A stretch of 64,000 nucleotides of DNA, taken from Flavobacteriales bacterium (GTDB lineage Bacteria; Bacteroidota; Bacteroidia; Flavobacteriales_F; PHOS-HE28). The notes under the pieces are model-generated. The model did not search any database and was not told where the DNA came from. It saw nothing but the letters and a program-made list of their open reading frames with translations. The stretch covers positions 1 through 64,000 of the forward strand of contig JAGFIV010000100.1 in the NCBI GenBank assembly GCA_024103275.1, in the 5' to 3' direction. This document shows, piece by piece, positions 1-64,000 of the stretch; the stretch's first letter is position 1, and each line of letters begins with the position of its first letter. A program made the position numbers and the translations under genes.

Positions 1-99
1 ATGTTCGCCGTGCTGATGGAGGCGACGAAGTATTGCTCGCTCGGGCAGTTGACTGCGGCGATGTTCGAGGTGGGGGGGCAGTATCGGCGGAATATGTGA
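1..99 (+). CDS. 3' end of IcmF-type acyl-CoA mutase (partial)
   Basis: Only the last 32 codons are in the window; they read in frame from base 1 and end ...[14 protein letters not shown] at a TGA. The same tail closes the longer mutase fragment ending at 10683, whose upstream sequence resembles the substrate-binding half of methylmalonyl/isobutyryl-CoA mutase fusions (IcmF). Whether the off-window part is a complete gene cannot be seen. Differences from the 10683 copy (ATK for ACK, TAA for TEA) show this is a diverged copy, so either could be the original. Confidence 0.6.
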
Positions 100-154
100 C
101 CCGCGAAGGGCCCGATACTCCATTCACTCTCGGACACGGTGATCGCACTATCGA

Positions 155-508
155 TCACACGGCAAAGGTGTCATTGAGTATCGCTGCTAGGTCGTCTGGT
201 AACGCCAGCGGCTTCAGCGCCGGCACATTCGCTCCGCCCGTATTCCCGATCGGCACCGTGCCCACGAAGCTCTTCACCCCACCGAAGACCAGACGCGGCA
301 ACTGTCCGATGATCTCGCGCATGTTCTTGGTACGGAACCCGAACTTCAGCATGCGCCAATGCACCGCGTTGTGCTCCAAGGGCCAACGCTGGCCGAGAAT
401 ATGGGCCCGCTCGAGATGGTGCCATTCGAGTTGCAGATCGCCGAGCGTGCGAGCCTCTTCGCTCTTGCGCAACTCTGCTACGTAGTATGGCCGCACCTGC
501 GTCGGCAT
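155..508 (-). CDS. DUF3703 family protein
   Basis: A 117-residue protein with no signal peptide or membrane segment. It is rich in His and Trp in the centre (LEWHHLERAHILGQRWP) and has the conserved-looking block KNMREIIGQLPRL followed by VGTVPIGNTGGANV, which I recognise as DUF3703. The family is recurrently found beside mercury and heavy-metal resistance genes; its biochemical role is not known. It is the last gene of the metal operon and its start overlaps the end of the upstream HMA gene by 31 bases, implying translational coupling. Confidence 0.75.
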   Translation of the reverse strand: MPTQVRPYYVAELRKSEEARTLGDLQLEWHHLERAHILGQRWPLEHNAVHWRMLKFGFRTKNMREIIGQLPRLVFGGVKSFVGTVPIGNTGGANVPALKPLALPDDLAAILNDTFAV

Positions 509-903
509 GGCCCAATGAAGCTTGATTGCTTCACCGGCAACTTGCCGCAGCCTTCATTCTGGCAGCACTGGGGCAATTTGGCAAAGGCGGCTGCATCACC
601 GGGTGTGCCATCGGCGGAGTACCCCAGCTTGGTGAGCGCTGCACGCAATTTGTCCGCGTCGGTCTTGCGCGGATCGTAGGTCACGCTCACGGCAGCGGTG
701 CTGAGGTCCACATCCACCTTCTTCACGCCCTTGGTATAGACGAGTTCGGTCTCGATGGTCTTCTCGCACATATCGCAGATGCCAGTGCTCTGGATGGCGA
801 TGGTGGCGGTCTTCTTGCCTTTGGCGGGCGGGGAAACTGCACCGGTTTGTGCAGATAGGCCTAGTGTGCAAAAGGCAAAGAGCAGGGTGGTCAGCTGTTT
901 CAT
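478..903 (-). CDS. Secreted heavy-metal-associated (HMA) domain protein
   Basis: 141 residues counted from MKQLTTLLF; an in-frame ATG four codons upstream is also possible. A Sec-type signal (hydrophobic LLFAFCTLGLSA, then QTGA) precedes one HMA fold with the metal site GICDMCEK, the pair of Cys at about residues 43 and 46. A second Cys cluster (QCCQNEGCG) lies near the C-terminus. Proteins of this kind bind soft metals in the periplasm. It lies 34 bases downstream of the P-type ATPase gene in the same operon, which suggests it is a periplasmic metal-binding partner of the exporters. Confidence 0.8.
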   Translation of the reverse strand: MKQLTTLLFAFCTLGLSAQTGAVSPPAKGKKTATIAIQSTGICDMCEKTIETELVYTKGVKKVDVDLSTAAVSVTYDPRKTDADKLRAALTKLGYSADGTPGDAAAFAKLPQCCQNEGCGKLPVKQSSFIGPCRRRCGHTT

Positions 904-936
904 GTTCGTAGCCACGCAAGTTATGTTCCAGAACCC

Positions 937-2817
937 TCACCGCATCCTGCTCGCGTTAAGTATCGCCAACAGCGCCACACCCACATCGGCGAACACCGCT
1001 TCCCATAGGGTGGCCAATCCTCCCGCGCCGAGGATCAGGACGATCGCCTTCACGCCGAAAGCGAGTACGATGTTCTGCGTGACCACCCGCTTGGTGGCCC
1101 GGCCGATGCGGATGGCTTCGGCGATCCGCGAGGGCTGGTCGTTCTGGATCACCACATCAGCGGTCTCGATGGCCGCATCGCTGCCCAGGCCGCCCATGGC
1201 GATACCCACATCGCTGAGCGCGAGCACCGGCGCATCATTGATGCCGTCGCCCACGAAGGCCACCACGGCGGTAGGGTCCTTCTTCACCTGCTGCATCTTC
1301 GATACTTTATCTTCCGGCAGCAGATCGCCGAAGGCCTTGTGGATACCCAGCTTGGCCGCGACGCGCTGCGTGATGGCCGTCTTGTCGCCGCTGAGCATCA
1401 CGATCTCGCGCACGCCCGATGCACGCAGTTCGTTCACCGCCTGCTGTGCGTCCGCTTTCACCTTATCGGCAACGGTGATGTAGCCCGCGTAGCTGCCGCC
1501 GATCGCACACACCACGATGGTATCCTCGACGGTATCCACGTCCGCAGGATAGGACACGTTGAACTTCTTCAAGAGGCGCGCATTGCCCACCAGCACCTCC
1601 TTGCCCTGCACCGTACCGCGCATACCGTGGCCGCTGATCTCCTCCACGTTCGTGGCCTCGCCCACGGCATCGCCTTGCGGATGTTCCAACACGGCCTTTG
1701 CGATGGGGTGCGTGCTGTGCGCTTCCATGGCCTTCACCACGCCGAGCAGTTGTTCCGCGCTTGCACTTTCCGCAGGCTTCACCTCCTGAACAGCGAACAC
1801 GCCCTCGGTGAGCGTACCGGTCTTGTCCATCACCACGGTGTTCACCTTGGTGAGCACATCGAGGTAGTTGCCACCCTTCAGCAGGATGCCCTTGCGGCTG
1901 GCTGCGCCGATGCCACCGAAGTAGCCCAGCGGAATGCTGATGACCAGTGCGCATGGGCAGGAGATCACTAGGAAGATGAGGGCACGGTATAGCCAACTGT
2001 TGAAGTCGTAGGACTCCACAACCAACATGGGCACCAGCACGATGCCCACGGCGAGCGCCACCACGATGGGTGTGTAGATGCGGGCGAAGCGGCGGATGAA
2101 GAGCTCCGTTGGTGCCTTGCTCTTGGCGGCGTTCTGCACCAGATCCAGTATGCGTGCGAGGCTGCTCTCGCCAAAGGGTTTGGTCACTTCCATGTCCACC
2201 ACCTTGTCCGCAGCGATCATGCCAGCAAGCACCGGCGCATCGTTCACGATGGTGCGCGGCACGCTCTCACCGGTGAGCGCGGCGGTATCGAACGACGCTT
2301 TTTCACTCAGGAGTTTTCCGTCCAACGGCACGCGATCGCCCACGCGGATGCGGAGGATGTCACCGACCTTCACCTCAGCAGCGGGCGTTTCCACCGGGAT
2401 GCCGTCGCGCAGCACGTTCGCGGTATCCGGACGTACATCCAGCAAGGCCTGGATATTGCGCTTGGCCCGATCAACGGCGGCGTTCTGGAACAGTTCACCC
2501 ACGGCATAGAACAGCATCACCGCCACGCCCTCGGGGTACTCGCCGATGTAGAACGCGCCGATGGTGGCCAAACTCATCAGGAAGAACTCGCTGAAGACCG
2601 CGCCCTTCGCGATGGTACGTACCGCATTCACCAGCACCGGCCAGCCTACCGGCAGGTACGCGGCCAAGTACCAGGCGAAACGCCACCATGCCTGTTGCCA
2701 GAGCTGCGGTGCCAGCTGGTCGATGGCGATGCCGCTGAGGAGCAGGATGAACGAAACAATAGCAGGCAGGTAGGTCCGCCAGGTGGAACGAGCAGCGAGG
2801 GAATGATGGGTGCTCAT
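937..2817 (-). CDS. Heavy-metal translocating P1B-type ATPase
   Basis: 626 residues if translation starts at MSTHHSLAAR, which lies 4 bases after the adaptor stop; an ATG eight codons earlier would overlap the adaptor gene. Visible landmarks are the ion-binding SCPC motif in a membrane helix (about residue 290), the phosphorylation motif DKTGTLTEG (about 330), the TGES actuator loop, an HP dipeptide in STHPIAKA and the hinge GDGINDAPVL. There is no N-terminal HMA domain; the separate HMA protein downstream may substitute. The CPC motif fits ZntA/CadA-like export of Zn, Cd, Pb or Co into the periplasm, where the RND pump can take over. The exact metal cannot be read from sequence. Confidence 0.93.
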   Translation of the reverse strand: MSTHHSLAARSTWRTYLPAIVSFILLLSGIAIDQLAPQLWQQAWWRFAWYLAAYLPVGWPVLVNAVRTIAKGAVFSEFFLMSLATIGAFYIGEYPEGVAVMLFYAVGELFQNAAVDRAKRNIQALLDVRPDTANVLRDGIPVETPAAEVKVGDILRIRVGDRVPLDGKLLSEKASFDTAALTGESVPRTIVNDAPVLAGMIAADKVVDMEVTKPFGESSLARILDLVQNAAKSKAPTELFIRRFARIYTPIVVALAVGIVLVPMLVVESYDFNSWLYRALIFLVISCPCALVISIPLGYFGGIGAASRKGILLKGGNYLDVLTKVNTVVMDKTGTLTEGVFAVQEVKPAESASAEQLLGVVKAMEAHSTHPIAKAVLEHPQGDAVGEATNVEEISGHGMRGTVQGKEVLVGNARLLKKFNVSYPADVDTVEDTIVVCAIGGSYAGYITVADKVKADAQQAVNELRASGVREIVMLSGDKTAITQRVAAKLGIHKAFGDLLPEDKVSKMQQVKKDPTAVVAFVGDGINDAPVLALSDVGIAMGGLGSDAAIETADVVIQNDQPSRIAEAIRIGRATKRVVTQNIVLAFGVKAIVLILGAGGLATLWEAVFADVGVALLAILNASRMR

Positions 2818-2821
2818 GATC

Positions 2822-4201
2822 TTAATGCTCGTGTCCTTCACTCGTGTTCATCATCGCGATCAGGTAGTAGGCGCCACCGGTCACCACTTCGGCGTCCGGG
2901 TCCACCGGTTGCAGGAAGGTTACTGCTGTGTACGCGCCATCGGTCGTTCCACGCTTCACTTCGATGCGTTGGAAGCTCATGCTGCCGGTTGCGGCCTCGT
3001 GCGCATGTTCATCGCTATGGTCATGTTCGTGCACCTCACCTTGTGCATGGGTTGCCTTGTTCTCCTTCGCGTGATCGTGTGCTTCCCCTTCGGTGTGTTT
3101 GTGCGCCGGTTCCTCCTTGTGCGCGGGCTCTTCATCATGCCCGTGCCCATGCTCCTCTTCACCTTCGGTCCTGATGAACACGTAGTCCTTGCCTTCCATG
3201 TTCACGATGGCCTCGGTGAGCACGGCGGTGGTGGTGGCGTTGCCTACGCTGATGCGCCCGGTAACGCCCATGCCGTCGATCAGGCCCACTTTGTCGCCGG
3301 TGATCTCCGCGTGCACCGGGATCGTCTTCGTCTCGCGTTCGAAGGCACTGCCGATGGCGAAGACCACGGCCGTGTAGTTCTTGCCCGGCAGGTTGGTGAG
3401 GCTGAGGTCGATGGTCTGGCCCACCTTCACGGAGGCGATGTCCTGTTCGTAGAGGAAGAGGTCCACGTGGAGCTTGCTGTTGTTCACCACGCGGAACATT
3501 GTGGCATCGTTGCTCACCTTGCTTCCCACGTTCACCGCGATGTGCGCCACGGTGCCATCGATGGGGCTTACGATGCCCGCGGCTGAGCGCAGTGCATTGG
3601 CAGTGAGCTTCTCGGGGTCGATGTTGATCAGGCGCAACTGCTCGGCATGGGCGTTCACGCTGGCCCGCAAGGAGGCGTGTTCCGCCGTGACCTGTTGCAG
3701 GGTCTTCTGCGCGCTCACGTTGGCGCGGGCCAGTTCGGTCTGGCGTTCCAATTCCGTTTCGGCGTACACCAGTCGTGCTTTCGCATCGAGGTAGTCGCGT
3801 TGCAGTTGGATGATCGAAGGGTCGGTGACCGTAGCGAGCACCTGCCCCTTGTTCACATGGTCGCCTTCCTGCACCAGCACTTCGCGCACGGTGCCTCCCA
3901 TGGCCACGGTGATGTCGGCGACGTTCTGCGGCGGCACTTTCAAAAAGCCGACGGCCTTGAGGGCGGTGGTGAGGTCCTTCATCTCCACCTTGCCAAGCTT
4001 GCCCTCGATGGCGGCGAATTGTTGCGGCGAAACGGTGACGGTGCTCCCACCGCCGTGGCCCTCCTCTTCGCCGTGGCCATGGCCTTCTTCTTCGCCGGAG
4101 GCCGCGCCACCGCCACAGGCGGCCAGTGCGATGGTGAGCAGGAGCAGAAAGAGCGTATTCGGCATGCGCTGAAGAGCGCTGTTGATCGGTTGCGTTTTCA
4201 T
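2822..4201 (-). CDS. RND efflux periplasmic adaptor lipoprotein (CzcB/CusB family)
   Basis: 459 residues. The N-terminus is a lipoprotein signal (LLLLTIALAACGGG) followed by a His/Glu-rich stretch. The membrane-fusion core follows: lipoyl half-motif (VLVQEGDHVNKGQVLATV), alpha-hairpin (YLDAKARLVYAETELERQ), second lipoyl half (SPIDGTVAHIAV) and beta-barrel. A second, long His/Glu/Asp-rich insertion lies near residues 345-410, with HGHGHDEE and HEHDHSDEHAHE runs, and probably chelates divalent metal. It sits 12 bases after the pump gene and links the inner-membrane pump to the outer-membrane channel. An internal ATG at 4165 is an alternative start. Confidence 0.93.
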   Translation of the reverse strand: MKTQPINSALQRMPNTLFLLLLTIALAACGGGAASGEEEGHGHGEEEGHGGGSTVTVSPQQFAAIEGKLGKVEMKDLTTALKAVGFLKVPPQNVADITVAMGGTVREVLVQEGDHVNKGQVLATVTDPSIIQLQRDYLDAKARLVYAETELERQTELARANVSAQKTLQQVTAEHASLRASVNAHAEQLRLINIDPEKLTANALRSAAGIVSPIDGTVAHIAVNVGSKVSNDATMFRVVNNSKLHVDLFLYEQDIASVKVGQTIDLSLTNLPGKNYTAVVFAIGSAFERETKTIPVHAEITGDKVGLIDGMGVTGRISVGNATTTAVLTEAIVNMEGKDYVFIRTEGEEEHGHGHDEEPAHKEEPAHKHTEGEAHDHAKENKATHAQGEVHEHDHSDEHAHEAATGSMSFQRIEVKRGTTDGAYTAVTFLQPVDPDAEVVTGGAYYLIAMMNTSEGHEH

Positions 4202-4213
4202 GTCTATGCGGTC

Positions 4214-7200
4214 TTAGAGCCCATTGAGGGCACGGAGGTGGAGGACGGTAAGTGCGAGCTCGTAACGCACGCGCAAGTGCTCGGCGTTGAGTTGAAAGGC
4301 CTGCTCGATGCCTTGAGTGAATTGGAAGTAGTCGGCTTCGCCCGCGCGATAGGCACGCAGGGCATCGTCGCGCAGGGTAGCACCCAGCGCGGCACCGGTG
4401 CTTTCATAGAAGGCGAGGCTCTCGCGCAATTGAGTGAGCTGCGCCTGCGTGGTGGCGCGCTCGCTGCTGCGCTGTCGGCGTGCGGCTTCCAGTTCCTGCG
4501 CGGCGATCTCGCTGCGCAAACGTGCCGCCGAGGTGCGACCGCCCTGGCCGCTGCCGGGCAGGGGGATCGAAGCACCGATGAGGAAGCCCGAAAAGGGCGA
4601 CGTGCCATCGAAGGTCTGGTAGAAGCCGCCGCCCTGCAGGCTGGGTGCCCATTGGCTGCGTTGCAGTTTCCATTCGGCCTCGGCCACCTGCGTGCGCTGC
4701 TGCAAGGAGAGCAGGAGCGGGTCGTTGCCGCCGCCGGGATCCGGCGCTCGTGCGGTGTTGAGCAATTCCTCGGGCACCGGCACGGCACCACTGAGCGGGC
4801 CCGTCCAGCGTTCTACTTCCACCTGGTAGGCCACCAGATCAGCCTGTGCCTGGCGCAAGCGCACCTTCACCTGCTCGGCGCGGCTTTGCGCACTGGTGCT
4901 TTCCAAGCGGCCGGTCTCACCGAGCTCGAAGCGCTGCAGCGCGAAGGCCGCCATGGATGCGTACGCGCTGTCCAGCTGTTGCAGGATACGCACCTGTTCA
5001 AGGCCCATGGCCCATTGCAGGTAGGCCCCTCCCGCGCTCTCCTTCACGTAGGCCGCCGTGTTCAGCTTTTCGTTCTCCGCAAGGTGCAGGCTTTCCTTCA
5101 GGTAGGCCGCGCGTCGGGCAATGGTGGTGGGAAATGCGAACCCGGTATTGGCTTCCAGGATAATGTCCTTGGGATACGGCCCCTGGGTCTGGCCATGGGA
5201 GAATTGCGCGTTGAGCGGCTGCAGCCCGAAGGCCGTGCCACGCAGGGCATCCTGTTCCTGCACACGCAGTTCCGCAGCGGTCATGCTCGGATGGGTGCGC
5301 AAGGCGCGTGCGATCGCCGTGTCCATCGGCATCGGTTCCTGTGCGCTGCTGGTGCCGCCGATCATGATCAACAGCACGGTCGCGACGATCAGCGGTGCGT
5401 TCGCCTTGCCGCCATTGGCATCGTTGCGCCTCCTGCCTCCGCCCATGAAGAGCAGATAGAGCACCGGCAGCACCATGAGGGTGAGGGCCGTGGCGGTGAT
5501 GAGGCCACCGATCACCACCGTGGCCAGGGGGCGTTGCACTTCCGCGCCCGCGTTGCCGCTCAAGGCCATGGGCAGGAAACCGAGCGAGGCCACCGCCGCC
5601 GTCATCAGCACGGGACGCAGCCGTGTGCGGGTACCTTTCAACACGCGCTCCTTCAGGTCGCTGATGCCTTCCTTTTCCAGTTGGTCGAAGGTGGCGATGA
5701 GGACGATGCCGTTGAGCACCGCCACGCCGAAGAGCGCGATGAAGCCCACGCCCGCGCTGATGCTGAAGGGCATGCCGCGCGCCATGAGCGCAAGCACACC
5801 GCCGATGGCGCTCATGGGGATGGCGGTGTAGATCAGCAGGGCGCGCTTCACGCTGTTGAAGGTGAAGAAGAGCAGCAGGAAGATGAGGGCCAGCGCGATG
5901 GGCACCGCCAGCATCAGGCGTTTGCTAGCTGCCTGCAGGTTCTCGAAGGTGCCGCCGAAGGTGTAGTAGTAGGCCGCGGGCATTGGCACTTCGGCATCGA
6001 TGCGGCCTTGGAGCTCTTCCACGAAGCTTTCCACGTCACGGCCACGGATGTTCACGCCCACGGCGATGCGGCGCTTGGCATCCTCCCGGCTGATCTGGGC
6101 CGGGCCGGGTGTCAAGGACACATCGGCCACCTGCTGCAACTGGATCTGTCCGCCACCGGGCAGCGCCACGAAGAGGGTGCGCACATCGTCGATGCTCTGC
6201 CGCTGTTGGTCACCGAGGCGCACCACCAGATCGAAGCGGCGCTCGTTCTCGTAGATGACGCCGGTGGCCTCGCCCGCGAAGGCCGTGCGCACGGTGCGGT
6301 TCAGTTCGCGGATGTTGAGGCCGTACTGCGCTACCCGTGCACGATCATAGGTGATGGTGATCTGTGGCAGGCCCACCACCTTTTCCACCTGCGGTTCACC
6401 CGCACCTTGCACTTCGCCGATGATCGCCGCCACCTTGTTCGCGATCACCGCGAGGGTGTCCATGTTCTCACCGTAGATCTTCACGGCCACGTCCTGCCGT
6501 ATGCCGGTCATCAATTCGTTGAAGCGCATCTGGATGGGTTGGGTGGCTTCGTAGAACACGCCGGGTACCTGCCTCAAGGCTTGCAGCATGGTGTCCTGCA
6601 AAGCCTCGCGGTCGTGCGCGGTGGTCCATTCGTCCTTGTCCTTCAAGATGATCATGAGGTCCGTGGCTTCGGGGGGCATGGGGTCCGTGGGGATCTCGGC
6701 GCTGCCGGTGCGTCCCACCACCTGCTTCACCTCCGGGAATTGCAGCAGGATCTTCTCCACCTTGGCGTTGTTGGCGATGCTCTGGCTGAGCGATGCGCCC
6801 TGCGGCAGGATGCTGTGGAAGGCGAAGTCGCCCTCTTCCAAGGTGGGAATGAACTCGCCGCCCATGCGTGCGAACAGGAAGACCGAGCTGATGAAGAGCG
6901 CCACGGCCACACCCACGGTCTTGATCCGGTTGCGCAAGGCGAAGCCGATGATGGGATCGTACCACTTCTGGAAACGGTCCATCATGCGGTCGCTGAAGTT
7001 GGGTTTGTGCGCCGTGTTGCGCGGCAGCACCAGCGCGCTCATCATGGGCACATAGGTGAGCGAGAGCAACAGGGCACCCAGGATGGCGAAGCTGACGGTG
7101 ATGGCCATGGGGCGGAACATCTTGCCCTCGATGCCCACCAGTGTGAGGATGGGGATGTACACGATCAGGATGATGATCTCGCCGAAGGCCGCGCTCGTCC

Positions 7201-8536
7201 GGATCTTGCTGGCGCTCACGAAAACCTCGCGGTCCATCTCCTCGCGGGTAAGGATCCTTCCCTTGAAGCGCGCATGCAGGTGGTGCAGGGTGGCCTCCAC
7301 GATGATCACGGCGCCGTCCAAGATCAATCCGAAATCGATGGCACCAAGCGACATCAAATTGCCGCTGACGCCGAAGGCGTTCATGAGGATGATGGCGAAG
7401 AGCATGCACAGTGGGATCACCGAGGCCACGATGAGGCCCGCGCGCCAATTTCCTAGAAAGAGCACCAGCACGAAGATCACGATCAACGCGCCCTCGATCA
7501 GGTTCGTCTTCACCGTGCCGATGGCCCGCCCCACCAGTTCGCTGCGCACCAGATAGGGTTCGATCATCAGCCCTTCCGGCAGGGCCTTCTGCACGTTCGG
7601 TATGCGCGCTTCAATAGCCTTCACCACTTCGGCGCTGTTGCCACCCTTCAGCATCATCACCGTGCCGCCCACCGCTTCGCCTTCGCCATTGCGGGTGAGC
7701 GCACCGTAGCGCGGGGCCGCACCGAAGCCCACCTCGGCCACATCGCCCACCAGGAGCGGCACACCGCCGGGCGGGATCTTCACCACCACCTTGCGGATGT
7801 CGTCCAGCGTGCGCAGCAGTCCTTCGCCCCGGATGCTGTAGCTGTTGGGCCGTTTCTCGATGTAGGCGCCGCCGGTGTTCTCGTTGTTGCTCTCCAACGC
7901 GAGCAGTAGCTCACCGATGGTGACGCCCATGCTTTGCAAGCGCTTGGGGTCCACGCTCACCTCGTACTGCTTCACCTCGCCGCCGTAGCTGTTCACCTCG
8001 GCCACACCGGGTGTGCCCAACAGCTGCCGCACTACGATCCATTCCTGGATGGTGCGCAGCTCGCTGGGGCTGAAGGTGCCCTCGTACCCTTCCTTGGGGT
8101 GCAGCACGTATTGGTACACCTCGCCCAACCCGGTGCTTACCGGGGCCATGGTCGGTGTGCCCACCCCGGGCGGTATCAGTGCGGCGGCCTCGCCCAGGCG
8201 CTGGTCCACCAAGGTGCGGGCGAAGTACACGTCCACGTCCTCATCGAATACGATGGTCACAAGACTTAGCCCGAAGCGGCTGATGGAGCGGATCTCCACC
8301 AGATCGGGCAGGCTGGCCATGGCCCGCTCGATGGGCGCGGTAACGAACTGTTCCACCTCCTGCGCGGCCAGCGTAGGCGTGGTGGTGATCACCTGCACCT
8401 GGTTGTTGGTGATGTCGGGTACCGCATCGATCGGCAATTGCGTGAGCGAGTACGCCCCGTAAAGCACCAGCACGAGCGTGAAGAGCCCGATGATGGCCTT
8501 GTTGTGTATGGAGAACCGGATGATCCTGTCGATCAT
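4214..8536 (-). CDS. CzcA/CusA-type RND metal pump fused to a TolC/CzcC outer-membrane factor
   Basis: 1440 residues. Roughly 1-1045 form an RND pump: first helix near the N-terminus, two large periplasmic loops and twelve predicted membrane segments. Near residue 400 is the signature DFGLILDGAVIIVE, typical of HME pumps for divalent cations (CzcA, CnrA, NccA) rather than Cu/Ag pumps. After a Gly/Arg/Asn linker (GGGRRRNDANGGKAN), a hydrophobic segment (LIVATVLLIMIGG) leads into a TolC-like domain with repeated heptad helices to the end. The fusion covalently ties channel to pump; such fusions are known in Bacteroidota. It lies between the His-rich protein gene and the adaptor gene of the same strand. 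Confidence 0.92.
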   Translation of the reverse strand: MIDRIIRFSIHNKAIIGLFTLVLVLYGAYSLTQLPIDAVPDITNNQVQVITTTPTLAAQEVEQFVTAPIERAMASLPDLVEIRSISRFGLSLVTIVFDEDVDVYFARTLVDQRLGEAAALIPPGVGTPTMAPVSTGLGEVYQYVLHPKEGYEGTFSPSELRTIQEWIVVRQLLGTPGVAEVNSYGGEVKQYEVSVDPKRLQSMGVTIGELLLALESNNENTGGAYIEKRPNSYSIRGEGLLRTLDDIRKVVVKIPPGGVPLLVGDVAEVGFGAAPRYGALTRNGEGEAVGGTVMMLKGGNSAEVVKAIEARIPNVQKALPEGLMIEPYLVRSELVGRAIGTVKTNLIEGALIVIFVLVLFLGNWRAGLIVASVIPLCMLFAIILMNAFGVSGNLMSLGAIDFGLILDGAVIIVEATLHHLHARFKGRILTREEMDREVFVSASKIRTSAAFGEIIILIVYIPILTLVGIEGKMFRPMAITVSFAILGALLLSLTYVPMMSALVLPRNTAHKPNFSDRMMDRFQKWYDPIIGFALRNRIKTVGVAVALFISSVFLFARMGGEFIPTLEEGDFAFHSILPQGASLSQSIANNAKVEKILLQFPEVKQVVGRTGSAEIPTDPMPPEATDLMIILKDKDEWTTAHDREALQDTMLQALRQVPGVFYEATQPIQMRFNELMTGIRQDVAVKIYGENMDTLAVIANKVAAIIGEVQGAGEPQVEKVVGLPQITITYDRARVAQYGLNIRELNRTVRTAFAGEATGVIYENERRFDLVVRLGDQQRQSIDDVRTLFVALPGGGQIQLQQVADVSLTPGPAQISREDAKRRIAVGVNIRGRDVESFVEELQGRIDAEVPMPAAYYYTFGGTFENLQAASKRLMLAVPIALALIFLLLFFTFNSVKRALLIYTAIPMSAIGGVLALMARGMPFSISAGVGFIALFGVAVLNGIVLIATFDQLEKEGISDLKERVLKGTRTRLRPVLMTAAVASLGFLPMALSGNAGAEVQRPLATVVIGGLITATALTLMVLPVLYLLFMGGGRRRNDANGGKANAPLIVATVLLIMIGGTSSAQEPMPMDTAIARALRTHPSMTAAELRVQEQDALRGTAFGLQPLNAQFSHGQTQGPYPKDIILEANTGFAFPTTIARRAAYLKESLHLAENEKLNTAAYVKESAGGAYLQWAMGLEQVRILQQLDSAYASMAAFALQRFELGETGRLESTSAQSRAEQVKVRLRQAQADLVAYQVEVERWTGPLSGAVPVPEELLNTARAPDPGGGNDPLLLSLQQRTQVAEAEWKLQRSQWAPSLQGGGFYQTFDGTSPFSGFLIGASIPLPGSGQGGRTSAARLRSEIAAQELEAARRQRSSERATTQAQLTQLRESLAFYESTGAALGATLRDDALRAYRAGEADYFQFTQGIEQAFQLNAEHLRVRYELALTVLHLRALNGL

Positions 8537-8649
8537 GGATGGAAAAACTTGGGAATGGAAGGAAGGACGAATGCGGAACGCGGGTACACAATGGCCCCGG
8601 ACCGTGCCGAAGCACGGTGCGTTCCCGTTCCGCCGAAGGGCGGATCAAC

Positions 8650-9015
8650 TCAAGCCTTGGGAGGGATCCACACGTTGCCCGTGAAACCACTGGGCGCAAC
8701 GTTGAGGAATTGCGCACCCACCTTGGTGGTGAGCGGCTGTAGGGAGATCAGGAGAGACCTGTTCACCGGTGAAAGCGCGACCAGGCCACTGCACGCGCAG
8801 AACTCGCCGTGGCAATCCTCGCTGAACGGATCGTGGTCGTGCTCATCGTGTTGCTGATCGTCGGTGTGCTCGTTGTGGAAGAGGTCGTGGAAGTCCTCAC
8901 TGGTATGCTGCTCCAGAAAGTGCATCACCACTTGCGGCACATGCAGCCACTCGTGCAGTTCCAGGGCACTGAAGCCATAGACCGTAAGGGTGAGCAGGAA
9001 AAGGAGGCGACGCAT
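8650..9015 (-). CDS. Small His/Asp-rich membrane or periplasmic protein
   Basis: 121 residues. An N-terminal hydrophobic segment (RRLLFLLTLTVYGFSAL) is followed by a central acidic, His-rich block (HNEHTDDQQHDEHDHD) and CHGEFCACSG. Similar small proteins often open Czc-type operons in Bacteroidota and probably bind metal, but no reaction is known. It is the first gene of the operon. A TACATTCG box lies 9 bases upstream of the ATG on the minus strand, so this is the likely operon start. A 113-base gap separates it from the pump gene. Confidence 0.7.
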   Translation of the reverse strand: MRRLLFLLTLTVYGFSALELHEWLHVPQVVMHFLEQHTSEDFHDLFHNEHTDDQQHDEHDHDPFSEDCHGEFCACSGLVALSPVNRSLLISLQPLTTKVGAQFLNVAPSGFTGNVWIPPKA

Positions 9016-9044
9016 TTTCCGGGACGAATGTAGGCTTCAACGGT

Positions 9045-9192
9045 TGAGATCGCAAGCGTGTTCTCCGCGTGAGCGGGCGAAGCGGCAGCCCGGCGCAGGA
9101 AGGGCATTGCGGATGCGAGCAACGAGGCGGCACGACGCAGGCGTGACCCCGCAGTGCCGCAGCCGCTGGCCCTGACAAGACCGGCTAAAGCG
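9045..9192 (-). repeat. GC-rich dispersed repeat, copy 1 (inverted relative to 12336-12510)
   Basis: Read on the minus strand it starts CGCTTTAGCCGG and contains GCTCGCATCCGCAA, CCTGCGCCGGGCTGCCGCT. The same blocks occur in order on the plus strand at 12336-12510, with one longer internal segment there. It fills the gap between the metal operon and the mutase remnant. I see no convincing protein in it. Confidence 0.65.
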
Positions 9193-9547
9193 CAGCACGC
9201 GACCCGGCTGCATTTGAGCCGGGGCACGCCCAAAGAACCACCAGGCGCAGAACAACGATCTTCAGCACCGAGTTCGCGCTGCGCCTCATGGGCGACGTGC
9301 AGCAGTACTTCATCGACAAGAAGGTCCGCAACTTCTACAGCGTCAGCATCAGCGGCTACCACATCGCGGAGGCCGGCGCCAACCCCATCAGCCAGCTCGC
9401 CTTCACCCTGGCCAACGGCTTCACCTACGTGGAGTACTATCTCAGCCGGGGCATGGACATCAACGCCTTCGCGCCCAACCTCAGCTTCTTCTTCAGCAAC
9501 GGCATGGACCCCGAGTACGCCGTGATGGGCCGCGTGGCACGCCGCCG

Positions 9548-9736
9548 GGGTGCCTCGGAGTTCGCCGGGCAGATGCCATGAGTGACGATCGTTCGGCCAG
9601 GCGAGGCGCAACGAAGGGAGGCTACCCATAGGTAGCTGACCGAGGAAGCAACGAAGTATGGGCGAGCGAGCGGCGCTCACCCGAAGGGCAGCGGCTACGC
9701 CGCTGTGGCGCTGCACCGGTGGACTTCGTGGCACCC
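9548..9736. mobile_element. Structured ~189-bp element, copy 1, inserted in the mutase remnant
   Basis: The ends are inverted repeats: left GGGTGCCTCGGAGTTCGCCG, right reads inward GGGTGCCACGAAGTCCACCG. Inside are two hairpins, GCTACC-CATA-GGTAGC and CAGCGGC-TAC-GCCGCTG. The same architecture occurs at 9976-10162. It interrupts the mutase frame after ...GRVARR and supplies a stop at 9579. No ORF of its own and no clear target duplication are visible. Confidence 0.75.
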
Positions 9737-9975
9737 AACGGGCCAAGGCGCTCAAGCATCGCTACGGCGCCGACGAGCGCAGCCAGATGCTGAAGTACCA
9801 CATCCAGACCAGCGGCCGCAGCCTGCACGCGCAGGAGATCGACTTCAACGACATCCGCACCACGCTGCAAGCGCTCTACGCCATCTACGACAACTGCAAC
9901 AGCCTGCACACCAACGCCTACGACGAGGCCATCACCACGCCCACCGAGGAAAGCGTGCGCCGCGCCATGGCCTCA

Positions 9976-10162
9976 GGGTACCACGCCGTGCCTCGAACGG
10001 ATGCCACGGGCGATGATCGTTCGGCCAGGCAAGGCGCGAGGAAGGGAGGCTACCACGAGGTAGCCGACCGCCGAGCAACGCAGCATGGGCGGACGAGCGC
10101 GCCCGCCCGAAGGGTGGCGGCTGTGCCGCCATGGCGCCGGAACGGGGTGCGGTGTGGTACCC
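9976..10162. mobile_element. Structured ~187-bp element, copy 2, inserted in the mutase remnant
   Basis: Ends are inverted repeats: left GGGTACCACGCCGTGCCTCG, right reads inward GGGTACCACACCGCACCCCG. It shares the core GATCGTTCGGCCAGGC and GGAGGCTACC with the copy at 9548-9736. It has the same two hairpins with compensating changes: GGCTACC-ACGA-GGTAGCC and TGGCGGC-TGT-GCCGCCA. It sits between ...RRAMA and LIINKELG of the mutase and leaves an open frame through itself. Confidence 0.75.
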
Positions 10163-10563
10163 GAGAGCTCATCATCAACAAGGAGCTCGGCCTGGCCAAG
10201 AACGAGAACCCGCTGCAAGGCTCCTTCATCATCGAAGAGCTCACCGACCTGGTGGAAGAAGCCGTGCTGAAGGAGTTCGACCGCATCACCGAACGCGGCG
10301 GCGTGCTCGGCGCCATGGAGACCATGTACCAGCGCGGCAAGATCCAAGAGGAAAGCCTCTACTACGAAACGCTGAAACACAACGGGGACTATCCCGTCAT
10401 CGGCGTGAACACCTTCCTCAGCTCGAAGGGCTCACCCACGATCCTGCCGAAGGAAGTGATCCGCGCCACTGAGGAGGAGAAGGAGGCGCAGATCCACACC
10501 GTGGAAAACCTCAAGCAAGCCTACGCCACCGAAAGCAAGGAATGGATCGCCAAGCTGCAGGAC

Positions 10564-10683
10564 GCGGCGGTGAAGAACGAGAACATGTTCGCCGTGCTGA
10601 TGGAGGCGTGCAAGTACTGTTCGCTTGGGCAGTTGACGGAGGCGATGTTCGAGGTGGGGGGGCAGTACAGAAGGAATATGTAA
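10564..10683 (+). repeat. Mutase 3'-tail repeat, reference copy (B)
   Basis: The last 40 codons of the mutase remnant, from GCGGCGGTGAAGAACGAG to the TAA. Parts of this stretch recur at 1-99, 10759-10794, 11496-11534, 12175-12287 and 13054-13172, always in the same orientation and always ending at or near the original stop codon. Confidence 0.85.
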
Positions 10684-10758
10684 GCAATGCTGAGCGGAGC
10701 GAAGTCCCGCCGTAGCGACCGTGGTCGAGGAACGAGGCCTACGGGCGATAGAGCGGGA

Positions 10759-10794
10759 TTTGAGGTGGGAGGGCAGTACAGGAGGAATATGTGA
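10759..10794 (+). repeat. Mutase 3'-tail repeat, short copy (C)
   Basis: Thirty-six bases matching the end of the mutase gene (TTTGAGGTGGGAGGGCAGTA... to AATATGTGA). It is separated from copy B by 75 bases that contain CTGAGCGGAGCGAAGTCC, a relative of the palindrome found in copy E. It stands 15 bases before the promoter box of the first PIN module. Confidence 0.8.
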
Positions 10795-10808
10795 GCCAAG
10801 GCATCACG

Positions 10809-10816
10809 TATCTTTG
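10809..10816 (+). promoter_or_regulatory. Promoter box TATCTTTG of PIN module 1
   Basis: A Bacteroidota -7 type box (TAnnTTTG) ending 4 bases before the ATG at 10821. The closeness implies a leader of almost zero length. Confidence 0.6.
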
Positions 10817-10820
10817 GGAC

Positions 10821-11078
10821 ATGTCCTTCGACCGCGGCTTTCGGATCGACCTCACCCCTGACCAGGTGGTGGAGCTGGCCAAGCAGTTGCCCGGAAAACA
10901 AAAGCTGGAGCTCGCCAAAGCCTTGGAGCGTGAGGGAATGATCGTCCGGCTGGAACAGATCATGGAGTCATTGAAGGACGTGGACATCGACGAAGAGACC
11001 ATCCGCAAGGAGGTGGAGATCGTAAGAGCCAAGCGCTATGCGGCCTGGAAGAAGAAAGCCGCCAAGGGTCATCGTTGA
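10821..11078 (+). CDS. Putative antitoxin of PIN-type module 1
   Basis: 85 residues starting MSFDRGFRIDLTPDQVVELA; the ATG is chosen because the TATCTTTG box lies just upstream. The protein is small and helical, with charged C-terminal helices (RAKRYAAWKKKAAKGHR), the usual build of an antitoxin with N-terminal DNA-binding and C-terminal toxin-binding parts. I do not recognise a named family. Its 3' end overlaps the PIN toxin gene by 41 bases, the main reason for calling it the partner antitoxin. Confidence 0.65.
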   Translation: MSFDRGFRIDLTPDQVVELAKQLPGKQKLELAKALEREGMIVRLEQIMESLKDVDIDEETIRKEVEIVRAKRYAAWKKKAAKGHR

Positions 11079-11472
11079 TGTCAACGTGCTGGTGAGCACC
11101 CTGATCGGCAAGCGACTGAAGGGATTCCTGCGGGCCGTGCGCGACAGGGATGCGGTCCTGTTGGTCAGTGGACCATTGCTTGCAGAATTCATCGATGTGG
11201 CTTCGCGGGAGAAGTTCAGGAAGCACTTTCCGGTTGCCTTGGCCCGTGAACTGGAGTTGATCCTTGCCGGTCTGGGTGAGATGGTGGCTGTTGAGGCTGG
11301 TTCGCTGCCTGCCATATCCCGCGACCCCAAGGACGATTACCTGTTGCTGATGGCCAAGAAGGGCAAGGCCGATGTGTTGGTGACCGGGGATGCGGACCTG
11401 CTCTCGATGCAGCGCTACGGGACCACCCGCATCATGAATGCCCACGACTTCACAGCGGAGTTTCTTCGATAG
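11038..11472 (+). CDS. PIN-domain toxin (COG1569-like)
   Basis: 144 residues. The four acidic positions of the PIN ribonuclease fold are visible: VDVNVLVS near residue 14, LLAEFIDV near 49, DPKDDYLLL near 100 and VTGDADLL near 118. Ribonucleases of this family cleave RNA when not held by their antitoxin. The layout, overlapped by a small upstream gene, is that of a type II toxin-antitoxin pair. It may start further in, as the first 9 codons are basic and poorly conserved in such proteins. It ends 23 bases before the next mutase-tail repeat. Confidence 0.85.
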   Translation: MRPGRRKPPRVIVDVNVLVSTLIGKRLKGFLRAVRDRDAVLLVSGPLLAEFIDVASREKFRKHFPVALARELELILAGLGEMVAVEAGSLPAISRDPKDDYLLLMAKKGKADVLVTGDADLLSMQRYGTTRIMNAHDFTAEFLR

Positions 11473-11495
11473 CCCCAGGGTGGAACGTATAAGCG

Positions 11496-11534
11496 TGTTT
11501 TGAGGGGGGGTGGCAGTATCGGAGGAATATGTGA
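11496..11534 (+). repeat. Mutase 3'-tail repeat, short copy (D)
   Basis: Thirty-nine bases resembling the mutase end, with the TG and G-run partly rearranged (TTTTGAGGGGGGGTGGCAGT) and ending in GGAGGAATATGTGA. It lies between the stop of PIN module 1 and the promoter of PIN module 2. Confidence 0.75.
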
Positions 11535-11554
11535 CTGGGGACCCGGCTCTGTCT

Positions 11555-11562
11555 TAACTTCG
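11555..11562 (+). promoter_or_regulatory. Promoter box TAACTTCG of PIN module 2
   Basis: TAnnTTTG-like box (T to C at one position) ending 4 bases before the antitoxin ATG at 11567. Confidence 0.5.
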
Positions 11563-11566
11563 TGAT

Positions 11567-11782
11567 ATGTCCTCGGCGCACAATTACATCCAGTTGTCCT
11601 CACTCCCGGAGGATGTACGCCAACAGGTGCTCGACTTCATCGAGTTCCTGATGCGGCGGCGGCAGGGCAGTGAGCCGCAGGAGAAGCGTAAGACCCCGGT
11701 GCCCGGCCTGGCCAAAGGCATGGTCACCGTGCCAGCCGACTTCGATGCACCCTTGGATGACTTCAAGGAGTACATGGAATGA
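11567..11782 (+). CDS. Antitoxin, DUF2281/VapB-like
   Basis: 71 residues. The N-terminal half NYIQLSSLPEDVRQQVLDFIEFLMRR matches the DUF2281 pattern of VapB-type antitoxins. The C-terminal part GMVTVPADFDAPLDDFKEYME is the extended toxin-binding strand that ends in the usual DDFKEYM. The stop overlaps the VapC start by 4 bases (ATGA-type). Confidence 0.85.
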   Translation: MSSAHNYIQLSSLPEDVRQQVLDFIEFLMRRRQGSEPQEKRKTPVPGLAKGMVTVPADFDAPLDDFKEYME

Positions 11783-12168
11783 AGTTGCTGCTCGACACGC
11801 ACGTAATGCTGTGGTTCCAGGTCGGTGATCAGGCTCTCCCGAAGGTGGCCGAACAGGCCATCAGGTCCGAGGCGAATGAAGCGTTCGTCAGCATGGTCTC
11901 CTTCTGGGAGATCGGACTGAAGCATAGCATTGGCAAGCTGCCCTTACGTAAGCCGCTGGATGTGTTCCTCAGCACGATCACTGAGGCACCATTCCAGATA
12001 CTCCCGCTGGACATCCCACACATTGTTGCTTCTTCGGCACTGCCTCTGCACCACCGAGACCCGTTCGACCGGATGCTGATCGGCCAAGCGAAGGAAGCAT
12101 GAAGGCATGCACCTGATCCCGTGGATGCGCAGTTCCGCCAATACGGTGTGCCGTTGATCGGGCTTTAG
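11779..12168 (+). pseudogene. VapC-type PIN toxin, C-terminus broken
   Basis: The protein runs MKLLLDTHVMLWF... to HRDPFDRMLIGQAKEA and stops at 12100-12102 (107 residues). Family members continue with an HEGMxLxTxDxxFxxYGV block. That block is present downstream but out of frame: GMHL near 12105 and VDAQFRQYGVPLIGL ending at 12168. A 4-base tandem duplication GAAG near 12090-12097 and one missing G near 12120 explain the shifts. The lost part carries the last acidic residue of the active site, so toxicity is probably reduced. A sequencing error cannot be excluded. Confidence 0.8.
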
Positions 12169-12174
12169 AGCGCA

Positions 12175-12287
12175 TCCGCCGTGCTGATGGAGGCGTGCAA
12201 GTACTGCTCACTGGGGCAGCTGACGGATGCGAGTCCTGAGCGGAGCCGAAGGACGAGGTGGGGGGGCAGTACAGAAGGAACATGTAG
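12175..12287 (+). repeat. Mutase 3'-tail repeat, copy (E), interrupted by a palindrome
   Basis: Matches the last ~95 bases of the mutase gene (CCGTGCTGATGGAGGCGTGC onward) and ends ...AAGGAACATGTAG. In the middle, after ACGGATGCGA, about 21 foreign bases replace TGTT (see 12233-12254). It begins 7 bases after the ancestral VapC stop. Confidence 0.8.
12233..12254. repeat. 22-bp imperfect palindrome inside tail copy E
   Basis: Starts GTCCTGAGCGGAGCC and ends GAAGGAC, so the ends are inverted (GTCCT/AGGAC). Very similar short palindromes are dispersed in many bacterial genomes. A half-match, CTGAGCGGAGCGAAGTCC, lies at 10688-10706. Confidence 0.6.
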
Positions 12288-12335
12288 GGCGTATCCCTTT
12301 CCTCGCTCACAAGCGCACACTCGGGCCGGGCCATC

Positions 12336-12510
12336 CGCCTTAGCCGGCTTGCCGTGGCCAGCAGTCGCGGCGCTGCGGGGGCTTCCTTCGGTCGCCTCCT
12401 CGCATCGCCCGCCTCAGCCGGAGGCGTCGGCGGGCTGCTCGCGTCCGCAAGGCCCTGCCTGCGCCGAGCTGCCGCTGCTGTTCCTTACGCGGCAAGCCCG
12501 TCGTCGCTTA
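12336..12510 (+). repeat. GC-rich dispersed repeat, copy 2
   Basis: Starts CGCCTTAGCCGG and includes GCTCGCGTCCGCAAGGCCCT and GCGCCGAGCTGCCGCTGCTG. It is the opposite-strand counterpart of 9045-9192 plus a GCCTCAGCCGGAGGC hairpin segment. It fills the space between tail copy E and the promoter of the RelE-type module. Confidence 0.65.
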
Positions 12511-12516
12511 ACTTTG
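12509..12516 (+). promoter_or_regulatory. Promoter box TAACTTTG of the RelE-type module
   Basis: TAnnTTTG box 17 bases before the antitoxin ATG at 12534, at the edge of the GC-rich repeat. Confidence 0.55.
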
Positions 12517-12533
12517 GTGAAAACGCGACGCAC

Positions 12534-12767
12534 ATGGACAGCTTGGGACTCCGCCGTTCGGAAGTGAAGCGGCTGATCGACATGGAGCGGGACCTCAACG
12601 TCCTCGATTGGATCAAGAACGTCCTTTCCGCAGGCCCCCTGAGCAAGGAGATGGCCGAGGACATGCTGCGCGTGGCCGGGCTCAGCGATGAGGACATTGC
12701 GGCGGGCCGCACCTATTCCGTGGACGAGGTGAGGCAGTGGATGGCCGGGCAGAAGCGCAAGGCATGA
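12534..12767 (+). CDS. Putative antitoxin of a RelE/ParE-type module
   Basis: 77 residues, MDSLGLRRSEVKRLIDMERD... ending VDEVRQWMAGQKRKA. The short acidic N-terminal helix region, a repeat-like middle (LSDEDIAAGRTYSVDEV) and a basic tail fit an antitoxin. The start follows the TAACTTTG box. The stop overlaps the toxin ATG by 4 bases (ATGA), which signals coupled translation. The family is not recognised with certainty; the SVDEVRQWM block recalls antitoxins that pair with RelE/ParE toxins. Confidence 0.7.
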   Translation: MDSLGLRRSEVKRLIDMERDLNVLDWIKNVLSAGPLSKEMAEDMLRVAGLSDEDIAAGRTYSVDEVRQWMAGQKRKA

Positions 12768-13063
12768 CGCTGGAAATAACGGCCCAAGCACGCGAAAGGC
12801 TGTTCGGGATCTGGCTCCACATCAAGGAGGACGCTTCGGAAGAACGGGCGGACAAGGTGGAGGATCGTCTGCTCCAACGTGCCCAGGAGCTGCTCGAACA
12901 GCCGTGGAAAGGACCGCCCGAACGGGAATTGGCCAGCCTGGACGAAGGCCACCGTTTCCTCCTCTTGGGCCGCTACAAGATCATCTATCGCGTGGTCGGG
13001 GAGGTCATCTACGTCACCGACTTCTTCGATACCAAGCAGCACCCGTCGCGCATGCGGCGGTGA
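12764..13063 (+). CDS. RelE/ParE-family toxin
   Basis: 99 residues starting MTLEITAQARERLFGIWLHI. The RelE/ParE fold pattern is visible: two N-terminal helices (SEERADKVEDRLLQRAQELL), then strands ending in RFLLLGRYKIIYRVVGEVIYVTDFFDTKQHP, which is the family's C-terminal hairpin. ParE members poison gyrase and RelE members cleave mRNA; which applies is not visible. The last codons and the TGA (CGGCGGTGA) already belong to the downstream mutase-tail repeat. Confidence 0.88.
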   Translation: MTLEITAQARERLFGIWLHIKEDASEERADKVEDRLLQRAQELLEQPWKGPPERELASLDEGHRFLLLGRYKIIYRVVGEVIYVTDFFDTKQHPSRMRR

Positions 13064-13172
13064 GGAACCAGAACATCTTCGCCGTGCTGATGGAGGCGTG
13101 CGAGCACTTCAGCCTTGGGCAGTTGACGGAAGCGATGTTTGAGGTGGGGGGCAGTACAGGAGGAATATGTAG
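13054..13172 (+). repeat. Mutase 3'-tail repeat, long copy (F)
   Basis: 119 bases matching the mutase end from GCGGCGGTGA to AATATGTAG. Read in the mutase frame it gives [19 protein letters not shown] and TEAMFEVGG, then loses the frame because one G is missing from the G-run at 13145-13151. Its first 10 bases overlap the end of the RelE-type toxin gene. Confidence 0.85.
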
Positions 13173-13186
13173 GTGTTCAGCCTCAC

Positions 13187-13194
13187 TACCTTTG
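13187..13194 (+). promoter_or_regulatory. Promoter box TACCTTTG of the HicBA-like module
   Basis: Good match to TAnnTTTG, 15 bases after the end of tail copy F and 5 bases before the ATG at 13200. Confidence 0.65.
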
Positions 13195-13199
13195 CCATC

Positions 13200-13550
13200 A
13201 TGGTCAACCGCATCAACAAGGGTAAGCGTGGCTTCGAGGTGGAGCTCGATGTGATGCTGGTGAAGGAAGGCGACTACTGGGTGGCCTTGGCACCCGCCTT
13301 GCGTGTCACGGGCTACGGCAAAACACAAGCCGAAGCCAAGAAGTCCTTTGCCACCGAAGCGGACATTTTCTTCGAGGAGACCGCCAAACGGGGTACGCTG
13401 GAGAAACTATTGATAGAGTACGGCTGGATCCTCAGCAAGGACAACTTCCAGCCACCCACGGGTGTGGACCGATCCAGCGTGGTGAACCTGTTGCAAGCGC
13501 AGGCGGGCAGCCCCGTGTTCTTCACCCGTAAGGTGGCCATCCCCGCTTGA
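13200..13550 (+). CDS. HicB-like antitoxin
   Basis: 116 residues. The N-terminal half has the HicB partial RNase-H fold pattern: VELDVMLVKEGDYWVALAPALRVTGYGKTQAEAKKSFATEADIFFEE. A GTG nine codons upstream is open but the ATG just after TACCTTTG is the better start. It is followed 3 bases later by a HicA-like reading frame, giving the antitoxin-first order seen in some Bacteroidota pairs. Confidence 0.78.
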   Translation: MVNRINKGKRGFEVELDVMLVKEGDYWVALAPALRVTGYGKTQAEAKKSFATEADIFFEETAKRGTLEKLLIEYGWILSKDNFQPPTGVDRSSVVNLLQAQAGSPVFFTRKVAIPA

Positions 13551-13553
13551 GCC

Positions 13554-13834
13554 ATGCGGCCCAAGCCGATCCCGCTCCGGGATTTCCTGAAGTATTTGCA
13601 CAAGAAGGATTGGTTGGCTACGGTCGAAAGGCTGGCAGCCATGAGCGCTTTGACTATCCGGAACCCGAACGCAAGCTCAAGCGGCCTGTCACAGTGGACC
13701 ACCACTTTACCGAGGTTCCCAGTTTGCACATCCAGACCAATTTGATGTCCTTGGGGATCACATACGATCAATTCCAGGAAGAACTGGTGCAGTTCGGTAT
13801 CGTGAAGCGTAAAGGGAGCAAAGGGAAGAAATGA
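13554..13834 (+). pseudogene. HicA-like toxin with a frameshift
   Basis: The N-terminal part (MRPKPIPLRDFLKYLHKKDWLATV) is in one frame and the rest (RKAGSHERFDYPEPERKLKRP...LGITYDQFQEELVQF) in the next. A single missing base near 13622-13626 would restore a normal HicA: substrate-binding helix, GSHxRF with the catalytic His, and C-terminal helix. The gene is therefore probably inactive, unless the base loss is an assembly error. Confidence 0.7.
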
Positions 13835-14031
13835 CCATCCCCGACGACGTCCGCATCAAGAATGCCACCTACAGGGGTGATTACTGCTGCCTTTGCCCCA
13901 CATGCGGACAGCACCTCGGAGCGTTTCATTTTGGTGAAGGGGTCAGGCAGTGGTCAGATCCATCTTGTGTCACTTCCGTCACCCGGCCTCCCCAGGTCAC
14001 TATGCTGCTGTACCAGCTCCAGTTGAAATGA
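13831..14031 (+). CDS. Small Cys-rich ORF, possible fragment
   Basis: 66 residues overlapping the HicA-like stop by 4 bases (ATGA). It holds CCLCPTCGQHLGAF, one knuckle of a zinc-ribbon-like motif; the second pair of Cys is missing, and the C-terminal third looks random. It may be the start of a lost zinc-ribbon gene. I do not recognise a family. Confidence 0.35.
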   Translation: MTIPDDVRIKNATYRGDYCCLCPTCGQHLGAFHFGEGVRQWSDPSCVTSVTRPPQVTMLLYQLQLK

Positions 14032-14251
14032 ATTCGCGAAAGGGTGAGTCCCTGCCCGGCTTCTCCTCCTCTTACTGAGAGAGCCTTCGCTTGCCCGCGC
14101 TGCACGGCGATCAGGTAGAGACAGGCATCGCAGGCTGCGTGCTCGGGGCGGTCCATGCTATCCATGGTCACCAACACCGTGCGCCACTTTGCTCCATGCA
14201 TCGGCTAATGGTCCTTCGGCGGTCGCCAGAGGCAGGTGAAGATGTAACGGT
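14032..14251. other. Gene-poor spacer
   Basis: No supported gene. Minus-strand frames give short Cys-containing peptides (PEHAACDACLYLIAV) without a recognisable domain. It probably holds remnants of accessory genes. Confidence 0.4.
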
Positions 14252-14497
14252 TCATCGGTCGTGTTGTTCGGCTTGCTGCTGCAGGATCGTTCCAAGGATC
14301 CGCTCATAGTGCCCCGCGATCTTCCGGGCCTCCTCGGCATCGGTGCATTCCTCGATCATGAATCCCTCCGGGGCTTCGCCGGTTTCCATGTATTCGGCGG
14401 TGTGGCGCCATGCGGTGGCGCGCGCCTCCAGGCCATCCAAGAGTTGGCCAAGGTCGAAGCCGTTCAGGCGGATGATGAATTCCTTGTCAGGCAACAT
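14252..14497 (-). CDS. Small hypothetical acidic protein
   Basis: 81 residues, MLPDKEFIIRLNGFDLGQLLDGLEARATAWRHT..., ending in a helical Gln-rich tail (RILGTILQQQAEQHDR). The amphipathic helix pattern and good codon use suggest a real soluble protein. It has no Cys, signal peptide or membrane segment. It is divergent from the DUF3883 gene, whose start lies 45 bases away. Function unknown. Confidence 0.5.
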   Translation of the reverse strand: MLPDKEFIIRLNGFDLGQLLDGLEARATAWRHTAEYMETGEAPEGFMIEECTDAEEARKIAGHYERILGTILQQQAEQHDR

Positions 14498-14542
14498 GGC
14501 CCCAGGTTAACGATATTGCGGCGGAAAAGCCAGGGAATAGGA

Positions 14543-15376
14543 ATGGAAGGTTGGGAGAAGCCGGAGGTCCAAGCGACGCTGTCAGCGTACTTCACGCTGA
14601 TGGAGAATGAGTTGGAGGGGAGAAGGGTAAACAAGCTGGCCTCCTATAAAGCACTGGCGCGAAGATGGGGTCGTAGTCCAAAAGGCTATGAGCGGAAGAT
14701 GCAGAATATCAGTGCGGTACTGGTATTGCATGACTATCCGTATTTGAAGGGGTTGGTGCCTCTGGTGAATATTCAACGCTCACTGGAACCCACTACTCTG
14801 GAGTACATACGTGAACACCCTGAAACATTTGGCTTGCTCCAACGCTATCGAAGCAAGCGAGTCGTGCCGTACGCCACGGACCTGTTCAATGGTTCCACCG
14901 TATGTGATCCACCGACTTCATTCGGCAAAGGCCCAAAGCGCGGTGGTGCGATCATTTCTCAGGAGGAGATAGCCGAGAAGGAGGCCAATTGCAAGGAGAT
15001 CGGGTTGGATGGGGAGCGCTGGGTGGTTCACTATGAGAAGACCCGATTGCTGGCGGAGGGCCGGCCGGAATTGGCCGAAGCAGTCGAACATGTTTCCGTT
15101 ACGCGCGGGGATGGTTTAGGCTATGACGTACTTTCCTACGACAGCCGCGACCGTGAGATCCATATCGAGGTGAAATCCACACCCTTCAAGATCGGAACAC
15201 CTTTTATCATTACGCGGAATGAATTGAGCCATGCTCGGGAACACCCTGAGGTTGCACGGCTCTATCGGGTATTCGAACTTTACCAACAACCACGGTTGTA
15301 CATGTTGGCTGGCAGCTTGGAGGAAAAGTTGAAGTTGGATGCGATCAGCTTCAGTGCGTCAGTGATAAGGTCCTGA
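14543..15376 (+). CDS. DUF3883 domain protein (PD-(D/E)XK nuclease-like)
   Basis: 277 residues starting MEGWEKPEVQATLSAYFTLM. The N-terminal helical part (ELEGRRVNKLASYKALARR...QNISAVLVLHDYPYLKGLVP) is the module often found with HNH or McrB-like restriction proteins. The C-terminal part carries GLGYDVLSYD and EIHIEVKSTPFKIGTPF, the D...ExK signature of DUF3883, which belongs to the PD-(D/E)XK nuclease superfamily. Such proteins occur in defence-associated contexts. It stands alone at the end of the toxin-antitoxin array; base composition looks less GC-rich than its neighbours, consistent with transfer. Confidence 0.75.
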   Translation: MEGWEKPEVQATLSAYFTLMENELEGRRVNKLASYKALARRWGRSPKGYERKMQNISAVLVLHDYPYLKGLVPLVNIQRSLEPTTLEYIREHPETFGLLQRYRSKRVVPYATDLFNGSTVCDPPTSFGKGPKRGGAIISQEEIAEKEANCKEIGLDGERWVVHYEKTRLLAEGRPELAEAVEHVSVTRGDGLGYDVLSYDSRDREIHIEVKSTPFKIGTPFIITRNELSHAREHPEVARLYRVFELYQQPRLYMLAGSLEEKLKLDAISFSASVIRS

Positions 15377-15528
15377 AGTCCGTCCCTTCTGACACCTCAC
15401 GATACTGGCCCAAAGCTTCAAGGCCTACGAAGGCCGGCCCCTCACCATCCCGCCGGAAGCCGCCGGGCCCAAGGCCCAGTACCTGGCCTGGCACCGGGAG
15501 TTCGTGTTCGGTGAGAGGTCCCGGACCC
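15377..15528. other. Spacer with possible gene remnant
   Basis: One plus-strand frame reads AQSFKAYEGRPLTIPPEAAG and continues to WHREFVFGE without a start codon; it looks like a fragment of a lost gene. No complete gene is supported. Confidence 0.35.
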
Positions 15529-16458
15529 CTACACCTTGAACAACTTGGGCTGCTGCAGTTCCCCGAGCCAATCCAGCGCGCCGGGCACCACCTGCCACAT
15601 CACCCATGCGAATTTGCAGAATTGCAATGCTTCCTCTTCGCTACCCGGCGTGTAGGCGCCATGGTACCGGTCGGGCTCGTCTTCCGCGGTCAATAGGCCC
15701 GGCACGTGCGGGTTGCGCTTGATGGCGGCCTTGAGCAGCCTGGTTGCCTTCGCCCGGTCGCCGTCCACGAACGCCATGAGCGCCCGGTTGTACAGTGTGC
15801 CGCACATATCGTCGTCCGGGAATTGGGCATCCAGCTTCAGGAACAACTCGGTATCGCGTAGGGCGGCCAAAACAAGCATGGCCGGCTCGCGTGCCCCGGT
15901 GTTGTCCGATGGGTTCAATTCCAACATCTCCAGCCAGGCGCTGAGGGCTTGATGGAAGTCGCCCATGTCGAAGAGCGTATCGGCAAAGCCGTAGAGGCAG
16001 CGCATGAAGGGGCGTGTTTCCGTCAGTCCCCAGAAATGGCCCCGGTTCTGCTCCATGTATTCGTCGCCGAACCGCTCGTATCCCAGGTCCACTCCGCGTT
16101 TGAACAGGGCCGCGGATACGGGCAGCAGGTCTTCGTGCGCGGCCAGTACCAGGAACGCCGGGATGCAGTCGGGGTCGATCTCCAGGGCTTGGCGGGCCAT
16201 CTTCACGGCTTCCTTCCGGGGCTTGGATGCCGCCAGCTCCACCAAGGCTTCGGCCTCTTCCTCCGGGCCTTCCGGCAAGAACTCCGGGATGTGCTCCTTG
16301 GTATATTTCTCCATGAAGGCCTCGATCTCCTCCACGCTTTGGAAGTTCTGCTTTGCCATGAGCTTGTGCAGGTCGCGCAACAGGGTGCGCCCGGCTGTCA
16401 TGTCAACTTCCTTCGGCTTCTTGGGGGCTTTGGGGCCGGACGCCTTTTTCTTGGCCAT
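15529..16458 (-). CDS. Tetratricopeptide-repeat protein (ST7-like)
   Basis: 309 residues starting MAKKKASGPKAPKKPKEV; the ATG is chosen because TTTGCACC lies directly before it. A basic Ala/Lys/Pro tail is followed by helical repeats such as ARQALEIDPDCIPAFLVLAA, FADTLFDMGDFHQALSAWLE and NRALMAFVDGDRAKATRLLK. This arrangement resembles ST7-type TPR proteins. It is probably a cytoplasmic scaffold; the partner is unknown. Divergent from the SRAP gene. Confidence 0.7.
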   Translation of the reverse strand: MAKKKASGPKAPKKPKEVDMTAGRTLLRDLHKLMAKQNFQSVEEIEAFMEKYTKEHIPEFLPEGPEEEAEALVELAASKPRKEAVKMARQALEIDPDCIPAFLVLAAHEDLLPVSAALFKRGVDLGYERFGDEYMEQNRGHFWGLTETRPFMRCLYGFADTLFDMGDFHQALSAWLEMLELNPSDNTGAREPAMLVLAALRDTELFLKLDAQFPDDDMCGTLYNRALMAFVDGDRAKATRLLKAAIKRNPHVPGLLTAEDEPDRYHGAYTPGSEEEALQFCKFAWVMWQVVPGALDWLGELQQPKLFKV

Positions 16459-16553
16459 GGTGCAAAGGAAGGGCATAAAGGCCCGCTTCCGTTCCCCTCT
16501 TACCTCCCTTAGCCACCTTACCCTCCCCGCACCACCAACCCGCCAGCGCACCC

Positions 16554-16561
16554 CACCTTTG
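16554..16561 (+). promoter_or_regulatory. -7 type box CACCTTTG of the SRAP gene
   Basis: Ends 4 bases before the ATG at 16566, so the transcript would start at or next to the first codon. Confidence 0.5.
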
Positions 16562-16565
16562 CCCC

Positions 16566-17354
16566 ATGTGCTACGGCGTGAAGGCCCGGACCGAGATGTC
16601 CCTGCGCATGGCACGCAGCCGCGGCGATGCGGCCACCGCTGAGCGCTTGCGCCAGTTGCTGGAGCCGCCGGAGGTGTTCGACCTGCACTTTGCCAACGCC
16701 TTCGACCATCCGCGCCTGGTGCTCTTCACCGATACCGCGCCGCGCGAACCGGGGCTCTTCACCTGGGGCCTGGTGCCCGGTTGGGTGAAGGGCGATGCAC
16801 AACGCGTGGAGCTGTGGAACCGCACGCTCAACGCACGCGGCGAAACCATCTTTGACAAGCCCGCCTTCCGTGCGGCGGCCAAGCATCGGCGCGCCATCGT
16901 GTACGTGGAGGGCTTCTACGAGCATTTCCACTTCGGCAAGAAGGCGTATCCGCATTTCATCCGGCTGAAGGACCGCGAAGCCTTTGCGCTGGCGGCGCTG
17001 TGGGAGGAGTGGACCGATCGCGAAAGCAACATGCTGTGGCGCACCTTCAGCATCGTCACCACGGAAGCCAACGCGCTGATGCGGCGCATCCACAACAAGC
17101 CCGGCTCGGAGGGGCCGCGCATGCCGCTGATCCTCGCGGAAGGGGAGGAGGAGCAATGGCTGGCGCCGCTGCATTCCACCCATGGCGAGGCCGCGCTGAA
17201 GGCGCTGATCAAGCCCTTCCCGGAAGAGGCCATGCAGGCGTGGTCCGTGAAGCCGCTGCTGGGCAAGGAGGGCAAGGGGAACCGGGCCGGTGCTTCGGAT
17301 GAGTTCGATTACCCGGAGCTGGCCTTGGCCGGTCCGCTTGCGCATGGAGGGTGA
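16566..17354 (+). CDS. SOS-response-associated peptidase (SRAP, YedK/HMCES family)
   Basis: 262 residues. SRAP proteins cross-link to abasic sites in single-stranded DNA through the N-terminal Cys. Here MCYGVKA exposes Cys2; WNRTLNARGETI gives the conserved Asn and Arg, YVEGFYEHFH the catalytic Glu, and IVTTEAN...MRRIHNKPG...RMPLIL the conserved His. All active-site positions are therefore present. A Lys/Gly-rich tail extends the C-terminus. The gene has its own CTTTG box and is divergent from the TPR gene. Confidence 0.95.
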   Translation: MCYGVKARTEMSLRMARSRGDAATAERLRQLLEPPEVFDLHFANAFDHPRLVLFTDTAPREPGLFTWGLVPGWVKGDAQRVELWNRTLNARGETIFDKPAFRAAAKHRRAIVYVEGFYEHFHFGKKAYPHFIRLKDREAFALAALWEEWTDRESNMLWRTFSIVTTEANALMRRIHNKPGSEGPRMPLILAEGEEEQWLAPLHSTHGEAALKALIKPFPEEAMQAWSVKPLLGKEGKGNRAGASDEFDYPELALAGPLAHGG

Positions 17355-17390
17355 ATAGCGGCGCGTGGGGGCCCGCTGCGCTTTCCGGCC

Positions 17391-17398
17391 CATATTTG
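17391..17398 (+). promoter_or_regulatory. -7 type box CATATTTG of the cyclase gene
   Basis: Ends 4 bases before the ATG at 17403; this spacing implies a leaderless transcript. Confidence 0.5.
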
Positions 17399-17402
17399 CT
17401 CC

Positions 17403-19460
17403 ATGCGTCGCCTCGCATGCCTGGTCATCTGCCTCCTCGGCCTGCCGTGGCTGTTGCCGTTGTGCGCGCAATTGGTGACCGTGGAGGTCAAGAACGCCCC
17501 GCCGAAGGACCAGCTGCGCCTGCACGACCTGCAATCCGTCAAGTTGTTCATCCCCGGGGTGGGGGCGCAGGTGCCGGGGCTTCCGGTGGACAAGTCGTTC
17601 CCGGTGCGCCACTGGATCGGTCCGGCCAGCCATGGGGCCGACCGGGTGGCGGCCGACAGCACCTGGAGCCTGCTCGATGCCACCCGCGATTCGGTGCGGC
17701 TGGGCTATGGGCTGCATTGGATCCGCTTCCCGGTCACGCCATCCCCGGAGTTCCGGGGCGTGCCCATGCTCCTGGCGGTGACGGGCAAGGCGAACTACGA
17801 GATCTACCTCAACGGCCGCTTCCTGATGCGCTCGGGCGGCACGGATGCGCTGCGTCCATTGGCTTCGGACACCAGCGGCCAGCAATACAACTTCGTGCCG
17901 TTCTCCTTTGCCTGCGACGGCATGCCGGAGACGGTGGCCGTGCGCATCGCCGCCAAGCACGATGCCAGCTTCAACGACACGGGCTTCCGCATGTCGCTGC
18001 ACCGGGGCGACCTGTTCTACGGGCAGCAACGGCTGACCACGCACTACGGCATCTTCATCGGCATCAACCTGGTGGTGGTCCTCTTCTCCTTGGTCATGTG
18101 GTGGTCCGAACGGCGGGAGCGCACATGGTTGTTCCTGGCCCTCATCTCCGTGCTTGAGGTGGTCGGCATGTACGCCGAGCTGGGGACCGGGCTGATGGTG
18201 TACGGCCTGGACGCAACGTTGGAGCGCGCCTGGCGGGTGGTGGCGTTGTTCATCCTCCCGTGGCAGCTCTACTTCCTCGTGCGGGTCTTGGGCCTGCTGC
18301 GTGGCCACGAACCGCCGCGCCGACGCAGGTGGGCCTTCCGGGGTGCGTGGTTGTCTAGCTTGGTGTTGGGGTGCCTGGGCCTCATCTCCACCCACCGGTT
18401 CAAGGCCGCGGTGGCTGACATGGAAGGCATGCACCTCGTGGCATGGGGGCTGTTGGCGGCAGGCGTGGTGCTGATGGCCCTGGTGATCGCCTGGCTCTTC
18501 GTCCTGGTGCTGCGCCTGGGCTTCGGGCTGATGCGCACGAAGGGCTATGCGAGCTGGGTGGGCGCGGGCGTGGTGGTTTCCTTCCTGCTTGCCGTGGCAC
18601 TGCGCATAGCTGCGGGCCTGTTGGAAGGCGGTCTTTCGGAGTGGATGGGCGTGGTGGGCATGTATGCCAACCATGCCGCGGTGCCGTTGTTCACCGGAGT
18701 GTACCTGTCGATCCGTTCGGCGCACATGAACACCTTGGTGAAGCGCCAGCGCGACGGGCTGGATGCGGAGGTGAAGGCGCGCACGGCCGAACTGCGGGCG
18801 GAGAAGGAACGCAGCGAGGAGCTGCTGTTGAACATCCTGCCGGGTGAGGTGGCGCAGGAGCTGAAGGAAAAGGGGCAGGCCGATGCGCGGCTGATGGAGC
18901 AGGTGACGGTGCTGTTCACCGATTTCAAGGGCTTCACCGCGATGAGCGAGAAGATCGGTCCACGGGAGCTGGTGGCGGACATCAATGAGTGCTTCTCCGC
19001 CTTCGACCGCATCATGGAAAAGCACGGCGTGGAGAAGATCAAGACCATCGGCGACGCCTACATGGCCGCGGGCGGATTGCCGGTGCCCAGCGCCACGCAC
19101 GCCCGCGATGTGCTGCGCGCCGCCTTGGAGGTGCAGGAGTTCATCGCGGTGCTGAAGGAACGCAAGCTGGCGGCGGGGAAACCGTTCTTCGAAGTCCGCA
19201 TCGGCGTCCACTCCGGCCCCGTGGTGGCCGGCATCGTGGGGGTGAAGAAGTTCCAGTACGACATCTGGGGCGATACGGTGAACACGGCCAGCCGCATGGA
19301 ATCCTCCGGCGAGGTGGGGCAGGTGAACATCAGCGGGGCGACGTATGCGTTGGTGAAGGATGATCCCGCGTTCCTCTTCACGCCGCGCGGCGTGGTGGAG
19401 GCCAAGGGCAAGGGCGGGCTGGAGATGTACTTTGTCCATCGCGGCCGCCACGCCGTGTAG
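17403..19460 (+). CDS. Membrane adenylate cyclase with 7TMR-DISM-like sensor
   Basis: 685 residues. Signal peptide (CLVICLLGLPWLLPLCA), a periplasmic jelly-roll-like region (about 25-205), then seven hydrophobic segments (about 215-435), a short coiled coil (KARTAELRAEKERSEELLLN) and a class III cyclase domain (about 495-680). Metal-binding Asp residues lie in LFTDFKGFTAMSEK and KTIGDAYMAAGG. The Lys of KTIGD and Asp of YDIWGDTVNTA are those of adenylate rather than guanylate cyclases, and NTASRMES supplies the transition-state Asn and Arg. It should make cAMP in response to a periplasmic ligand. Confidence 0.92.
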   Translation: MRRLACLVICLLGLPWLLPLCAQLVTVEVKNAPPKDQLRLHDLQSVKLFIPGVGAQVPGLPVDKSFPVRHWIGPASHGADRVAADSTWSLLDATRDSVRLGYGLHWIRFPVTPSPEFRGVPMLLAVTGKANYEIYLNGRFLMRSGGTDALRPLASDTSGQQYNFVPFSFACDGMPETVAVRIAAKHDASFNDTGFRMSLHRGDLFYGQQRLTTHYGIFIGINLVVVLFSLVMWWSERRERTWLFLALISVLEVVGMYAELGTGLMVYGLDATLERAWRVVALFILPWQLYFLVRVLGLLRGHEPPRRRRWAFRGAWLSSLVLGCLGLISTHRFKAAVADMEGMHLVAWGLLAAGVVLMALVIAWLFVLVLRLGFGLMRTKGYASWVGAGVVVSFLLAVALRIAAGLLEGGLSEWMGVVGMYANHAAVPLFTGVYLSIRSAHMNTLVKRQRDGLDAEVKARTAELRAEKERSEELLLNILPGEVAQELKEKGQADARLMEQVTVLFTDFKGFTAMSEKIGPRELVADINECFSAFDRIMEKHGVEKIKTIGDAYMAAGGLPVPSATHARDVLRAALEVQEFIAVLKERKLAAGKPFFEVRIGVHSGPVVAGIVGVKKFQYDIWGDTVNTASRMESSGEVGQVNISGATYALVKDDPAFLFTPRGVVEAKGKGGLEMYFVHRGRHAV

Positions 19461-19588
19461 CAGGTACCGCCGCGGTGAACCGGCCGACGGTTGAAAAGTT
19501 GGCCCGGAGGATCTTGATCTTTTTTACAGTGGGGGAAGAACACCCGCGGAAAAGGCGTGTTGACCTGACAAACCAAAAACCATAAACC

Positions 19589-20032
19589 ATGGCACTGATG
19601 AAGTTTCGTGGACCTGTGGACGAAGTGTCCGCGGTCGACCGCCTGGCCAGCGAGATCATCGGCTCGAACATCGCGCGTGTCCTCGGTAGCGATGGACTGC
19701 TGGAGCACACGCCGCGCGTGAACATCGTCGAACGCAAGGGGGACTACCGCTTGCAGATGCAGGCCCCCGGGTTCGACAAGAAGGACCTGAAGGTGGAGTT
19801 GGAGAACGACACGTTGACGATCCGCGGCGAACATGCCGAGGAAGCGGCCAACGATGAGGAGCGCTACACGCGCCGCGAGTTTGCGCACAAGGCGTTCGAG
19901 CGGAGCTTCGTGCTGCCCAACACCACCAACACCGAGAAGGTGGCAGCCGACTTCAACAACGGGCTGCTCACGCTGACCATCCCGAAACGGGAGGAGAACA
20001 AGCCGCGGTCACGGCAGATCAGCATCAAGTGA
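19589..20032 (+). CDS. Hsp20/alpha-crystallin small heat-shock protein
   Basis: 147 residues. The alpha-crystallin domain spans about 45-140: PRVNIVERKGDYRLQMQAPG, KKDLKVELENDTLTIRGEH, then the C-terminal strand NGLLTLTIPKREE. It acts as an ATP-independent holdase. The leader (19461-19588) is long by the standard of this window and ends in an A-rich run, AAACCAAAAACCATAAACC, typical of efficient Bacteroidota translation starts. A strong terminator follows. Confidence 0.95.
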   Translation: MALMKFRGPVDEVSAVDRLASEIIGSNIARVLGSDGLLEHTPRVNIVERKGDYRLQMQAPGFDKKDLKVELENDTLTIRGEHAEEAANDEERYTRREFAHKAFERSFVLPNTTNTEKVAADFNNGLLTLTIPKREENKPRSRQISIK

Positions 20033-20049
20033 GGGGTTGGTGAAAACCT

Positions 20050-20093
20050 GCGGGGCGTCGTCCGGCCACGGACGGCGCCCCGTGGTTTTTTCC
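20050..20093 (+). terminator. Rho-independent terminator after the Hsp20 gene
   Basis: The stem GGGGCGTCGTCCG / CGGACGGCGCCCC with loop GCCA is followed by GTGG and a run of six T. It lies 20 bases after the stop codon. Confidence 0.85.
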
Positions 20094-20143
20094 ATGGCCG
20101 CCCCGTGGTGGGTCGTGCCCGGGGCCCGGGCCATCTTTGCGGC

Positions 20144-21349
20144 ATGCGGGTGATCGTGGTGGGCGGCGGTGCAGCGGGCTTTTTCGCGGCCGTCAGCGTC
20201 GGAGAGCACCACCCGCAAGCGGAGGTGCTGCTGCTGGAGAAGACGGACAAGCTGCTGGCCAAGGTGCGCATCAGCGGCGGCGGCCGCTGCAACGTCACGC
20301 ACCACCAGACCAACATCCGCAAGCTGGCGGCCAGCTACCCGCGCGGCGAACAGTTCCTGCGGAAAGCGTTCACGCACTTCGCCGTGGCCGACACCGTGGC
20401 CTGGTTTGCACGGCGCGGCGTGGCGCTGAAGACGGAGGAGGACGGCCGCATGTTCCCCACTACCGATGATTCGGGCACGATCATCCGGTGCCTGCAGGAT
20501 GAGGCGGACCGGGTCGGCGTACGGGTACGGCGGCGCTGCGGCGTGCACGGGTTGGACGTGGATGCGTCGGGGCGTTTCACCTTGCATGTCGAAGGCGGGG
20601 GCACGCTGGAAGCCGACCGCGTGATCGTCACCGCCGGCGGGCATCCCAAGGCGGAAGGCTATGCGTGGCTCCAGGCGCACGGTATCGGCATTGTGCCGCC
20701 GGTGCCCTCGCTGTTCACGTTCAACATGCCCGGCGATCCGGTGCGTGCGCTGATGGGCGTGTCGGCGGCGGATGTGCGGGTGCGCATCGCGGGCACGGGC
20801 CTGGAAAGCCGCGGTCCGCTGCTGATCACCCACTGGGGCATGAGCGGCCCGGCCATCCTGCGCCTCAGCGCCTGGGGCGCACGCACGGTGCACGACATGG
20901 GCTACCGCTTCACCGTGCAGCTCAATTGGCTGGGGACGGCGGGCGAGGAGCCCGTGCGCGCCGCGCTGGCCGATGCGGCCCTGGCGCGCAAGCAGGCGCA
21001 CAACGCCAACCCCTTTCCCTTGCCGCAGCGGTTGTGGGGCTTCCTGCTGCACAAGGCGGGCATCGCGCCGCACAGGCCGTGGGCGGAGGTGGCGCGCAAG
21101 GACCGCAACCGCCTGGTGGACCTGCTCACCAACGACCGCTACACGGTGGCGGGCAAGACCACCTTCAAGGAGGAATTCGTCACCGCAGGTGGCGTGGCCC
21201 TGGGGGAGGTGGACCCGCACACCATGCAAAGCCGCACGGTGCCCGGCCTCTACTTCGCCGGCGAGGTGCTGGACATCGATGGCATCACCGGCGGCTTCAA
21301 CTTCCAGGCGGCCTGGACCACGGGCCACCTCGCCGGGCGGCTGCTGTAG
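20144..21349 (+). CDS. NAD(P)/FAD-dependent oxidoreductase (HI0933/YhiN/BaiN family)
   Basis: 401 residues from MRVIVVGGGAAGFFAAVSV, which contains the GxGxxG FAD-binding Rossmann motif. KVRISGGGRCNVTHH is the family's hallmark near residue 45. The C-terminal block GLYFAGEVLDIDGITGGFNF closes the second FAD contact. BaiN-type members act on steroids or other hydride acceptors; the substrate here cannot be inferred. The start is fixed by CATCTTTGCGGC immediately upstream. Confidence 0.92.
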   Translation: MRVIVVGGGAAGFFAAVSVGEHHPQAEVLLLEKTDKLLAKVRISGGGRCNVTHHQTNIRKLAASYPRGEQFLRKAFTHFAVADTVAWFARRGVALKTEEDGRMFPTTDDSGTIIRCLQDEADRVGVRVRRRCGVHGLDVDASGRFTLHVEGGGTLEADRVIVTAGGHPKAEGYAWLQAHGIGIVPPVPSLFTFNMPGDPVRALMGVSAADVRVRIAGTGLESRGPLLITHWGMSGPAILRLSAWGARTVHDMGYRFTVQLNWLGTAGEEPVRAALADAALARKQAHNANPFPLPQRLWGFLLHKAGIAPHRPWAEVARKDRNRLVDLLTNDRYTVAGKTTFKEEFVTAGGVALGEVDPHTMQSRTVPGLYFAGEVLDIDGITGGFNFQAAWTTGHLAGRLL

Positions 21350-21364
21350 GGCCGGGAAAAGGAA

Positions 21365-21386
21365 CAGCCCGGGAAGGCCCGGGCTG
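21365..21386. terminator. Hairpin between convergent genes
   Basis: CAGCCCGGG-AAGG-CCCGGGCTG, perfectly paired, between the stops of convergent genes ending at 21349 and 21428. No T-run follows, so it is either a transcription barrier or an RNA 3'-end stabiliser. Confidence 0.5.
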
Positions 21387-21427
21387 CATCCACATCGTTG
21401 GTCCTGTTCGGATCCCGGGCCAAGCGC

Positions 21428-22384
21428 TTAGAAGACGATCTTTTGCCTGCGCAGGCGGGTGCGGTACTTCTTGTTGTTGGAGCGGTACCGGTACAGCTTG
21501 TAATGGTATTGCACCTTCAGGAAAAGGTAGGCGTCGTTGTGGTCGGGATAGCCGCGCTGCTGGCCCGTGGCCGTTTGGCCCGGAACGGTGCCCAGGCTGG
21601 GGTCCGAGAAATAGGCCGCCAGCGGCCCGCGTGCCTCCAGCAGCGCCGTCTTGTCATAGTAGGATCCGCTCACGTCGTCGATGTAGTCGGTGAAGGTCTT
21701 CGTGTACTGCAGCTCCAGCCCGATGGTCGATTTCCGGTCGATGGCCCGCCGGATCCCCACGCCCATGGGGATGCAGAACTGGTACAGGTTGTATTCCTCC
21801 GGCCCGTCGGGCAGCCATTGCCCCTCGGTGCCCAAGGGCCGCAGCTCCACCCAGGTGCCGTCGATCTGCGCTTTCGGATTGAAGTGGAAGCCGCCCACGC
21901 CGGCGAAGAAGTACAACCCCATGCGGCTCGGTGCCATGCCTTTCACCCCGCGCAGATCGTAGATGTGGCCCGGCAGTTCCTGGAAGGGATGCCATTCCAG
22001 CACCAGTTGCGCCTCGATCACGTTGGACCGGAAGTTCAGGTTCCGGTTCTGCCGGAACGTCTCCGTGGTGAGGTTGTCATTGCCCGCCAGCACGCCGTAG
22101 GTGCCCGCGCCCCGCAGCGCCCATTGCTTGGCCAGGAAGTAGCGGTACCCCAGGCTGAACGCGGGCTTGGTCATGCTGAACTCCAGGTCCCAGATGAAAG
22201 GCGAGCCGATCTGGTTGCGCCCGCCCAGTTCGCCCAGGAAATTGGAGATGCCCACGCCCACGGAAAGCTCGTTCCGGTGGGTCTTCCAATAATTGGAATC
22301 ACGGAAATACTGGGCGCTGGCCACGGAGGACAGGCCCATGGACGCCGACAAGGCCAATGCGGGGAGCGTGTAGTGGTGCCTCAC
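21428..22384 (-). CDS. Outer-membrane beta-barrel protein (DUF6089-like)
   Basis: 318 residues. The signal peptide (ALALSASMGLSSVASA) precedes alternating aromatic strands such as NELSVGVGISNFLGELGG and FSLGYRYFLAKQWALRGAG. GLYFFAGVGGFHFNPKA sits in the middle, and the protein ends in a basic C-terminus (YRSNNKKYRTRLRRQKIVF). This layout, including the FLGELGG block, is that of DUF6089 proteins, which are specific to Bacteroidota. Function unknown; probably a structural barrel. A TATATTTG box lies about 20 bases upstream of the start on the minus strand. Confidence 0.82.
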   Translation of the reverse strand: MRHHYTLPALALSASMGLSSVASAQYFRDSNYWKTHRNELSVGVGISNFLGELGGRNQIGSPFIWDLEFSMTKPAFSLGYRYFLAKQWALRGAGTYGVLAGNDNLTTETFRQNRNLNFRSNVIEAQLVLEWHPFQELPGHIYDLRGVKGMAPSRMGLYFFAGVGGFHFNPKAQIDGTWVELRPLGTEGQWLPDGPEEYNLYQFCIPMGVGIRRAIDRKSTIGLELQYTKTFTDYIDDVSGSYYDKTALLEARGPLAAYFSDPSLGTVPGQTATGQQRGYPDHNDAYLFLKVQYHYKLYRYRSNNKKYRTRLRRQKIVF

Positions 22385-22403
22385 TTCGGATGGATGTCAG
22401 TGC

Positions 22404-22411
22404 CAAATATA
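22404..22411 (-). promoter_or_regulatory. TATATTTG promoter box of the outer-membrane protein gene
   Basis: An exact TAnnTTTG box on the minus strand, upstream of the ATG at 22384. Confidence 0.6.
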
Positions 22412-22451
22412 AACGAACGGGGAAATCCGGCCGGTTCCTTCCGGCGATCAT

Positions 22452-23027
22452 TTAACGCAGCACGTGCGGGACGGTTGCCGCCGACCCCGGAAAAGTCCCG
22501 AACAAGGCCATGGCCGCCACGATGCCCCCGCACACGGAAACGTTCAGCGAATGCTTGGTCCCGCCCTGCGGTACCACCACCGCGCCGTCGCACAGGGCCA
22601 CAACCGCCTCGTGCACGCCATGCAGCTCGTTGCCCAGCACCAGGGCCGTGCCCTTCGCCAGGTCGGGCCTCCAGGCCGTTACCGGCACGGCCTGCACCGT
22701 CTGCTCCACCGCCCATACCTGCCAGCCGGCCGCCTTCCACTTCCTCACCGCCTCCGCCGCGCTGGCATGGTGTTCCCACGGCACCGTCAGCGTGGCGCCC
22801 AGGGCCGTCTTCTCCATCTCGCGGTGCGGCGGCAAGGGGGTGAACCCGCACAGGTCGAGGCCGTGCATGGCGAAGGCGTCCGCGGTGCGGAACAGGCTGC
22901 CGGTGTTGTGTCGGCTGCGCACATCGTCCAGGATGAAGCGCAGGCGGTTCTTGGGCATGGCGCGGAAGGTCTCCGCATCGGGCCGGCCCAGTTCCTCCAT
23001 GGTCAGCTTGCGGTCGGCGGTCGGCAT
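22452..23027 (-). CDS. SpoU/TrmH-family RNA 2'-O-methyltransferase
   Basis: 191 residues from MPTADRKLTMEELGRP. SPOUT motifs are visible: RFILDDVRSRHNTGSLFRTAD (motif 1, with the catalytic Arg), TALVLGNELHGVHEAV (motif 2) and VVPQGGTKHSLNVSVCGGIV (motif 3, the SAM-binding knot). The close spacing and family length fit a small TrmH-type enzyme modifying tRNA or rRNA ribose. It is divergent from mutS, with 99 bases between the starts. Confidence 0.92.
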   Translation of the reverse strand: MPTADRKLTMEELGRPDAETFRAMPKNRLRFILDDVRSRHNTGSLFRTADAFAMHGLDLCGFTPLPPHREMEKTALGATLTVPWEHHASAAEAVRKWKAAGWQVWAVEQTVQAVPVTAWRPDLAKGTALVLGNELHGVHEAVVALCDGAVVVPQGGTKHSLNVSVCGGIVAAMALFGTFPGSAATVPHVLR

Positions 23028-23126
23028 CGGTGCTTGTTGAAAAGGAAGGCGGCGGGGGCTGCAAAGGACGGGAAAGGAGCGGTACCTTTCGGGCTGGCCC
23101 GCACGAAAGGCCGATCTTCGCCCCCG

Positions 23127-25775
23127 ATGGCCAAGGCAGCACCCGCCCCCACGCCGCTGATGCAGCAATACATGCGCATCAAGGGGCAATACCCCGATGC
23201 ACTGCTGCTGTTCCGGGTGGGCGACTTTTACGAGACCTTCATGGCGGATGCCGTCACCGCCGCCGCCGTGCTGGGCATCACCCTCACCAAGCGCAACAAC
23301 GGCAGCAGCGACATCGAGCTGGCGGGCTTCCCGCACCACGCGCTGGACAACTACCTGCCCAAGCTGGTGCGGGCGGGCCACCGCGTGGCAGTGTGCGACC
23401 AGCTGGAAGACCCCAAGCTGGCCAAGGGCGTGGTGAAACGCGGCGTCACCGAGGTGGCCACCCCCGGGGCCTCCTTCGCCGAGGGCGTGGTGGAGGGCCG
23501 CCGCAACAACTGGCTGGCGGCGCTGTGCGGTGAGGGAGGGCGCTACGGGGCGGCCTTCCTGGACATCACCACGGGCGAGTTCCTGGCGGGCGAGGGCGAC
23601 CACGCCGCCATGGCCAAGGCCCTGGAGGCCCACGGCCCGGCCGAACTGCTGTTCCCGCGCGGCGACAAGCAGCCCTTCATCCAGGAGGAGACCGGCCGCT
23701 GGCGCAGCTTCGCCCTGGAGACATGGGCCTTCACCGATGACTTCGCGCGCGAGCGCCTGCTCCGGCAGTTCAACACCGCCGGCCTCAAGGGCTTCGGCAT
23801 CGAAGGCCTGCACCTGGCCCAGCGCGCCGCCGGGGCCGTGCTGCACTACCTGGGCGAAACACACCACGACCGCCTGGGCCACGTCACCCGCATCGGCAAG
23901 CTGGCCGTGGAAGGGCAGGTGTGGCTGGACCGCTTCACCGTGCGCAACCTGGAGCTGGTGGCCCCGGTGAACGAAGGCGGGCGCACGCTGCTGGCCGCCA
24001 TGGACGGCTGCATCACCCCCATGGGCGCGCGCCTGCTGCGGCGCTGGCTGCTGGCCCCGCTGGTGCGGCCCGATGCCATCAACGGACGGCTGGACCGCGT
24101 GGAGGCCCTGGTGCAGGAGGAAGCGCTGCGCGAGGGGCTGCGGGACGACCTGCACACGGTGGGCGACCTGGAGCGCCTGGCGGCCAAGGCCGCGGTGGGC
24201 CGCATCAACCCGCGCGAGCTGCTGCAGCTGGCCGCCGCCGTGCGGGCGGCCGGGCGCTTGCGCCAGGCCCTGATGGGCAGCCCGGGCGTGTGGGGACGCA
24301 CCGCCGAAGGATGGGCGGTGCCGCTGGATGCCGCGGACCGCATCGAGGCGGGCCTGGAGCCGGAAACACCGGTGAACGTCCAAAAGGGCGGGGTGATCCG
24401 CCAGGGCGTCAGCGCCGAGCTGGACGAGCTGCGTCACATCACGGGCCACGCCAAGGAACTGTTGCTGGAGGTGCAGCAGCGCGAGGCGGAACGCACCGGC
24501 ATCAGCTCGCTGAAAGTGGGCTACAACAACGTCTTCGGCTACTACCTGGAGGTGCGCCACACCCACCGCGACAAGGTGCCCCCGGAATGGGTGCGCAAGC
24601 AGACCCTCACCGGTGCCGAGCGCTACATCACCGATGAACTGAAAGCGCTGGAGGAGAAGATCCTCAGCGCCGAGGAGCGCATCCTGGCGCTGGAGGCCCG
24701 GCTGTACGGGGCCCTGGTGCAGGAGGTGTGCAACGGCATTGCCGCGCTGCAGGCCGTGGCGGCGGCGGTGGCGCAGCTCGATGTGTTGCGGGGCTTCGCC
24801 CTGCAGGCCGTGGCCTGGAGGTACGCGCGGCCGCAGATCAACGAGGGGCGGACGCTGCGCATCCGCGACGGGCGCCATCCCGTGATCGAGCAGCAGCTGC
24901 CGCCGGGAGAAACGTACGTGGCCAACGACCTCACGCTGGACCCCGAACAGGCCCAGCTGCTGGTGATCACCGGCCCCAACATGAGCGGCAAGAGCGCGCT
25001 CCTGCGGCAGACGGCCTTGATCGTGCTGATGGCGCAGGTGGGCAGCTTCGTCCCGGCACGCGAGGCGGACATCGGCATCGTGGACCGCGTGTTCACGCGC
25101 GTGGGTGCCAGCGACAACCTCTCCACCGGCGAAAGCACCTTCATGGTGGAGATGAACGAGACGGCCAGCATCCTCAACAACCTCAGCGCGCGCAGCCTGC
25201 TGCTGATGGACGAGATCGGCCGTGGCACCAGCACCTACGACGGCATCTCCATCGCCTGGAGCATCGCCGAATACCTGCACGAGCACCCGCTGCGGCCCAA
25301 GACCCTCTTCGCCACGCACTACCACGAGCTGAACGACATGGCGGAGACCTTCCCGCGCATCCGCAACGCCAACGTGGCCGTGCGCGAGGCCGACGGCAAG
25401 GTGCTCTTCCTGCGCAAGCTGGTGCCCGGCGGCACCGACCGCAGCTTCGGCATCCACGTGGCCCGCATGGCCGGCATGCCCCGGGCCGTGGTGGAGCGCG
25501 CCGAAAAGGTGCTGCACCACCTGGAGGCGGCCCACGCCGGCAACCTCGGCGAAGAGGAGGGCGGGCTGCCCAAGGCGGCGCCGGACAGCATGCACACGCC
25601 CGGCCGCGGGCCCCAGCTCAGCTTCTTCCAGCTGGACGACCCCGCGCTGGAAGGCATCCGGGATGAACTGGAGGCCATCGACATCAATGGGCTCACCCCC
25701 GTGGAGGCGCTGATGAAGCTCAACGAGATCAAACGGATGGTGGGCGCGGGCAAGGCCCGGCTCAGAAAGGTGTAG
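23127..25775 (+). CDS. mutS: DNA mismatch repair protein MutS
   Basis: 882 residues. The mismatch-reading Phe-x-Glu lies in GDFYETF (F34, E36). Walker A is GPNMSGKSALLRQ near residue 615 and Walker B LLLMDEIGRGTSTYDG near 692, followed by THYHELNDMA. The C-terminal region ends in the dimerising helix-turn-helix part (LTPVEALMKLNEIKRM). MutS recognises base mismatches and recruits MutL. The start ATG follows GATCTTCGCCCCCG; longer upstream frames lack homology. Confidence 0.97.
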   Translation: MAKAAPAPTPLMQQYMRIKGQYPDALLLFRVGDFYETFMADAVTAAAVLGITLTKRNNGSSDIELAGFPHHALDNYLPKLVRAGHRVAVCDQLEDPKLAKGVVKRGVTEVATPGASFAEGVVEGRRNNWLAALCGEGGRYGAAFLDITTGEFLAGEGDHAAMAKALEAHGPAELLFPRGDKQPFIQEETGRWRSFALETWAFTDDFARERLLRQFNTAGLKGFGIEGLHLAQRAAGAVLHYLGETHHDRLGHVTRIGKLAVEGQVWLDRFTVRNLELVAPVNEGGRTLLAAMDGCITPMGARLLRRWLLAPLVRPDAINGRLDRVEALVQEEALREGLRDDLHTVGDLERLAAKAAVGRINPRELLQLAAAVRAAGRLRQALMGSPGVWGRTAEGWAVPLDAADRIEAGLEPETPVNVQKGGVIRQGVSAELDELRHITGHAKELLLEVQQREAERTGISSLKVGYNNVFGYYLEVRHTHRDKVPPEWVRKQTLTGAERYITDELKALEEKILSAEERILALEARLYGALVQEVCNGIAALQAVAAAVAQLDVLRGFALQAVAWRYARPQINEGRTLRIRDGRHPVIEQQLPPGETYVANDLTLDPEQAQLLVITGPNMSGKSALLRQTALIVLMAQVGSFVPAREADIGIVDRVFTRVGASDNLSTGESTFMVEMNETASILNNLSARSLLLMDEIGRGTSTYDGISIAWSIAEYLHEHPLRPKTLFATHYHELNDMAETFPRIRNANVAVREADGKVLFLRKLVPGGTDRSFGIHVARMAGMPRAVVERAEKVLHHLEAAHAGNLGEEEGGLPKAAPDSMHTPGRGPQLSFFQLDDPALEGIRDELEAIDINGLTPVEALMKLNEIKRMVGAGKARLRKV

Positions 25776-25831
25776 GCAGGCGGGCAGGCCGTTGCGGCGA
25801 TCATTCCCGCAGCTATATTTGCACCCCCCAA

Positions 25832-25907
<76 letters not shown>

Positions 25908-25910
25908 TGA

Positions 25911-25941
25911 AAGGCCGTCCGCACCCCGGACGGCCTTTTTT
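25911..25941 (+). terminator. Rho-independent terminator after tRNA-Gly
   Basis: AAGGCCGTCC, loop GCACCCC, GGACGGCCTT, continuing into a T-run. It directly follows the tRNA. Confidence 0.9.
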
Positions 25942-26045
25942 CATGGCCTTCGGCGGCATCGCAGGGGCCAGGCCCCGGACCGGGAAAGGCTGCATTTCTT
26001 TCACCCGGTTTTCCCATCTTTCCCCTTTCAACTTTCCCTTCCCTC

Positions 26046-26831
26046 ATGGCCCGCAACCTCCTCCTGAACGACCGGGTGATCTTCGCCCTGATCATCATCA
26101 ATGCCGCGGCCATCTTCATCGCCGGCTTCCCGCAGGTGGACCCGGCGCTGAAACAGGCGCTGGCCGGGGTGGACCACGCCATTACCATCGCCTTCGTGCT
26201 GGAGGCCGCCTTCAAGATCCGCCGCGACGGCTGGCACGGGTACGTCCGCGATGGCTGGAATGTGTTCGACTTCATCCTGGTGGCCCTGGCCCTGCCATCC
26301 CTGGCCGGCCTGTTCCTGGGCGGCGACATGGAGGGCTACGGCATCTTCCTGGTGCTGCGGGCCGCACGCGTGGTGAAGCTGCTGCGCACGGTGCGCTTCT
26401 TTCCCCGCGTGGATGAGCTCGTCTCGGGCGTGGTGCGCGCGGCCAAGGCCTCCTTCGTGGTCCTCATCGCCTTCCTCATCACCCTGCTCATCGCCGCCCT
26501 GTTCAGCCAGCGGCTGTTCGCCACCCTGTCGCCGGAGCACTTCGGCGACCCGGCCAAGGCGCTCTATTCCACGTTCAAGATCTTCACCGTGGAAGGGTGG
26601 TTCGACATACCGGACGAGATCACCGCACCCCTGCCCACGCTGTCGCGCATCCTTGCCCGGGCTTGGTTCATCCTCATCCTCATGGGCGGCGGCATCTTCG
26701 GCCTATCGCTGGTCAACTCCATCTTCGTGGATGCCATGGTGGCCGACAACAACGATGCGCTGGAAGCCAAGGTGGACGCGCTGGCGGAGGAGATCCGGCG
26801 GCTGCGGGAGCGGCTGGGTGAGCGCACCTGA
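26046..26831 (+). CDS. Voltage-gated-like ion transporter (ion_trans superfamily)
   Basis: 261 residues, one six-helix domain. S1-S3 are hydrophobic with WNVFDFILVALALP as S3. S4 carries spaced Arg/Lys (LRAARVVKLLRTVRFF). The pore loop reads FKIFTVEGWFDIPDEI, with TVEGW in the position of the TLESW filter of bacterial sodium channels. A C-terminal coiled coil (LEAKVDALAEEIRRLRERLG) would hold the tetramer together. Likely a cation channel of the inner membrane; ion selectivity is inferred from the single filter Glu only. Confidence 0.88.
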   Translation: MARNLLLNDRVIFALIIINAAAIFIAGFPQVDPALKQALAGVDHAITIAFVLEAAFKIRRDGWHGYVRDGWNVFDFILVALALPSLAGLFLGGDMEGYGIFLVLRAARVVKLLRTVRFFPRVDELVSGVVRAAKASFVVLIAFLITLLIAALFSQRLFATLSPEHFGDPAKALYSTFKIFTVEGWFDIPDEITAPLPTLSRILARAWFILILMGGGIFGLSLVNSIFVDAMVADNNDALEAKVDALAEEIRRLRERLGERT

Positions 26832-27081
26832 CCCGGTGTCCCAGGGCTATCGCGTCTTCATTCATCAACGGTCATGACTTCGGCAAAGGGGTAGGAACAG
26901 CAGGCCCAGCGTGCGTTCCTTGCTCCGCGGACCGCCGCTCGCTTTGGTCCGCCCCCTTGCCCTGGGCCCGCCGTTCGGCGGGCACCAGGGGGACAGGATT
27001 GCCGCACGCTGGGCCTGCTGTTCCGGCACATTCCCAGTACTGGCGGGAGAAATAAGACGCGATAGCCCTGCCCGGTGTCCC
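26832..27081. mobile_element. MITE-like palindromic element with 11-bp flanking direct repeats
   Basis: The direct repeat CCCGGTGTCCC occurs at 26832-26842 and again at 27071-27081. Between them lie inverted arms AGGGCTATCGCGTCTT (26843-26858 and 27054-27069), a second inverted pair GGAACAGCAGGCCCAGCGTG (26894-26913; complement at 27005-27024) and a central hairpin GGGCCCGCCG-TTCG-GCGGGC. There is no ORF of note. The layout is that of a non-autonomous transposon with an 11-bp target duplication. Confidence 0.75.
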
Positions 27082-27117
27082 GACCGGCATCCATCTTTCC
27101 TGTTTCTTTGCCCTCCC

Positions 27118-27202
27118 GCCCGGGTGGTGGAATGGTAGACACGAGGGACTTAAAATCCCTTGGTCCGCAAGGGCCGTGCGGGTTCAAGTCCCGCCCCGGG
27201 CA
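27118..27202 (+). tRNA. tRNA-Leu (TAA)
   Basis: 85 nucleotides with a long variable arm, as expected for Leu: acceptor GCCCGGG/CCCGGGC, anticodon stem GGGA...TCCC around CTTAAAA (anticodon TAA), variable arm near TGGTCCGCAAGGGCC, T arm GCGGG-TTCAAGT-CCCGC. CCA is not encoded. Confidence 0.96.
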
Positions 27203-27213
27203 CGACCGCCGCC

Positions 27214-28047
27214 ATGAAGACCCGCCTTGCGCCCACGCCCAGCGGCTTCCTGCATGCGGGCAACGGGGCCTCGTTCGTGCTGGCTTGGAAACTGGCCCGC
27301 GAAGCGGGTGGCCGGGTGCTGCTGCGCATCGACGACCTGGATGCGGAGCGGGCGCGCCCCGAATACGTGCAGGACATCTTCGACACCTTGCGCTGGCTGG
27401 GCGTGGATTGGGATGAAGGCCCGCGGAATGCCGGTGAACTGGCCGGTCAGTGGTCGCAGCACCTGCGCATGGACGGCTACCTGGAGCTGGTGCACCAGCT
27501 GCGCACCGGAAGCCATCTTTATGCCTGCACCTGTTCCCGCAAGGACATCGCGGCACGCGGTGCGGTGCGGGAGTACGACGGGCACTGCCGCGACCGCAAC
27601 CTGCCCTTGGACCTGCCCGGTTGCCGTTGGCGTTTGCGCCTGCCGCCAGGGGGGCGCGTGGCCTTGCACACCTGGCCCGATGGCGCCCTGCGGGAACTGC
27701 CGCTGGACATGCCCGACCCGGTGATCCGCCAGCAGAACGGCCGGCCGGCCTATCAGGTGGCCTCGCTGGCGGATGATGTCCGCTTCGGCGTGGACCTGGT
27801 GGTGCGCGGCACCGACCTATTGCCCTCCACGTCGATCCAGCTATACCTGGCGGAGTTGCTGGGGAAGCGGGCGTTCAGTGAAGCTCGTTTCCTGCATCAT
27901 CCGCTGCTGCTGGGCGCTGCCGGGGCGAAGCTGTCCAAGTCGCTCGGCGCTGAGGCCTTGATCACCCTGCGCCAAGCCGGGGAAGGCCCCGGTCCGGTTC
28001 TCCGCTTGGCGGAGGAATGGTTGCGGCAGGTGGCGGCCGGGTCCTGA
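27214..28047 (+). CDS. gluQ: Glutamyl-queuosine tRNA(Asp) synthetase-like protein (GluRS catalytic domain)
   Basis: 277 residues, about the length of GluQ/YadB and lacking the anticodon-binding half of GluRS. It has the HIGH-like motif APTPSGFLHAGN, the zinc-site pattern YACTCSRKD...REYDGHC (C-x-C, Y-x3-C) and the KMSKS-type motif KLSKSLG. GluQ enzymes attach Glu to queuosine in tRNA-Asp. The gene starts 11 bases after tRNA-Leu, with no promoter box between them, so it is probably co-transcribed with the tRNA. Confidence 0.85.
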   Translation: MKTRLAPTPSGFLHAGNGASFVLAWKLAREAGGRVLLRIDDLDAERARPEYVQDIFDTLRWLGVDWDEGPRNAGELAGQWSQHLRMDGYLELVHQLRTGSHLYACTCSRKDIAARGAVREYDGHCRDRNLPLDLPGCRWRLRLPPGGRVALHTWPDGALRELPLDMPDPVIRQQNGRPAYQVASLADDVRFGVDLVVRGTDLLPSTSIQLYLAELLGKRAFSEARFLHHPLLLGAAGAKLSKSLGAEALITLRQAGEGPGPVLRLAEEWLRQVAAGS

Positions 28048-28048
28048 A

Positions 28049-29200
28049 CTATACGGCGGCAAACGGACGGAGCACCAAGGGCTTGGCCCGTACGGTGCCG
28101 CGGCGCCGTTCCACCAGCCCCAGCTCCTCCAGCTCGGCCAGGTCGCGCTGCAGGGTTTTCGCGTGGAGCCGGGCGTAGTGGTGGGCCAGGTCGGGCGTGA
28201 GGCGCGTGATGCGTGCGGTGGCGACCCAGCCATCCTGGGCGCGGATCCCCTTGGCCAGGGCCAGCAGGCGGTCGGCGGCGGGCAGGCCGTCCCGGTCCAG
28301 GATGCGGTGCAGGTCGCCCTCCGCCAAAAGGAGGTATTGGGCGTGGTCCACTTCGTCGCACAGGGCCTGCATGCCGTCGGCGAAGCCATGCGCCATGTAG
28401 GCGATGAAGGGGATGGGGTCGCCACCGGGCCGGGCGGCATGGGCGATCTGGCGTTCGTATTCGTGGCGCGTGGCGGCGGCGTGCATCACCAGGCGGTGTG
28501 CCGCCACCGCCGGGAACCCGGCCTGCAGCAGCAACTGGAACCCCACCAGGCGCGCCGTCCGGCCGTTGCCCCCGGGGAAGGGCGCGATCCACAACAGGTA
28601 GAGGTGGGCCAGCACCGCGCCGATGATGGCCATGGGCCCCTGCTCCTCGGTGTGTTCGGGGTGGAACATCGGGCTGGCCATCCAGCCCTGGAGGCGTTCC
28701 CCCAAGGGAGGGATGTCCTCGGGCTGCACGCCTTCCGTAGGGTTGGCGTGGCGCACGGTGCGGTATTCGCCGGGCGCGTTGCCCGCCAGGTCCTCCCCGG
28801 TTTCCTTGATCACCTGGGCATTCAGCACCTGCAAGGTCCAGGCCCCGCTATCGCGGTCGCCTGCCCTGGCCCGGGCCTCCACCCAGGCCACGGCCTTCAC
28901 CAAATTGCGGATCTCGCGTTCCAGGAAGACCTGCGACGGAGGCAATTGGAGGGAGCCTTCCAGCAGCCGGTCCACCTGGTCTTCGCCCAAGGTGTTGCCA
29001 TCCAGGGCCGCGTTGGCCACCACGCCGCGCAGCATCGCGATGTAGCGCACCAGGTCCCCTTCCCGGGCGGAAAGCGCCGCTTGATGGAGGCGCCGGGCCA
29101 GGGCCGTGGCCTCGCCCAAGCGGATCCACACCGTACCGGGTACCTGGCGCGGGTCGAAACGGAAGGAAAGCCACGGATGTGTCTGTTCGTATGCCCGCAT
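28049..29200 (-). CDS. Fic-family protein with altered active-site motif
   Basis: 383 residues from MRAYEQTHPWLSFRF; the ATG is chosen as CTTTG lies 10 bases before it, and the frame extends further only with TTG. Fic core: inhibitory-helix region ANAALDGNTLG near 70 and Fic loop WIAPFPGGNGRTAR near 205. Active Fic enzymes carry HxFx(D/E)GNGR; here the His is Ala, and the usual (S/T)xxxE(G/N) inhibitor is NAALDG. A C-terminal winged-helix part (LQRDLAELEELGLVERRRG) follows. AMP-transfer activity is therefore doubtful. Confidence 0.88.
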   Translation of the reverse strand: MRAYEQTHPWLSFRFDPRQVPGTVWIRLGEATALARRLHQAALSAREGDLVRYIAMLRGVVANAALDGNTLGEDQVDRLLEGSLQLPPSQVFLEREIRNLVKAVAWVEARARAGDRDSGAWTLQVLNAQVIKETGEDLAGNAPGEYRTVRHANPTEGVQPEDIPPLGERLQGWMASPMFHPEHTEEQGPMAIIGAVLAHLYLLWIAPFPGGNGRTARLVGFQLLLQAGFPAVAAHRLVMHAAATRHEYERQIAHAARPGGDPIPFIAYMAHGFADGMQALCDEVDHAQYLLLAEGDLHRILDRDGLPAADRLLALAKGIRAQDGWVATARITRLTPDLAHHYARLHAKTLQRDLAELEELGLVERRRGTVRAKPLVLRPFAAV

Positions 29201-29365
29201 GGATGTCCACAAAGAAAAGATGTGCTAATAAACTGATAAACAGGTGCAAATGAAAACAACTAACAGCCCGATGTCTGTAACAATGTCCCATTCAAAGTCC
29301 GGAAATGGCCGCCGGACTGGAAAAGCAGTCTGCGGGGCGGTTTGTAGTCGTTGGCCCAACGGGAG

Positions 29366-30010
29366 TTACCCGGCAAGGATCAGGACCATTAGGCCGAAGA
29401 ACAGGGCAAAGGCCCCGAGGATCATGCCGGCGAGCGCGAAACCTTTTCCGCGATTCCCCCGGTCGCGGCATTGGCGGCTTCCGATCAGGCCCAAGGTGAA
29501 GGCGATGGCTCCGCCAATGAGCAGCAGCGGCATGCTGTGGGCCAGCAGGCCGGTGAGCACCGTGGCCAGCCCGGTCGGGCCGGCGGCAATGGCCTTGGCA
29601 TTCCAGCGGCGTTCCGGCTCGCCATAATAATCCGTGGTATCCTGCAGGAAGGTATGGTGGGGACGGGCTGGCACCCAGGCGGTACCGCGGCCAGGGCCGG
29701 CCTCCAATTCCCTGGTGCCCACAAGGGATGGCATGGCGGATGCCGTTGCCCCTGCGGCGTGGTCCTGTTGCGGGCGGTCCGGTTCCGGCATGGCCCATTC
29801 CCTGGGCGGATCAAGAGGCAAAGCCGAAGGCTTGGCGGCCGGATGCCGGGGATGGGGGGGGCGGCCCGCGATGGGTCCTTCCCGGTGTAGCCATGTGTAT
29901 TGACGGCCCTGGCGGAGCAGGGGGCCACGCGCCGCGTGCCGCATGCCCCCGCCGCATCCGGCCGACAGGGCGGCGGCAAACAGGAGGGCGGTCCGGGCCG
30001 GTCGGCGCAT
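29366..30010 (-). CDS. Lipoprotein with C-terminal membrane hairpin, unknown function
   Basis: 214 residues. The lipobox is ALSAGCGG near residue 19. A Pro/Arg-rich spacer spans about 30-125. Two hydrophobic stretches then follow (GLLAHSMPLLLIGGAIAFTLGL and GFALAGMILGAFALFFGLMVLIL), separated by SRQCRDRGNRGK, like DUF4190-type tails. Probably anchored in the inner membrane. The spacer shows GC-rich biased codons and could be poorly conserved. No functional clue from its neighbours. Confidence 0.6.
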   Translation of the reverse strand: MRRPARTALLFAAALSAGCGGGMRHAARGPLLRQGRQYTWLHREGPIAGRPPHPRHPAAKPSALPLDPPREWAMPEPDRPQQDHAAGATASAMPSLVGTRELEAGPGRGTAWVPARPHHTFLQDTTDYYGEPERRWNAKAIAAGPTGLATVLTGLLAHSMPLLLIGGAIAFTLGLIGSRQCRDRGNRGKGFALAGMILGAFALFFGLMVLILAG

Positions 30011-30164
30011 GCCGAAAGCTACGGTGGGGGAAGCAGCCCGTTATCCACATTTCGGGCGGTCATCCACCGGCGATCATGGACAAGTGACCTTTAGGGCGGG
30101 ATCCGCGCCTTTGTTGCCGCAGGTCCCTGCACGCCCAAGCGCGCCATGCCCGAACTTTGGCCCC

Positions 30165-30899
30165 ATGCGCCGGTCGGCCTTCCTTCTCGTGGTGGTGCTG
30201 GCCTGGTTCCAAGCGCAGGCCCAAGTGGGCGTCACCACCTTCGGGCTCCAGGTCAAGCCGGTGATCCCCTTCGGCTTCTTCGAGAACAAGCGGATGCTGG
30301 AGCAGGACCACCTGACGGCCACCTTGGACCTGAACGGCGGCATGGCCTACGGCATGCTCGTGCGCCACGGCATCACCCGGTCCATCTCGCTGGAGGTGGG
30401 CCTGGACCAGATCACGCGCCGCTACGACTTCAGCATCGCCAACGACACCAGCGGCTACGACGATGCAGGCAGCGTGCGGTTCATCGGCTTCGAGCTGCCG
30501 ATCACCTGCCTGGTGTACATCCGCCTGGGCGAGAACACCTGGATGAACAACGCCTTGGGGGCCAGCGTGGATTTTTACCCCAGCGATGCCCACCGTGAAT
30601 TGGAGAATGCCCAGGCCTACCTGTTCCGGCGCAACTGGGCCCAGTTTGCCGTGGTGGGCAACATCGGGGTGGAATACCGCACGGACAAGTCGGGCTATTT
30701 CTACCTGGGGGCCACCTACCACCGGCCCTTCGGCGACATGGCGCAGGCCGATGCCACCTGGCTGGACCGTTACGCGGGCTTCCGTCCCTACCGGATGATC
30801 ACCCGCCTGAGCGGGAGCTACCTCACGGTGGACCTGCGGTATTTCTTCCACGAGGACCCCGACAAGGCCCGGGTGCGCAGGGCGGCCCGCAAGCGTTGA
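30165..30899 (+). CDS. Outer-membrane beta-barrel protein
   Basis: 244 residues. The signal peptide (SAFLLVVVLAWFQAQAQ) precedes strands such as VGVTTFGLQVKPVIPFGFF, YGMLVRHGITRSISLEVGLDQ, VVGNIGVEYRTDKSGYFYLG and a final SGSYLTVDLRYFFHED. The pattern fits a porin-like or OmpA-barrel-type family of Bacteroidota; no specific substrate can be inferred. The start follows AACTTTGGCCCC directly. Confidence 0.78.
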   Translation: MRRSAFLLVVVLAWFQAQAQVGVTTFGLQVKPVIPFGFFENKRMLEQDHLTATLDLNGGMAYGMLVRHGITRSISLEVGLDQITRRYDFSIANDTSGYDDAGSVRFIGFELPITCLVYIRLGENTWMNNALGASVDFYPSDAHRELENAQAYLFRRNWAQFAVVGNIGVEYRTDKSGYFYLGATYHRPFGDMAQADATWLDRYAGFRPYRMITRLSGSYLTVDLRYFFHEDPDKARVRRAARKR

Positions 30900-30929
30900 C
30901 CCCCTGCCGCGGGCCACGCGCGGAATGAC

Positions 30930-30937
30930 CACCTTTG
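30930..30937 (+). promoter_or_regulatory. -7 type box CACCTTTG of the DUF423 gene
   Basis: Ends 4 bases before the ATG at 30942; implies a leaderless transcript. Confidence 0.5.
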
Positions 30938-30941
30938 CAGG

Positions 30942-31346
30942 ATGGAAACCAAGTTGCAGGACCGGACCCTGGGGTGGGCGGCGCTGATCTTGATGCTGGC
31001 CGTGGCGCTGGGCGCTTTCGGGGCGCACGCGATACAAGGGCGGGTGGACATGCAGGCCTACCGCAACTGGGCCACGGCCTCGCAATACCAATTCTTCCAC
31101 GGGCTGGCCCTGCTGGGGCTGGCCGCGCTGGAAGGAAGGCTTGCCGAACGGGTGCTGGGCTTCGCGCGCCTCCTGTTCCTGCTGGGCATCCTCTGCTTTT
31201 GCGGGTCGCTGTACCTGCTGGCCGTGCGGGACCTGCTGGGCATCGCCGGATGGGTGCGCGTGCTGGGCCCCATCACGCCCCTGGGCGGGCTGATGTTCAT
31301 CGGCGGGTGGATCACCATCCTGCTGGGCGCGGTGCGCAAGCGCTGA
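30942..31346 (+). CDS. DUF423 family membrane protein
   Basis: 134 residues with four hydrophobic helices. The family signature LGAFGAHAIQGRVD occurs near residue 25, then ASQYQFFHGLALLGLAAL and a final IGGWITILLGAV. DUF423 (YgdD/TMEM256) proteins are small inner-membrane proteins of unknown role. Confidence 0.9.
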   Translation: METKLQDRTLGWAALILMLAVALGAFGAHAIQGRVDMQAYRNWATASQYQFFHGLALLGLAALEGRLAERVLGFARLLFLLGILCFCGSLYLLAVRDLLGIAGWVRVLGPITPLGGLMFIGGWITILLGAVRKR

Positions 31347-31393
31347 TGCCCCGGCCTTGCTGATTTTGGTCAATCCCGCCTTGGGTGGATCCC

Positions 31394-31401
31394 TACCTTT
31401 G
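31394..31401 (+). promoter_or_regulatory. TACCTTTG promoter box of pckA
   Basis: Exact TAnnTTTG, 28 bases before the ATG at 31430, preceded by TTGG-containing sequence. Confidence 0.6.
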
Positions 31402-31429
31402 CCCCTCCTAAAACGTGAACGACACGATC

Positions 31430-33046
31430 ATGAACGAGTTCGGACTGAAACCGAGGCACGCTGACCTTTCCAAGATCGGCTTGGACAATTTGGGCGATAT
31501 CTATTGGAACCTGGAGCCGGCGGAGCTGGTGGAACACACCGTCGTCAATGGGCAGGGCATCCTGACCAGCACCGGGGCGTTGGCGGTGGACACGGGTGAA
31601 TTCACCGGGCGCAGTCCGAAGGACAAGTTCCAGGTGAAGGATGCGCTCACGGAAAAGGCCATCCACTGGGGCGACATCAACATCCCCATGGAGGCGGCCA
31701 CCTTCGAGCGGTTGCGCCAGCGCATGGTGGCCTACCTGATGGGCCGCGATGCCTACGTGCACGACGGCTATGCGTGCGCCGACCCGGCCTTCCGGCTGAA
31801 CCTGCGGGTGGTGGCCGAGCTGCCCTGGGAGGCCCTGTTCGCCAACAACATGTTCCTGCGCCCGGGCCGGGAGGAGCTGGAGGACTTCGTCCCCGAATGG
31901 CACATCATCTGCGCCCCGGGCTTCCATGCCGACCCCGCCATCGACGGCACGCGCCAGCACAACTTCGCCGCGGTGGACTACACCCGCAAGATGATCTTGA
32001 TCGGCGGCACGGCCTACACCGGCGAGATCAAGAAGGGCATCTTCGGCGTGCTCAACTTCATCCTGCCGCAGCAGCGCGACGTGTTGAGCATGCACTGCTC
32101 GGCCAACATCGGCGCATCGGGCGACGTGGCGGTCTTCTTCGGGCTTAGCGGCACGGGCAAGACCACCTTGAGCGCCGACCCCGCACGCCAGCTGATCGGC
32201 GACGATGAGCACGGCTGGGGCGAGAACGGGGTGTTCAACTTCGAGGGCGGCTGCTACGCCAAGACCATCGACCTCTCCAAGGAAAAAGAACCCGACATCT
32301 GGAATGCCATCCGCTTCGGGGCGCTGCTGGAGAACATCGGTTTCCTGGAAGGACACCAGGCCGTGGTGGACTACACGGACAAGGGCCGTACGGAGAACAC
32401 GCGTGTGAGCTACCCGATGGAGCACATCGCCAACCATGCGGACCCCAGCATGGGCGGCCATCCGAGGAACATCTTCTTCCTCACCTGCGACGCCTACGGG
32501 GTGCTGCCGCCGATCAGCAGGCTGGACGCGGGCCAGGCCATGTACTGGTTCCTCAGCGGCTACACGGCCAAGGTGGCGGGCACCGAAGCGGGCATCACCG
32601 AGCCGAAGACGGTCTTCAGCACCTGCTTCGGGGCGCCCTTCCTGCCGCTGGCGCCCACGCGCTACGCGGAAATGCTGGGTGCCCGCATGAAGAAGCACAA
32701 GGTGCACGTGTGGCTGGTGAACACCGGCTGGAGCGGCGGCGGCTACGGCGTGGGCCAGCGCATGAGCCTGCGCCACACGCGGGCGATGATCAGCGCGGCA
32801 CTGCACGGCCACCTGGACAAGGTGGAGTACAAGGCCCACCCGGTGTTCGGCGTGCAAATGCCGGTGAGCTGCCCCGATGTGCCGGCCGAGGTGCTGGACC
32901 CGCGCAACACGTGGAAGGACAAGGGCGCGTATGATGCGCAGGCCGACCAGTTGGCCAAGGCCTTCCGCAAGAACTTCGACAAGTACCGGGAGACCGCCAA
33001 CGAGGAGACGCTGCGCGCCGAGCCGATGGCGCGGGAAAAGGCCTGA
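31430..33046 (+). CDS. pckA: Phosphoenolpyruvate carboxykinase (ATP)
   Basis: 538 residues from MNEFGLKPRHADL; a GTG five codons earlier is the alternative. The substrate loop GRSPKDKFQV, P-loop FGLSGTGKTTLSADP (about 245), metal site LIGDDEHGW and adenine-binding ITEPKTVFSTCFGAPF are all present. It converts oxaloacetate and ATP to PEP and CO2, the entry step of gluconeogenesis. Family-standard length, with no sign of damage. Confidence 0.97.
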   Translation: MNEFGLKPRHADLSKIGLDNLGDIYWNLEPAELVEHTVVNGQGILTSTGALAVDTGEFTGRSPKDKFQVKDALTEKAIHWGDINIPMEAATFERLRQRMVAYLMGRDAYVHDGYACADPAFRLNLRVVAELPWEALFANNMFLRPGREELEDFVPEWHIICAPGFHADPAIDGTRQHNFAAVDYTRKMILIGGTAYTGEIKKGIFGVLNFILPQQRDVLSMHCSANIGASGDVAVFFGLSGTGKTTLSADPARQLIGDDEHGWGENGVFNFEGGCYAKTIDLSKEKEPDIWNAIRFGALLENIGFLEGHQAVVDYTDKGRTENTRVSYPMEHIANHADPSMGGHPRNIFFLTCDAYGVLPPISRLDAGQAMYWFLSGYTAKVAGTEAGITEPKTVFSTCFGAPFLPLAPTRYAEMLGARMKKHKVHVWLVNTGWSGGGYGVGQRMSLRHTRAMISAALHGHLDKVEYKAHPVFGVQMPVSCPDVPAEVLDPRNTWKDKGAYDAQADQLAKAFRKNFDKYRETANEETLRAEPMAREKA

Positions 33047-33117
33047 GCCCGGTTGGTCCGGTATTTGAATGCCCACGTGCCGGCATGGGCATGCGAATAC
33101 CTATCTTCGACGGAGTG

Positions 33118-34581
33118 ATGACGCGGATGAACGGGCGCGCATGGGGGACCGTGTTCGCGGTCCTGCTGGGCCTGTCGGCCATGGCACAGGCCGATGCGCT
33201 GGCGCGCACCACATGGCAGGAGGGGCTGAAGGAGGACCTGGCCATCATCCGGCAAACCGTGGAGCAGGCCCATCCCGACCCCTACCGCTACCGCACGCGG
33301 ACCGAACTGGACCAGCTGGCGGACGGCATCGGCAATGGCCTGGCCGGCTCGATGACCGCCGAGGAGTTTATCCGGGCCACGCTGCCGTTCTTCCGCACCA
33401 TCGGCGATGCGGGCACCTGGCTGGCACCGCCGCAGCCGGTGCAGCAAGCCTACGCGCATGATGTCCCGATGATCCCCCTGCGCGTGGCCGTGATCGGCGG
33501 CCGCCTGTACGTGGACGAGGAGCTGAAGGGATTCAGGAGCCTGCCCTCGGGCTGCGAGATCCTGCGGATCAACGACCTGCCGGCGGCGAAGATCCTGGCC
33601 AAGCTGCGCGCGGGCCAAGTGCCGGAGGGGAACGACACCACCTTGCTGGACAGGCGGATCGAACACGACTTTCCCGTGCTGTACCGGCGCTTCGTGGGGG
33701 CGGCCGACCGGTTCACGGTGGATTATACGGCGCCCAATGGCGTGGCGGGACGGCAGGTGATCATGGCGATGACGCCGGATGAGATGCGGCAGACCTACCG
33801 GCCCAAGGGCATCGAACTGCAACCATGGCGCCTGGAGGAGGTCCCGGCCACGCACAGCGCCTGGCTCACCTTGGCCACCTTCGGGCAGGAGGAGCTGGAC
33901 CAGCGGCGGGTGAACCCCGAGCGCTTCCTCAACGCGGTGCTGGACGCCCTGCGCCGGTCGGAGGCCTCCACGCTGGTGATCGATGTGCGCGGTGCCGGCG
34001 GCAGCGACCTGGCCATGGCCGAGCGGGTGTTCGGGATGATCGCCACCAGCCCGTTCAGGGTGGTCAAGTCGATGTCCATCCGCAACGGCCGCGTCCCCGA
34101 TTCCTACCGCTACGCCCGGCCCGAGCCGGAGTTTTTCGCCGCCGTGGGCGGCATGTACGCCGAGGAGCTGAACGGCAGGCGCGAATTGCTGCCCAACGAC
34201 CCGCGCCTGATGTGGCTCAAGCCGTCGCCCAAGGCATTCAAGGGGAAGGTGTACGTGGTGTGCGACGGATCGACCACCGGGGCGGCGGCGGCCTTCGTGA
34301 TGATGGCCAAGCGCACGGGAAGGGCGCGCACGGTGGGCGAGGAGACGGGTGCCAACGCGCTGAGCTTCTGCGGGGGAAAGACCCTGGAGGTGACCTTGCC
34401 CAACACGGGCTGCATCCTGCATGTACCGCTGGTCCGTTATGTGCCCGACGGGATCCCGTCAGGGCCGCCGGACCGGGGTGAGATGCCCACCTATGAAGTG
34501 CCGCGCCGCAAGGCGGACCTGGCCCAAGGCAAGGACACCGTTCGCGATTCGTTGCTGGCGCTTATAGCCGAGCTGCAATGA
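33118..34581 (+). CDS. S41-peptidase-like protein with altered nucleophile
   Basis: 487 residues counted from MTRMNGRAWGT, after the TATCTTCG box at 33099-33106. Signal peptide (GTVFAVLLGLSAMAQADA), an N-terminal helical cap (EDLAIIRQTVEQAHPDPYRY), a PDZ-like part and an S41 tail-specific-protease fold from about 250 (LVIDVRGAGGSDLAMAERVFG). The nucleophile motif, normally T-x-S-A-x, reads CDGSTTGAAAAFVMM, so Gly stands where Ser is expected. VGEETGANA is conserved. A non-catalytic, binding role is possible. The stop overlaps the next gene's ATG. Confidence 0.78.
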   Translation: MTRMNGRAWGTVFAVLLGLSAMAQADALARTTWQEGLKEDLAIIRQTVEQAHPDPYRYRTRTELDQLADGIGNGLAGSMTAEEFIRATLPFFRTIGDAGTWLAPPQPVQQAYAHDVPMIPLRVAVIGGRLYVDEELKGFRSLPSGCEILRINDLPAAKILAKLRAGQVPEGNDTTLLDRRIEHDFPVLYRRFVGAADRFTVDYTAPNGVAGRQVIMAMTPDEMRQTYRPKGIELQPWRLEEVPATHSAWLTLATFGQEELDQRRVNPERFLNAVLDALRRSEASTLVIDVRGAGGSDLAMAERVFGMIATSPFRVVKSMSIRNGRVPDSYRYARPEPEFFAAVGGMYAEELNGRRELLPNDPRLMWLKPSPKAFKGKVYVVCDGSTTGAAAAFVMMAKRTGRARTVGEETGANALSFCGGKTLEVTLPNTGCILHVPLVRYVPDGIPSGPPDRGEMPTYEVPRRKADLAQGKDTVRDSLLALIAELQ

Positions 34582-35711
34582 GGCGTGGCGCCGGGCCCTG
34601 CTGGCGGATGGCATGGGCCGTGTTGGCGGCGTGGGTCCTGGCGGGCTGCATGCCGCGGCCGGCGGGGGACGGGTGGGCAGGCTGGCAACGGATGCCGCTG
34701 CATGCGGCGGAATTTTTCCAGCTGTGGCAACGCGGCGGCGACCGCCTGTTGATCACCTTCGGACCGGCAGGGACCACGGATACGACGGGCCTTTTCCTGG
34801 TGCCTGGGGAAGGCGGGGGCGGGGAAGCCCCGTCCGGCGCGGTGCGCGTGGCACAGCCCCTGCGGCGCGCCGCCCTGCTGAGCACCACGCATGCCTCGTT
34901 CCTGTCCGCCCTGGGCCGGGCCGATGCCGTGGTGGGTTGTGCCCATGTGGACCGCCTGCGCGACTCCCTGGTGCTGGCGTTGGCACGAACGGGGGCGATC
35001 GCCGAGATCGGTGGTGCCGAAGGCGTGGACCGCGAGAAGGTGCTGATGCTGGCGCCGCAGGCGCTGTTCGTCTATCCTTACGGTGGCGGGGCCAACCTCA
35101 CGGCGCTGGGGCCGCTGCCGGTGATCCCGGTGGCGGAATACCTGGAGCCGGACCCCCTGGGGCGCGCCGAATGGATCCGGGCCTTCGGGGTGCTGCTGGG
35201 CCGCGATTCCTTGGCGCAGGCCCGTTTCGCCGCGATCCTCCAACGGTATGGACAGGTGCGGGCTTCGGTGCCGCCCGGCCTGCCCCGCCCGGAGGTCTTC
35301 TTCGGCAGCTCGTGGAAGGGCACCTGGTCGGTGCCTTCCGGCCGCAGCTACATGGCGCGGCTGATCGATGACGCGGGCGGGCACTACCTCTTCGATGACC
35401 GGCGCACGGAGGGCAACATCAATGTGGACCTGGAACAGGTGCTGCTGGTGGGCGCACGCGCCGCCTTCTGGGGGCGCGTACTGGATGAGCAGCGGCCGGT
35501 GCGCCCGGGCGATGTGGCGGGCGATGACGGCCGTATCCTGGCCCTGCCCGCCTTCCGCGGCCACGGTGCGTTCTTCGCCAACAGCCGCACCAGCGACCTC
35601 TTCGGCCAGGCCGGGCTGGAACCGGACGTGGTGCTTCAGGACCTCGCCGCCATCTTCCACCCGTCGCTGTTTCCCGGGCACCGGCCGGTCTATTTCCGGC
35701 CCGTTCAATAG
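34578..35711 (+). CDS. ABC-type substrate-binding lipoprotein (siderophore/vitamin B12 type)
   Basis: 377 residues. The lipobox is VLAGCMPR. The class III periplasmic-binding fold of PF01497 is seen in ALGRADAVVGCAHVDRL, EIGGAEGVDREKVLMLAPQALF, a long linking helix (PLGRAEWIRAFGVLLGRDS) and SWKGTWSVPSGRSYMARLIDDAGG. Such proteins deliver iron complexes or cobalamin to an ABC importer, but no permease or ATPase gene is nearby. It overlaps the S41-like gene by 4 bases (ATGA), so the two are made together. Confidence 0.82.
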   Translation: MRRGAGPCWRMAWAVLAAWVLAGCMPRPAGDGWAGWQRMPLHAAEFFQLWQRGGDRLLITFGPAGTTDTTGLFLVPGEGGGGEAPSGAVRVAQPLRRAALLSTTHASFLSALGRADAVVGCAHVDRLRDSLVLALARTGAIAEIGGAEGVDREKVLMLAPQALFVYPYGGGANLTALGPLPVIPVAEYLEPDPLGRAEWIRAFGVLLGRDSLAQARFAAILQRYGQVRASVPPGLPRPEVFFGSSWKGTWSVPSGRSYMARLIDDAGGHYLFDDRRTEGNINVDLEQVLLVGARAAFWGRVLDEQRPVRPGDVAGDDGRILALPAFRGHGAFFANSRTSDLFGQAGLEPDVVLQDLAAIFHPSLFPGHRPVYFRPVQ

Positions 35712-36178
35712 GCGATCCCCAGCCGGCGGTAGATCTTGGACAGCAGCCAGGCCGGCCCGATCAGCAGGAACTGGACATCCTTGAGGAAGCTCGGCTTCCT
35801 GCCCTCCACGCCATGGCCCAAGAACTGGGCGATCCACGCCAGCACGAACAGCCCGAGGCAGATGGCCCACAGCGGCCAGGCCGCATGCAACGAGATCCAC
35901 CGCGCCAGGGCCAAGCAGGCCAGGCAGAACAAGATCATCCCCAAGGCCAGGCTCAACGAGCGGACCAGGTAATACACGATCACCGCGGCCACGGCGATGT
36001 TCGCCAACGAGATCCGCCCGAGCCCGTTCCCCAAGGGGATCGGCGGGATGCTGTACAGCAGGCCGACGATGGTGAAGAAGATCACCGGGACCGCGATCCA
36101 ATGGACCGCGACGTTCACCGGGTTGCGATGGCTCTCGGCATATTCATCGAACCACGCTTGGATGGGGCGGCGCGCCAT
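35705..36178 (-). CDS. DUF962/Mpo1-like membrane protein
   Basis: 157 residues from MARRPIQAWFDEYAESHRN. The family core is HRNPVNVAVHWIAVPVIFFT with the conserved His, then several hydrophobic helices and QFLGHGVEGRKPS, the second conserved His motif. The yeast relative Mpo1 is a 2-hydroxy-fatty-acid dioxygenase; bacterial members are presumed similar but unproven. Its stop overlaps the end of the convergent substrate-binding gene by 7 bases. Confidence 0.85.
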   Translation of the reverse strand: MARRPIQAWFDEYAESHRNPVNVAVHWIAVPVIFFTIVGLLYSIPPIPLGNGLGRISLANIAVAAVIVYYLVRSLSLALGMILFCLACLALARWISLHAAWPLWAICLGLFVLAWIAQFLGHGVEGRKPSFLKDVQFLLIGPAWLLSKIYRRLGIAY

Positions 36179-36188
36179 GGCTGCATTT

Positions 36189-36710
36189 TCAGCCAAGGTA
36201 ACGCTCCCGTATGATGCGCAAATGGTGCTCGCTGTGCCCGGCGATGATCCAGCCCAAGGCGGGCACGGTGACGTGCTTGCCGTTGGCCGTGCCGACGTGG
36301 CTGAGCGCCTCGGCATCGAAGCTTTCAAACAGCTCAACGGTGGCTTGGCGCACGGCCTGCAGCTCGCGCATGATGTCGTTGATGTGCCGGCGGCCGGCGC
36401 GTGATTCGGCCTGGTAGGCATCCTCGTCCATGCCGGGCAACGCAGTCTTGTCATTGCGTGCGAAGCATAGCGCGCGGTAGGCGAACACGCGTTCAATGTC
36501 GATGATGTGCTGGAACACTTCCCGGGTGGTCCACTTGCCGGGTGCATAGCGGAAATCCCATTTGTTGTCCGGTACCAATGCCCGGGTGCGTGCCTCCTCG
36601 TCGCTGGCATGGCGGAAGGCATCGGCGAGCTCATCGCCACGCGTGCCCAGCACATACGGATGGTAGGCGGCCGGATAGTCGCCGGGTTGTGGTCTTACGA
36701 TGCTTCTCAT
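36189..36710 (-). CDS. DinB-family protein
   Basis: 173 residues from MRSIVRPQPGDYPAAYH; the ATG is preceded by TTACTTTTCCGGCC. The four-helix DinB bundle carries the three metal-binding His: FQHIIDIERVF, and GHSEHHLRIIRERYLG at the end. DinB-like proteins include thiol S-transferases and stress proteins; the substrate is unknown. It is 10 bases upstream of the DUF962 gene on the same strand and probably in one operon with it. Confidence 0.88.
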   Translation of the reverse strand: MRSIVRPQPGDYPAAYHPYVLGTRGDELADAFRHASDEEARTRALVPDNKWDFRYAPGKWTTREVFQHIIDIERVFAYRALCFARNDKTALPGMDEDAYQAESRAGRRHINDIMRELQAVRQATVELFESFDAEALSHVGTANGKHVTVPALGWIIAGHSEHHLRIIRERYLG

Positions 36711-36738
36711 GGCCGGAAAAGTAACCCGCCACACGCCG

Positions 36739-37742
36739 TTATTGTTCTGGGACCCGTGCGGTGGTGTGCCCATGTGCGGCGGGCCCGGGTCCCTCCCTGT
36801 TCCAGGACGCGGCGCCCCATCGCTTGATCTCCACCACGTCGGGTTCGGAGGCCCCGACCACCTCCTTCAACAGGGTGTACCAGCCGCGGTAGCTTTTCCA
36901 CCAGTTGTCGCGGCCGCACCACGGGTCGTTGAGCGCCACCACGCCCACCTGCACGTCGTTGCCCACGGCCAGCTGGAACAGGTTGCGCGAACGGCGGGCA
37001 TGCACGCCCACGGTGGCGATATCGAACGCGGTGATGCCGTCGGTCCGCGCCCGGATGCCGAAGGCATGGGCATTGCCCCAGCTGCGGCTCCCCGGCTTTC
37101 CGTAGGCGGGCACCGCCACGATCCGGTCGGCGGGCACGCCCAAGCCGATCAGTTCCTGGCGCGCCGACTGTGCATAGGTGGGCCACGCCGGTGCCGACAC
37201 GTCGTCGCGATGGATGAACCAGGACCGGCTTTGCAGGTAGTTCAGGTTCATCCCGTCGAGGGGAGCGAGCGGACGAAGACCCCCGGGGCCGGCCCTGCCA
37301 CGCCGCCGTACACCAGCAATCGCAGGTGTTCCGTGCGCGGCATGGCCGCCTTGAAAAGGACCATCTCGGCGGTGACCTGCTCGTTGAGGATGGTGTCGCT
37401 GCCGGCGACCAGGCAAAGGCCGCTGCCGGGCAGGCCGACGGCTTCCATGAGCAGGGTGCCCGATAGCGGGTCGTTGAAGTCCACCCCGATGCCTTGGCCC
37501 TTGCCCAGCAAGTAGGCGAAAGGCCGCACCGATCCCGTGGTGTATATGCGGGTGTATCCGCTGTCCGCGATCAGCCGTGCCGCCTCGCGCATGGCCGTGG
37601 CATCCATCCAGCCCTCCACCACCAGCACCTTGGCACCGGTGGTTCGGGTGATCGCCAAATGGGGCCAGGCCCACATCGCGACGGCCAGCAGGACCACGAT
37701 GGGCCCGGCGAGCAGCCACCAGAAGGTGCGGAGGAGGCCCAT
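36739..37742 (-). pseudogene. ElyC/YdcF-like (DUF218-type) membrane protein with a frameshift
   Basis: The N-terminal half (37248-37742) reads MGLLRTFWWLLAGPIVVLLAV, a membrane anchor, then KVLVVEGWMDATAMREAARL and YTRIYTTGSVRPFAYLLGKG. It stops at 37248 after VFVRSLPSTG. The C-terminal half continues in the -1 frame (APLDGMNLNYLQSRSWFIHR, VPAYGKPGSRSWGNAHAF, VHARRSRNLFQLAVG) to 36739. Together they form one protein of this kind with an inserted carbohydrate-binding-like middle. A one-base change near 37255-37262 or ribosomal slippage would join them. Sequencing error is possible. Confidence 0.65.
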
Positions 37743-37873
37743 GCGCCGTGGCTTTTCCCAGATCATGCCGATGGCCAAAGATCGGGCCTGTCGCTTTTGC
37801 CCTTCGCGTTCACCCGGGATCCCGCGCCCAAGAGGGGGATCTCCCGCGGCGCTTGCACGCAACGGACGGGCGA

Positions 37874-38197
37874 TCACGATGTCTTCCGGAGGCGTTCCCT
37901 CAGTTCCAGCAATTCCTGGCTGGCCTTGCGGTCGCCGGCGACCAGGCATCGCAGTGCCCCTGCCCGGCACACCACCACCGCGTCGGCCACGCGGTCCAGG
38001 CCGGCCAGCACCAGGGCCAATTGGCCATAGGGCGGCAGGTATCCCGGATGGTCCCGGACCAAGGCCTCCAGCTCCGCCGCAGCCCGCTCCAGGTCGCCGC
38101 CCCGCTTGTGTTCCATGGCCATGGCCAGGCGCAGCAGCTTGTCGCCGGGTGCATCGTCGAGCAGGGCCTGCAACTGTTGCAATCTCCGGGATGCCAT
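37874..38197 (-). CDS. Small TPR-like protein
   Basis: 107 residues from MASRRLQQLQALLDD. It has one clear helical pair, LAMAMEHKRGGDLERAAAELEALVRDHP and YGQLALVLAGLDRVADAVVV, typical of a tetratricopeptide unit. There is no signal peptide. It ends ...LRERLRKTS. Probably a protein-binding module; partner unknown. The first base of the start codon may be one position off because of a G-run just upstream. Confidence 0.65.
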   Translation of the reverse strand: MASRRLQQLQALLDDAPGDKLLRLAMAMEHKRGGDLERAAAELEALVRDHPGYLPPYGQLALVLAGLDRVADAVVVCRAGALRCLVAGDRKASQELLELRERLRKTS

Positions 38198-38312
38198 GTA
38201 GGGCCACGTGTTGGCGTGGGGGCCGAAGGTAGCGGCACGTGGCGGGCACCGGCGGCGAAGAACCCAAACCCGGGGGCCGCGTAGAAGCCAGCACGAAGAT
38301 GTTCGCCGTGCC

Positions 38313-38858
38313 ATGAAGGCCAAGCTGCCCCCGTGCACCTTGCTCGCCGCCGACCTGCTGGCGGTGGGGGCCCTGGCGTTGTCCAAGCAGTACCAGGCCT
38401 CGGCGGTTTTCTTCGCGCTGGCCTACCTGTGCCTGCTGCCGGACGTGCGGCACCACTTCAGCGGTCTGCAGTTCGCGGTTGCCTTTGCCTCCGCCCTGTT
38501 GCTGGGGGTCGCGTTGGACGTGGCGGCCGGGGCCTTCCCCCTGCACGCCATCATGTTGTTGCTGTTGCTCGCCACCCTGTGGCTGAGGCGGCTGGCCCAG
38601 CGGTTTTTCCGGCGCACCCGGTGCCTGTGGATGGAGACCGCCCTGGTGTTGGGCGCCACCGCCCTGTTGCTCACTTCGTTGCTGCTGGACCGGTTGGCTT
38701 TGTGGAAGCTGGCCATACTGGCACCCATGTTCGGCGTGGCCACCTACGCCACCGCTGTCCGCCTTCGCCGCGCCTGGCGGCAGTGGGCCGCCGGACGCGC
38801 ATCCCCGGTACACCTGGCGGCAGGGGACGCATCCCGCCTGCCCGATGGTGCGGCATAG
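38313..38858 (+). CDS. Multi-pass membrane protein, unknown function
   Basis: 181 residues from MKAKLPPCTLLAADLLAVG. About five hydrophobic segments (for example FAVAFASALLLGVALDVAAG, HAIMLLLLLATLWL, LAILAPMFGVATYATAV) alternate with Arg-rich loops. I recognise no family. It is divergent from the TPR-like gene. Confidence 0.55.
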   Translation: MKAKLPPCTLLAADLLAVGALALSKQYQASAVFFALAYLCLLPDVRHHFSGLQFAVAFASALLLGVALDVAAGAFPLHAIMLLLLLATLWLRRLAQRFFRRTRCLWMETALVLGATALLLTSLLLDRLALWKLAILAPMFGVATYATAVRLRRAWRQWAAGRASPVHLAAGDASRLPDGAA

Positions 38859-39051
38859 GAGCCGGCCCGCAGTTGCGCCGGTCCGCCCATCATCCCGTGG
38901 ACCCGTCGCCGCCTGTGCAAACCGGGACTGATCGTTGCGGGCCGCGCCCTCGCCCTCGCCCTCGCCCGGGACGTGCCCAAAGACATGCAATCGCCTCGCC
39001 TCTGCATACCGTTACCACACGGTGCCCAAGGCTGCCGACAACACGAGGGGT
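38859..39051. other. Intergenic spacer
   Basis: Between the membrane-protein gene and the 3' end of miaA. No gene or strong hairpin seen; a GCCCTCGCCCTCGCCCTCGC run lies near 38945. Confidence 0.5.
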
Positions 39052-39972
39052 TCATGGACTCGCCGGGCCCGGGGCTTGCCTGACGGCATTGGTGATGGCA
39101 GGCAGGTCATCGGGCCTCATCCACTTCCAGTCCTTTTCCCGCCGCAGCCAGGTGAGCTGCCGCTTGGCGTAGTTGCGCGTGTGCTGCTTGATCAGGTTGA
39201 TCGCCTCGTCGCGGTTGATCGCCCCTTCGAAATGCGCGAAGAACTCGCGGTAGCCCACGGTGCGCAGGGCGTTCAGCTCGCGGAAGGGGAGCAGCGCGCG
39301 CGCCTCGGCCTCCAGGCCCTGGGCCACCATGTGGTCCACGCGGGCATCGATGCGGGCATAGAGCTCCGCACGCGGCAGGTCCAAGGCGATGCGCGTCACG
39401 TGGATGTCGGTGCGCATCCGCAGGCCTTGGCGCTGGGCGCTGAAGGGCCTGCCGCTGGCGATGCACACCTCCAACGCACGGATCACCCGCTGCGGATTTT
39501 GGCGGTCGATCCCCCGGGCCGTGGCCGGGTCCAGGCGTTCCAATTCGGCCAACAGGGGCGGCAACCCTTCTTGCTGGAAGCGGTGCTGCAGGCGGGTGCG
39601 GATGGCATGGTCCACCAGCGGCATGGGGTCCAGTCCGTGGGTGAGGGCATTCAGGTAGAGCCCGCTGCCGCCCGCCAGCACGGCGATGCCGTTGCGGGCC
39701 AACAGGTCCTGCAGCACGGGTTCCGCCTGTCGTGCGAACTCACCCGCGCTCCACGTCTGTTCCAATTCCAGATGGCCCAGGAAATGATGTTTCACGCCCA
39801 ACAGTTCCTCCTCGTTGGGCCGTGCCGTTCCGATGCGCATGGCGCGGTAGAACTGGCGTGAATCGCCGCTGATCACCGCCGTGCCGAAATGCTTGGCCAC
39901 GTGTGCGGCCACGCCGGTCTTGCCGCTGGCCGTGGGGCCGCCGATCACCACGAGCAGGCCGTCCCTGCCCAT
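39052..39972 (-). CDS. miaA: tRNA dimethylallyltransferase
   Basis: 306 residues. P-loop GGPTASGKTGVAA at the N-terminus, SGDSRQFYRAMRIGTARP (catalytic Asp, substrate-loop Thr), HHFLGHLELEQTWSAGEF and LAGGSGLYLNAL are the standard MiaA motifs; RNYAKRQLTWLRREKDWKW ends the tRNA-binding part. It prenylates A37 of tRNAs reading UNN codons. Its ATG overlaps the stop of the upstream gene, indicating coupling. Confidence 0.97.
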   Translation of the reverse strand: MGRDGLLVVIGGPTASGKTGVAAHVAKHFGTAVISGDSRQFYRAMRIGTARPNEEELLGVKHHFLGHLELEQTWSAGEFARQAEPVLQDLLARNGIAVLAGGSGLYLNALTHGLDPMPLVDHAIRTRLQHRFQQEGLPPLLAELERLDPATARGIDRQNPQRVIRALEVCIASGRPFSAQRQGLRMRTDIHVTRIALDLPRAELYARIDARVDHMVAQGLEAEARALLPFRELNALRTVGYREFFAHFEGAINRDEAINLIKQHTRNYAKRQLTWLRREKDWKWMRPDDLPAITNAVRQAPGPASP

Positions 39973-40535
39973 CAGTACGTGTCGCCCAGGTCGTCGATGC
40001 TGCCGCCGTAGTGCCCGTCCTCGTCATCTTCGTCGGCATCGGCCTCATCGCCGTATGGATCGTCCGCGTGCAGGCCGTTGGACACCTCCCCGGTGCCTTG
40101 CAGCAGCAGGTCCTGCATGCGGGCATCTTCCTCGGGGGCCTTGCCGATGCTGAGGGCAACGCGCGGGTAGGTGAGCGCGGGGTCGGGGTCGGCGGTGCCG
40201 ATGCGCTCCACCATGAACATCCACATCTGCAGGAAGTCGTACGCGTACACGAAGCGTTGGTCGGGCTCGCGCACGTGGTCGCCCACCTGCACCTCGTCCA
40301 TCATCAGCGGCACCTTGCCGTCGTCGCCCATCCCCATGTCGGCCAAGGGGATCTCGATGCCTTTTCCCCATTCGGCATCGCTCACATAGAAGCTGGCCAT
40401 TTCATCGCCCTTGAAGCCAAAGGCCTCCTTGATGGCCTGGTGGAATTCCAGGAAGGTCTGCCCGTCGCCGATCTCAATGTCGCGGACGGCCTCGCTGGCA
40501 TCGTCGATCAGGACGCGGAAACGGTAGATGCGCAT
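39972..40535 (-). CDS. pRiA4b ORF-3-like protein
   Basis: 187 residues, MRIYRFRVLIDDASEAVRDIEI..., with the beta-rich fold of PF07929: FLEFHQAIKEAFGFKGDEMASFYV, then a lysine-poor middle and the block RFVYAYDFLQMWMFMVERI. A strongly acidic tail (GDEADADEDDEDGHYGG) ends the protein. Often annotated as an IS1096 passenger-like protein, but no transposon is near. Directly upstream of and overlapping miaA. Confidence 0.75.
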   Translation of the reverse strand: MRIYRFRVLIDDASEAVRDIEIGDGQTFLEFHQAIKEAFGFKGDEMASFYVSDAEWGKGIEIPLADMGMGDDGKVPLMMDEVQVGDHVREPDQRFVYAYDFLQMWMFMVERIGTADPDPALTYPRVALSIGKAPEEDARMQDLLLQGTGEVSNGLHADDPYGDEADADEDDEDGHYGGSIDDLGDTY

Positions 40536-40859
40536 GGGGAAATTTTGGGCGGCACTCGGTCACCGAAATGGCGAAGTTAGTGCGATGACCAACCGATCGG
40601 ACGCACCCCCAACACCAGTATTCAACCGGGCGATCTCGAAACCATTCGTATCACCGTTCACGCAAGGGATAACCGAACGCGCGATCAGCAATCAGCGAAT
40701 CAGCAATCAGCGAATCAGGAATCAGCAATCACCAATCAACAGGGAAGCCGAAAGCAAGAAGCCATGAGCCTCTAGCCACAAGCCACGAACTGCATGCTGG
40801 GAATCACGCACTACGACCTACGCAACTGCAACTGCCAACTGCCAACTAACACCTGTCAA
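40536..40859. repeat. Spacer with degenerate AATCAGC and related simple repeats
   Basis: Between 40680 and 40740 the unit AATCAGC or AATCAGCG recurs about seven times with small changes, followed by AAGCCATGAGCCTCTAGCCA and CAACTGCCAACTGCCAACTA runs. No gene is supported. The same class of wordy simple repeats recurs at 43190-43430 and 58676-58730. Confidence 0.65.
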
Positions 40860-42329
40860 CTACTCCGCAGGAGGCACCTCCATCCCGGCCACCATGGTCA
40901 GCCCGAGCTTCCGTCCTTCCTCCAGCATCAGTTGCCAGGCTTGCGCGCGGTCGTTGTGGATCCGCCCGTCCAGGATGGCGTCCTTGATCACCGTCTTGAT
41001 GTCGCCGATGGCCTTGCAGGGGGGGATGTTGAAGGCGCGCATGATGTCCTCGCCGGTGACGGGCGGCTGGAAATTGCGCACGCGGTCCTTCTCCTCCACC
41101 TCGCGCAGCTTCTCCATCACCAGCTCGTAGTTGGCCAGGTAGCGTTTCTTCTTCGCCTCGTTCTTGCTGGTGATGTCGGCCTTGCAGAGGATCATCAGCG
41201 CGTCGATGGCATCGCCGGCATCGAAAAGCAGGCGGCGCACGGCGCTGTCGGTCACCTCCTCCTTGGTGAGCGCGATGGGCCGCAGGTGCAGGGCCACCAG
41301 CAGCTGCACGAACTTCATCTTCTCGTCCAGCGGCAGCTTCAGGCGGCGGAAGATGCCGGGCACCATGCGGGCGCCCTTGTCCTCGTGGCCGTGGAAGGTC
41401 CAGCCGCGGCCGGGCTCGAAGCGCTTGGTGCGCGGCTTGGCGATGTCGTGCAGCACGGCGGCCCAGCGCAGCCACAGGTCGTCGCTGTTGGCGGCCACGT
41501 TGTCCAGCACCTGGATGGTGTGGAAGAAGTTGTCCTTGTGGCCGATGCCGAACTTCTCCTCGGCGCCCAGCAGGTCCACCATTTCGGGGAAGAAGCGCAC
41601 CAGCAGGCCGCTGTTCAGCAGCAGCTTGAAGCCGATACTGGGCACTGGCGCGAGGATGATCTTGTTCAGCTCGGTGTGGATGCGCTCGGCGCTGATGATG
41701 TCCAGCCGTTCGGCGTTGCGCTGGATGGCCTCGAAGGTGGGCGCATCGATGAAGAAGCCCAGCTGCGTGGCGAAGCGGATGGCGCGCAGCATCCGCAGCG
41801 GGTCGTCGCTGAAGGTGATGTCCGGGTCCTGCGGGGTGCGGATGATGCCGCGCTCCAGGTCGTGCACGCCGTGGAAGGGGTCCACCAGCTGCCCGCGTTC
41901 GGCGCCATTGAGCGCGATGGCCAGCGCGTTGATGGTGAAGTCGCGCCGCAGCTGGTCGTCCTGGATGCTTCCCGGCGACACCTCCGGCTTTCGGCTGTTT
42001 CGGCTGTAGCTCTCCTTGCGGGCGCCCACGAACTCCACCTGCTCATCGCCCAGCAGGAACATGGCGGTGCCGAAGTTCTTGAACACATGCACCGGCCCGG
42101 CGCCCAGTTCCTTGGCCACGGCCTCGGCGAACGCGATGCCGTCGCCCTCGCACACGATGTCGATGTCCTTGCAGGGGCGGCCCAGCAGCAGGTCGCGCAC
42201 GTGCCCGCCGATGGCGAAGGCGCGCACGCCCAGGCGGTCGGCCACGCGGCCCGCGGCCTGGAACAAGGGCTGCTCCAGCACGCCATCGAGGCGGCTCACA
42301 TCCACGCTATATGCAATTGGCTCGGCCAC
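40860..42329 (-). CDS. cca: CCA tRNA nucleotidyltransferase (HD-domain type)
   Basis: 489 residues, GTG start. The poly(A)-polymerase-like head has AIGGHVRDLLLGRPCKDIDIVCEG with the catalytic Asp pair, RRDFTINALAIALNG and LRMLRAIRFATQLGF. The C-terminal HD domain shows WAAVLHDIAKPRTKRF and FHGHEDKGARMV. It adds or repairs the 3' CCA of tRNAs, which fits tRNA-Leu in this window lacking an encoded CCA. Confidence 0.95.
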   Translation of the reverse strand: MAEPIAYSVDVSRLDGVLEQPLFQAAGRVADRLGVRAFAIGGHVRDLLLGRPCKDIDIVCEGDGIAFAEAVAKELGAGPVHVFKNFGTAMFLLGDEQVEFVGARKESYSRNSRKPEVSPGSIQDDQLRRDFTINALAIALNGAERGQLVDPFHGVHDLERGIIRTPQDPDITFSDDPLRMLRAIRFATQLGFFIDAPTFEAIQRNAERLDIISAERIHTELNKIILAPVPSIGFKLLLNSGLLVRFFPEMVDLLGAEEKFGIGHKDNFFHTIQVLDNVAANSDDLWLRWAAVLHDIAKPRTKRFEPGRGWTFHGHEDKGARMVPGIFRRLKLPLDEKMKFVQLLVALHLRPIALTKEEVTDSAVRRLLFDAGDAIDALMILCKADITSKNEAKKKRYLANYELVMEKLREVEEKDRVRNFQPPVTGEDIMRAFNIPPCKAIGDIKTVIKDAILDGRIHNDRAQAWQLMLEEGRKLGLTMVAGMEVPPAE

Positions 42330-42396
42330 GGGTTCCGGCTAACGGGCCGCGAAAATAGGACCGTTGACCAGCACACGAGTGCCGAACGTGTCTGCT

Positions 42397-42404
42397 TACC
42401 TTTG
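42397..42404 (+). promoter_or_regulatory. TACCTTTG promoter box of the antitoxin gene
   Basis: Exact TAnnTTTG; the first ATG of the gene follows after 3 bases. Confidence 0.6.
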
Positions 42405-42407
42405 ACA

Positions 42408-42629
42408 ATGATGAAGATCCCGTTGCAATACGTGAACGACGCCGAAGGCAACGTGCAGGCGGTGCAGATCCCCATTGAGGATTGGGCCAGGCTTACCGAT
42501 CAGATGCGCCGGTATGAGCAGATGCTCAAGTTGAAGAAGGACCTGTTGCTGGCGATGGGGCAGGTGGACCGGATGCGGAAAGGAACGCTTCGGAAGCGGA
42601 CGCTGAAGGACTTGGTGGATGGCCTTTAA
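42408..42629 (+). CDS. Putative antitoxin of a RelE-type module
   Basis: 73 residues starting MMKIPLQYVNDAEGNVQAVQIPIEDWARL, a small strand-then-helix build, with a long helix (QMRRYEQMLKLKKDLLLAMG) and a basic tail (KRTLKDLVDGL). Antitoxins of RelE/ParE pairs often begin with this kind of QYVTDxxGxxxAVxIPIxxW pattern. Its 3' end overlaps the start of the truncated toxin by 11 bases. Confidence 0.7.
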   Translation: MMKIPLQYVNDAEGNVQAVQIPIEDWARLTDQMRRYEQMLKLKKDLLLAMGQVDRMRKGTLRKRTLKDLVDGL

Positions 42630-42723
42630 GGTTATTTCCACCCCGCTTTTCGCAAAGCAGGTGAAAGCATTGGCGAAGAGTCCTTTGTTTAAGGCATTGG
42701 AGTTGGGCATGTGTTTGGCCTGA
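42619..42723 (+). pseudogene. Truncated RelE/ParE-type toxin remnant
   Basis: Only 34 residues remain: MAFKVISTPLFAKQVKALAK, then SPLFKALELGMCLA and a stop. The first 25 fit the N-terminal strand and helix of RelE-type toxins (VIxTPxFxKxxKxLAK); the catalytic strands are gone. The antitoxin upstream is intact, so this is a decayed module. Too short for ordinary gene calling. Confidence 0.65.
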
Positions 42724-42724
42724 A

Positions 42725-43174
42725 ATGATGAAAGTGGAAGGCGCTGATGAGTTCATGCAAGCCGCGATCGACGAGGCGCGGAAGGGTTTGGCCGAGGGCG
42801 GCATCCCCATCGGCTCGGCGCTGGTGAAGGCCGGCAAGCTCATCGCCACCGGGCGCAACAAGCGGGTGCAGGAGCGCAACCCCATCCTCCACGGCGAGAT
42901 GGATTGCCTCAACAACGCGGGCCGCATCGGCAGCTACCGCGACACCGTGATCTACTCCACCCTGATGCCGTGCTACATGTGCGCGGGCACCATCGTGCAG
43001 TTCAAGATCCCCAAGGTGGTGGTGGGGGAGAGCCGCACCTTCCCCGGCGCCCGGGCATTCATGGAGGCGCACGGCGTGGAGGTGATCGACCTGGACCTGC
43101 CGGAGTGCGTGCGGATGATGGAGGACTTCATCGCCGCCAAGCCCGAGCTGTGGAACGAGGATATTGGGGAGTAG
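42725..43174 (+). CDS. Cytosine deaminase-like nucleoside deaminase (yeast Fcy1 type)
   Basis: 149 residues. Zinc site: HGEMDCLNNAGR (His, catalytic Glu) and MPCYMCAGTI (two Cys). The C-terminal part, KVVVGESRTFPGARAFMEAH and a closing PELWNEDIGE, closely follows the end of yeast cytosine deaminase (…DWFEDIGE), which is why I favour cytosine or a related pyrimidine base as substrate over guanine or tRNA adenosine. It would make uracil for salvage. Its last 30 bases are duplicated downstream. Confidence 0.82.
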   Translation: MMKVEGADEFMQAAIDEARKGLAEGGIPIGSALVKAGKLIATGRNKRVQERNPILHGEMDCLNNAGRIGSYRDTVIYSTLMPCYMCAGTIVQFKIPKVVVGESRTFPGARAFMEAHGVEVIDLDLPECVRMMEDFIAAKPELWNEDIGE

Positions 43175-43339
43175 TTGATCGTTCGTAGAACGTAGTTCGC
43201 AGGTCACAGGCCCTACGCCCTATGCCCTACGCAACTACGAACTGCGCCCCTGCGAACGAACTTCGCTCTTACCGCCAGACCGGAGCTGTGGAACAAGGAT
43301 ATTGGGGAGTAGTTGATCGTTCGTAGAACGTAGTTCGCA
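43144..43339. repeat. Duplicated 3' end of the deaminase gene plus simple repeats
   Basis: GAGCTGTGGAACGAGGATAT and the following bases through GTAGTTCGCAGGT occur at 43144-43202 and again, with one change, at 43273-43339 (GAGCTGTGGAACAAGGATAT). Between and after them lie runs of CCTACGCCCTATGCCCTACG and TTCCCTTCGTCCTACGCCC type up to 43428. No gene. Confidence 0.8.
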
Positions 43340-43428
43340 GGTTCTCCGCGCCACGCCCTACGCCCTACGCCCTATTCCCTTCGTCCTACGCCCTATTCCC
43401 TTCGTCCTACGCAACTGAGAACTGCGCC

Positions 43429-43896
43429 CTACTTCTTCTCCCAGCGCGGGTCCGGGATGGGGATGGAGATGGTGTGGGCAGGCTCTGCGTGGCCGTTGTG
43501 GCAGGTGATGCAGCTCACCTTGTACTGCGATTTCAGGTAATTGTCCTTGAAATCCCCCTTCACCTCGAAGGAGTGCTCGTTGATCTTCTGCACCATCTTC
43601 ATCATTTCCAAGGCTTCCCCCTTTTTCGGATTGTCCTCGGAGGCGAAGTCCAGCTTGTTGGGGTCGGTGGCCGACCGCGCATGGCAGTCCTCGCAACTAT
43701 AGCCCAGGGCGATCTCGAAGCTGTGCATCACCTGCATCAGTTCGGTGTGCGAAATATCCTTCGGGAGCACCTTCAGGTTGTTCTCGTGTTGCGGCGTGCC
43801 CTGTTCAGGCACGGGGCTGAAGGCATAGCTGCTGAATAGCACGGCGCCGCCCAACAGGGCCAGCACCCCGATCTTTCGGTGGGAATGATTGCTCAT
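43429..43896 (-). CDS. Diheme c-type cytochrome-like protein
   Basis: 155 residues from MSNHSHRKIGVLALLGGAV. An N-terminal signal or anchor segment (GVLALLGGAVLFSSYAFS) precedes two heme-attachment motifs, YSCEDCHAR and VSCITCHNG. PKDISHTELMQVMHSFEIALG matches the photosynthetic-reaction-centre-cytochrome-like small proteins common in Bacteroidota. Likely periplasmic electron carrier; partners not in the window. Confidence 0.85.
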   Translation of the reverse strand: MSNHSHRKIGVLALLGGAVLFSSYAFSPVPEQGTPQHENNLKVLPKDISHTELMQVMHSFEIALGYSCEDCHARSATDPNKLDFASEDNPKKGEALEMMKMVQKINEHSFEVKGDFKDNYLKSQYKVSCITCHNGHAEPAHTISIPIPDPRWEKK

Positions 43897-44004
43897 GGTC
43901 CAATGGATTTCTTTCTTGTGGAAGGGCAAGGTAAGGAATGTGCGGGCGGAAGCGAATGCCGGCCCATGGCCACGGAAGCTTGGCGGGTCCTTTCCACCGC
44001 GGTT

Positions 44005-45177
44005 TCAAAGGCCCTTGTGCGGGGTGGTCAATGCATGTACGTCGATCTCCCGCGCGCACTTGAAATGTCCTTCCGGGCAGGTCTTCAGCCCGTGCAGGCC
44101 GCAGGGCCGGCAATACAAGGGTCCGTCGTGCTGCACCACGCGCCCGTTGGGCCGCAGCGGACCGAAGCCGAAGGCGGGCACGGTGCTGCAGAACACGGCC
44201 GTCACCGGGGCGTCCGTGGCGCTTGCGATGTGCAGCGGCCCGCTGTCGTTCACGTAGTTCATGGCGGCACCTTCCATCAGCGCGGCGGTCTCCGCCAGCG
44301 ACAACCTGCCCGCCAGCACCTCGCCGCGCCCGGCCTGCTTGGCGATGTGCCCGCACAGGGCCGCATCGGCGGGCCCGCCGATCAGGAACACGCGCCGGTC
44401 TTCGGGCAGTAGCCGGATCAGCTCGATCCACTTCTCCGCCGGCCATTGCTTGGTGAACCACACGGATGCCGGTGCGATGGTGATATAGGCCGGAGTTGTT
44501 GCAGCGTTCAGCTTTCCACTTTCAGCTTTTGCCTCCTCCGTGCCTCCGTGCTGGACCCATGCCCGCACCTTCTCCCTTGCCTCCTCCGTCGGATACAATC
44601 GCGGCAACGGCCGCTCGCCATCCGTCAGGTGCACGATCAGGTCATTCAGGCGGTCCACCTCGTGCTTGTGGGGCGCTCCCTTTTGCGGGTCTTTCCCGCG
44701 CAGCGCCTGCCAGGCGGGTATCTGGTGCTTTACCGTGCGGGAGAACAGGAAGCTTAGCGGGTTCTTGTCGTAGCCGACGGTTTCCTTGCCGCCGGAAAGC
44801 ACGGTCATCAGCCCGGTGCTGAAGAAGCGTTGGGCATTGATCACATGGTCGTACCGCTCCTTGCGGAATGCGCGCACCAGCCGGAAGAGGTCGCGGGTCT
44901 TGCCCCGGCGCTTGTCCCACACGTACAGCTTGCGCAGGAAGGGATGCCCGGTGTAGAGGCCGTCGTTGCCCTTGCGCACCACCAGGTCGATGGCCGCATC
45001 GGGAAAGAAGGCATGCAGCTTCTCCAGCAGCGCCGAGGCCAGCACGGCATCGCCGAGGAAGGCGGTCTGTATGACGAGGAAGCGTTTCAGGGATGTAGAT
45101 AGGAGTTCGTGGTGCGGAGTTCGTAGGAAAGGATCCGGCAGGCACGAAGGAACAAACGCCCGGTCTTCCGACCACAA
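44005..45177 (-). CDS. Glycosyltransferase family 9 (heptosyltransferase-like)
   Basis: Up to 390 residues. KRFLVIQTAFLGDAVLASALLEKL is the GT9 N-terminal motif, and the ADP-heptose site shows AYITIAPASVWFTKQWPAEKW and LFVND-like MNYVNDSGPLHIASAT. The probable true start lies just before KRFLVIQ (about 45090), but no ATG is available there; only TTG/CTG codons exist, and the 5' region is repeat-like. An odd polar insertion EEAKAESGKLNAATTPA near 235 is encoded by simple repeats. It should add heptose or a similar sugar to LPS core. Confidence 0.85.
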   Translation of the reverse strand: MWSEDRAFVPSCLPDPFLRTPHHELLSTSLKRFLVIQTAFLGDAVLASALLEKLHAFFPDAAIDLVVRKGNDGLYTGHPFLRKLYVWDKRRGKTRDLFRLVRAFRKERYDHVINAQRFFSTGLMTVLSGGKETVGYDKNPLSFLFSRTVKHQIPAWQALRGKDPQKGAPHKHEVDRLNDLIVHLTDGERPLPRLYPTEEAREKVRAWVQHGGTEEAKAESGKLNAATTPAYITIAPASVWFTKQWPAEKWIELIRLLPEDRRVFLIGGPADAALCGHIAKQAGRGEVLAGRLSLAETAALMEGAAMNYVNDSGPLHIASATDAPVTAVFCSTVPAFGFGPLRPNGRVVQHDGPLYCRPCGLHGLKTCPEGHFKCAREIDVHALTTPHKGL

Positions 45178-45189
45178 AGATGCGCGGTA

Positions 45190-48100
45190 TCAAACGGCCG
45201 CGGGATCCAGTTTCTTGCGCAAGGTGCGTCCCCGGAAGAAGCGGAAGGTGATGGGGAAGACGAACAGGATGAAGAGCGTGGCAGTGACCAGCCCGCCGAT
45301 GATCACCACGGCCAAGGGCTTTTGTGCCTCACTGCCGATGCCGGTGCTGATGGCGGCCGGTAGCAGGCCCAGGCTGGCCATCAGGGCTGTCATCACCACG
45401 GGCCGGATGCGTACGCGCACACCGTCGGTGATGCTCCGGTCCAAGCCCAGCTTTTGATCGAGGTTGCGGTTGAATTCCTCGACGAGGATCACACCGTTCT
45501 GCACGCAGATCCCGAATAAGGCGATAAAGCCTACGCCGGCGCTGATGCCGAAGTTGATGCCGGTGAGGTGCAGGGCGAGGATGCCGCCGATGAGGGCGAA
45601 TGGCACGTTGATGAGCACCAGCCCGGCGTTGCGGGCATCGCCCAAGGCGATGAAGAGGATGATGAAGATGGCGGCCAGGCTGATGGGTACCACCTGCCCC
45701 AGTCGCTTGGTGGCCCGCACTTGGTTCTCGAACTCGCCGGTCCATTCGATGCGGTATCCGCGTGGCAGCTTCACGTTGGCCTCCACATTGCGGCGGGCCT
45801 CGGCAATGGTGCTGCCCAGGTCGCGTCCGCGCACGGTGAACTTCACGCCGATGAACCGGCTGTTGTTGTCGCGGTAAATGAAGGCCGGGCCCGTGGTGGT
45901 GCCCACCGTGGCGATCTCGTTCAGGGCGATGTGGCCCCCGGCGAGGGTGGGCACGAGGATGGCTTTGATCTCCTCCACGCCGTTGCGGTATTCCTGGGGG
46001 AATCGCAGCCGGATGTCGAACCGGCGGTCTTCTTCGAACATGACATTGGCGGTCTTCCCGCCGATGGCCATTTCGATGACCGCCTGGGCATCGGCGGTGC
46101 TCACGCCATAGAGGGCCATGCGGGTATCGCTCAGGCGGACCTGGATCTCGGGCTGGCCCAGGTTGCGCAGTACGCCCGGGTCCTTGATCCCCTGCACACG
46201 TTCGATCTGCGGGAACACCTGGTCGGCCAGGGTATCCAGCACGGCCAGGTCGGGCCCGAAGATCTTCACGGCGTTGTTGGCGTTCATGCCGGCAACGGCC
46301 TCGGCCACATTGTCGATGATGGGCTGCGAGTAATTGAAGTTGATGCCTTGGAACTGCTTCAGTTCGCGGTCCATCTCATCGATGAGCTCCGAGGTCCGCA
46401 CCCCTTTGCGCCACTCCTTCAGGGGCTTCAGGTTTACCTGCATCTGCACGTAGTAGAACCCGCTGGGGTCGGTGCCGTCGTTGCTGCGGCCGGTCTGGCT
46501 CAGCACACCGGTCACCTCGGGGAGGGCGTTGATCTTTTCCCGCAGGGTGCGCACCATTTTCACCGTTTCGGAGAGGCTCATGCTCATGGGCATCTTGGCT
46601 TCCACCCACAGGGCGCCTTCATTGAGCTCGGGCAGGAATTCGGTGCCCATCCAGTGTAGCGACCCCAGGGATAGCACCAGCGCGCCTGCGGCTGCGGCGA
46701 ATGCGGTCCGCGGCCGTTTGTAGGCGCGAAGGAACCCGCGGAAGGCCCATTTGTCGAAGAAGGCCGCCACGATGCCGTGTTTCTCACGCACGTTTCGCCG
46801 CAACAGGTCGGCGCAAAGCACGGGCACCAAGGTGAGGCTGAAAATGAGCGCACCCATCAGGGCGAAGCCCAGGGTCCAGGCCAAGGGGGAGAACATCTTT
46901 CCCTCCACTTTTTGGAAGCTGAAGATGGGGACCAGTGCGGTGATGATGATGAGCTTGCTGAAGAATACGGCCTTGCCCATGCGGGTGCCGGTTTGCTTGA
47001 TCAGGCCCAGTTTGCCCATGCGGTTGAACTTGTCCATGCCCACGCGGCGGGCCAGGCGGTCCATGGCCACGAAGATGCCTTCCACCATGACCACGGCACC
47101 GTCCACGATGATGCCGAAGTCGATGGCGCCGAGGGAAAGCAGGTTGGCGCTCAGGCCCTTCATCTGCAGGCAGAGGAAGGCGAACAGCAGCGATAACGGG
47201 ATGATGATGGAGACGATCAGGGTGGTGCGCCATTCGGCCATGAAGAGCAGCACGATGGCGGTGACCAGCACGATACCCTCGATGAGGTTGTGCATCACCG
47301 TGCGGGTGGTGAAGTGCATCAGGTCGTCCCGGTCGTATATGGTGGCCATGTGCACATCGGCGGGCAGGATACGATCGTTCAAGTCGGCGATCTTTTCCTT
47401 CACGCTGGCCAGCACCTCGGCCGGGTTTGCCCCCTTGCGCATCACGATGATGCCTTCCACCACGTCGTCATTGGCATCCAGCCCCACCTGCCCCACGCGC
47501 GGCAGGTCCGATTCCACCACCCGGGCCACGTTCTTCACCAGCACCGGCACGCTTTGGCGCGCTTGGATGATGATGTTGCCGATGTCGTCCAGGTTGTCCA
47601 GCAGGCCCAGTCCGCGCACCACGAAGGCCTGTCCATTCCGCTCGATCACATCGCCGCCCACGTTGATGTTGCTTCGGGCCACGGCCTGGTACACCTCCAA
47701 CGGGGTGAGGTCATATTGCATCAGTCGGCCGGGGTCCACCTGGATCTCGTAGATCTTTTCGCGCCCGCCGAAATCGACCACGTCGGCCACGCCGGGCACC
47801 TGGCGCAGTTGGCGGTCGATCACCCAGTTCTGGATGGTGAGCAGCTCCCGCGAATCCTTGGTCCTGCTGTGGAGCACGTACCGGAATATCTCGCCGGTGG
47901 GCCCGTACGGGGGTTGCACCGCAGGGGCCACGCCTTCGGGCAGGTCCAGTCCGCCCATCAGGTTGGTCACCTGCTGGCGCGCGAAGAAGTCTTCCACGCC
48001 ATCCTCGAAGATGACGGTGATGACACTGAGCCCGAACATGCTCATGGAGCGCAGGTTGGCCTTGCGCTGGACGCTGTTCAGGTTCACCTCAATGGGCACG

Positions 48101-48303
48101 GTGACGAAGCGCTCCACCTCCTGTGCGCTGCGGCCCGGCCACTGGCTTACGATCACGATCTGCGTGTTCGTCACGTCCGGAAAGGCCTCGATGGGCATCT
48201 GGCGGAAGCTGATGATGCCGGCGATGGCGAGCAGGGCCGCCCAGAAGTATGTGAAGAACCGGTTCTTCAGCGAGAAGGCGACGATGGAGCGGATGAAACG
48301 CAT
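45190..48303 (-). CDS. CzcA/CusA-family RND metal efflux pump (unfused)
   Basis: 1037 residues, ordinary RND length. NRFFTYFWAALLAIAGIISF is helix 1, and DFGIIVDGAVVMVEG near residue 400 is the divalent-cation HME signature, the same type as in the pump at 4214-8536 but with its own sequence. AAISTGIGSEAQKPLAVVII is near the end. It needs the adaptor and channel encoded upstream on the same strand. The adaptor stop is 3 bases away, so they are co-translated. Confidence 0.95.
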   Translation of the reverse strand: MRFIRSIVAFSLKNRFFTYFWAALLAIAGIISFRQMPIEAFPDVTNTQIVIVSQWPGRSAQEVERFVTVPIEVNLNSVQRKANLRSMSMFGLSVITVIFEDGVEDFFARQQVTNLMGGLDLPEGVAPAVQPPYGPTGEIFRYVLHSRTKDSRELLTIQNWVIDRQLRQVPGVADVVDFGGREKIYEIQVDPGRLMQYDLTPLEVYQAVARSNINVGGDVIERNGQAFVVRGLGLLDNLDDIGNIIIQARQSVPVLVKNVARVVESDLPRVGQVGLDANDDVVEGIIVMRKGANPAEVLASVKEKIADLNDRILPADVHMATIYDRDDLMHFTTRTVMHNLIEGIVLVTAIVLLFMAEWRTTLIVSIIIPLSLLFAFLCLQMKGLSANLLSLGAIDFGIIVDGAVVMVEGIFVAMDRLARRVGMDKFNRMGKLGLIKQTGTRMGKAVFFSKLIIITALVPIFSFQKVEGKMFSPLAWTLGFALMGALIFSLTLVPVLCADLLRRNVREKHGIVAAFFDKWAFRGFLRAYKRPRTAFAAAAGALVLSLGSLHWMGTEFLPELNEGALWVEAKMPMSMSLSETVKMVRTLREKINALPEVTGVLSQTGRSNDGTDPSGFYYVQMQVNLKPLKEWRKGVRTSELIDEMDRELKQFQGINFNYSQPIIDNVAEAVAGMNANNAVKIFGPDLAVLDTLADQVFPQIERVQGIKDPGVLRNLGQPEIQVRLSDTRMALYGVSTADAQAVIEMAIGGKTANVMFEEDRRFDIRLRFPQEYRNGVEEIKAILVPTLAGGHIALNEIATVGTTTGPAFIYRDNNSRFIGVKFTVRGRDLGSTIAEARRNVEANVKLPRGYRIEWTGEFENQVRATKRLGQVVPISLAAIFIILFIALGDARNAGLVLINVPFALIGGILALHLTGINFGISAGVGFIALFGICVQNGVILVEEFNRNLDQKLGLDRSITDGVRVRIRPVVMTALMASLGLLPAAISTGIGSEAQKPLAVVIIGGLVTATLFILFVFPITFRFFRGRTLRKKLDPAAV

Positions 48304-48306
48304 GGG

Positions 48307-49434
48307 TCAACGGTCGTTCAGCGCGTCGTAGATGAACAGGTGCTCCTCGCTGATGACCACCTCGCCCGGCACAAGCCCCGCTTCCACCCAGCAGGTCGCG
48401 GCACCGGCGTGCGCCACGGTCACGGCCCTGGTCTCAATGTTGCGCCGGTCCTTGAATACCATGACGTAGTGGCGCCCGTTGTCGCTGATGACCGCCTTGG
48501 CTGGGATGGCCGGCAGTTCCCGTTCCTCCAGGTAGGCCAGGCGCACGTGGGCGACCATCTCGGGCTTGAGCATCACCCCGGGGTTGGGCAGGGTGATGCG
48601 CACCGGCATGGTGCGCGTACGGGGATCAAGCACATTGATGATCTTGTCCACCTTGCCGTGCATCACCATGCCGGGGTAGCTCAGGGTGGACACTTCGGCG
48701 GGCATGCCTTCCTTCACCCGGGCGATGTCGCTTTCGTACACATCGGCCATCACCCATACGCGGTCCAGCTCGGCGATGGTGAAGATGGGGTCCCCGTGGT
48801 CCTCGGGCAGGGTGGCATCGCGCACCACGGCCTTGCCGATCACATAGCCGCCGATGGGTGCGGTGACAATGTACTGCGAGCCTCCCTCGAAGCGGTAGAT
48901 GGAAAAGGTCTCCTGCACGTCGTTGAGCTTTGCGCGTGCCTTTTCCAGGTCGAACCGGGCTTCAACGAGCTTGCGTTCGCTGAGCAGTTGCGAGTGGTAC
49001 AGGTCCTGCTTGGTGGCGAGGTTTTTCCCGGCCACCTCCACGTCACTTTGGGCATCGATGAGCTTGCGTTGGAGCTTGGCCACTTGGCTGCTGCGTATCA
49101 CGGCCAGGGGCTGGCCCTTGTGCACGGGGTCGCCAAGCTCCACGTCCACGGCGGTCACCTGCCCGCCCACGATGGGGTAAACCGAGGCCAGGCGTGCGTC
49201 GTCCGGCGTGATCCTGGCGTTCAGTTCCACGGTGTTCTCCACGGGGGCCATGCGCACCGTGTCCAGGCCGATCCGCGCCATCATGGTATCGCTCAGGGTA
49301 AAGGCCTGGGCATCCGGCGATGGGGCGGGCTGGCCTGTGCAGCCCAGGAGAAGCAGGGCGGGCGCGAGCGATGCCATGATGTTCCGACCGGCCGCCAGGC
49401 CGCGGGGTTCTTCCTCGTGTGGTTTCCGGTTCAT
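48307..49434 (-). CDS. RND efflux periplasmic adaptor lipoprotein
   Basis: 375 residues (or 356 from an internal ATG at 49377). Lipobox-like ALLLLGCTGQP. Lipoyl halves are VTAVDVELGDPVHKGQPLAV and APIGGYVIGKAVV, with the hairpin LQRKLIDAQSDVEVAGKNLATK between them. Unlike the first adaptor it has no His-rich insertion. It bridges the RND pump (downstream) and the TolC-like channel (upstream). Confidence 0.92.
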   Translation of the reverse strand: MNRKPHEEEPRGLAAGRNIMASLAPALLLLGCTGQPAPSPDAQAFTLSDTMMARIGLDTVRMAPVENTVELNARITPDDARLASVYPIVGGQVTAVDVELGDPVHKGQPLAVIRSSQVAKLQRKLIDAQSDVEVAGKNLATKQDLYHSQLLSERKLVEARFDLEKARAKLNDVQETFSIYRFEGGSQYIVTAPIGGYVIGKAVVRDATLPEDHGDPIFTIAELDRVWVMADVYESDIARVKEGMPAEVSTLSYPGMVMHGKVDKIINVLDPRTRTMPVRITLPNPGVMLKPEMVAHVRLAYLEERELPAIPAKAVISDNGRHYVMVFKDRRNIETRAVTVAHAGAATCWVEAGLVPGEVVISEEHLFIYDALNDR

Positions 49435-49467
49435 TCGTCTCCCATGGTAGTTGGCCGGTGAGCCACC

Positions 49468-50721
49468 CTAGCGGCCGAATAATTTTTGTCCGGCAGCCTG
49501 TTCCAGCCCGGCGTAGGCGCTTTGGAGGTCGGCCTCCAGCACATTGATGGCGATGATGGACCGGGTATAGGACTCGAAGAGGTCGGTGAATTCGATCAAC
49601 TTCAGGTTGCTCTTCACGTAATTGTCGATCAGGCTTTCGCTGAGCTGGTCGAGCTGGCCGGCCAAGCCCATGGATGTGCTGGTGTATTGTTGTTGCAGTG
49701 ATACCAGGTCGCGGTAGGCGCGTTCGACCTCGGCGCGCACGGTGTTACGCTCCAGTTCCAGGACGGCTTGCTGTTGGCGGACGGCGGCCTTGGCCAGTGC
49801 CGTGCGTGCCTGGTTGCGGTCGAAGAGCGGGATGCTCAGGCCGGCGGTGATCCCGGCATAGTCCCGCCACACATTGCCGTACCGGTCATAGGCCACCCCC
49901 AACATCAGGTCGGGAGCGGTATTGCGGCGTTCCAGTTCCAGTTCCGCCTCGGTGGCCGCCAGCCCGGCCTTGGATGCCTGCAAGGCGGGCCTGGACGCCA
50001 TGGCCCCGGCGACCAGGCCCGGCAGGTCGGCGGGCAAGGCCCGCAGTGCCAGCAGGTCGCCGGCATCTGGGCTGAAGGCGATGTAGCGCTCCTCAGCCAG
50101 CAATATCCCGAGTTGTTCCTGCAGGGCATGCAGCTCGCGTTCCAGCTCCACCTTCCCGCTGTTGAGTTCGAAGAAGCTGGTGCGCAGCCTGGCCACATCG
50201 CGCAGGGAGACGTTCCCTTTTTCCAGTTGGGCGCCGTAGCTGTCCACGATGTTCTTCAACACGCCCAGTTGCGAGGCCACGGCATCCACGGCCCGGCCCA
50301 GGAAGAATTGCCTGTACAGCGCGGTATGGAGCTGGTACCGCAGTGCGGCGGCCAGTTCGGCATATTGGGCCTCGCTGAAGGTGATGCGCAGCGATGCGGC
50401 CCGCATGGCCAAAGCTCGTTGGCCGGCGATGCGGAACAACTTTTCGGCGTGCACGGCGAACTCCCTTTCGGGTTGCCCGGCCTCAAACAGCTGGGCCGGA
50501 CGAGGCGGGATGCCCCATTCAAGGCCCACCGACGGGTTGGTGAACAAGCGGGCCTGTACGTGCAGGGCTGTGGCGGCATCCACTTCGCAGCGTTGCGCCA
50601 ACAGGGCCAGCGACCGTTCCTGCAGCAGGGCTTCCGCCTCGGCCAGCCGCAGCCGCAATGTGTCCTGCGCGGAGGAAACGGCCCATGCGGCCAGGCAGAA
50701 AAGCATTAGAGGCAAGCGCAT
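49468..50721 (-). CDS. TolC/CzcC-family outer-membrane efflux protein
   Basis: 417 residues from MRLPLMLFCLAAWAVSSAQ; this start is favoured over one six codons upstream because TGTCTTTGCGCC directly precedes it. After the signal peptide come long amphipathic helices in two repeats (LAAALRYQLHTALYRQFFLG; AGLAATEAELELERRNTAPD), the standard OMF build. First gene of the second metal-efflux set. Confidence 0.92.
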   Translation of the reverse strand: MRLPLMLFCLAAWAVSSAQDTLRLRLAEAEALLQERSLALLAQRCEVDAATALHVQARLFTNPSVGLEWGIPPRPAQLFEAGQPEREFAVHAEKLFRIAGQRALAMRAASLRITFSEAQYAELAAALRYQLHTALYRQFFLGRAVDAVASQLGVLKNIVDSYGAQLEKGNVSLRDVARLRTSFFELNSGKVELERELHALQEQLGILLAEERYIAFSPDAGDLLALRALPADLPGLVAGAMASRPALQASKAGLAATEAELELERRNTAPDLMLGVAYDRYGNVWRDYAGITAGLSIPLFDRNQARTALAKAAVRQQQAVLELERNTVRAEVERAYRDLVSLQQQYTSTSMGLAGQLDQLSESLIDNYVKSNLKLIEFTDLFESYTRSIIAINVLEADLQSAYAGLEQAAGQKLFGR

Positions 50722-50778
50722 GGCGCAAAGACACCGCATGCACCTTGCCCTTTCCTTGCGGCATACCTTAAAGAAGGC

Positions 50779-52155
50779 TTAAAGCCCGCTTTCCCGGCGG
50801 GCCAGCGGCAGGGTGAGGATGAAGCAATGGAAGCCGTCGACAAAGGCATATTCGAGGCTTCCGCCGGTGGATCGGGCCATTTGCTGCACGATGCTGAGGC
50901 CGAGCCCGCTTCCGGGCTTGCCACTGCTCTGGGGGCCGCGGAAGAAAGGTTGGAAGAGGAGGTCGGCGGGCAGTGCCCTGTCGCCGCGGTTGCTGAAGCG
51001 TGAACGAAGCTTCCCCGGCAGGCGGTCCAAGGCGATGTCGACGCGATAGCCGGGACCGTAGCTCACAGCATTGAGGAGCAGGTTGCGCAAGGCGGTGCGC
51101 AACAGCATCTCGTTGGTGTTCACCACCAAGTGTTCTTCCGTGGCTACGCCGGTCCCGATATCGACGTGGGCCTGCAGCTCCGGATGCGCATTGCGCACTT
51201 CGGCGATGGACGTGTACAGCACTTCGTCCAGGCGCACGGGTCCGGAGGCCAACGGGATGTGGGCCTGCAGTTGTTGCAACAGCAGCAGCGTTTCGATCAG
51301 TTTGCCTTGTTCACTGATGTCGGCCTGAAGGGTGTGGAGCAGGCCCGGCATTCCGGGGTTCCCTGGCGGCAGCGCCAACGCTTGTTCCACCACGCTGTTC
51401 ATGCGGGCGAGCGGGGTGCGCAGTTCATGGCTGGCCTGTCCCACGAAGGCCTTTTGCAGGTCGAACGCCTGGCGCAGGCGGCGCAGCATGGCATTGTATC
51501 CCACCGCCAGCCGGTCGATCTCGTCCTTGCGGCCGCGCACGGGCAGTTGCTGGTCCAGCCGGTCGATGTCCATGCGGTCGATGGCGGCCGCCAGGTGCTC
51601 CAAGGGCCTGAAGGCCATGCCGATGAAGAAGTAACCCGCCCCGAAGATGAACAAGGCGCCCAGGACCAGGGCGATGATGAGCGTGCGGAGCAGGTTCCGT
51701 AGTTCTTGGCGCCCGTATTTGTCGTAGGCCGAGGCCAGCACCACATAGTCCTTGCCGTCCCCGGTATAGTGCAAGCCCACCACTTCGTCGCCGTCATTGT
51801 CGCGCCACTCCAGGTTGCCGCCTTGCCTCACGCGTTCCAGCAGGCTGTTGGAATAGGGGATGGGCTCGTCATCGAGGCTGCTGTACACGAGTTCGTTGCC
51901 CTGATTGAAGAGCAGCACCTTTTCGTCGTACATGCGATGGATGCTGTTGCGGTCGATGATGCGCAGCAGGTCGCGGTCGGCGGCCTTCACCTCGGCAAGC
52001 ATGGTGGCGGTACGCAGGCATTGGGCGCGCAGGCGTTCGAAGAATTCGTGCTGCCGGGACTGGGCGTGCGAGATATAGATGACCCCCAGGGTGCCCACCA
52101 GCAGCACCAGCGAGAAGGCGGCGAAGAGCAGCGAGAGGCGGACGCGGGTGGTCAT
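50779..52155 (-). CDS. Sensor histidine kinase of a metal-response pair
   Basis: 458 residues from MTTRVRLSLLFAAFSL. Two membrane segments (about 5-30 and 160-185) frame a periplasmic sensor of about 130 residues. Then come HAMP (GMAFRPLEHLAAAIDRMD), HisKA with FVGQASHELRTPLARM (phospho-His) and an ATPase domain with NLLLNAVSYG (N box) and GSGLGLSIVQQMA (G box). The domain plan is that of CusS-like kinases. Its start overlaps the regulator stop by 4 bases. Confidence 0.92.
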   Translation of the reverse strand: MTTRVRLSLLFAAFSLVLLVGTLGVIYISHAQSRQHEFFERLRAQCLRTATMLAEVKAADRDLLRIIDRNSIHRMYDEKVLLFNQGNELVYSSLDDEPIPYSNSLLERVRQGGNLEWRDNDGDEVVGLHYTGDGKDYVVLASAYDKYGRQELRNLLRTLIIALVLGALFIFGAGYFFIGMAFRPLEHLAAAIDRMDIDRLDQQLPVRGRKDEIDRLAVGYNAMLRRLRQAFDLQKAFVGQASHELRTPLARMNSVVEQALALPPGNPGMPGLLHTLQADISEQGKLIETLLLLQQLQAHIPLASGPVRLDEVLYTSIAEVRNAHPELQAHVDIGTGVATEEHLVVNTNEMLLRTALRNLLLNAVSYGPGYRVDIALDRLPGKLRSRFSNRGDRALPADLLFQPFFRGPQSSGKPGSGLGLSIVQQMARSTGGSLEYAFVDGFHCFILTLPLARRESGL

Positions 52156-52853
52156 CGTATACGGTCGTCGAGCGTGTAGCCGAAGCCGTGCCGTGTATGG
52201 ATCAGGGGATGATCGTGGCCCTTGTCCACCTTGCCGCGCAGGAAACTGATGTATACCTCGATGGTGTTGGGCGATACGTCGTACGCGTTGCCCCACACAC
52301 GTTCGGCCAGGTCTTCCTTGCCCAGAACGCGTCCCTTGCTTTCCGCCAGGGCCACCAGCATGTTGAACTCCTTGGGCGTGAGGTCGATCGGCTTGCCGGC
52401 GCGCTGGACCTCCTTGCGGGCCAGGTCGATGGACAGGTCGGCGATATCGATGCGTTGCACGGCCAGCGGGGCATCGCCCGAGCGCTTGAGGAAGACTTGC
52501 ACCTTGGCCAGCAGTTCCTGGAAGTGCACCGGCTTCACCAGATAGTCGTCGGCACCGATGCTGAACGCATTCAGCTTGCTGTCCATGTCACCAAGGGCTG
52601 TAACGATGATCACCGGCGTGTTGCGGTCCCGCAGGCGGATCTCCGTGCACAGGGCGGTGCCGTCCACCTCTGGCAGGCCCAGGTCCAGCAGCACCAGGTC
52701 GTACTTCCTGCGGTGGATGGCAAGGCGGGCCATGCCGCCATCGAACACGGGAAGCGTGGCATAGCCTTCGGCCTCCAATTGTTCGCACAGCGACCGGGAA
52801 AGGCGCGGGTCATCTTCCACCACCAGGATCGTTTTAGGTCCGTGCCCGTTCAT
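52152..52853 (-). CDS. OmpR/PhoB-type response regulator
   Basis: 233 residues from MNGHGPKTILVVEDDPRLS. Receiver acidic pocket VVEDD, phospho-Asp in DLVLLDLGLP, and IIVTALGD and DYLVKPVHF closing the site. The C-terminal winged helix has EFNMLVALAESKGRVLGKEDL and NTIEVYISFLRGKVD. It lies directly upstream of the kinase and of the second RND set, all on one strand, so it probably induces that operon in response to metal. Confidence 0.93.
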   Translation of the reverse strand: MNGHGPKTILVVEDDPRLSRSLCEQLEAEGYATLPVFDGGMARLAIHRRKYDLVLLDLGLPEVDGTALCTEIRLRDRNTPVIIVTALGDMDSKLNAFSIGADDYLVKPVHFQELLAKVQVFLKRSGDAPLAVQRIDIADLSIDLARKEVQRAGKPIDLTPKEFNMLVALAESKGRVLGKEDLAERVWGNAYDVSPNTIEVYISFLRGKVDKGHDHPLIHTRHGFGYTLDDRIR

Positions 52854-52932
52854 CTGTTGGTCGTTGGTTCCCAATGGTAAGCTCCCATTGCACTTCATTG
52901 GTGCCCCTGAAACCCAAGGCCACCGGCCGGCC

Positions 52933-53751
52933 TCACACCGCCACGTTGTGCTCCCTCAGCGCCTCGTTCAGGCTGGTCTTGCGGTCGGTGCTTTCCTTCC
53001 GCTGGCCGATGATCAGGGCGCAGGGCACGCCGTATTCACCGGCGGGGAAGCGTTTGGGTACCGTGCCGGGGATCACCACGGAGCGGGGCGGCACATGGCC
53101 GCGCATCTCCTTGGGTTCGGGCCCGGTGACGTCGATGATGCGGGTGCTGGCGGTGAGCACCACATTGGCGCCCAGCACGGCCTCCCGGCCCACGCGCACG
53201 CCTTCCACCACGATGGCCCGGCTGCCGATGAAGGCACCGTCCTCGATGATCACCGGGGCGGCCTGCACGGGTTCCAGCACGCCGCCGATGCCCACGCCGC
53301 CGCTCAGGTGTACGTGCTTGCCGATCTGGGCGCAGCTGCCCACCGTGGCCCAGGTATCCACCATGGTGCCCTCGTCCACATAGGCGCCGATGTTCACGTA
53401 GCTGGGCATCAGGATCACACCCGGCGCGATATAGCTGCCGTGGCGGGCGATGGCATGCGGCACCACGCGGATGCCCAGTTCCGCATAGCGGCGCTTCAGG
53501 GGGATCTTATCATGGAACTCCAGCGGCCCGGCCTCCAAGGTTTCCATCCGCCTGATGGGGAAGTAGAGCAGCACGGCCTTTTTCACCCATTCATGCACCG
53601 TCCACGGCCCGGACTCACCCTGCGGGGCAGGCGCCGCCACGCGCAACTCCCCGCGATCAAGCTTCTCTACCACCCCCTCGATGGCATTGACCACTTCGGG
53701 GTCGGCCAGCAGCGTCCGGTCGGCCCACGCCTTCTCGATCAATTCATGCAT
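52933..53751 (-). CDS. dapD: 2,3,4,5-tetrahydropyridine-2,6-dicarboxylate N-succinyltransferase
   Basis: 272 residues from MHELIEKAWADRTLLADPEV. An N-terminal helical domain is followed by left-handed hexapeptide repeats (SYIAPGVILMPSYVNIGAYV, GTMVDTWATVGSCAQIGKHV, IEDGAFIGSRAIVVEGVRVG) and PRSVVIPGTVPKRFPAGEYG. DapD acts in lysine and diaminopimelate synthesis. The start codon is inside one arm of a palindrome shared with ruvX. Confidence 0.95.
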   Translation of the reverse strand: MHELIEKAWADRTLLADPEVVNAIEGVVEKLDRGELRVAAPAPQGESGPWTVHEWVKKAVLLYFPIRRMETLEAGPLEFHDKIPLKRRYAELGIRVVPHAIARHGSYIAPGVILMPSYVNIGAYVDEGTMVDTWATVGSCAQIGKHVHLSGGVGIGGVLEPVQAAPVIIEDGAFIGSRAIVVEGVRVGREAVLGANVVLTASTRIIDVTGPEPKEMRGHVPPRSVVIPGTVPKRFPAGEYGVPCALIIGQRKESTDRKTSLNEALREHNVAV

Positions 53752-53829
53752 GGTGCAAAGATGCCACCCCGCACCTGTACGGTCGACCCAATGGGTCGAC
53801 GCAACGATCAGGTGGCATCTTTGCGCCAT
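53750..53829. promoter_or_regulatory. Divergent, nested palindromic promoter region of dapD and ruvX
   Basis: Outer arms at 53750-53768 and 53811-53829 match at 18 of 19 positions when inverted and carry the TCTTTGC box and the ATG of each gene. An inner perfect palindrome GTCGACCC-AAT-GGGTCGAC lies at 53782-53800. Both genes would be transcribed from the arms with no leader. Confidence 0.6.
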
Positions 53830-54262
53830 GCGCATCCTTGCCATCGACTACGGCACCAAACGCACGGGCCTGGCCGTCACCGATCCGGCGGGGATCATCG
53901 CGTCGGCGCTGGATACCGTTCCCACGGCGGAGCTGATGGCCTATCTGCGGAAGTACACGGCCCGGGAAGCGGTGGGGGGCTTCGTGGTGGGCCTGCCCTG
54001 CAATCTCGACGGTTCGCCCACCGACGCCACGCCCCACGTGGCACGCTTCGTGGCCGACCTGCGAAGGGCCTTCCCCACGCATTGGGTGGAGACCACGGAT
54101 GAGCGGTTCACCAGCACCCTGGCGCAGCGCACCATGCACCAAAGCGGTGTCGGCAAGAAAGCCCGGCGCGACAAGGGTGCCGTGGACCGCATCAGCGCCA
54201 CCATCATCCTGCAGGGGTGGATGGAGCGGAAGGGGATGCACGGGTCAGGACGGAGGACGTAG
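53828..54262 (+). CDS. ruvX: Putative pre-16S rRNA nuclease / Holliday junction resolvase (YqgF family)
   Basis: 144 residues from MRILAIDYGTKRTGLAVTDP, the RNase-H-like first motif with catalytic Asp. VVGLPCNLDGSPTD, TTDERFTSTLAQRTMHQ (Glu) and KGAVDRISATIILQGW (final Asp) complete the site. YqgF proteins process the 5' end of 16S rRNA. The start is fixed by CATCTTTGCGCC. Confidence 0.95.
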   Translation: MRILAIDYGTKRTGLAVTDPAGIIASALDTVPTAELMAYLRKYTAREAVGGFVVGLPCNLDGSPTDATPHVARFVADLRRAFPTHWVETTDERFTSTLAQRTMHQSGVGKKARRDKGAVDRISATIILQGWMERKGMHGSGRRT

Positions 54263-54327
54263 GGAATAGGGCGTGGGATATAGGGAATAGCGTGCTCCCC
54301 ACGCCCTGCGAACTACGGCCTATGCGC

Positions 54328-54335
54328 TACTTTTG
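54328..54335 (+). promoter_or_regulatory. TACTTTTG promoter box of def
   Basis: TAnnTTTG match 15 bases before the ATG at 54351. Confidence 0.55.
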
Positions 54336-54350
54336 CACCCTTCCCAAAGC

Positions 54351-54932
54351 ATGATCCTACCTATTCGTTCCTACGGCGATCCGGTCCTGAAGAAAGTGGC
54401 GAAGGACATCGAACCGGGCCATCCGGGCCTGAAGAAGCTGATCGCCGACATGTACGAGACCATGTATGCCGCCAACGGCGTGGGCCTGGCGGCACCGCAG
54501 ATCGGCGAAAGCATCCGCCTGTTCGTGGTGGATTGCTCGCCCTTTGCCGAGGACGAGGACGGCAACCCCACGGAGGACGCGCATCTGAAGGACTTCAAGA
54601 AGGTCTTCATCAATCCGTACATCGTGGAGGAAGAGGGGGAGGAGTGGCCCTTCGAGGAAGGCTGCCTGAGCATTCCGGGCATCCGCGAGGAGGTGCGGCG
54701 CCAACCGCGCATCGTGATGCAATACATGGACGAGGATTTCAAGGAGCACGAGGAGGAGTTCAACGGCTACGCGGCCCGCGTGCTGCAGCATGAGCACGAC
54801 CACCTGGACGGGATCCTCTTCACCGACCTGTTGCCGCCCATGCGCAAGCGGATGCTGAAAGGCAAGCTCCGGGACATCAGCATGGGCAAGACCGATGTGA
54901 AATACGCCATGCGATTTACCCCGGTGAAATGA
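54351..54932 (+). CDS. def: Peptide deformylase
   Basis: 193 residues from MILPIRSYGDPVLKKVA. All three deformylase motifs are present: GVGLAAPQIG, EEGCLSIPGI (metal Cys) and QHEHDHLDG (two metal His and catalytic Glu). It removes the formyl group from new proteins. The stop overlaps the ATG of the next gene by 4 bases. Confidence 0.97.
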   Translation: MILPIRSYGDPVLKKVAKDIEPGHPGLKKLIADMYETMYAANGVGLAAPQIGESIRLFVVDCSPFAEDEDGNPTEDAHLKDFKKVFINPYIVEEEGEEWPFEEGCLSIPGIREEVRRQPRIVMQYMDEDFKEHEEEFNGYAARVLQHEHDHLDGILFTDLLPPMRKRMLKGKLRDISMGKTDVKYAMRFTPVK

Positions 54933-55498
54933 GGACAATGTTCAATTCCGCGGCCATGGCCGCGGTCGTGCTCACCTTGGTAGCCGCCTGCGGCGGGAAC
55001 GGGGATGGCGGCCAGGGAACAGGAGAAGGCCAAGTGGCCGCCGAAGGCATCCGTGTGATGGAGGACAGCCTGTATTCCAAGCCGGAAGTGGACCGCAAGG
55101 GGGCACGGGCCCTGCAGGACGTGTACCTGCTCTATGCCAAGCAGTATCCGTTGGATTCGCTTACGCCGGAGTACCTCTTCCGTGCCGCCGGCCTGCGGTC
55201 CACCTTGGGCGACCCCAAGGGCAGCATCGCGCTTTACGACCGGATCATCCGTGACTATCCCGGTTGGCGGAAGATCACGGACACCTATTTCGTCAAGGCT
55301 TTCACGATCGACAACGGCCTGCACCAACGGGGCGAGGCGGAACGGGCCTACCAGGCAGTGGTGGACAAATTCCCGGAACACCACCTGGCCCAGGAGGCCA
55401 AGATGATGATCCAAAACCTGAAATACAGCGATGACGAGCTGATCCAGCGCTTTGAGGCCATGAATGCCGACAGCTTGCAAGCATCAACGGAAAAATGA
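54929..55498 (+). CDS. TPR-like lipoprotein
   Basis: 189 residues. Lipobox VLTLVAACGGN. The body carries helical repeats of the YbgF/tol-pal kind: ALQDVYLLYAKQYPLDSL, AAGLRSTLGDPKGSIALYDRIIRDYP, AERAYQAVVDKFPEHHLAQEA. Probably an envelope-located scaffold; it is coupled to def upstream and to the thioredoxin-like gene downstream by 4-base overlaps. Confidence 0.75.
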   Translation: MRTMFNSAAMAAVVLTLVAACGGNGDGGQGTGEGQVAAEGIRVMEDSLYSKPEVDRKGARALQDVYLLYAKQYPLDSLTPEYLFRAAGLRSTLGDPKGSIALYDRIIRDYPGWRKITDTYFVKAFTIDNGLHQRGEAERAYQAVVDKFPEHHLAQEAKMMIQNLKYSDDELIQRFEAMNADSLQASTEK

Positions 55499-56127
55499 GC
55501 ACCCTGGCAACCCGATCCGCCGCACCCGAAGAGCTGTTGGCGGCAGCCCGTACGACCATGACCGCTACGGCCTACCGTGCGCTGTTTGACCGCCTGGTGG
55601 CCGAAGGCCGCACCACCGGCCCCGACCAAGGCGCGGAAATGGTGGACTACACCAAGCTGAACCTGGCGCGCACCGTGCGCAACGAAAAGACCGTGAAGCT
55701 GCTGCCCGAACTGCAGGAGGCGCTGGCCCGGCTCCCCGCGATGCACTGGCTGGTGATCACCGAGGCGTGGTGCGGCGACAGCTCACAGGTGACGCCCGTG
55801 CTCGCACGGATGGCCGCTGCGGCGCCACAGGTCCAGTTCGGCATCCTGCTGCGTGACGAGCACCCCGTCCTGATGGACAAGTACCTTACCCTGGGAACCC
55901 GCAGCATCCCGAAGCTGATCGCATTTGACATGCACGGCACCGAGCTGTTCACCTGGGGCCCCCGCCCGCAGGCCGCACAGGACATCGTGCTGGACAACAA
56001 GAAGCTGCCCGCCGACCGGCAACTGCCCAAGGAGGAGCTCTATGCCAAGATGCACGCCTGGTACGCCAAGGACAAGGGCGTGTCCGTGCAGCGTGAGTTC
56101 CTGGAATTGCTGAATGGGGTGGAGTGA
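55495..56127 (+). CDS. Thioredoxin-family protein (single-Cys site)
   Basis: 210 residues. The thioredoxin-like fold is seen in MHWLVITEAWCGDSSQVTPVLARM, with a WCGDS site, so only the first Cys of CxxC is present; SIPKLIAFD supplies the cis-Pro. No signal peptide, so cytoplasmic. With one active Cys it probably acts as a thiol-binding or sensing protein rather than a disulfide reductase. Confidence 0.82.
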   Translation: MSTLATRSAAPEELLAAARTTMTATAYRALFDRLVAEGRTTGPDQGAEMVDYTKLNLARTVRNEKTVKLLPELQEALARLPAMHWLVITEAWCGDSSQVTPVLARMAAAAPQVQFGILLRDEHPVLMDKYLTLGTRSIPKLIAFDMHGTELFTWGPRPQAAQDIVLDNKKLPADRQLPKEELYAKMHAWYAKDKGVSVQREFLELLNGVE

Positions 56128-56180
56128 GGAAGTGGGGCGGTGCAGGATGCCCCATCCTCCGTTCCGTCCTGTGATCTCCG

Positions 56181-56687
56181 TCAGATCCGCACCAGGGCCA
56201 TCAACATGGCCACCAGGTTCGGCATGCGTACTTCGGGGAGCAGCGATGCGGTGGGCCCATCATCCTTCCCGCCGGTCTTCACGCCCGAGGTGGGTGCCTG
56301 CTTCACCTGTTTGGTGATGGCGATCGCAGGCACGGTATACTGCCCATCGGCCAAGGCCCGCACCGCGCCGACCAACTGGGCATCGTCCACCTTGGCGGGG
56401 TCGTAGGTCACCTTGGCGTGGCCAAGCTCATCGCCGTCCTTGTAATCCACCACGGCTTCGCTCACGCCGGGAACCTTGGCCAAGGCTCCCTTGATCATGC
56501 CGGCGCACATCATGGAGCAGCTCATGCCCCCGATGGTCAGGTCGGCCGTGGCCATCGGTTCCCCGGTGGTGATCACCACTTCCTCCACGGTGCGGTTGGC
56601 GACCGTGGTGGCCGCCTGTTCCGCGGAGGGACCGTGGCTGCATGCAACCATCAACAAGATCGAAAGGAGGGGCAGCGGCTTTTTCAT
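56181..56687 (-). CDS. HMA-domain lipoprotein with GMSCSMMC site
   Basis: 168 residues from MKKPLPLLSILLMVACSHG, a lipoprotein signal. The HMA-like domain reads ADLTIGGMSCSMMCAGMIKGALAKVPGVSEAVVDY. The metal site is CSMMC, with three residues between the Cys and a Met pair, instead of CxxC. This spacing recurs in Bacteroidota envelope proteins and may favour copper. Stands alone, divergent from the DMT transporter gene. Confidence 0.75.
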   Translation of the reverse strand: MKKPLPLLSILLMVACSHGPSAEQAATTVANRTVEEVVITTGEPMATADLTIGGMSCSMMCAGMIKGALAKVPGVSEAVVDYKDGDELGHAKVTYDPAKVDDAQLVGAVRALADGQYTVPAIAITKQVKQAPTSGVKTGGKDDGPTASLLPEVRMPNLVAMLMALVRI

Positions 56688-56896
56688 CGTTCCCGGGCTT
56701 GATGCAAAAGTAAATGCTTCCGGCAGACCGGGACGGTCCCGTCCTCCGGCGGTGGCCGTTTTTGCATTCTTTTTCTCCGCTGCCTTCATCCCTTCCCCGG
56801 GGCTTCGCCCCTTCGGCCCACGCCCCCGTGCCTTTCCCTGCCCTCGTGGCCGGGACCACCGTGGTGCTTGCCTACTTTCGGCCCCTTCCCGGCCGT

Positions 56897-57799
56897 ATGA
56901 AGTTCAACCCCGCCGACCACCGGCTCAAGTGGCTGCTGCTCGGTACACTGTCCCTGATCTGGGGCAGCTCCTTCATCTTGATGAAACGCGGCCTTTTCCA
57001 GCACGGGGAACCCGCCTTGACGCCCGTGCAAATGGCCAGCGCGCGGCTTTTCATCGCCTGGTTGGTGCTCAGTCCCTTGCTGCTCCGGCACGCCAGGCTT
57101 CTTGCGGGCCATTGGAAACCCCTTCTGGGCACGGCCCTGTGCGGCAACGGCATCCCCGCCTTCCTGTTCGCCTTCGCACAAAGCCGCATCGATAGTTCGC
57201 TGGCAGGGATGTTGAACACCCTGTCACCGCTCTTCACCCTGCTCGTGGGTGTACTTTTTTTCGGGGTGGGTACGCGGTTCGTCAATGTCGCGGGTGTGCT
57301 GCTGGGCCTGCTCGGTGCCGTGGGCACCATCTACTTCAGGCTGGCGGGCAGCACCCCGGTGTGGACCATCCATGCAGCCCTTCCCGTCCTGGGCGCCATT
57401 TGCTACGGCTTCAGCGGCAACATCGTCAAGAGCTGGCTGTACATGGTGCCCGCCACGGCCATCTCCGTGCTGGCCATCAGCATGGTCGGCCCCCTGGGGC
57501 TGGCGGGCATGCTCCTGACGGACCTCCCCGGCACCCTCGCCTCCAACCCGCACGCGTGGCATGCGCTCGGCTACGTCGCCATCCTGGCTGTGTTGGGCAC
57601 CGGCCTCTCCCTGGTGCTGTGGAACATCCTCATCAAGCTCACCTCCGCGGTATGGGCGGCATCGGTCACCTATGTCATGCCCATCATCGCCATCGGCTGG
57701 GGGCTGTTGGACGGGGAGGCCCTCTTGCCCATGCAGGTCCTGATGATGGGGGTGATCCTTCTCGGCGTGTTCCTGGTGAACAAGGGTGTGGTGGAATGA
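56897..57799 (+). CDS. DMT-superfamily (EamA) transporter
   Basis: 300 residues from MKFNPADHRLKWLLL, after TACTTTCGGCCCC. Ten hydrophobic helices in two EamA repeats: LGTLSLIWGSSFILMKRGLF opens the first, IHAALPVLGAICYGFSGNIV the second. It probably exports a small metabolite or amino acid; the substrate is not predictable. Confidence 0.88.
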   Translation: MKFNPADHRLKWLLLGTLSLIWGSSFILMKRGLFQHGEPALTPVQMASARLFIAWLVLSPLLLRHARLLAGHWKPLLGTALCGNGIPAFLFAFAQSRIDSSLAGMLNTLSPLFTLLVGVLFFGVGTRFVNVAGVLLGLLGAVGTIYFRLAGSTPVWTIHAALPVLGAICYGFSGNIVKSWLYMVPATAISVLAISMVGPLGLAGMLLTDLPGTLASNPHAWHALGYVAILAVLGTGLSLVLWNILIKLTSAVWAASVTYVMPIIAIGWGLLDGEALLPMQVLMMGVILLGVFLVNKGVVE

Positions 57800-57909
57800 C
57801 CCCGGCGAACCGGGCTGGCCCCGGGGTATCCGTGAAGGCGGGGAAGCGGTGGGGCGCGGGCCATGCCAAGTACCCTTTTTGGACGGGATCCGTAGGAACG
57901 CAACCATTC

Positions 57910-57917
57910 TATATTCG
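57910..57917 (+). promoter_or_regulatory. TATATTCG promoter box of the GT2 gene
   Basis: TAnnTTTG-like box 6 bases before the ATG at 57924. Confidence 0.5.
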
Positions 57918-57923
57918 CCGAAC

Positions 57924-58670
57924 ATGTACTTGGGCAAAAAGGTGATCGTGGTCCTTCCGGCCTACAGGGCCCAGCATACCTTGAAACAGACCTACGAGGA
58001 GATCCCCTTCGACATCGTGGATGAGGTGGTGCTGGTGGACGACAACAGCCCGGACGGCACGGTGGAGGAGGCCAAACGGATCGGCATCGAGCACATCGTT
58101 GTGCACGAGAAGAACCGTGGATACGGCGGCAACCAGAAGAGTTGCTACGACAAGGCCCTGGAGCTGGGCGCCGACATCGTGGTGATGCTCCACCCCGACT
58201 ACCAATACACCCCCAAGCTCATCACCGCCATGGTATCGGTCATCGGCCAGGGCTTGTACCCGGTGGTGTTCGGCTCGCGGATCCTGGGCGGCGGCGCCCT
58301 CAAGGGCGGCATGCCCCTGTACAAGTATGTGGCCAACCGGGTCCTCACCCTCACGCAGAACATGCTGATGGGGGAAAAGCTCAGCGAATACCATACGGGC
58401 TACCGCGCGTATTCGGCCGAGGTCCTTCGCAAATGCGATTACAAGCGCTGCTCGGAGGATTTCGTCTTCGACAACCAGTTCATCGGCCAGATCTTTTGGA
58501 ACCGTTTCGAGATCGCCGAGGTGACCTGCCCCACCAAGTATTTTGAAGAGGCCAGTTCCATCAACTTCCGCCGCAGCACCACCTACGGCTTCGGGGTGCT
58601 CAACGTAAGCTTCCGCTACTTCCTTGCGCGCATCGGCCTGCTGGGGTGGAAGGTGCTTGGAAAGCGGTGA
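57924..58670 (+). CDS. Glycosyltransferase family 2 (dolichol/undecaprenyl-phosphate mannosyltransferase-like)
   Basis: 248 residues from MYLGKKVIVVLPAYRAQHTL. GT-A motifs are DEVVLVDDNSPDGT, VVMLHPDYQYTP (the DxD position reads HPD, as in related Bacteroidota enzymes) and EYHTGYRAYSAEVLRKC. No transmembrane segment is evident. Likely transfers a sugar from a nucleotide donor to a lipid carrier, a suitable donor for the GT39-type enzyme downstream. Confidence 0.87.
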   Translation: MYLGKKVIVVLPAYRAQHTLKQTYEEIPFDIVDEVVLVDDNSPDGTVEEAKRIGIEHIVVHEKNRGYGGNQKSCYDKALELGADIVVMLHPDYQYTPKLITAMVSVIGQGLYPVVFGSRILGGGALKGGMPLYKYVANRVLTLTQNMLMGEKLSEYHTGYRAYSAEVLRKCDYKRCSEDFVFDNQFIGQIFWNRFEIAEVTCPTKYFEEASSINFRRSTTYGFGVLNVSFRYFLARIGLLGWKVLGKR

Positions 58671-58986
58671 GGCGATCGGGCAAATTGCCAATTTGCCAAT
58701 TTGCCAATGCGCCAATTTGCCAATTGGCCAATGCGACGATGCGCGGTTTGGCCAAGTCGGTGATTGGTCGGTCCGATGATCGGGGGAGCAGGCGCGGAGG
58801 GCGGATCAGGACCTGTTCCTGCGGCTCCCGGATCGTTCCGGTCCTTGGGGAAGTTTGTTGGTAACGGTGCGGGCGCTCTGCGGTCACCGTGCTCCTCGCC
58901 GCGACGCGCTTCCGGGTGACCGGCTGGGAAAGGGCCGTGCACGCATGGCTTCCCGCACGGGCGGTGCCGTCTACCTTCGGGCCGTG
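58671..58986. repeat. Spacer with AATTTGCC simple repeats
   Basis: 58680-58735 holds about six copies of GCCAATTT(G) with small changes (AATTTGCCAATTTGCCAATG). The rest to 58986 has no supported gene; CTACCTTCGGGCC just before the GT39 start is the likely promoter. Confidence 0.6.
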
Positions 58987-60717
58987 ATGCGCCGCTTCAC
59001 CGAAAAGCAGGTCCAGTGGTTGGTCGCCCTGGTGGCCGCACTGCTCTTCATCCCCGGCCTGGGCGCCGTCCACCTGTTCGATTGGGACGAGATCAACTTC
59101 GCGGAGATCGCCCGCGAGATGCTGGCCACGGGCAATTGGCTGCAGCCGCAGATCGGTTATGTGCCCTTCCATGAGAAGCCGCCCCTGTTCATGTGGATGC
59201 AGGCTCTCGGCATGTCCGTGTTCGGTGTGAATGAGTTTGCCGCCAGGCTGCCCAACGCCGTCGCGGGCATCATCACGGTGGTTGCGCTGTACCGCATCGG
59301 CCGGCGTTGGCAAGGCGGGGCATTCGGCCTGCTCTGGGCCTTGGCCTACGTAGGCTCCGTGCTGCCACACCTGTATTTCCGCAGCGGCATCATCGATCCC
59401 TGGTTCAACCTCTTCATCTTCCTGGGCTTCCTGGCCTTTATCCGCATGGGTGACAGCCCGGCGGCCGGAACGACAAGCACTGGTGAAAAGAACCGCGCAG
59501 CTTTGTTCGCCGGGCTTTGGCTCGGCTTGGCCGTGCTCACCAAGGGGCCCGTGGGCATCCTGCTGCCCGCCTTGGCGGCGGCGGCGTACTGGGCCCTGAA
59601 CCGCTTCCGGCCCTACGTTTCCATCCCGCGTGTCCTGCTGATGTCCGCCGTGCTGCTGGCCGTGCCGGGCCTTTGGTTCGGCATCGACGCTTGGCGCAAC
59701 GGGCCGGAGTTCATCACCGCCTTCTTCTGGCGGCAGGTGGCCATGCTCACCACCGAGGATGCCGGCCATGGCGGCTTCTTCGGCTACCACGTCGTGGTGC
59801 TGCTCATCGGCTGCTTCCCCGCCTCGGTGTTCGCCTTGCAGGAAATGGTGAAACCATCAAGTTGCCCCGCCGTTCCCCGTCCCAATGACATGGAGCCGCC
59901 GACGGAGCGCCCTGCCAACCAACAACCAACCACGTACAACCGCCGGAGATGGATGCTCATCCTCTTCTGGGTGGTGCTGGTGCTGTTCAGCCTGGTGAAG
60001 ACCAAGATCGTCCACTACAGCAGCCTGTGCTACTTCCCGCTCACCTACCTGGCGGCGCTGCAGTTGCACCGGCTGTGGCAGGGCGGTGCGGCCACCTTGT
60101 GGTCACGGGTGCTCATGGGCGGCATCGGTTCGCTCTTCGCGGCGGTCACCTTGGCCCTGCCTTTCCTGGGGAAGCATCCGGAGTGGGTCGCCCCCCTGCT
60201 GGCGAACGACCCCTTTGCGCAAGGCAACCTGCAGGCCGAGGTGACCTGGACCGGCTGGGAGGCCTTGGCGGGCGTGTGGATGGCGGTGGCCGTGCTTTTC
60301 CTGGGGCATCGCTTCTTCAGCCGCGTGCAGTACCGCAGCGGTATCGTTGCGGTGTTCGGCGGCACGGCGCTGTTCGTCACCATCACGCTGTACTACTTCA
60401 TCAACCGCATTGAAGGCTACTCGCAGCGTGCGGCGGTGGAGTTCTTCGAGCAGCGGCAAGGGGAGCAGTGCTACGTGATGACCAAGGACTACAAGAGCTA
60501 CGCCCAGTGGTTCTACGGCCGGGTGCCGCCCATCACCGATCCCCGCGCCCACAGCGAAAGCTGGCTCCTCTCCGGCGACACGGACCGGCCCGTGTACGTG
60601 TCGTGCAAGATCACCGACGCCGATGAAGTGGCCGCCATACCGGGCCTGAAGGAGCTGTACCGCAAGAACGGGTTCGTGTTCTTTGAACGGAAACCGGAGA
60701 TAGGCCGTGGGCAATGA
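58987..60717 (+). CDS. GT39-family (ArnT/PMT-like) membrane glycosyltransferase
   Basis: 576 residues from MRRFTEKQVQWLVALVAA. Many hydrophobic helices; the first loop has the catalytic pair in HLFDWDEINFAEIAREML, and GNWLQPQIGYVPFHEKPPLF follows, as in ArnT. A polar insertion (KPSSCPAVPRPNDMEPPTER, about residues 293-315) is unusual for the family. It would transfer a lipid-linked sugar to an envelope acceptor; the substrate is unknown. Confidence 0.87.
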   Translation: MRRFTEKQVQWLVALVAALLFIPGLGAVHLFDWDEINFAEIAREMLATGNWLQPQIGYVPFHEKPPLFMWMQALGMSVFGVNEFAARLPNAVAGIITVVALYRIGRRWQGGAFGLLWALAYVGSVLPHLYFRSGIIDPWFNLFIFLGFLAFIRMGDSPAAGTTSTGEKNRAALFAGLWLGLAVLTKGPVGILLPALAAAAYWALNRFRPYVSIPRVLLMSAVLLAVPGLWFGIDAWRNGPEFITAFFWRQVAMLTTEDAGHGGFFGYHVVVLLIGCFPASVFALQEMVKPSSCPAVPRPNDMEPPTERPANQQPTTYNRRRWMLILFWVVLVLFSLVKTKIVHYSSLCYFPLTYLAALQLHRLWQGGAATLWSRVLMGGIGSLFAAVTLALPFLGKHPEWVAPLLANDPFAQGNLQAEVTWTGWEALAGVWMAVAVLFLGHRFFSRVQYRSGIVAVFGGTALFVTITLYYFINRIEGYSQRAAVEFFEQRQGEQCYVMTKDYKSYAQWFYGRVPPITDPRAHSESWLLSGDTDRPVYVSCKITDADEVAAIPGLKELYRKNGFVFFERKPEIGRGQ

Positions 60718-60882
60718 ACGCACGTCGCCACCACGATAAGCCGTGATAGGCAATTGGAGCGAGTGTTGCCCTGCCCTCGTGCGGGGCTGTGGCGGTAGCT
60801 ACCTGGACGGAGTGGGATGAAGTTCATGCAGCAAGGCCCCATTGATAAGAAAGTATACCATTGTAAAAAGGATATTGTTCGC

Positions 60883-60890
60883 TACATTTG
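60883..60890 (+). promoter_or_regulatory. TACATTTG promoter box with matching -33 TTG
   Basis: TTG at 60861-60863, 19 bases, then TACATTTG: the best two-part Bacteroidota promoter in the window, in an AT-rich stretch. The ATG is 17 bases beyond. Confidence 0.7.
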
Positions 60891-60906
60891 TCATTAGAGA
60901 AATGAC

Positions 60907-62205
60907 ATGAGTGATCCTGCCTTGCTGAAAACATTGATCACCCGTGGTCAAGCGGCCATTGGCGACCGGGACCTGGTGCCACGGGACGTGGCGCTTCCAC
61001 AGGCCAAGAACAAGCTGCTCACCATTACCGGTATACGGCGCTGCGGCAAGTCCAGTTTAATGCGCATGCAGGCGGATGCCCTGCTGAGATCGGGCGTGGA
61101 CAGGAAGTGCTTCGTCTTCCTCAATCTGGAGGATGACCGCTTGGAACCCGCGCACACCACGCTCGACCAGGTCCTGCGCGCCTATCAGGAGCTGCATCCG
61201 GATATCCCACTTGCGAAGGTCCACTTCTTTTTGGACGAGGTACAGGCCATGCCGCGCTGGGACCGCTTCGTGCTGCGGTTGCACGAGGAGGAACGGGCGC
61301 ATGTAATGGTGACCGGCTCCAATGCGAAGGTGCTTGCCAAGGAGATCGCGACCACCCTGCGGGGCCGCTCGTTGAACATCCCGTTGATGCCGTTCTCATT
61401 CTCGGAACGATTAAGGTTGAAGAACCTTGACCTTGATCCCTTCCTGCCGGGGGATGCGGCCAAGTTGGCCAATGAAATGCGGGATCAAATCCAGTGGGGG
61501 GGCTTTCCGGAAGTGATCACCATGGACCATGGATTCCGGTACAGGCTGCTTCAGGAATACTTCGACGTGATGCTCTTCCGCGACCTGTTGGAGCGCTACG
61601 GCATCCAACAACCGGTGGTCCTGAAGCACTTCCTCAAACGGGTGCTCACCAGTGCGGCCAAGCCCATGTCGGTCCGGAAAATGGACCTGGACCTGCGCAG
61701 TGCCGGGCTCAAGACCACCAAGGATCTGCTCTACGCCTGGATGGATCATGCGCAGGCCATCCATTTGGTGATGCGCAGCGAACCCTTCGGAGCCCATGCA
61801 CGCGAGCGTCTTTCCGGGAAAACCAAGTACTACGCCACGGACAACGGCCTGCTTTCGGCCATGTCATTCAACTTTCAGGATGAATGGGGCCGGTTGCTGG
61901 AGAATGCCGTGGCAGTGGAAGCCGTGCGCCAGGGGGCGGCCTTGACCCATTTCCAAGGGAAGCATGAATGCGACTTCATCCTGTTGCGGGATGAACGGCC
62001 GTGGAAAGCCGTGCAAGCCTGCTGGTCATTGCGGGATGCGGATACGAGAAAGCGTGAATTGGCAGGACTGGCCGAGGCCTGCAAGGGCCTTGGACTGAAG
62101 AATGGCGTGATCATCACGGCGGATGCGACAGAGGACCTGAAGGTCGAAGGCATCAATATCCAGGTTCGGCCGTTCCGGGAGGCAGGGGTCCTGCTATCGC
62201 GATAA
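60907..62205 (+). CDS. AAA ATPase with DUF4143 domain
   Basis: 432 residues. Walker A is ITGIRRCGKSSLMRM near residue 40; Walker B is KVHFFLDEVQAM near 100; MVTGSNAKVLAKEIATTLRG is the sensor region. The C-terminal part with YYATDNGLLSAMSF, RLLENAVAVEAVRQ and CDFILLRDERPWKAVQACW is DUF4143. These ATPases are common, mobile and of uncertain role, often seen near toxin-antitoxin genes. Lower GC content and an AT-rich promoter set it apart from its neighbours. Confidence 0.9.
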   Translation: MSDPALLKTLITRGQAAIGDRDLVPRDVALPQAKNKLLTITGIRRCGKSSLMRMQADALLRSGVDRKCFVFLNLEDDRLEPAHTTLDQVLRAYQELHPDIPLAKVHFFLDEVQAMPRWDRFVLRLHEEERAHVMVTGSNAKVLAKEIATTLRGRSLNIPLMPFSFSERLRLKNLDLDPFLPGDAAKLANEMRDQIQWGGFPEVITMDHGFRYRLLQEYFDVMLFRDLLERYGIQQPVVLKHFLKRVLTSAAKPMSVRKMDLDLRSAGLKTTKDLLYAWMDHAQAIHLVMRSEPFGAHARERLSGKTKYYATDNGLLSAMSFNFQDEWGRLLENAVAVEAVRQGAALTHFQGKHECDFILLRDERPWKAVQACWSLRDADTRKRELAGLAEACKGLGLKNGVIITADATEDLKVEGINIQVRPFREAGVLLSR

Positions 62206-62313
62206 GGAAGAAGGGGCTGCGCGCCGCCCCATGTCCCAAGCGCGCCCGTGGCTCACAGGTCCCAACTCTCCGCATTCCGCCTTCCTCCCTACTTTGCCGC
62301 CATTCCCAACGGC

Positions 62314-63990
62314 ATGGCCAGCCCCCTCTTCCGCCGGAAATCCGTGGACCGCATCCTCAGCGAGCATGCGCAGCGCGAGGCCGACGGCCACGGCGGGCTG
62401 AAACGCACGCTTTCGGTGCGCGACCTCACCTTCATGGGGGTGGCGGCGGTGATCGGGGCGGGCATCTTCAGCACGGCCGGGGCGGCGGCATACGAGGGCG
62501 GGCCGGGCGTGGTCTTCCTCTTCATCATCACGGCGGTGGTGTGCGGCTTCACGGCGCTGTGCTACGCGGAGTTCGCCGGGCGGGTACCGGTGAGCGGCAG
62601 TGCCTACACATACAGCTATGTGGCCTTCGGCGAGTTGGTGGCCTGGGTGATCGGCTGGGCGCTGATCCTGGAGTATGCCATCGGCAACGTGGTGGTGGCC
62701 ATCTCCTGGAGCAGCTATTTCACCAACATCCTGGCAGCCTTCGGCCTGCACTTGCCCGCCTGGCTGGCCGCCGACCCGCTGGGGGCCGAAGAGGCCTACG
62801 AGCATGCGGTACGGATGGGCCTGCCCACCGATGGGCTGGCCTGGACCACCGCGCCGGTGATCGGCGGCTTGCATGTGATCATGAACATCCCCGCGCTGCT
62901 GATCGTGGTGGCCATCACGGCATTGGTGTACATCGGCATTCGGGAAAGCAAGCGGGCGGCCAATGCCATGGTGCTTTTGAAACTGGTGCTGCTGGCGGCG
63001 GTGGCGCTGGTGGGCCTGTGGTACATCAAAGGCGCCAACTACGTGCCCTTCCTGCCCAACGGCATGGTGGGCGTGCTCAAGGGGGTCAGCGCCGTGTTCT
63101 TCGCCTACATCGGCTTTGATGCCATCAGCACCACGGCCGAGGAGTGCAAGGATCCCCAGCGCGACCTGCCCCGCGCCATGATCTACTCCCTGGTGCTCTG
63201 CACGGTCATCTACTGCGTCACCGCGCTGGTGCTCACCGGCATGGTGCCCTACACCGAATTCAAGGGCGTGATGGACCCCTTGGCCTACGTGTTCAACAAG
63301 GTGGGCCTGTCCACCTTCGGCTTCGTGATCAGCGTGGGTGCCGTGCTGGCGGCCACCAGCGTGCTGCTGGTGTTCCAGCTGGGCCAGCCGCGCATCTGGA
63401 TGAGCATGAGCCGCGACGGCCTGTTGCCCCCGCGTTTCGGGCACCTGCACCGCAAGTTCGGCACCCCCGCCTTCGCCACCGTCATCACCGGCGTGGTGGT
63501 GGGCGTCCCTGCCTTGGTGGCCCCGGCCGACATGATCACGGACCTCACGTCCATCGGCACGCTGGCCGCTTTCACCCTGGTGTGCGCCGGGGTGCTTCTG
63601 TTGCCGCGCCCGCTAAGCTTGGACCACGCAGGGCGCAAACGCTTCCGCATCCCCTATGTCAACGGCCGGTTCCTGGTCCCGCTGCTGGTGCTGGCCTACT
63701 TCCTGGTGGATCGCGAACGCATCGGCACCGCATTCACCAGCCTGCACCTGGACAGCGAAAGCATCCTGCTGACGGGCTACTCGGTGTTCGCCTTGCTTTT
63801 TGCCATCCAGGCGTTCCGCTTCCGCTGGTCCGCCATACCGGCCATCGGCACGCTGAGCTGCGCCTACCTGATGATCGAGATCCCCGCCAAGAGCTGGTTG
63901 GTCTTCCTGGGCTGGATGGCCGCCGGGCTGTGCGTATACTTCCTATACGGACGGAAGCATTCGAAGCTGGTGGGGGAGTATAGGGGATAG
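62314..63990 (+). CDS. APC-superfamily amino-acid permease
   Basis: 558 residues from MASPLFRRKSVDRILSEHA, after CTACTTTGCCGCCATT. Twelve or more hydrophobic helices: DLTFMGVAAVIGAGIFSTAG is helix 1 with the substrate-binding GAGIF, FFAYIGFDAISTTAEECKDP is helix 6, and PQRDLPRAM follows. This is the cationic-amino-acid-transporter branch (CAT/YfnA-like). Inner-membrane importer of amino acids; specificity not proven. Confidence 0.93.
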   Translation: MASPLFRRKSVDRILSEHAQREADGHGGLKRTLSVRDLTFMGVAAVIGAGIFSTAGAAAYEGGPGVVFLFIITAVVCGFTALCYAEFAGRVPVSGSAYTYSYVAFGELVAWVIGWALILEYAIGNVVVAISWSSYFTNILAAFGLHLPAWLAADPLGAEEAYEHAVRMGLPTDGLAWTTAPVIGGLHVIMNIPALLIVVAITALVYIGIRESKRAANAMVLLKLVLLAAVALVGLWYIKGANYVPFLPNGMVGVLKGVSAVFFAYIGFDAISTTAEECKDPQRDLPRAMIYSLVLCTVIYCVTALVLTGMVPYTEFKGVMDPLAYVFNKVGLSTFGFVISVGAVLAATSVLLVFQLGQPRIWMSMSRDGLLPPRFGHLHRKFGTPAFATVITGVVVGVPALVAPADMITDLTSIGTLAAFTLVCAGVLLLPRPLSLDHAGRKRFRIPYVNGRFLVPLLVLAYFLVDRERIGTAFTSLHLDSESILLTGYSVFALLFAIQAFRFRWSAIPAIGTLSCAYLMIEIPAKSWLVFLGWMAAGLCVYFLYGRKHSKLVGEYRG

Positions 63991-64000
63991 TGCGTGATTC

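What the first reader, a model, noticed from the sequence alone, without database searches (positions are those of the whole stretch)
26832..27081. MITE-like element with 11-bp target duplication next to tRNA-Leu
An 11-bp direct repeat (CCCGGTGTCCC) exactly flanks 228 bases with two nested inverted pairs and a TTCG-capped central hairpin. This is a clear footprint of transposition by an enzyme that makes unusually long target duplications. No transposase is in the window.
Basis: seen in the sequence. Interest (0 to 1): 0.62.

Follow-up and report, generated by a model that had tools for sequence, protein, structure and literature searches.

The report
Miniature transposon with ISAs1-type ends
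This is a 229-base miniature transposon with no gene of its own, present in about 20 copies in this genome, whose ends and 10-base target duplications match a known family of bacterial transposons (ISAs1); it is real but of an ordinary kind.

Summary
The element is 26842-27070 (229 bp), with a 17-bp perfect terminal inverted repeat, CAGGGCTATCGCGTCTT, and a 10-bp target duplication, CCCGGTGTCC (26832-26841 / 27071-27080).

The same draft genome holds 13 long copies (93-97% identical to this one), two arm-altered copies, four 101-bp copies sharing one deletion, and an 86-bp relic. Eleven of 20 carry flanking 10-mers matching at 9 or 10 positions, each different. Relatives lack the element at this locus and at six other loci compared.

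The likely mobilising enzyme is identifiable. A sister species carries three 1216-bp insertion sequences with the same 17-bp ends and exact 10-bp duplications, encoding an ISAs1-family transposase (NF033564, 371 bits). Published ISAs1 hallmarks (14-22-bp ends starting CAGGG, 10-bp duplication) fit. The window's own assembly has no such transposase, so the family looks orphaned.

The nested hairpins show no compensatory changes, so an RNA function is not supported. It is a new member of a known kind.

The parts
26832..26841 (.). left copy of the 10-bp target duplication CCCGGTGTCC, starting directly after the stop codon of the ion-channel gene
26842..27070 (+). miniature element, 229 bp, no transposase gene
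   Evidence: ends fixed by comparison of 19 copies
26842..26858 (+). left terminal inverted repeat CAGGGCTATCGCGTCTT, identical to the ends of the 1216-bp ISAs1-type IS in G004
26894..26915 (+). left inner arm GGAACAGCAGGCCCAGCGTGCG
26966..26983 (+). central hairpin GCCCGCC-GTTC-GGCGGGC
27003..27024 (-). right inner arm, perfect complement of the left inner arm
27054..27070 (-). right terminal inverted repeat
27071..27080 (.). right copy of the target duplication CCCGGTGTCC

Best explanation
It is a MITE, a non-autonomous transposon that keeps only the ends recognised by an ISAs1-family DDE transposase. The transposase, supplied in trans by a full-length ISAs1-type insertion sequence, recognises the CAGGGCTATCGCGTCTT ends and inserts the element at a target cut with a 10-base stagger; gap repair leaves the 10-bp duplication. 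Shown: many copies with separate insertion sites and 10-bp duplications, absence of the element from the orthologous intervals compared, and identical ends and duplication length in ISAs1 insertion sequences of a sister species. Inferred: that this transposase, or a close relative now lost from or not assembled in this genome, did the moving, and that the interior is passive.
For: 13 long copies plus two arm-altered, four short and one relic in the same genome. Eleven of 20 have flanking 10-mers matching at 9 or 10 positions, against at most 7 in 20000 random re-pairings. The element is absent before tRNA-Leu in relatives and at six other orthologous loci. G004 has three 1216-bp IS with the same 17-bp ends and exact 10-bp duplications, encoding an ISAs1 transposase; G065 has a 73%-identical one in a 1218-bp element. 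ISAs1 ends start with CAGGG, are 14-22 bp, and give a 10-bp duplication (PMC11946415).
Against: No ISAs1 transposase in the window's own assembly, so the mobiliser is not seen in the same cell. The element shares only its terminal 17-18 bp with the IS. Empty sites are not base-exact, because the intergenic DNA has diverged.
Confidence: 0.92

Rival explanations
1. It is a MITE, but moved by another transposase family that makes long duplications (for example an IS4-group enzyme), and the match to ISAs1 ends is convergence.
For: The own genome has no ISAs1 transposase but does have one DDE_Tnp_1 gene with a DUF4372 domain.
Against: 17 identical terminal bases and the same 10-bp duplication in complete ISAs1 elements of the same genus; no such ends near the DUF4372 gene.
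Confidence: 0.05
2. It is a mobile element whose folded RNA or DNA has been kept for a host function, for example RNA processing, termination or protection between the ion-channel gene and tRNA-Leu.
For: Very stable fold, z -9.1; nested palindromes also in other miniature families of the genus.
Against: 0 of 76 consensus pairs show a compensatory change and several are broken; no Rfam family above threshold; the other copies do not share the gene context; the 101-bp form, without the paired inner arms, also carries its own duplications.
Confidence: 0.03
3. The direct repeat and palindromes are a chance arrangement or a fixed feature of the tRNA locus, not an insertion.
For: None found.
Against: About 20 copies in one genome; unique repeat spacing in the window; absent from the tRNA-Leu leaders of relatives.
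Confidence: 0.002

Closest known systems
ISAs1-family insertion sequences (NCBIfam NF033564; Pfam PF13808 + PF01609), represented by the 1216-bp elements of G004
   Same: Identical 17-bp terminal inverted repeat and 10-bp target duplication
   Different: The window element is 229 bp, has no transposase gene and shares nothing with the IS beyond the ends
Other miniature elements with CAGGGCTATCG ends in the same genus (G004, G028, G022, G031, G006)
   Same: Same first 11 bases at most of their ends (single-base variants in G028, G006 and one G004 element), mostly 10-bp duplications, nested palindromic interiors in many
   Different: End variants such as CGGGTC and CGCCTC and visibly different interiors (not aligned against each other here); the window family was found in no other genome searched
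MITEPye1 of Paracoccus yeei (ends of the IS1182 family; PMC11578231)
   Same: Small transposase-free element with IS-like ends, direct repeats, intergenic sites and a long stem-loop fold
   Different: Different IS family; 1-3 copies per chromosome there

Membership tests
MITE (non-autonomous DNA transposon) | short (under 500 bp), no transposase gene | tested here: met
   229 bp; ORFs over it are not confined to it, and it shares no 12-mer with the IS outside the ends
MITE (non-autonomous DNA transposon) | terminal inverted repeats | tested here: met
   17 bp perfect
MITE (non-autonomous DNA transposon) | multiple dispersed copies with target duplications | tested here: met
   20 places; 11 with 9-10 of 10 matching flanks
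MITE (non-autonomous DNA transposon) | empty site in relatives | tested here: met
   element absent at the orthologous intervals compared, though not base-exact
ISAs1-type ends | 14-22-bp inverted repeat starting CAGGG | tested here: met
   17 bp, CAGGGCTATCGCGTCTT; definition from PMC11946415
ISAs1-type ends | 10-bp target duplication | tested here: met
   CCCGGTGTCC on both sides
ISAs1-type ends | same ends on a complete IS with an ISAs1 transposase | tested here: met
   three copies in G004
ISAs1-type ends | mobilising IS present in the same genome | tested here: not met
   no match in G000, a draft assembly estimated complete
ISAs1-type ends | the transposase moves this element in trans | not testable with these tools
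   needs a transposition assay

The most novel reading that the evidence does not exclude
In this genus several miniature families with ISAs1-type ends carry different but repeatedly nested-palindromic interiors, which could mean that palindromic interiors are actively favoured, for example by helping excision or copying as a hairpin, rather than being passive cargo.
Probability: 0.07. Interest if true: 0.5.

Novelty: new member of a known kind. Interest (0 to 1): 0.24.

Why it matters
It ties a set of transposase-free miniature elements in uncultured Flavobacteriales to a specific transposase family, and shows that target duplications can flag misjoined contigs or recombination in draft genomes. 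I found no description of MITEs with ISAs1 ends in the few open-access papers searched, but the kind itself is well known.

Tried and rejected
RNA function: no Rfam match above threshold, no covariation, and the 101-bp form, without the paired inner arms, also has its own duplications. Mobilisation by the own genome's DUF4372 transposase: no matching ends near it. Internal-deletion origin from the known IS: only the terminal 17-18 bp are shared. Spread to other named genomes: the subterminal pattern has no exact match in the genome collection, though the own genome may be left out there. A promoter or terminator in the element: none found by the scan; one weak terminator-like site lies just outside it. 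Base-exact empty sites: intergenic DNA too diverged.

Full report
Observation. The repeat structure is as described. CCCGGTGTCCC occurs at 26832-26842 and 27071-27081, with outer inverted arms at 26842-26863 / 27049-27070 and perfect 22-bp inner arms at 26894-26915 / 27003-27024. No other exact 10-bp repeat at that spacing exists in the window. The element folds far better than shuffles (z -9.1).

Boundaries. Comparing 19 copies shows that the element begins CAGGG and ends CCCTG (one left end reads CGGGG, one is garbled near a contig end, and one right end reads TCCTG). It therefore spans 26842-27070 (229 bp) and the duplication is 10 bp, CCCGGTGTCC.

Copies. The draft genome (3.58 Mb, 137 contigs) has 13 long copies, the other 12 being 93-97% identical to the one in the window. 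It also has one copy whose outer arms are swapped relative to the core (C90), one arm-altered copy next to a contig end (C106), four 101-bp copies that share one deletion junction, and an 86-bp relic (C9). Twelve of the 13 long copies differ from their consensus at 3-8 of about 229 positions and one at 15, so the expansion is not brand new. Three of the short copies have their own duplications, which implies that the ends suffice for movement. The C90 arrangement is what recombination between the perfect 22-bp inner arms would produce (inference).

Insertion. Flanking 10-mers match at 9 or 10 positions in 11 of 20 copies; random re-pairing never gave more than 7 in 20000 trials. Orthologous places lack the element. 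The 110 bp before tRNA-Leu in 28 relatives contain no CAGGGCTATCG end (read). In G002, G013 and G022 tRNA-Gly and tRNA-Leu lie about 250-300 bp apart, too close to hold the ion-channel gene between them. Loci C108, C131, C68, C78, C58 and C90 also lack the element in G002, G019 or G028. The intergenic DNA is too diverged for base-exact empty sites.

Mobiliser. A sister species, G004, has three 1216-bp elements with exactly the same 17-bp ends and exact 10-bp duplications, and two 245-bp miniature elements with the same ends. The 1216-bp elements encode a transposase of the ISAs1 family (368 aa used as query; NF033564 371 bits against a cut-off of 70; PF13808 and PF01609). G065 has a 73%-identical one in a 1218-bp element. 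Named records with the 19-bp end CAGGGCTATCGCGTCTTAA are all Flavobacteriales MAGs; two of them, ACE_NR_BACT18 and ACE_BAC33, contain pairs 1.2 kb apart. Published ISAs1 features are 14-22-bp ends starting CAGGG and a 10-bp duplication (PMC11946415). The window's own assembly has no ISAs1 transposase and only one DDE_Tnp_1 gene, of another type, with no such ends near it.

Interior. Outside the ends the element shares no 12-mer with the IS. No consensus pair shows a compensatory change, and no Rfam family reaches its threshold in the element, so an RNA role is not supported. Other miniature families in the genus have different interiors by eye, many also nested palindromes.

Context. The left duplication starts directly after the stop codon of an ion-channel gene (PF00520) and the element ends 47 bp before tRNA-Leu. 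The other copies do not share this context, so proximity to the tRNA looks incidental. No change of a promoter or terminator was shown.

Assembly caution. Most copies without matching duplications share a flank or a 10-mer with another copy. C30's left 140 bp is 139/140 identical to C37c's left flank, and C98's right end is 46/47 identical to C24's. C86 and C37d each join flanks whose duplications pair with two different copies. Either the copies recombined or contigs were misjoined at the repeat. The copy in the window has a clean exact duplication.

Verdict. A genuine MITE family with ISAs1 ends, probably orphaned in this host. New member of a known kind, modest interest.

Noticed in passing
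G000 contigs C37:77986-78215 and C86:15222-15450 (outside the window): Copies whose two flanking 10-mers pair with those of different copies (C106/C26s and C30/C98), a sign of recombination between copies or of misjoined contigs in the draft assembly.
   Followed up: partly
G000 contig C30:1-140 and the last 48 bases of C98 (outside the window): Contig ends that are 139/140 and 46/47 identical to the flanks of other copies, which looks like assembly carry-over at the repeat.
   Followed up: partly
window 26046-26831: The ion-channel gene (PF00520) lies between tRNA-Gly and tRNA-Leu here. In G002, G013 and G022 the two tRNAs are too close to hold it, while in G004 a related gene lies between tRNA-Leu and the glutamyl-tRNA-synthetase-like gene.
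   Followed up: partly
L063 2052-2275 (G000:C90:97551-97774): A copy whose outer arms are swapped relative to the core, with its own exact 10-bp duplication; recombination between the inner 22-bp arms would explain it.
   Followed up: partly
L083-L086, L089-L094, L096-L098 and L048:4999-5231: Several other miniature elements with ISAs1-like ends in the genus, with different interiors by eye, many nested-palindromic.
   Followed up: partly
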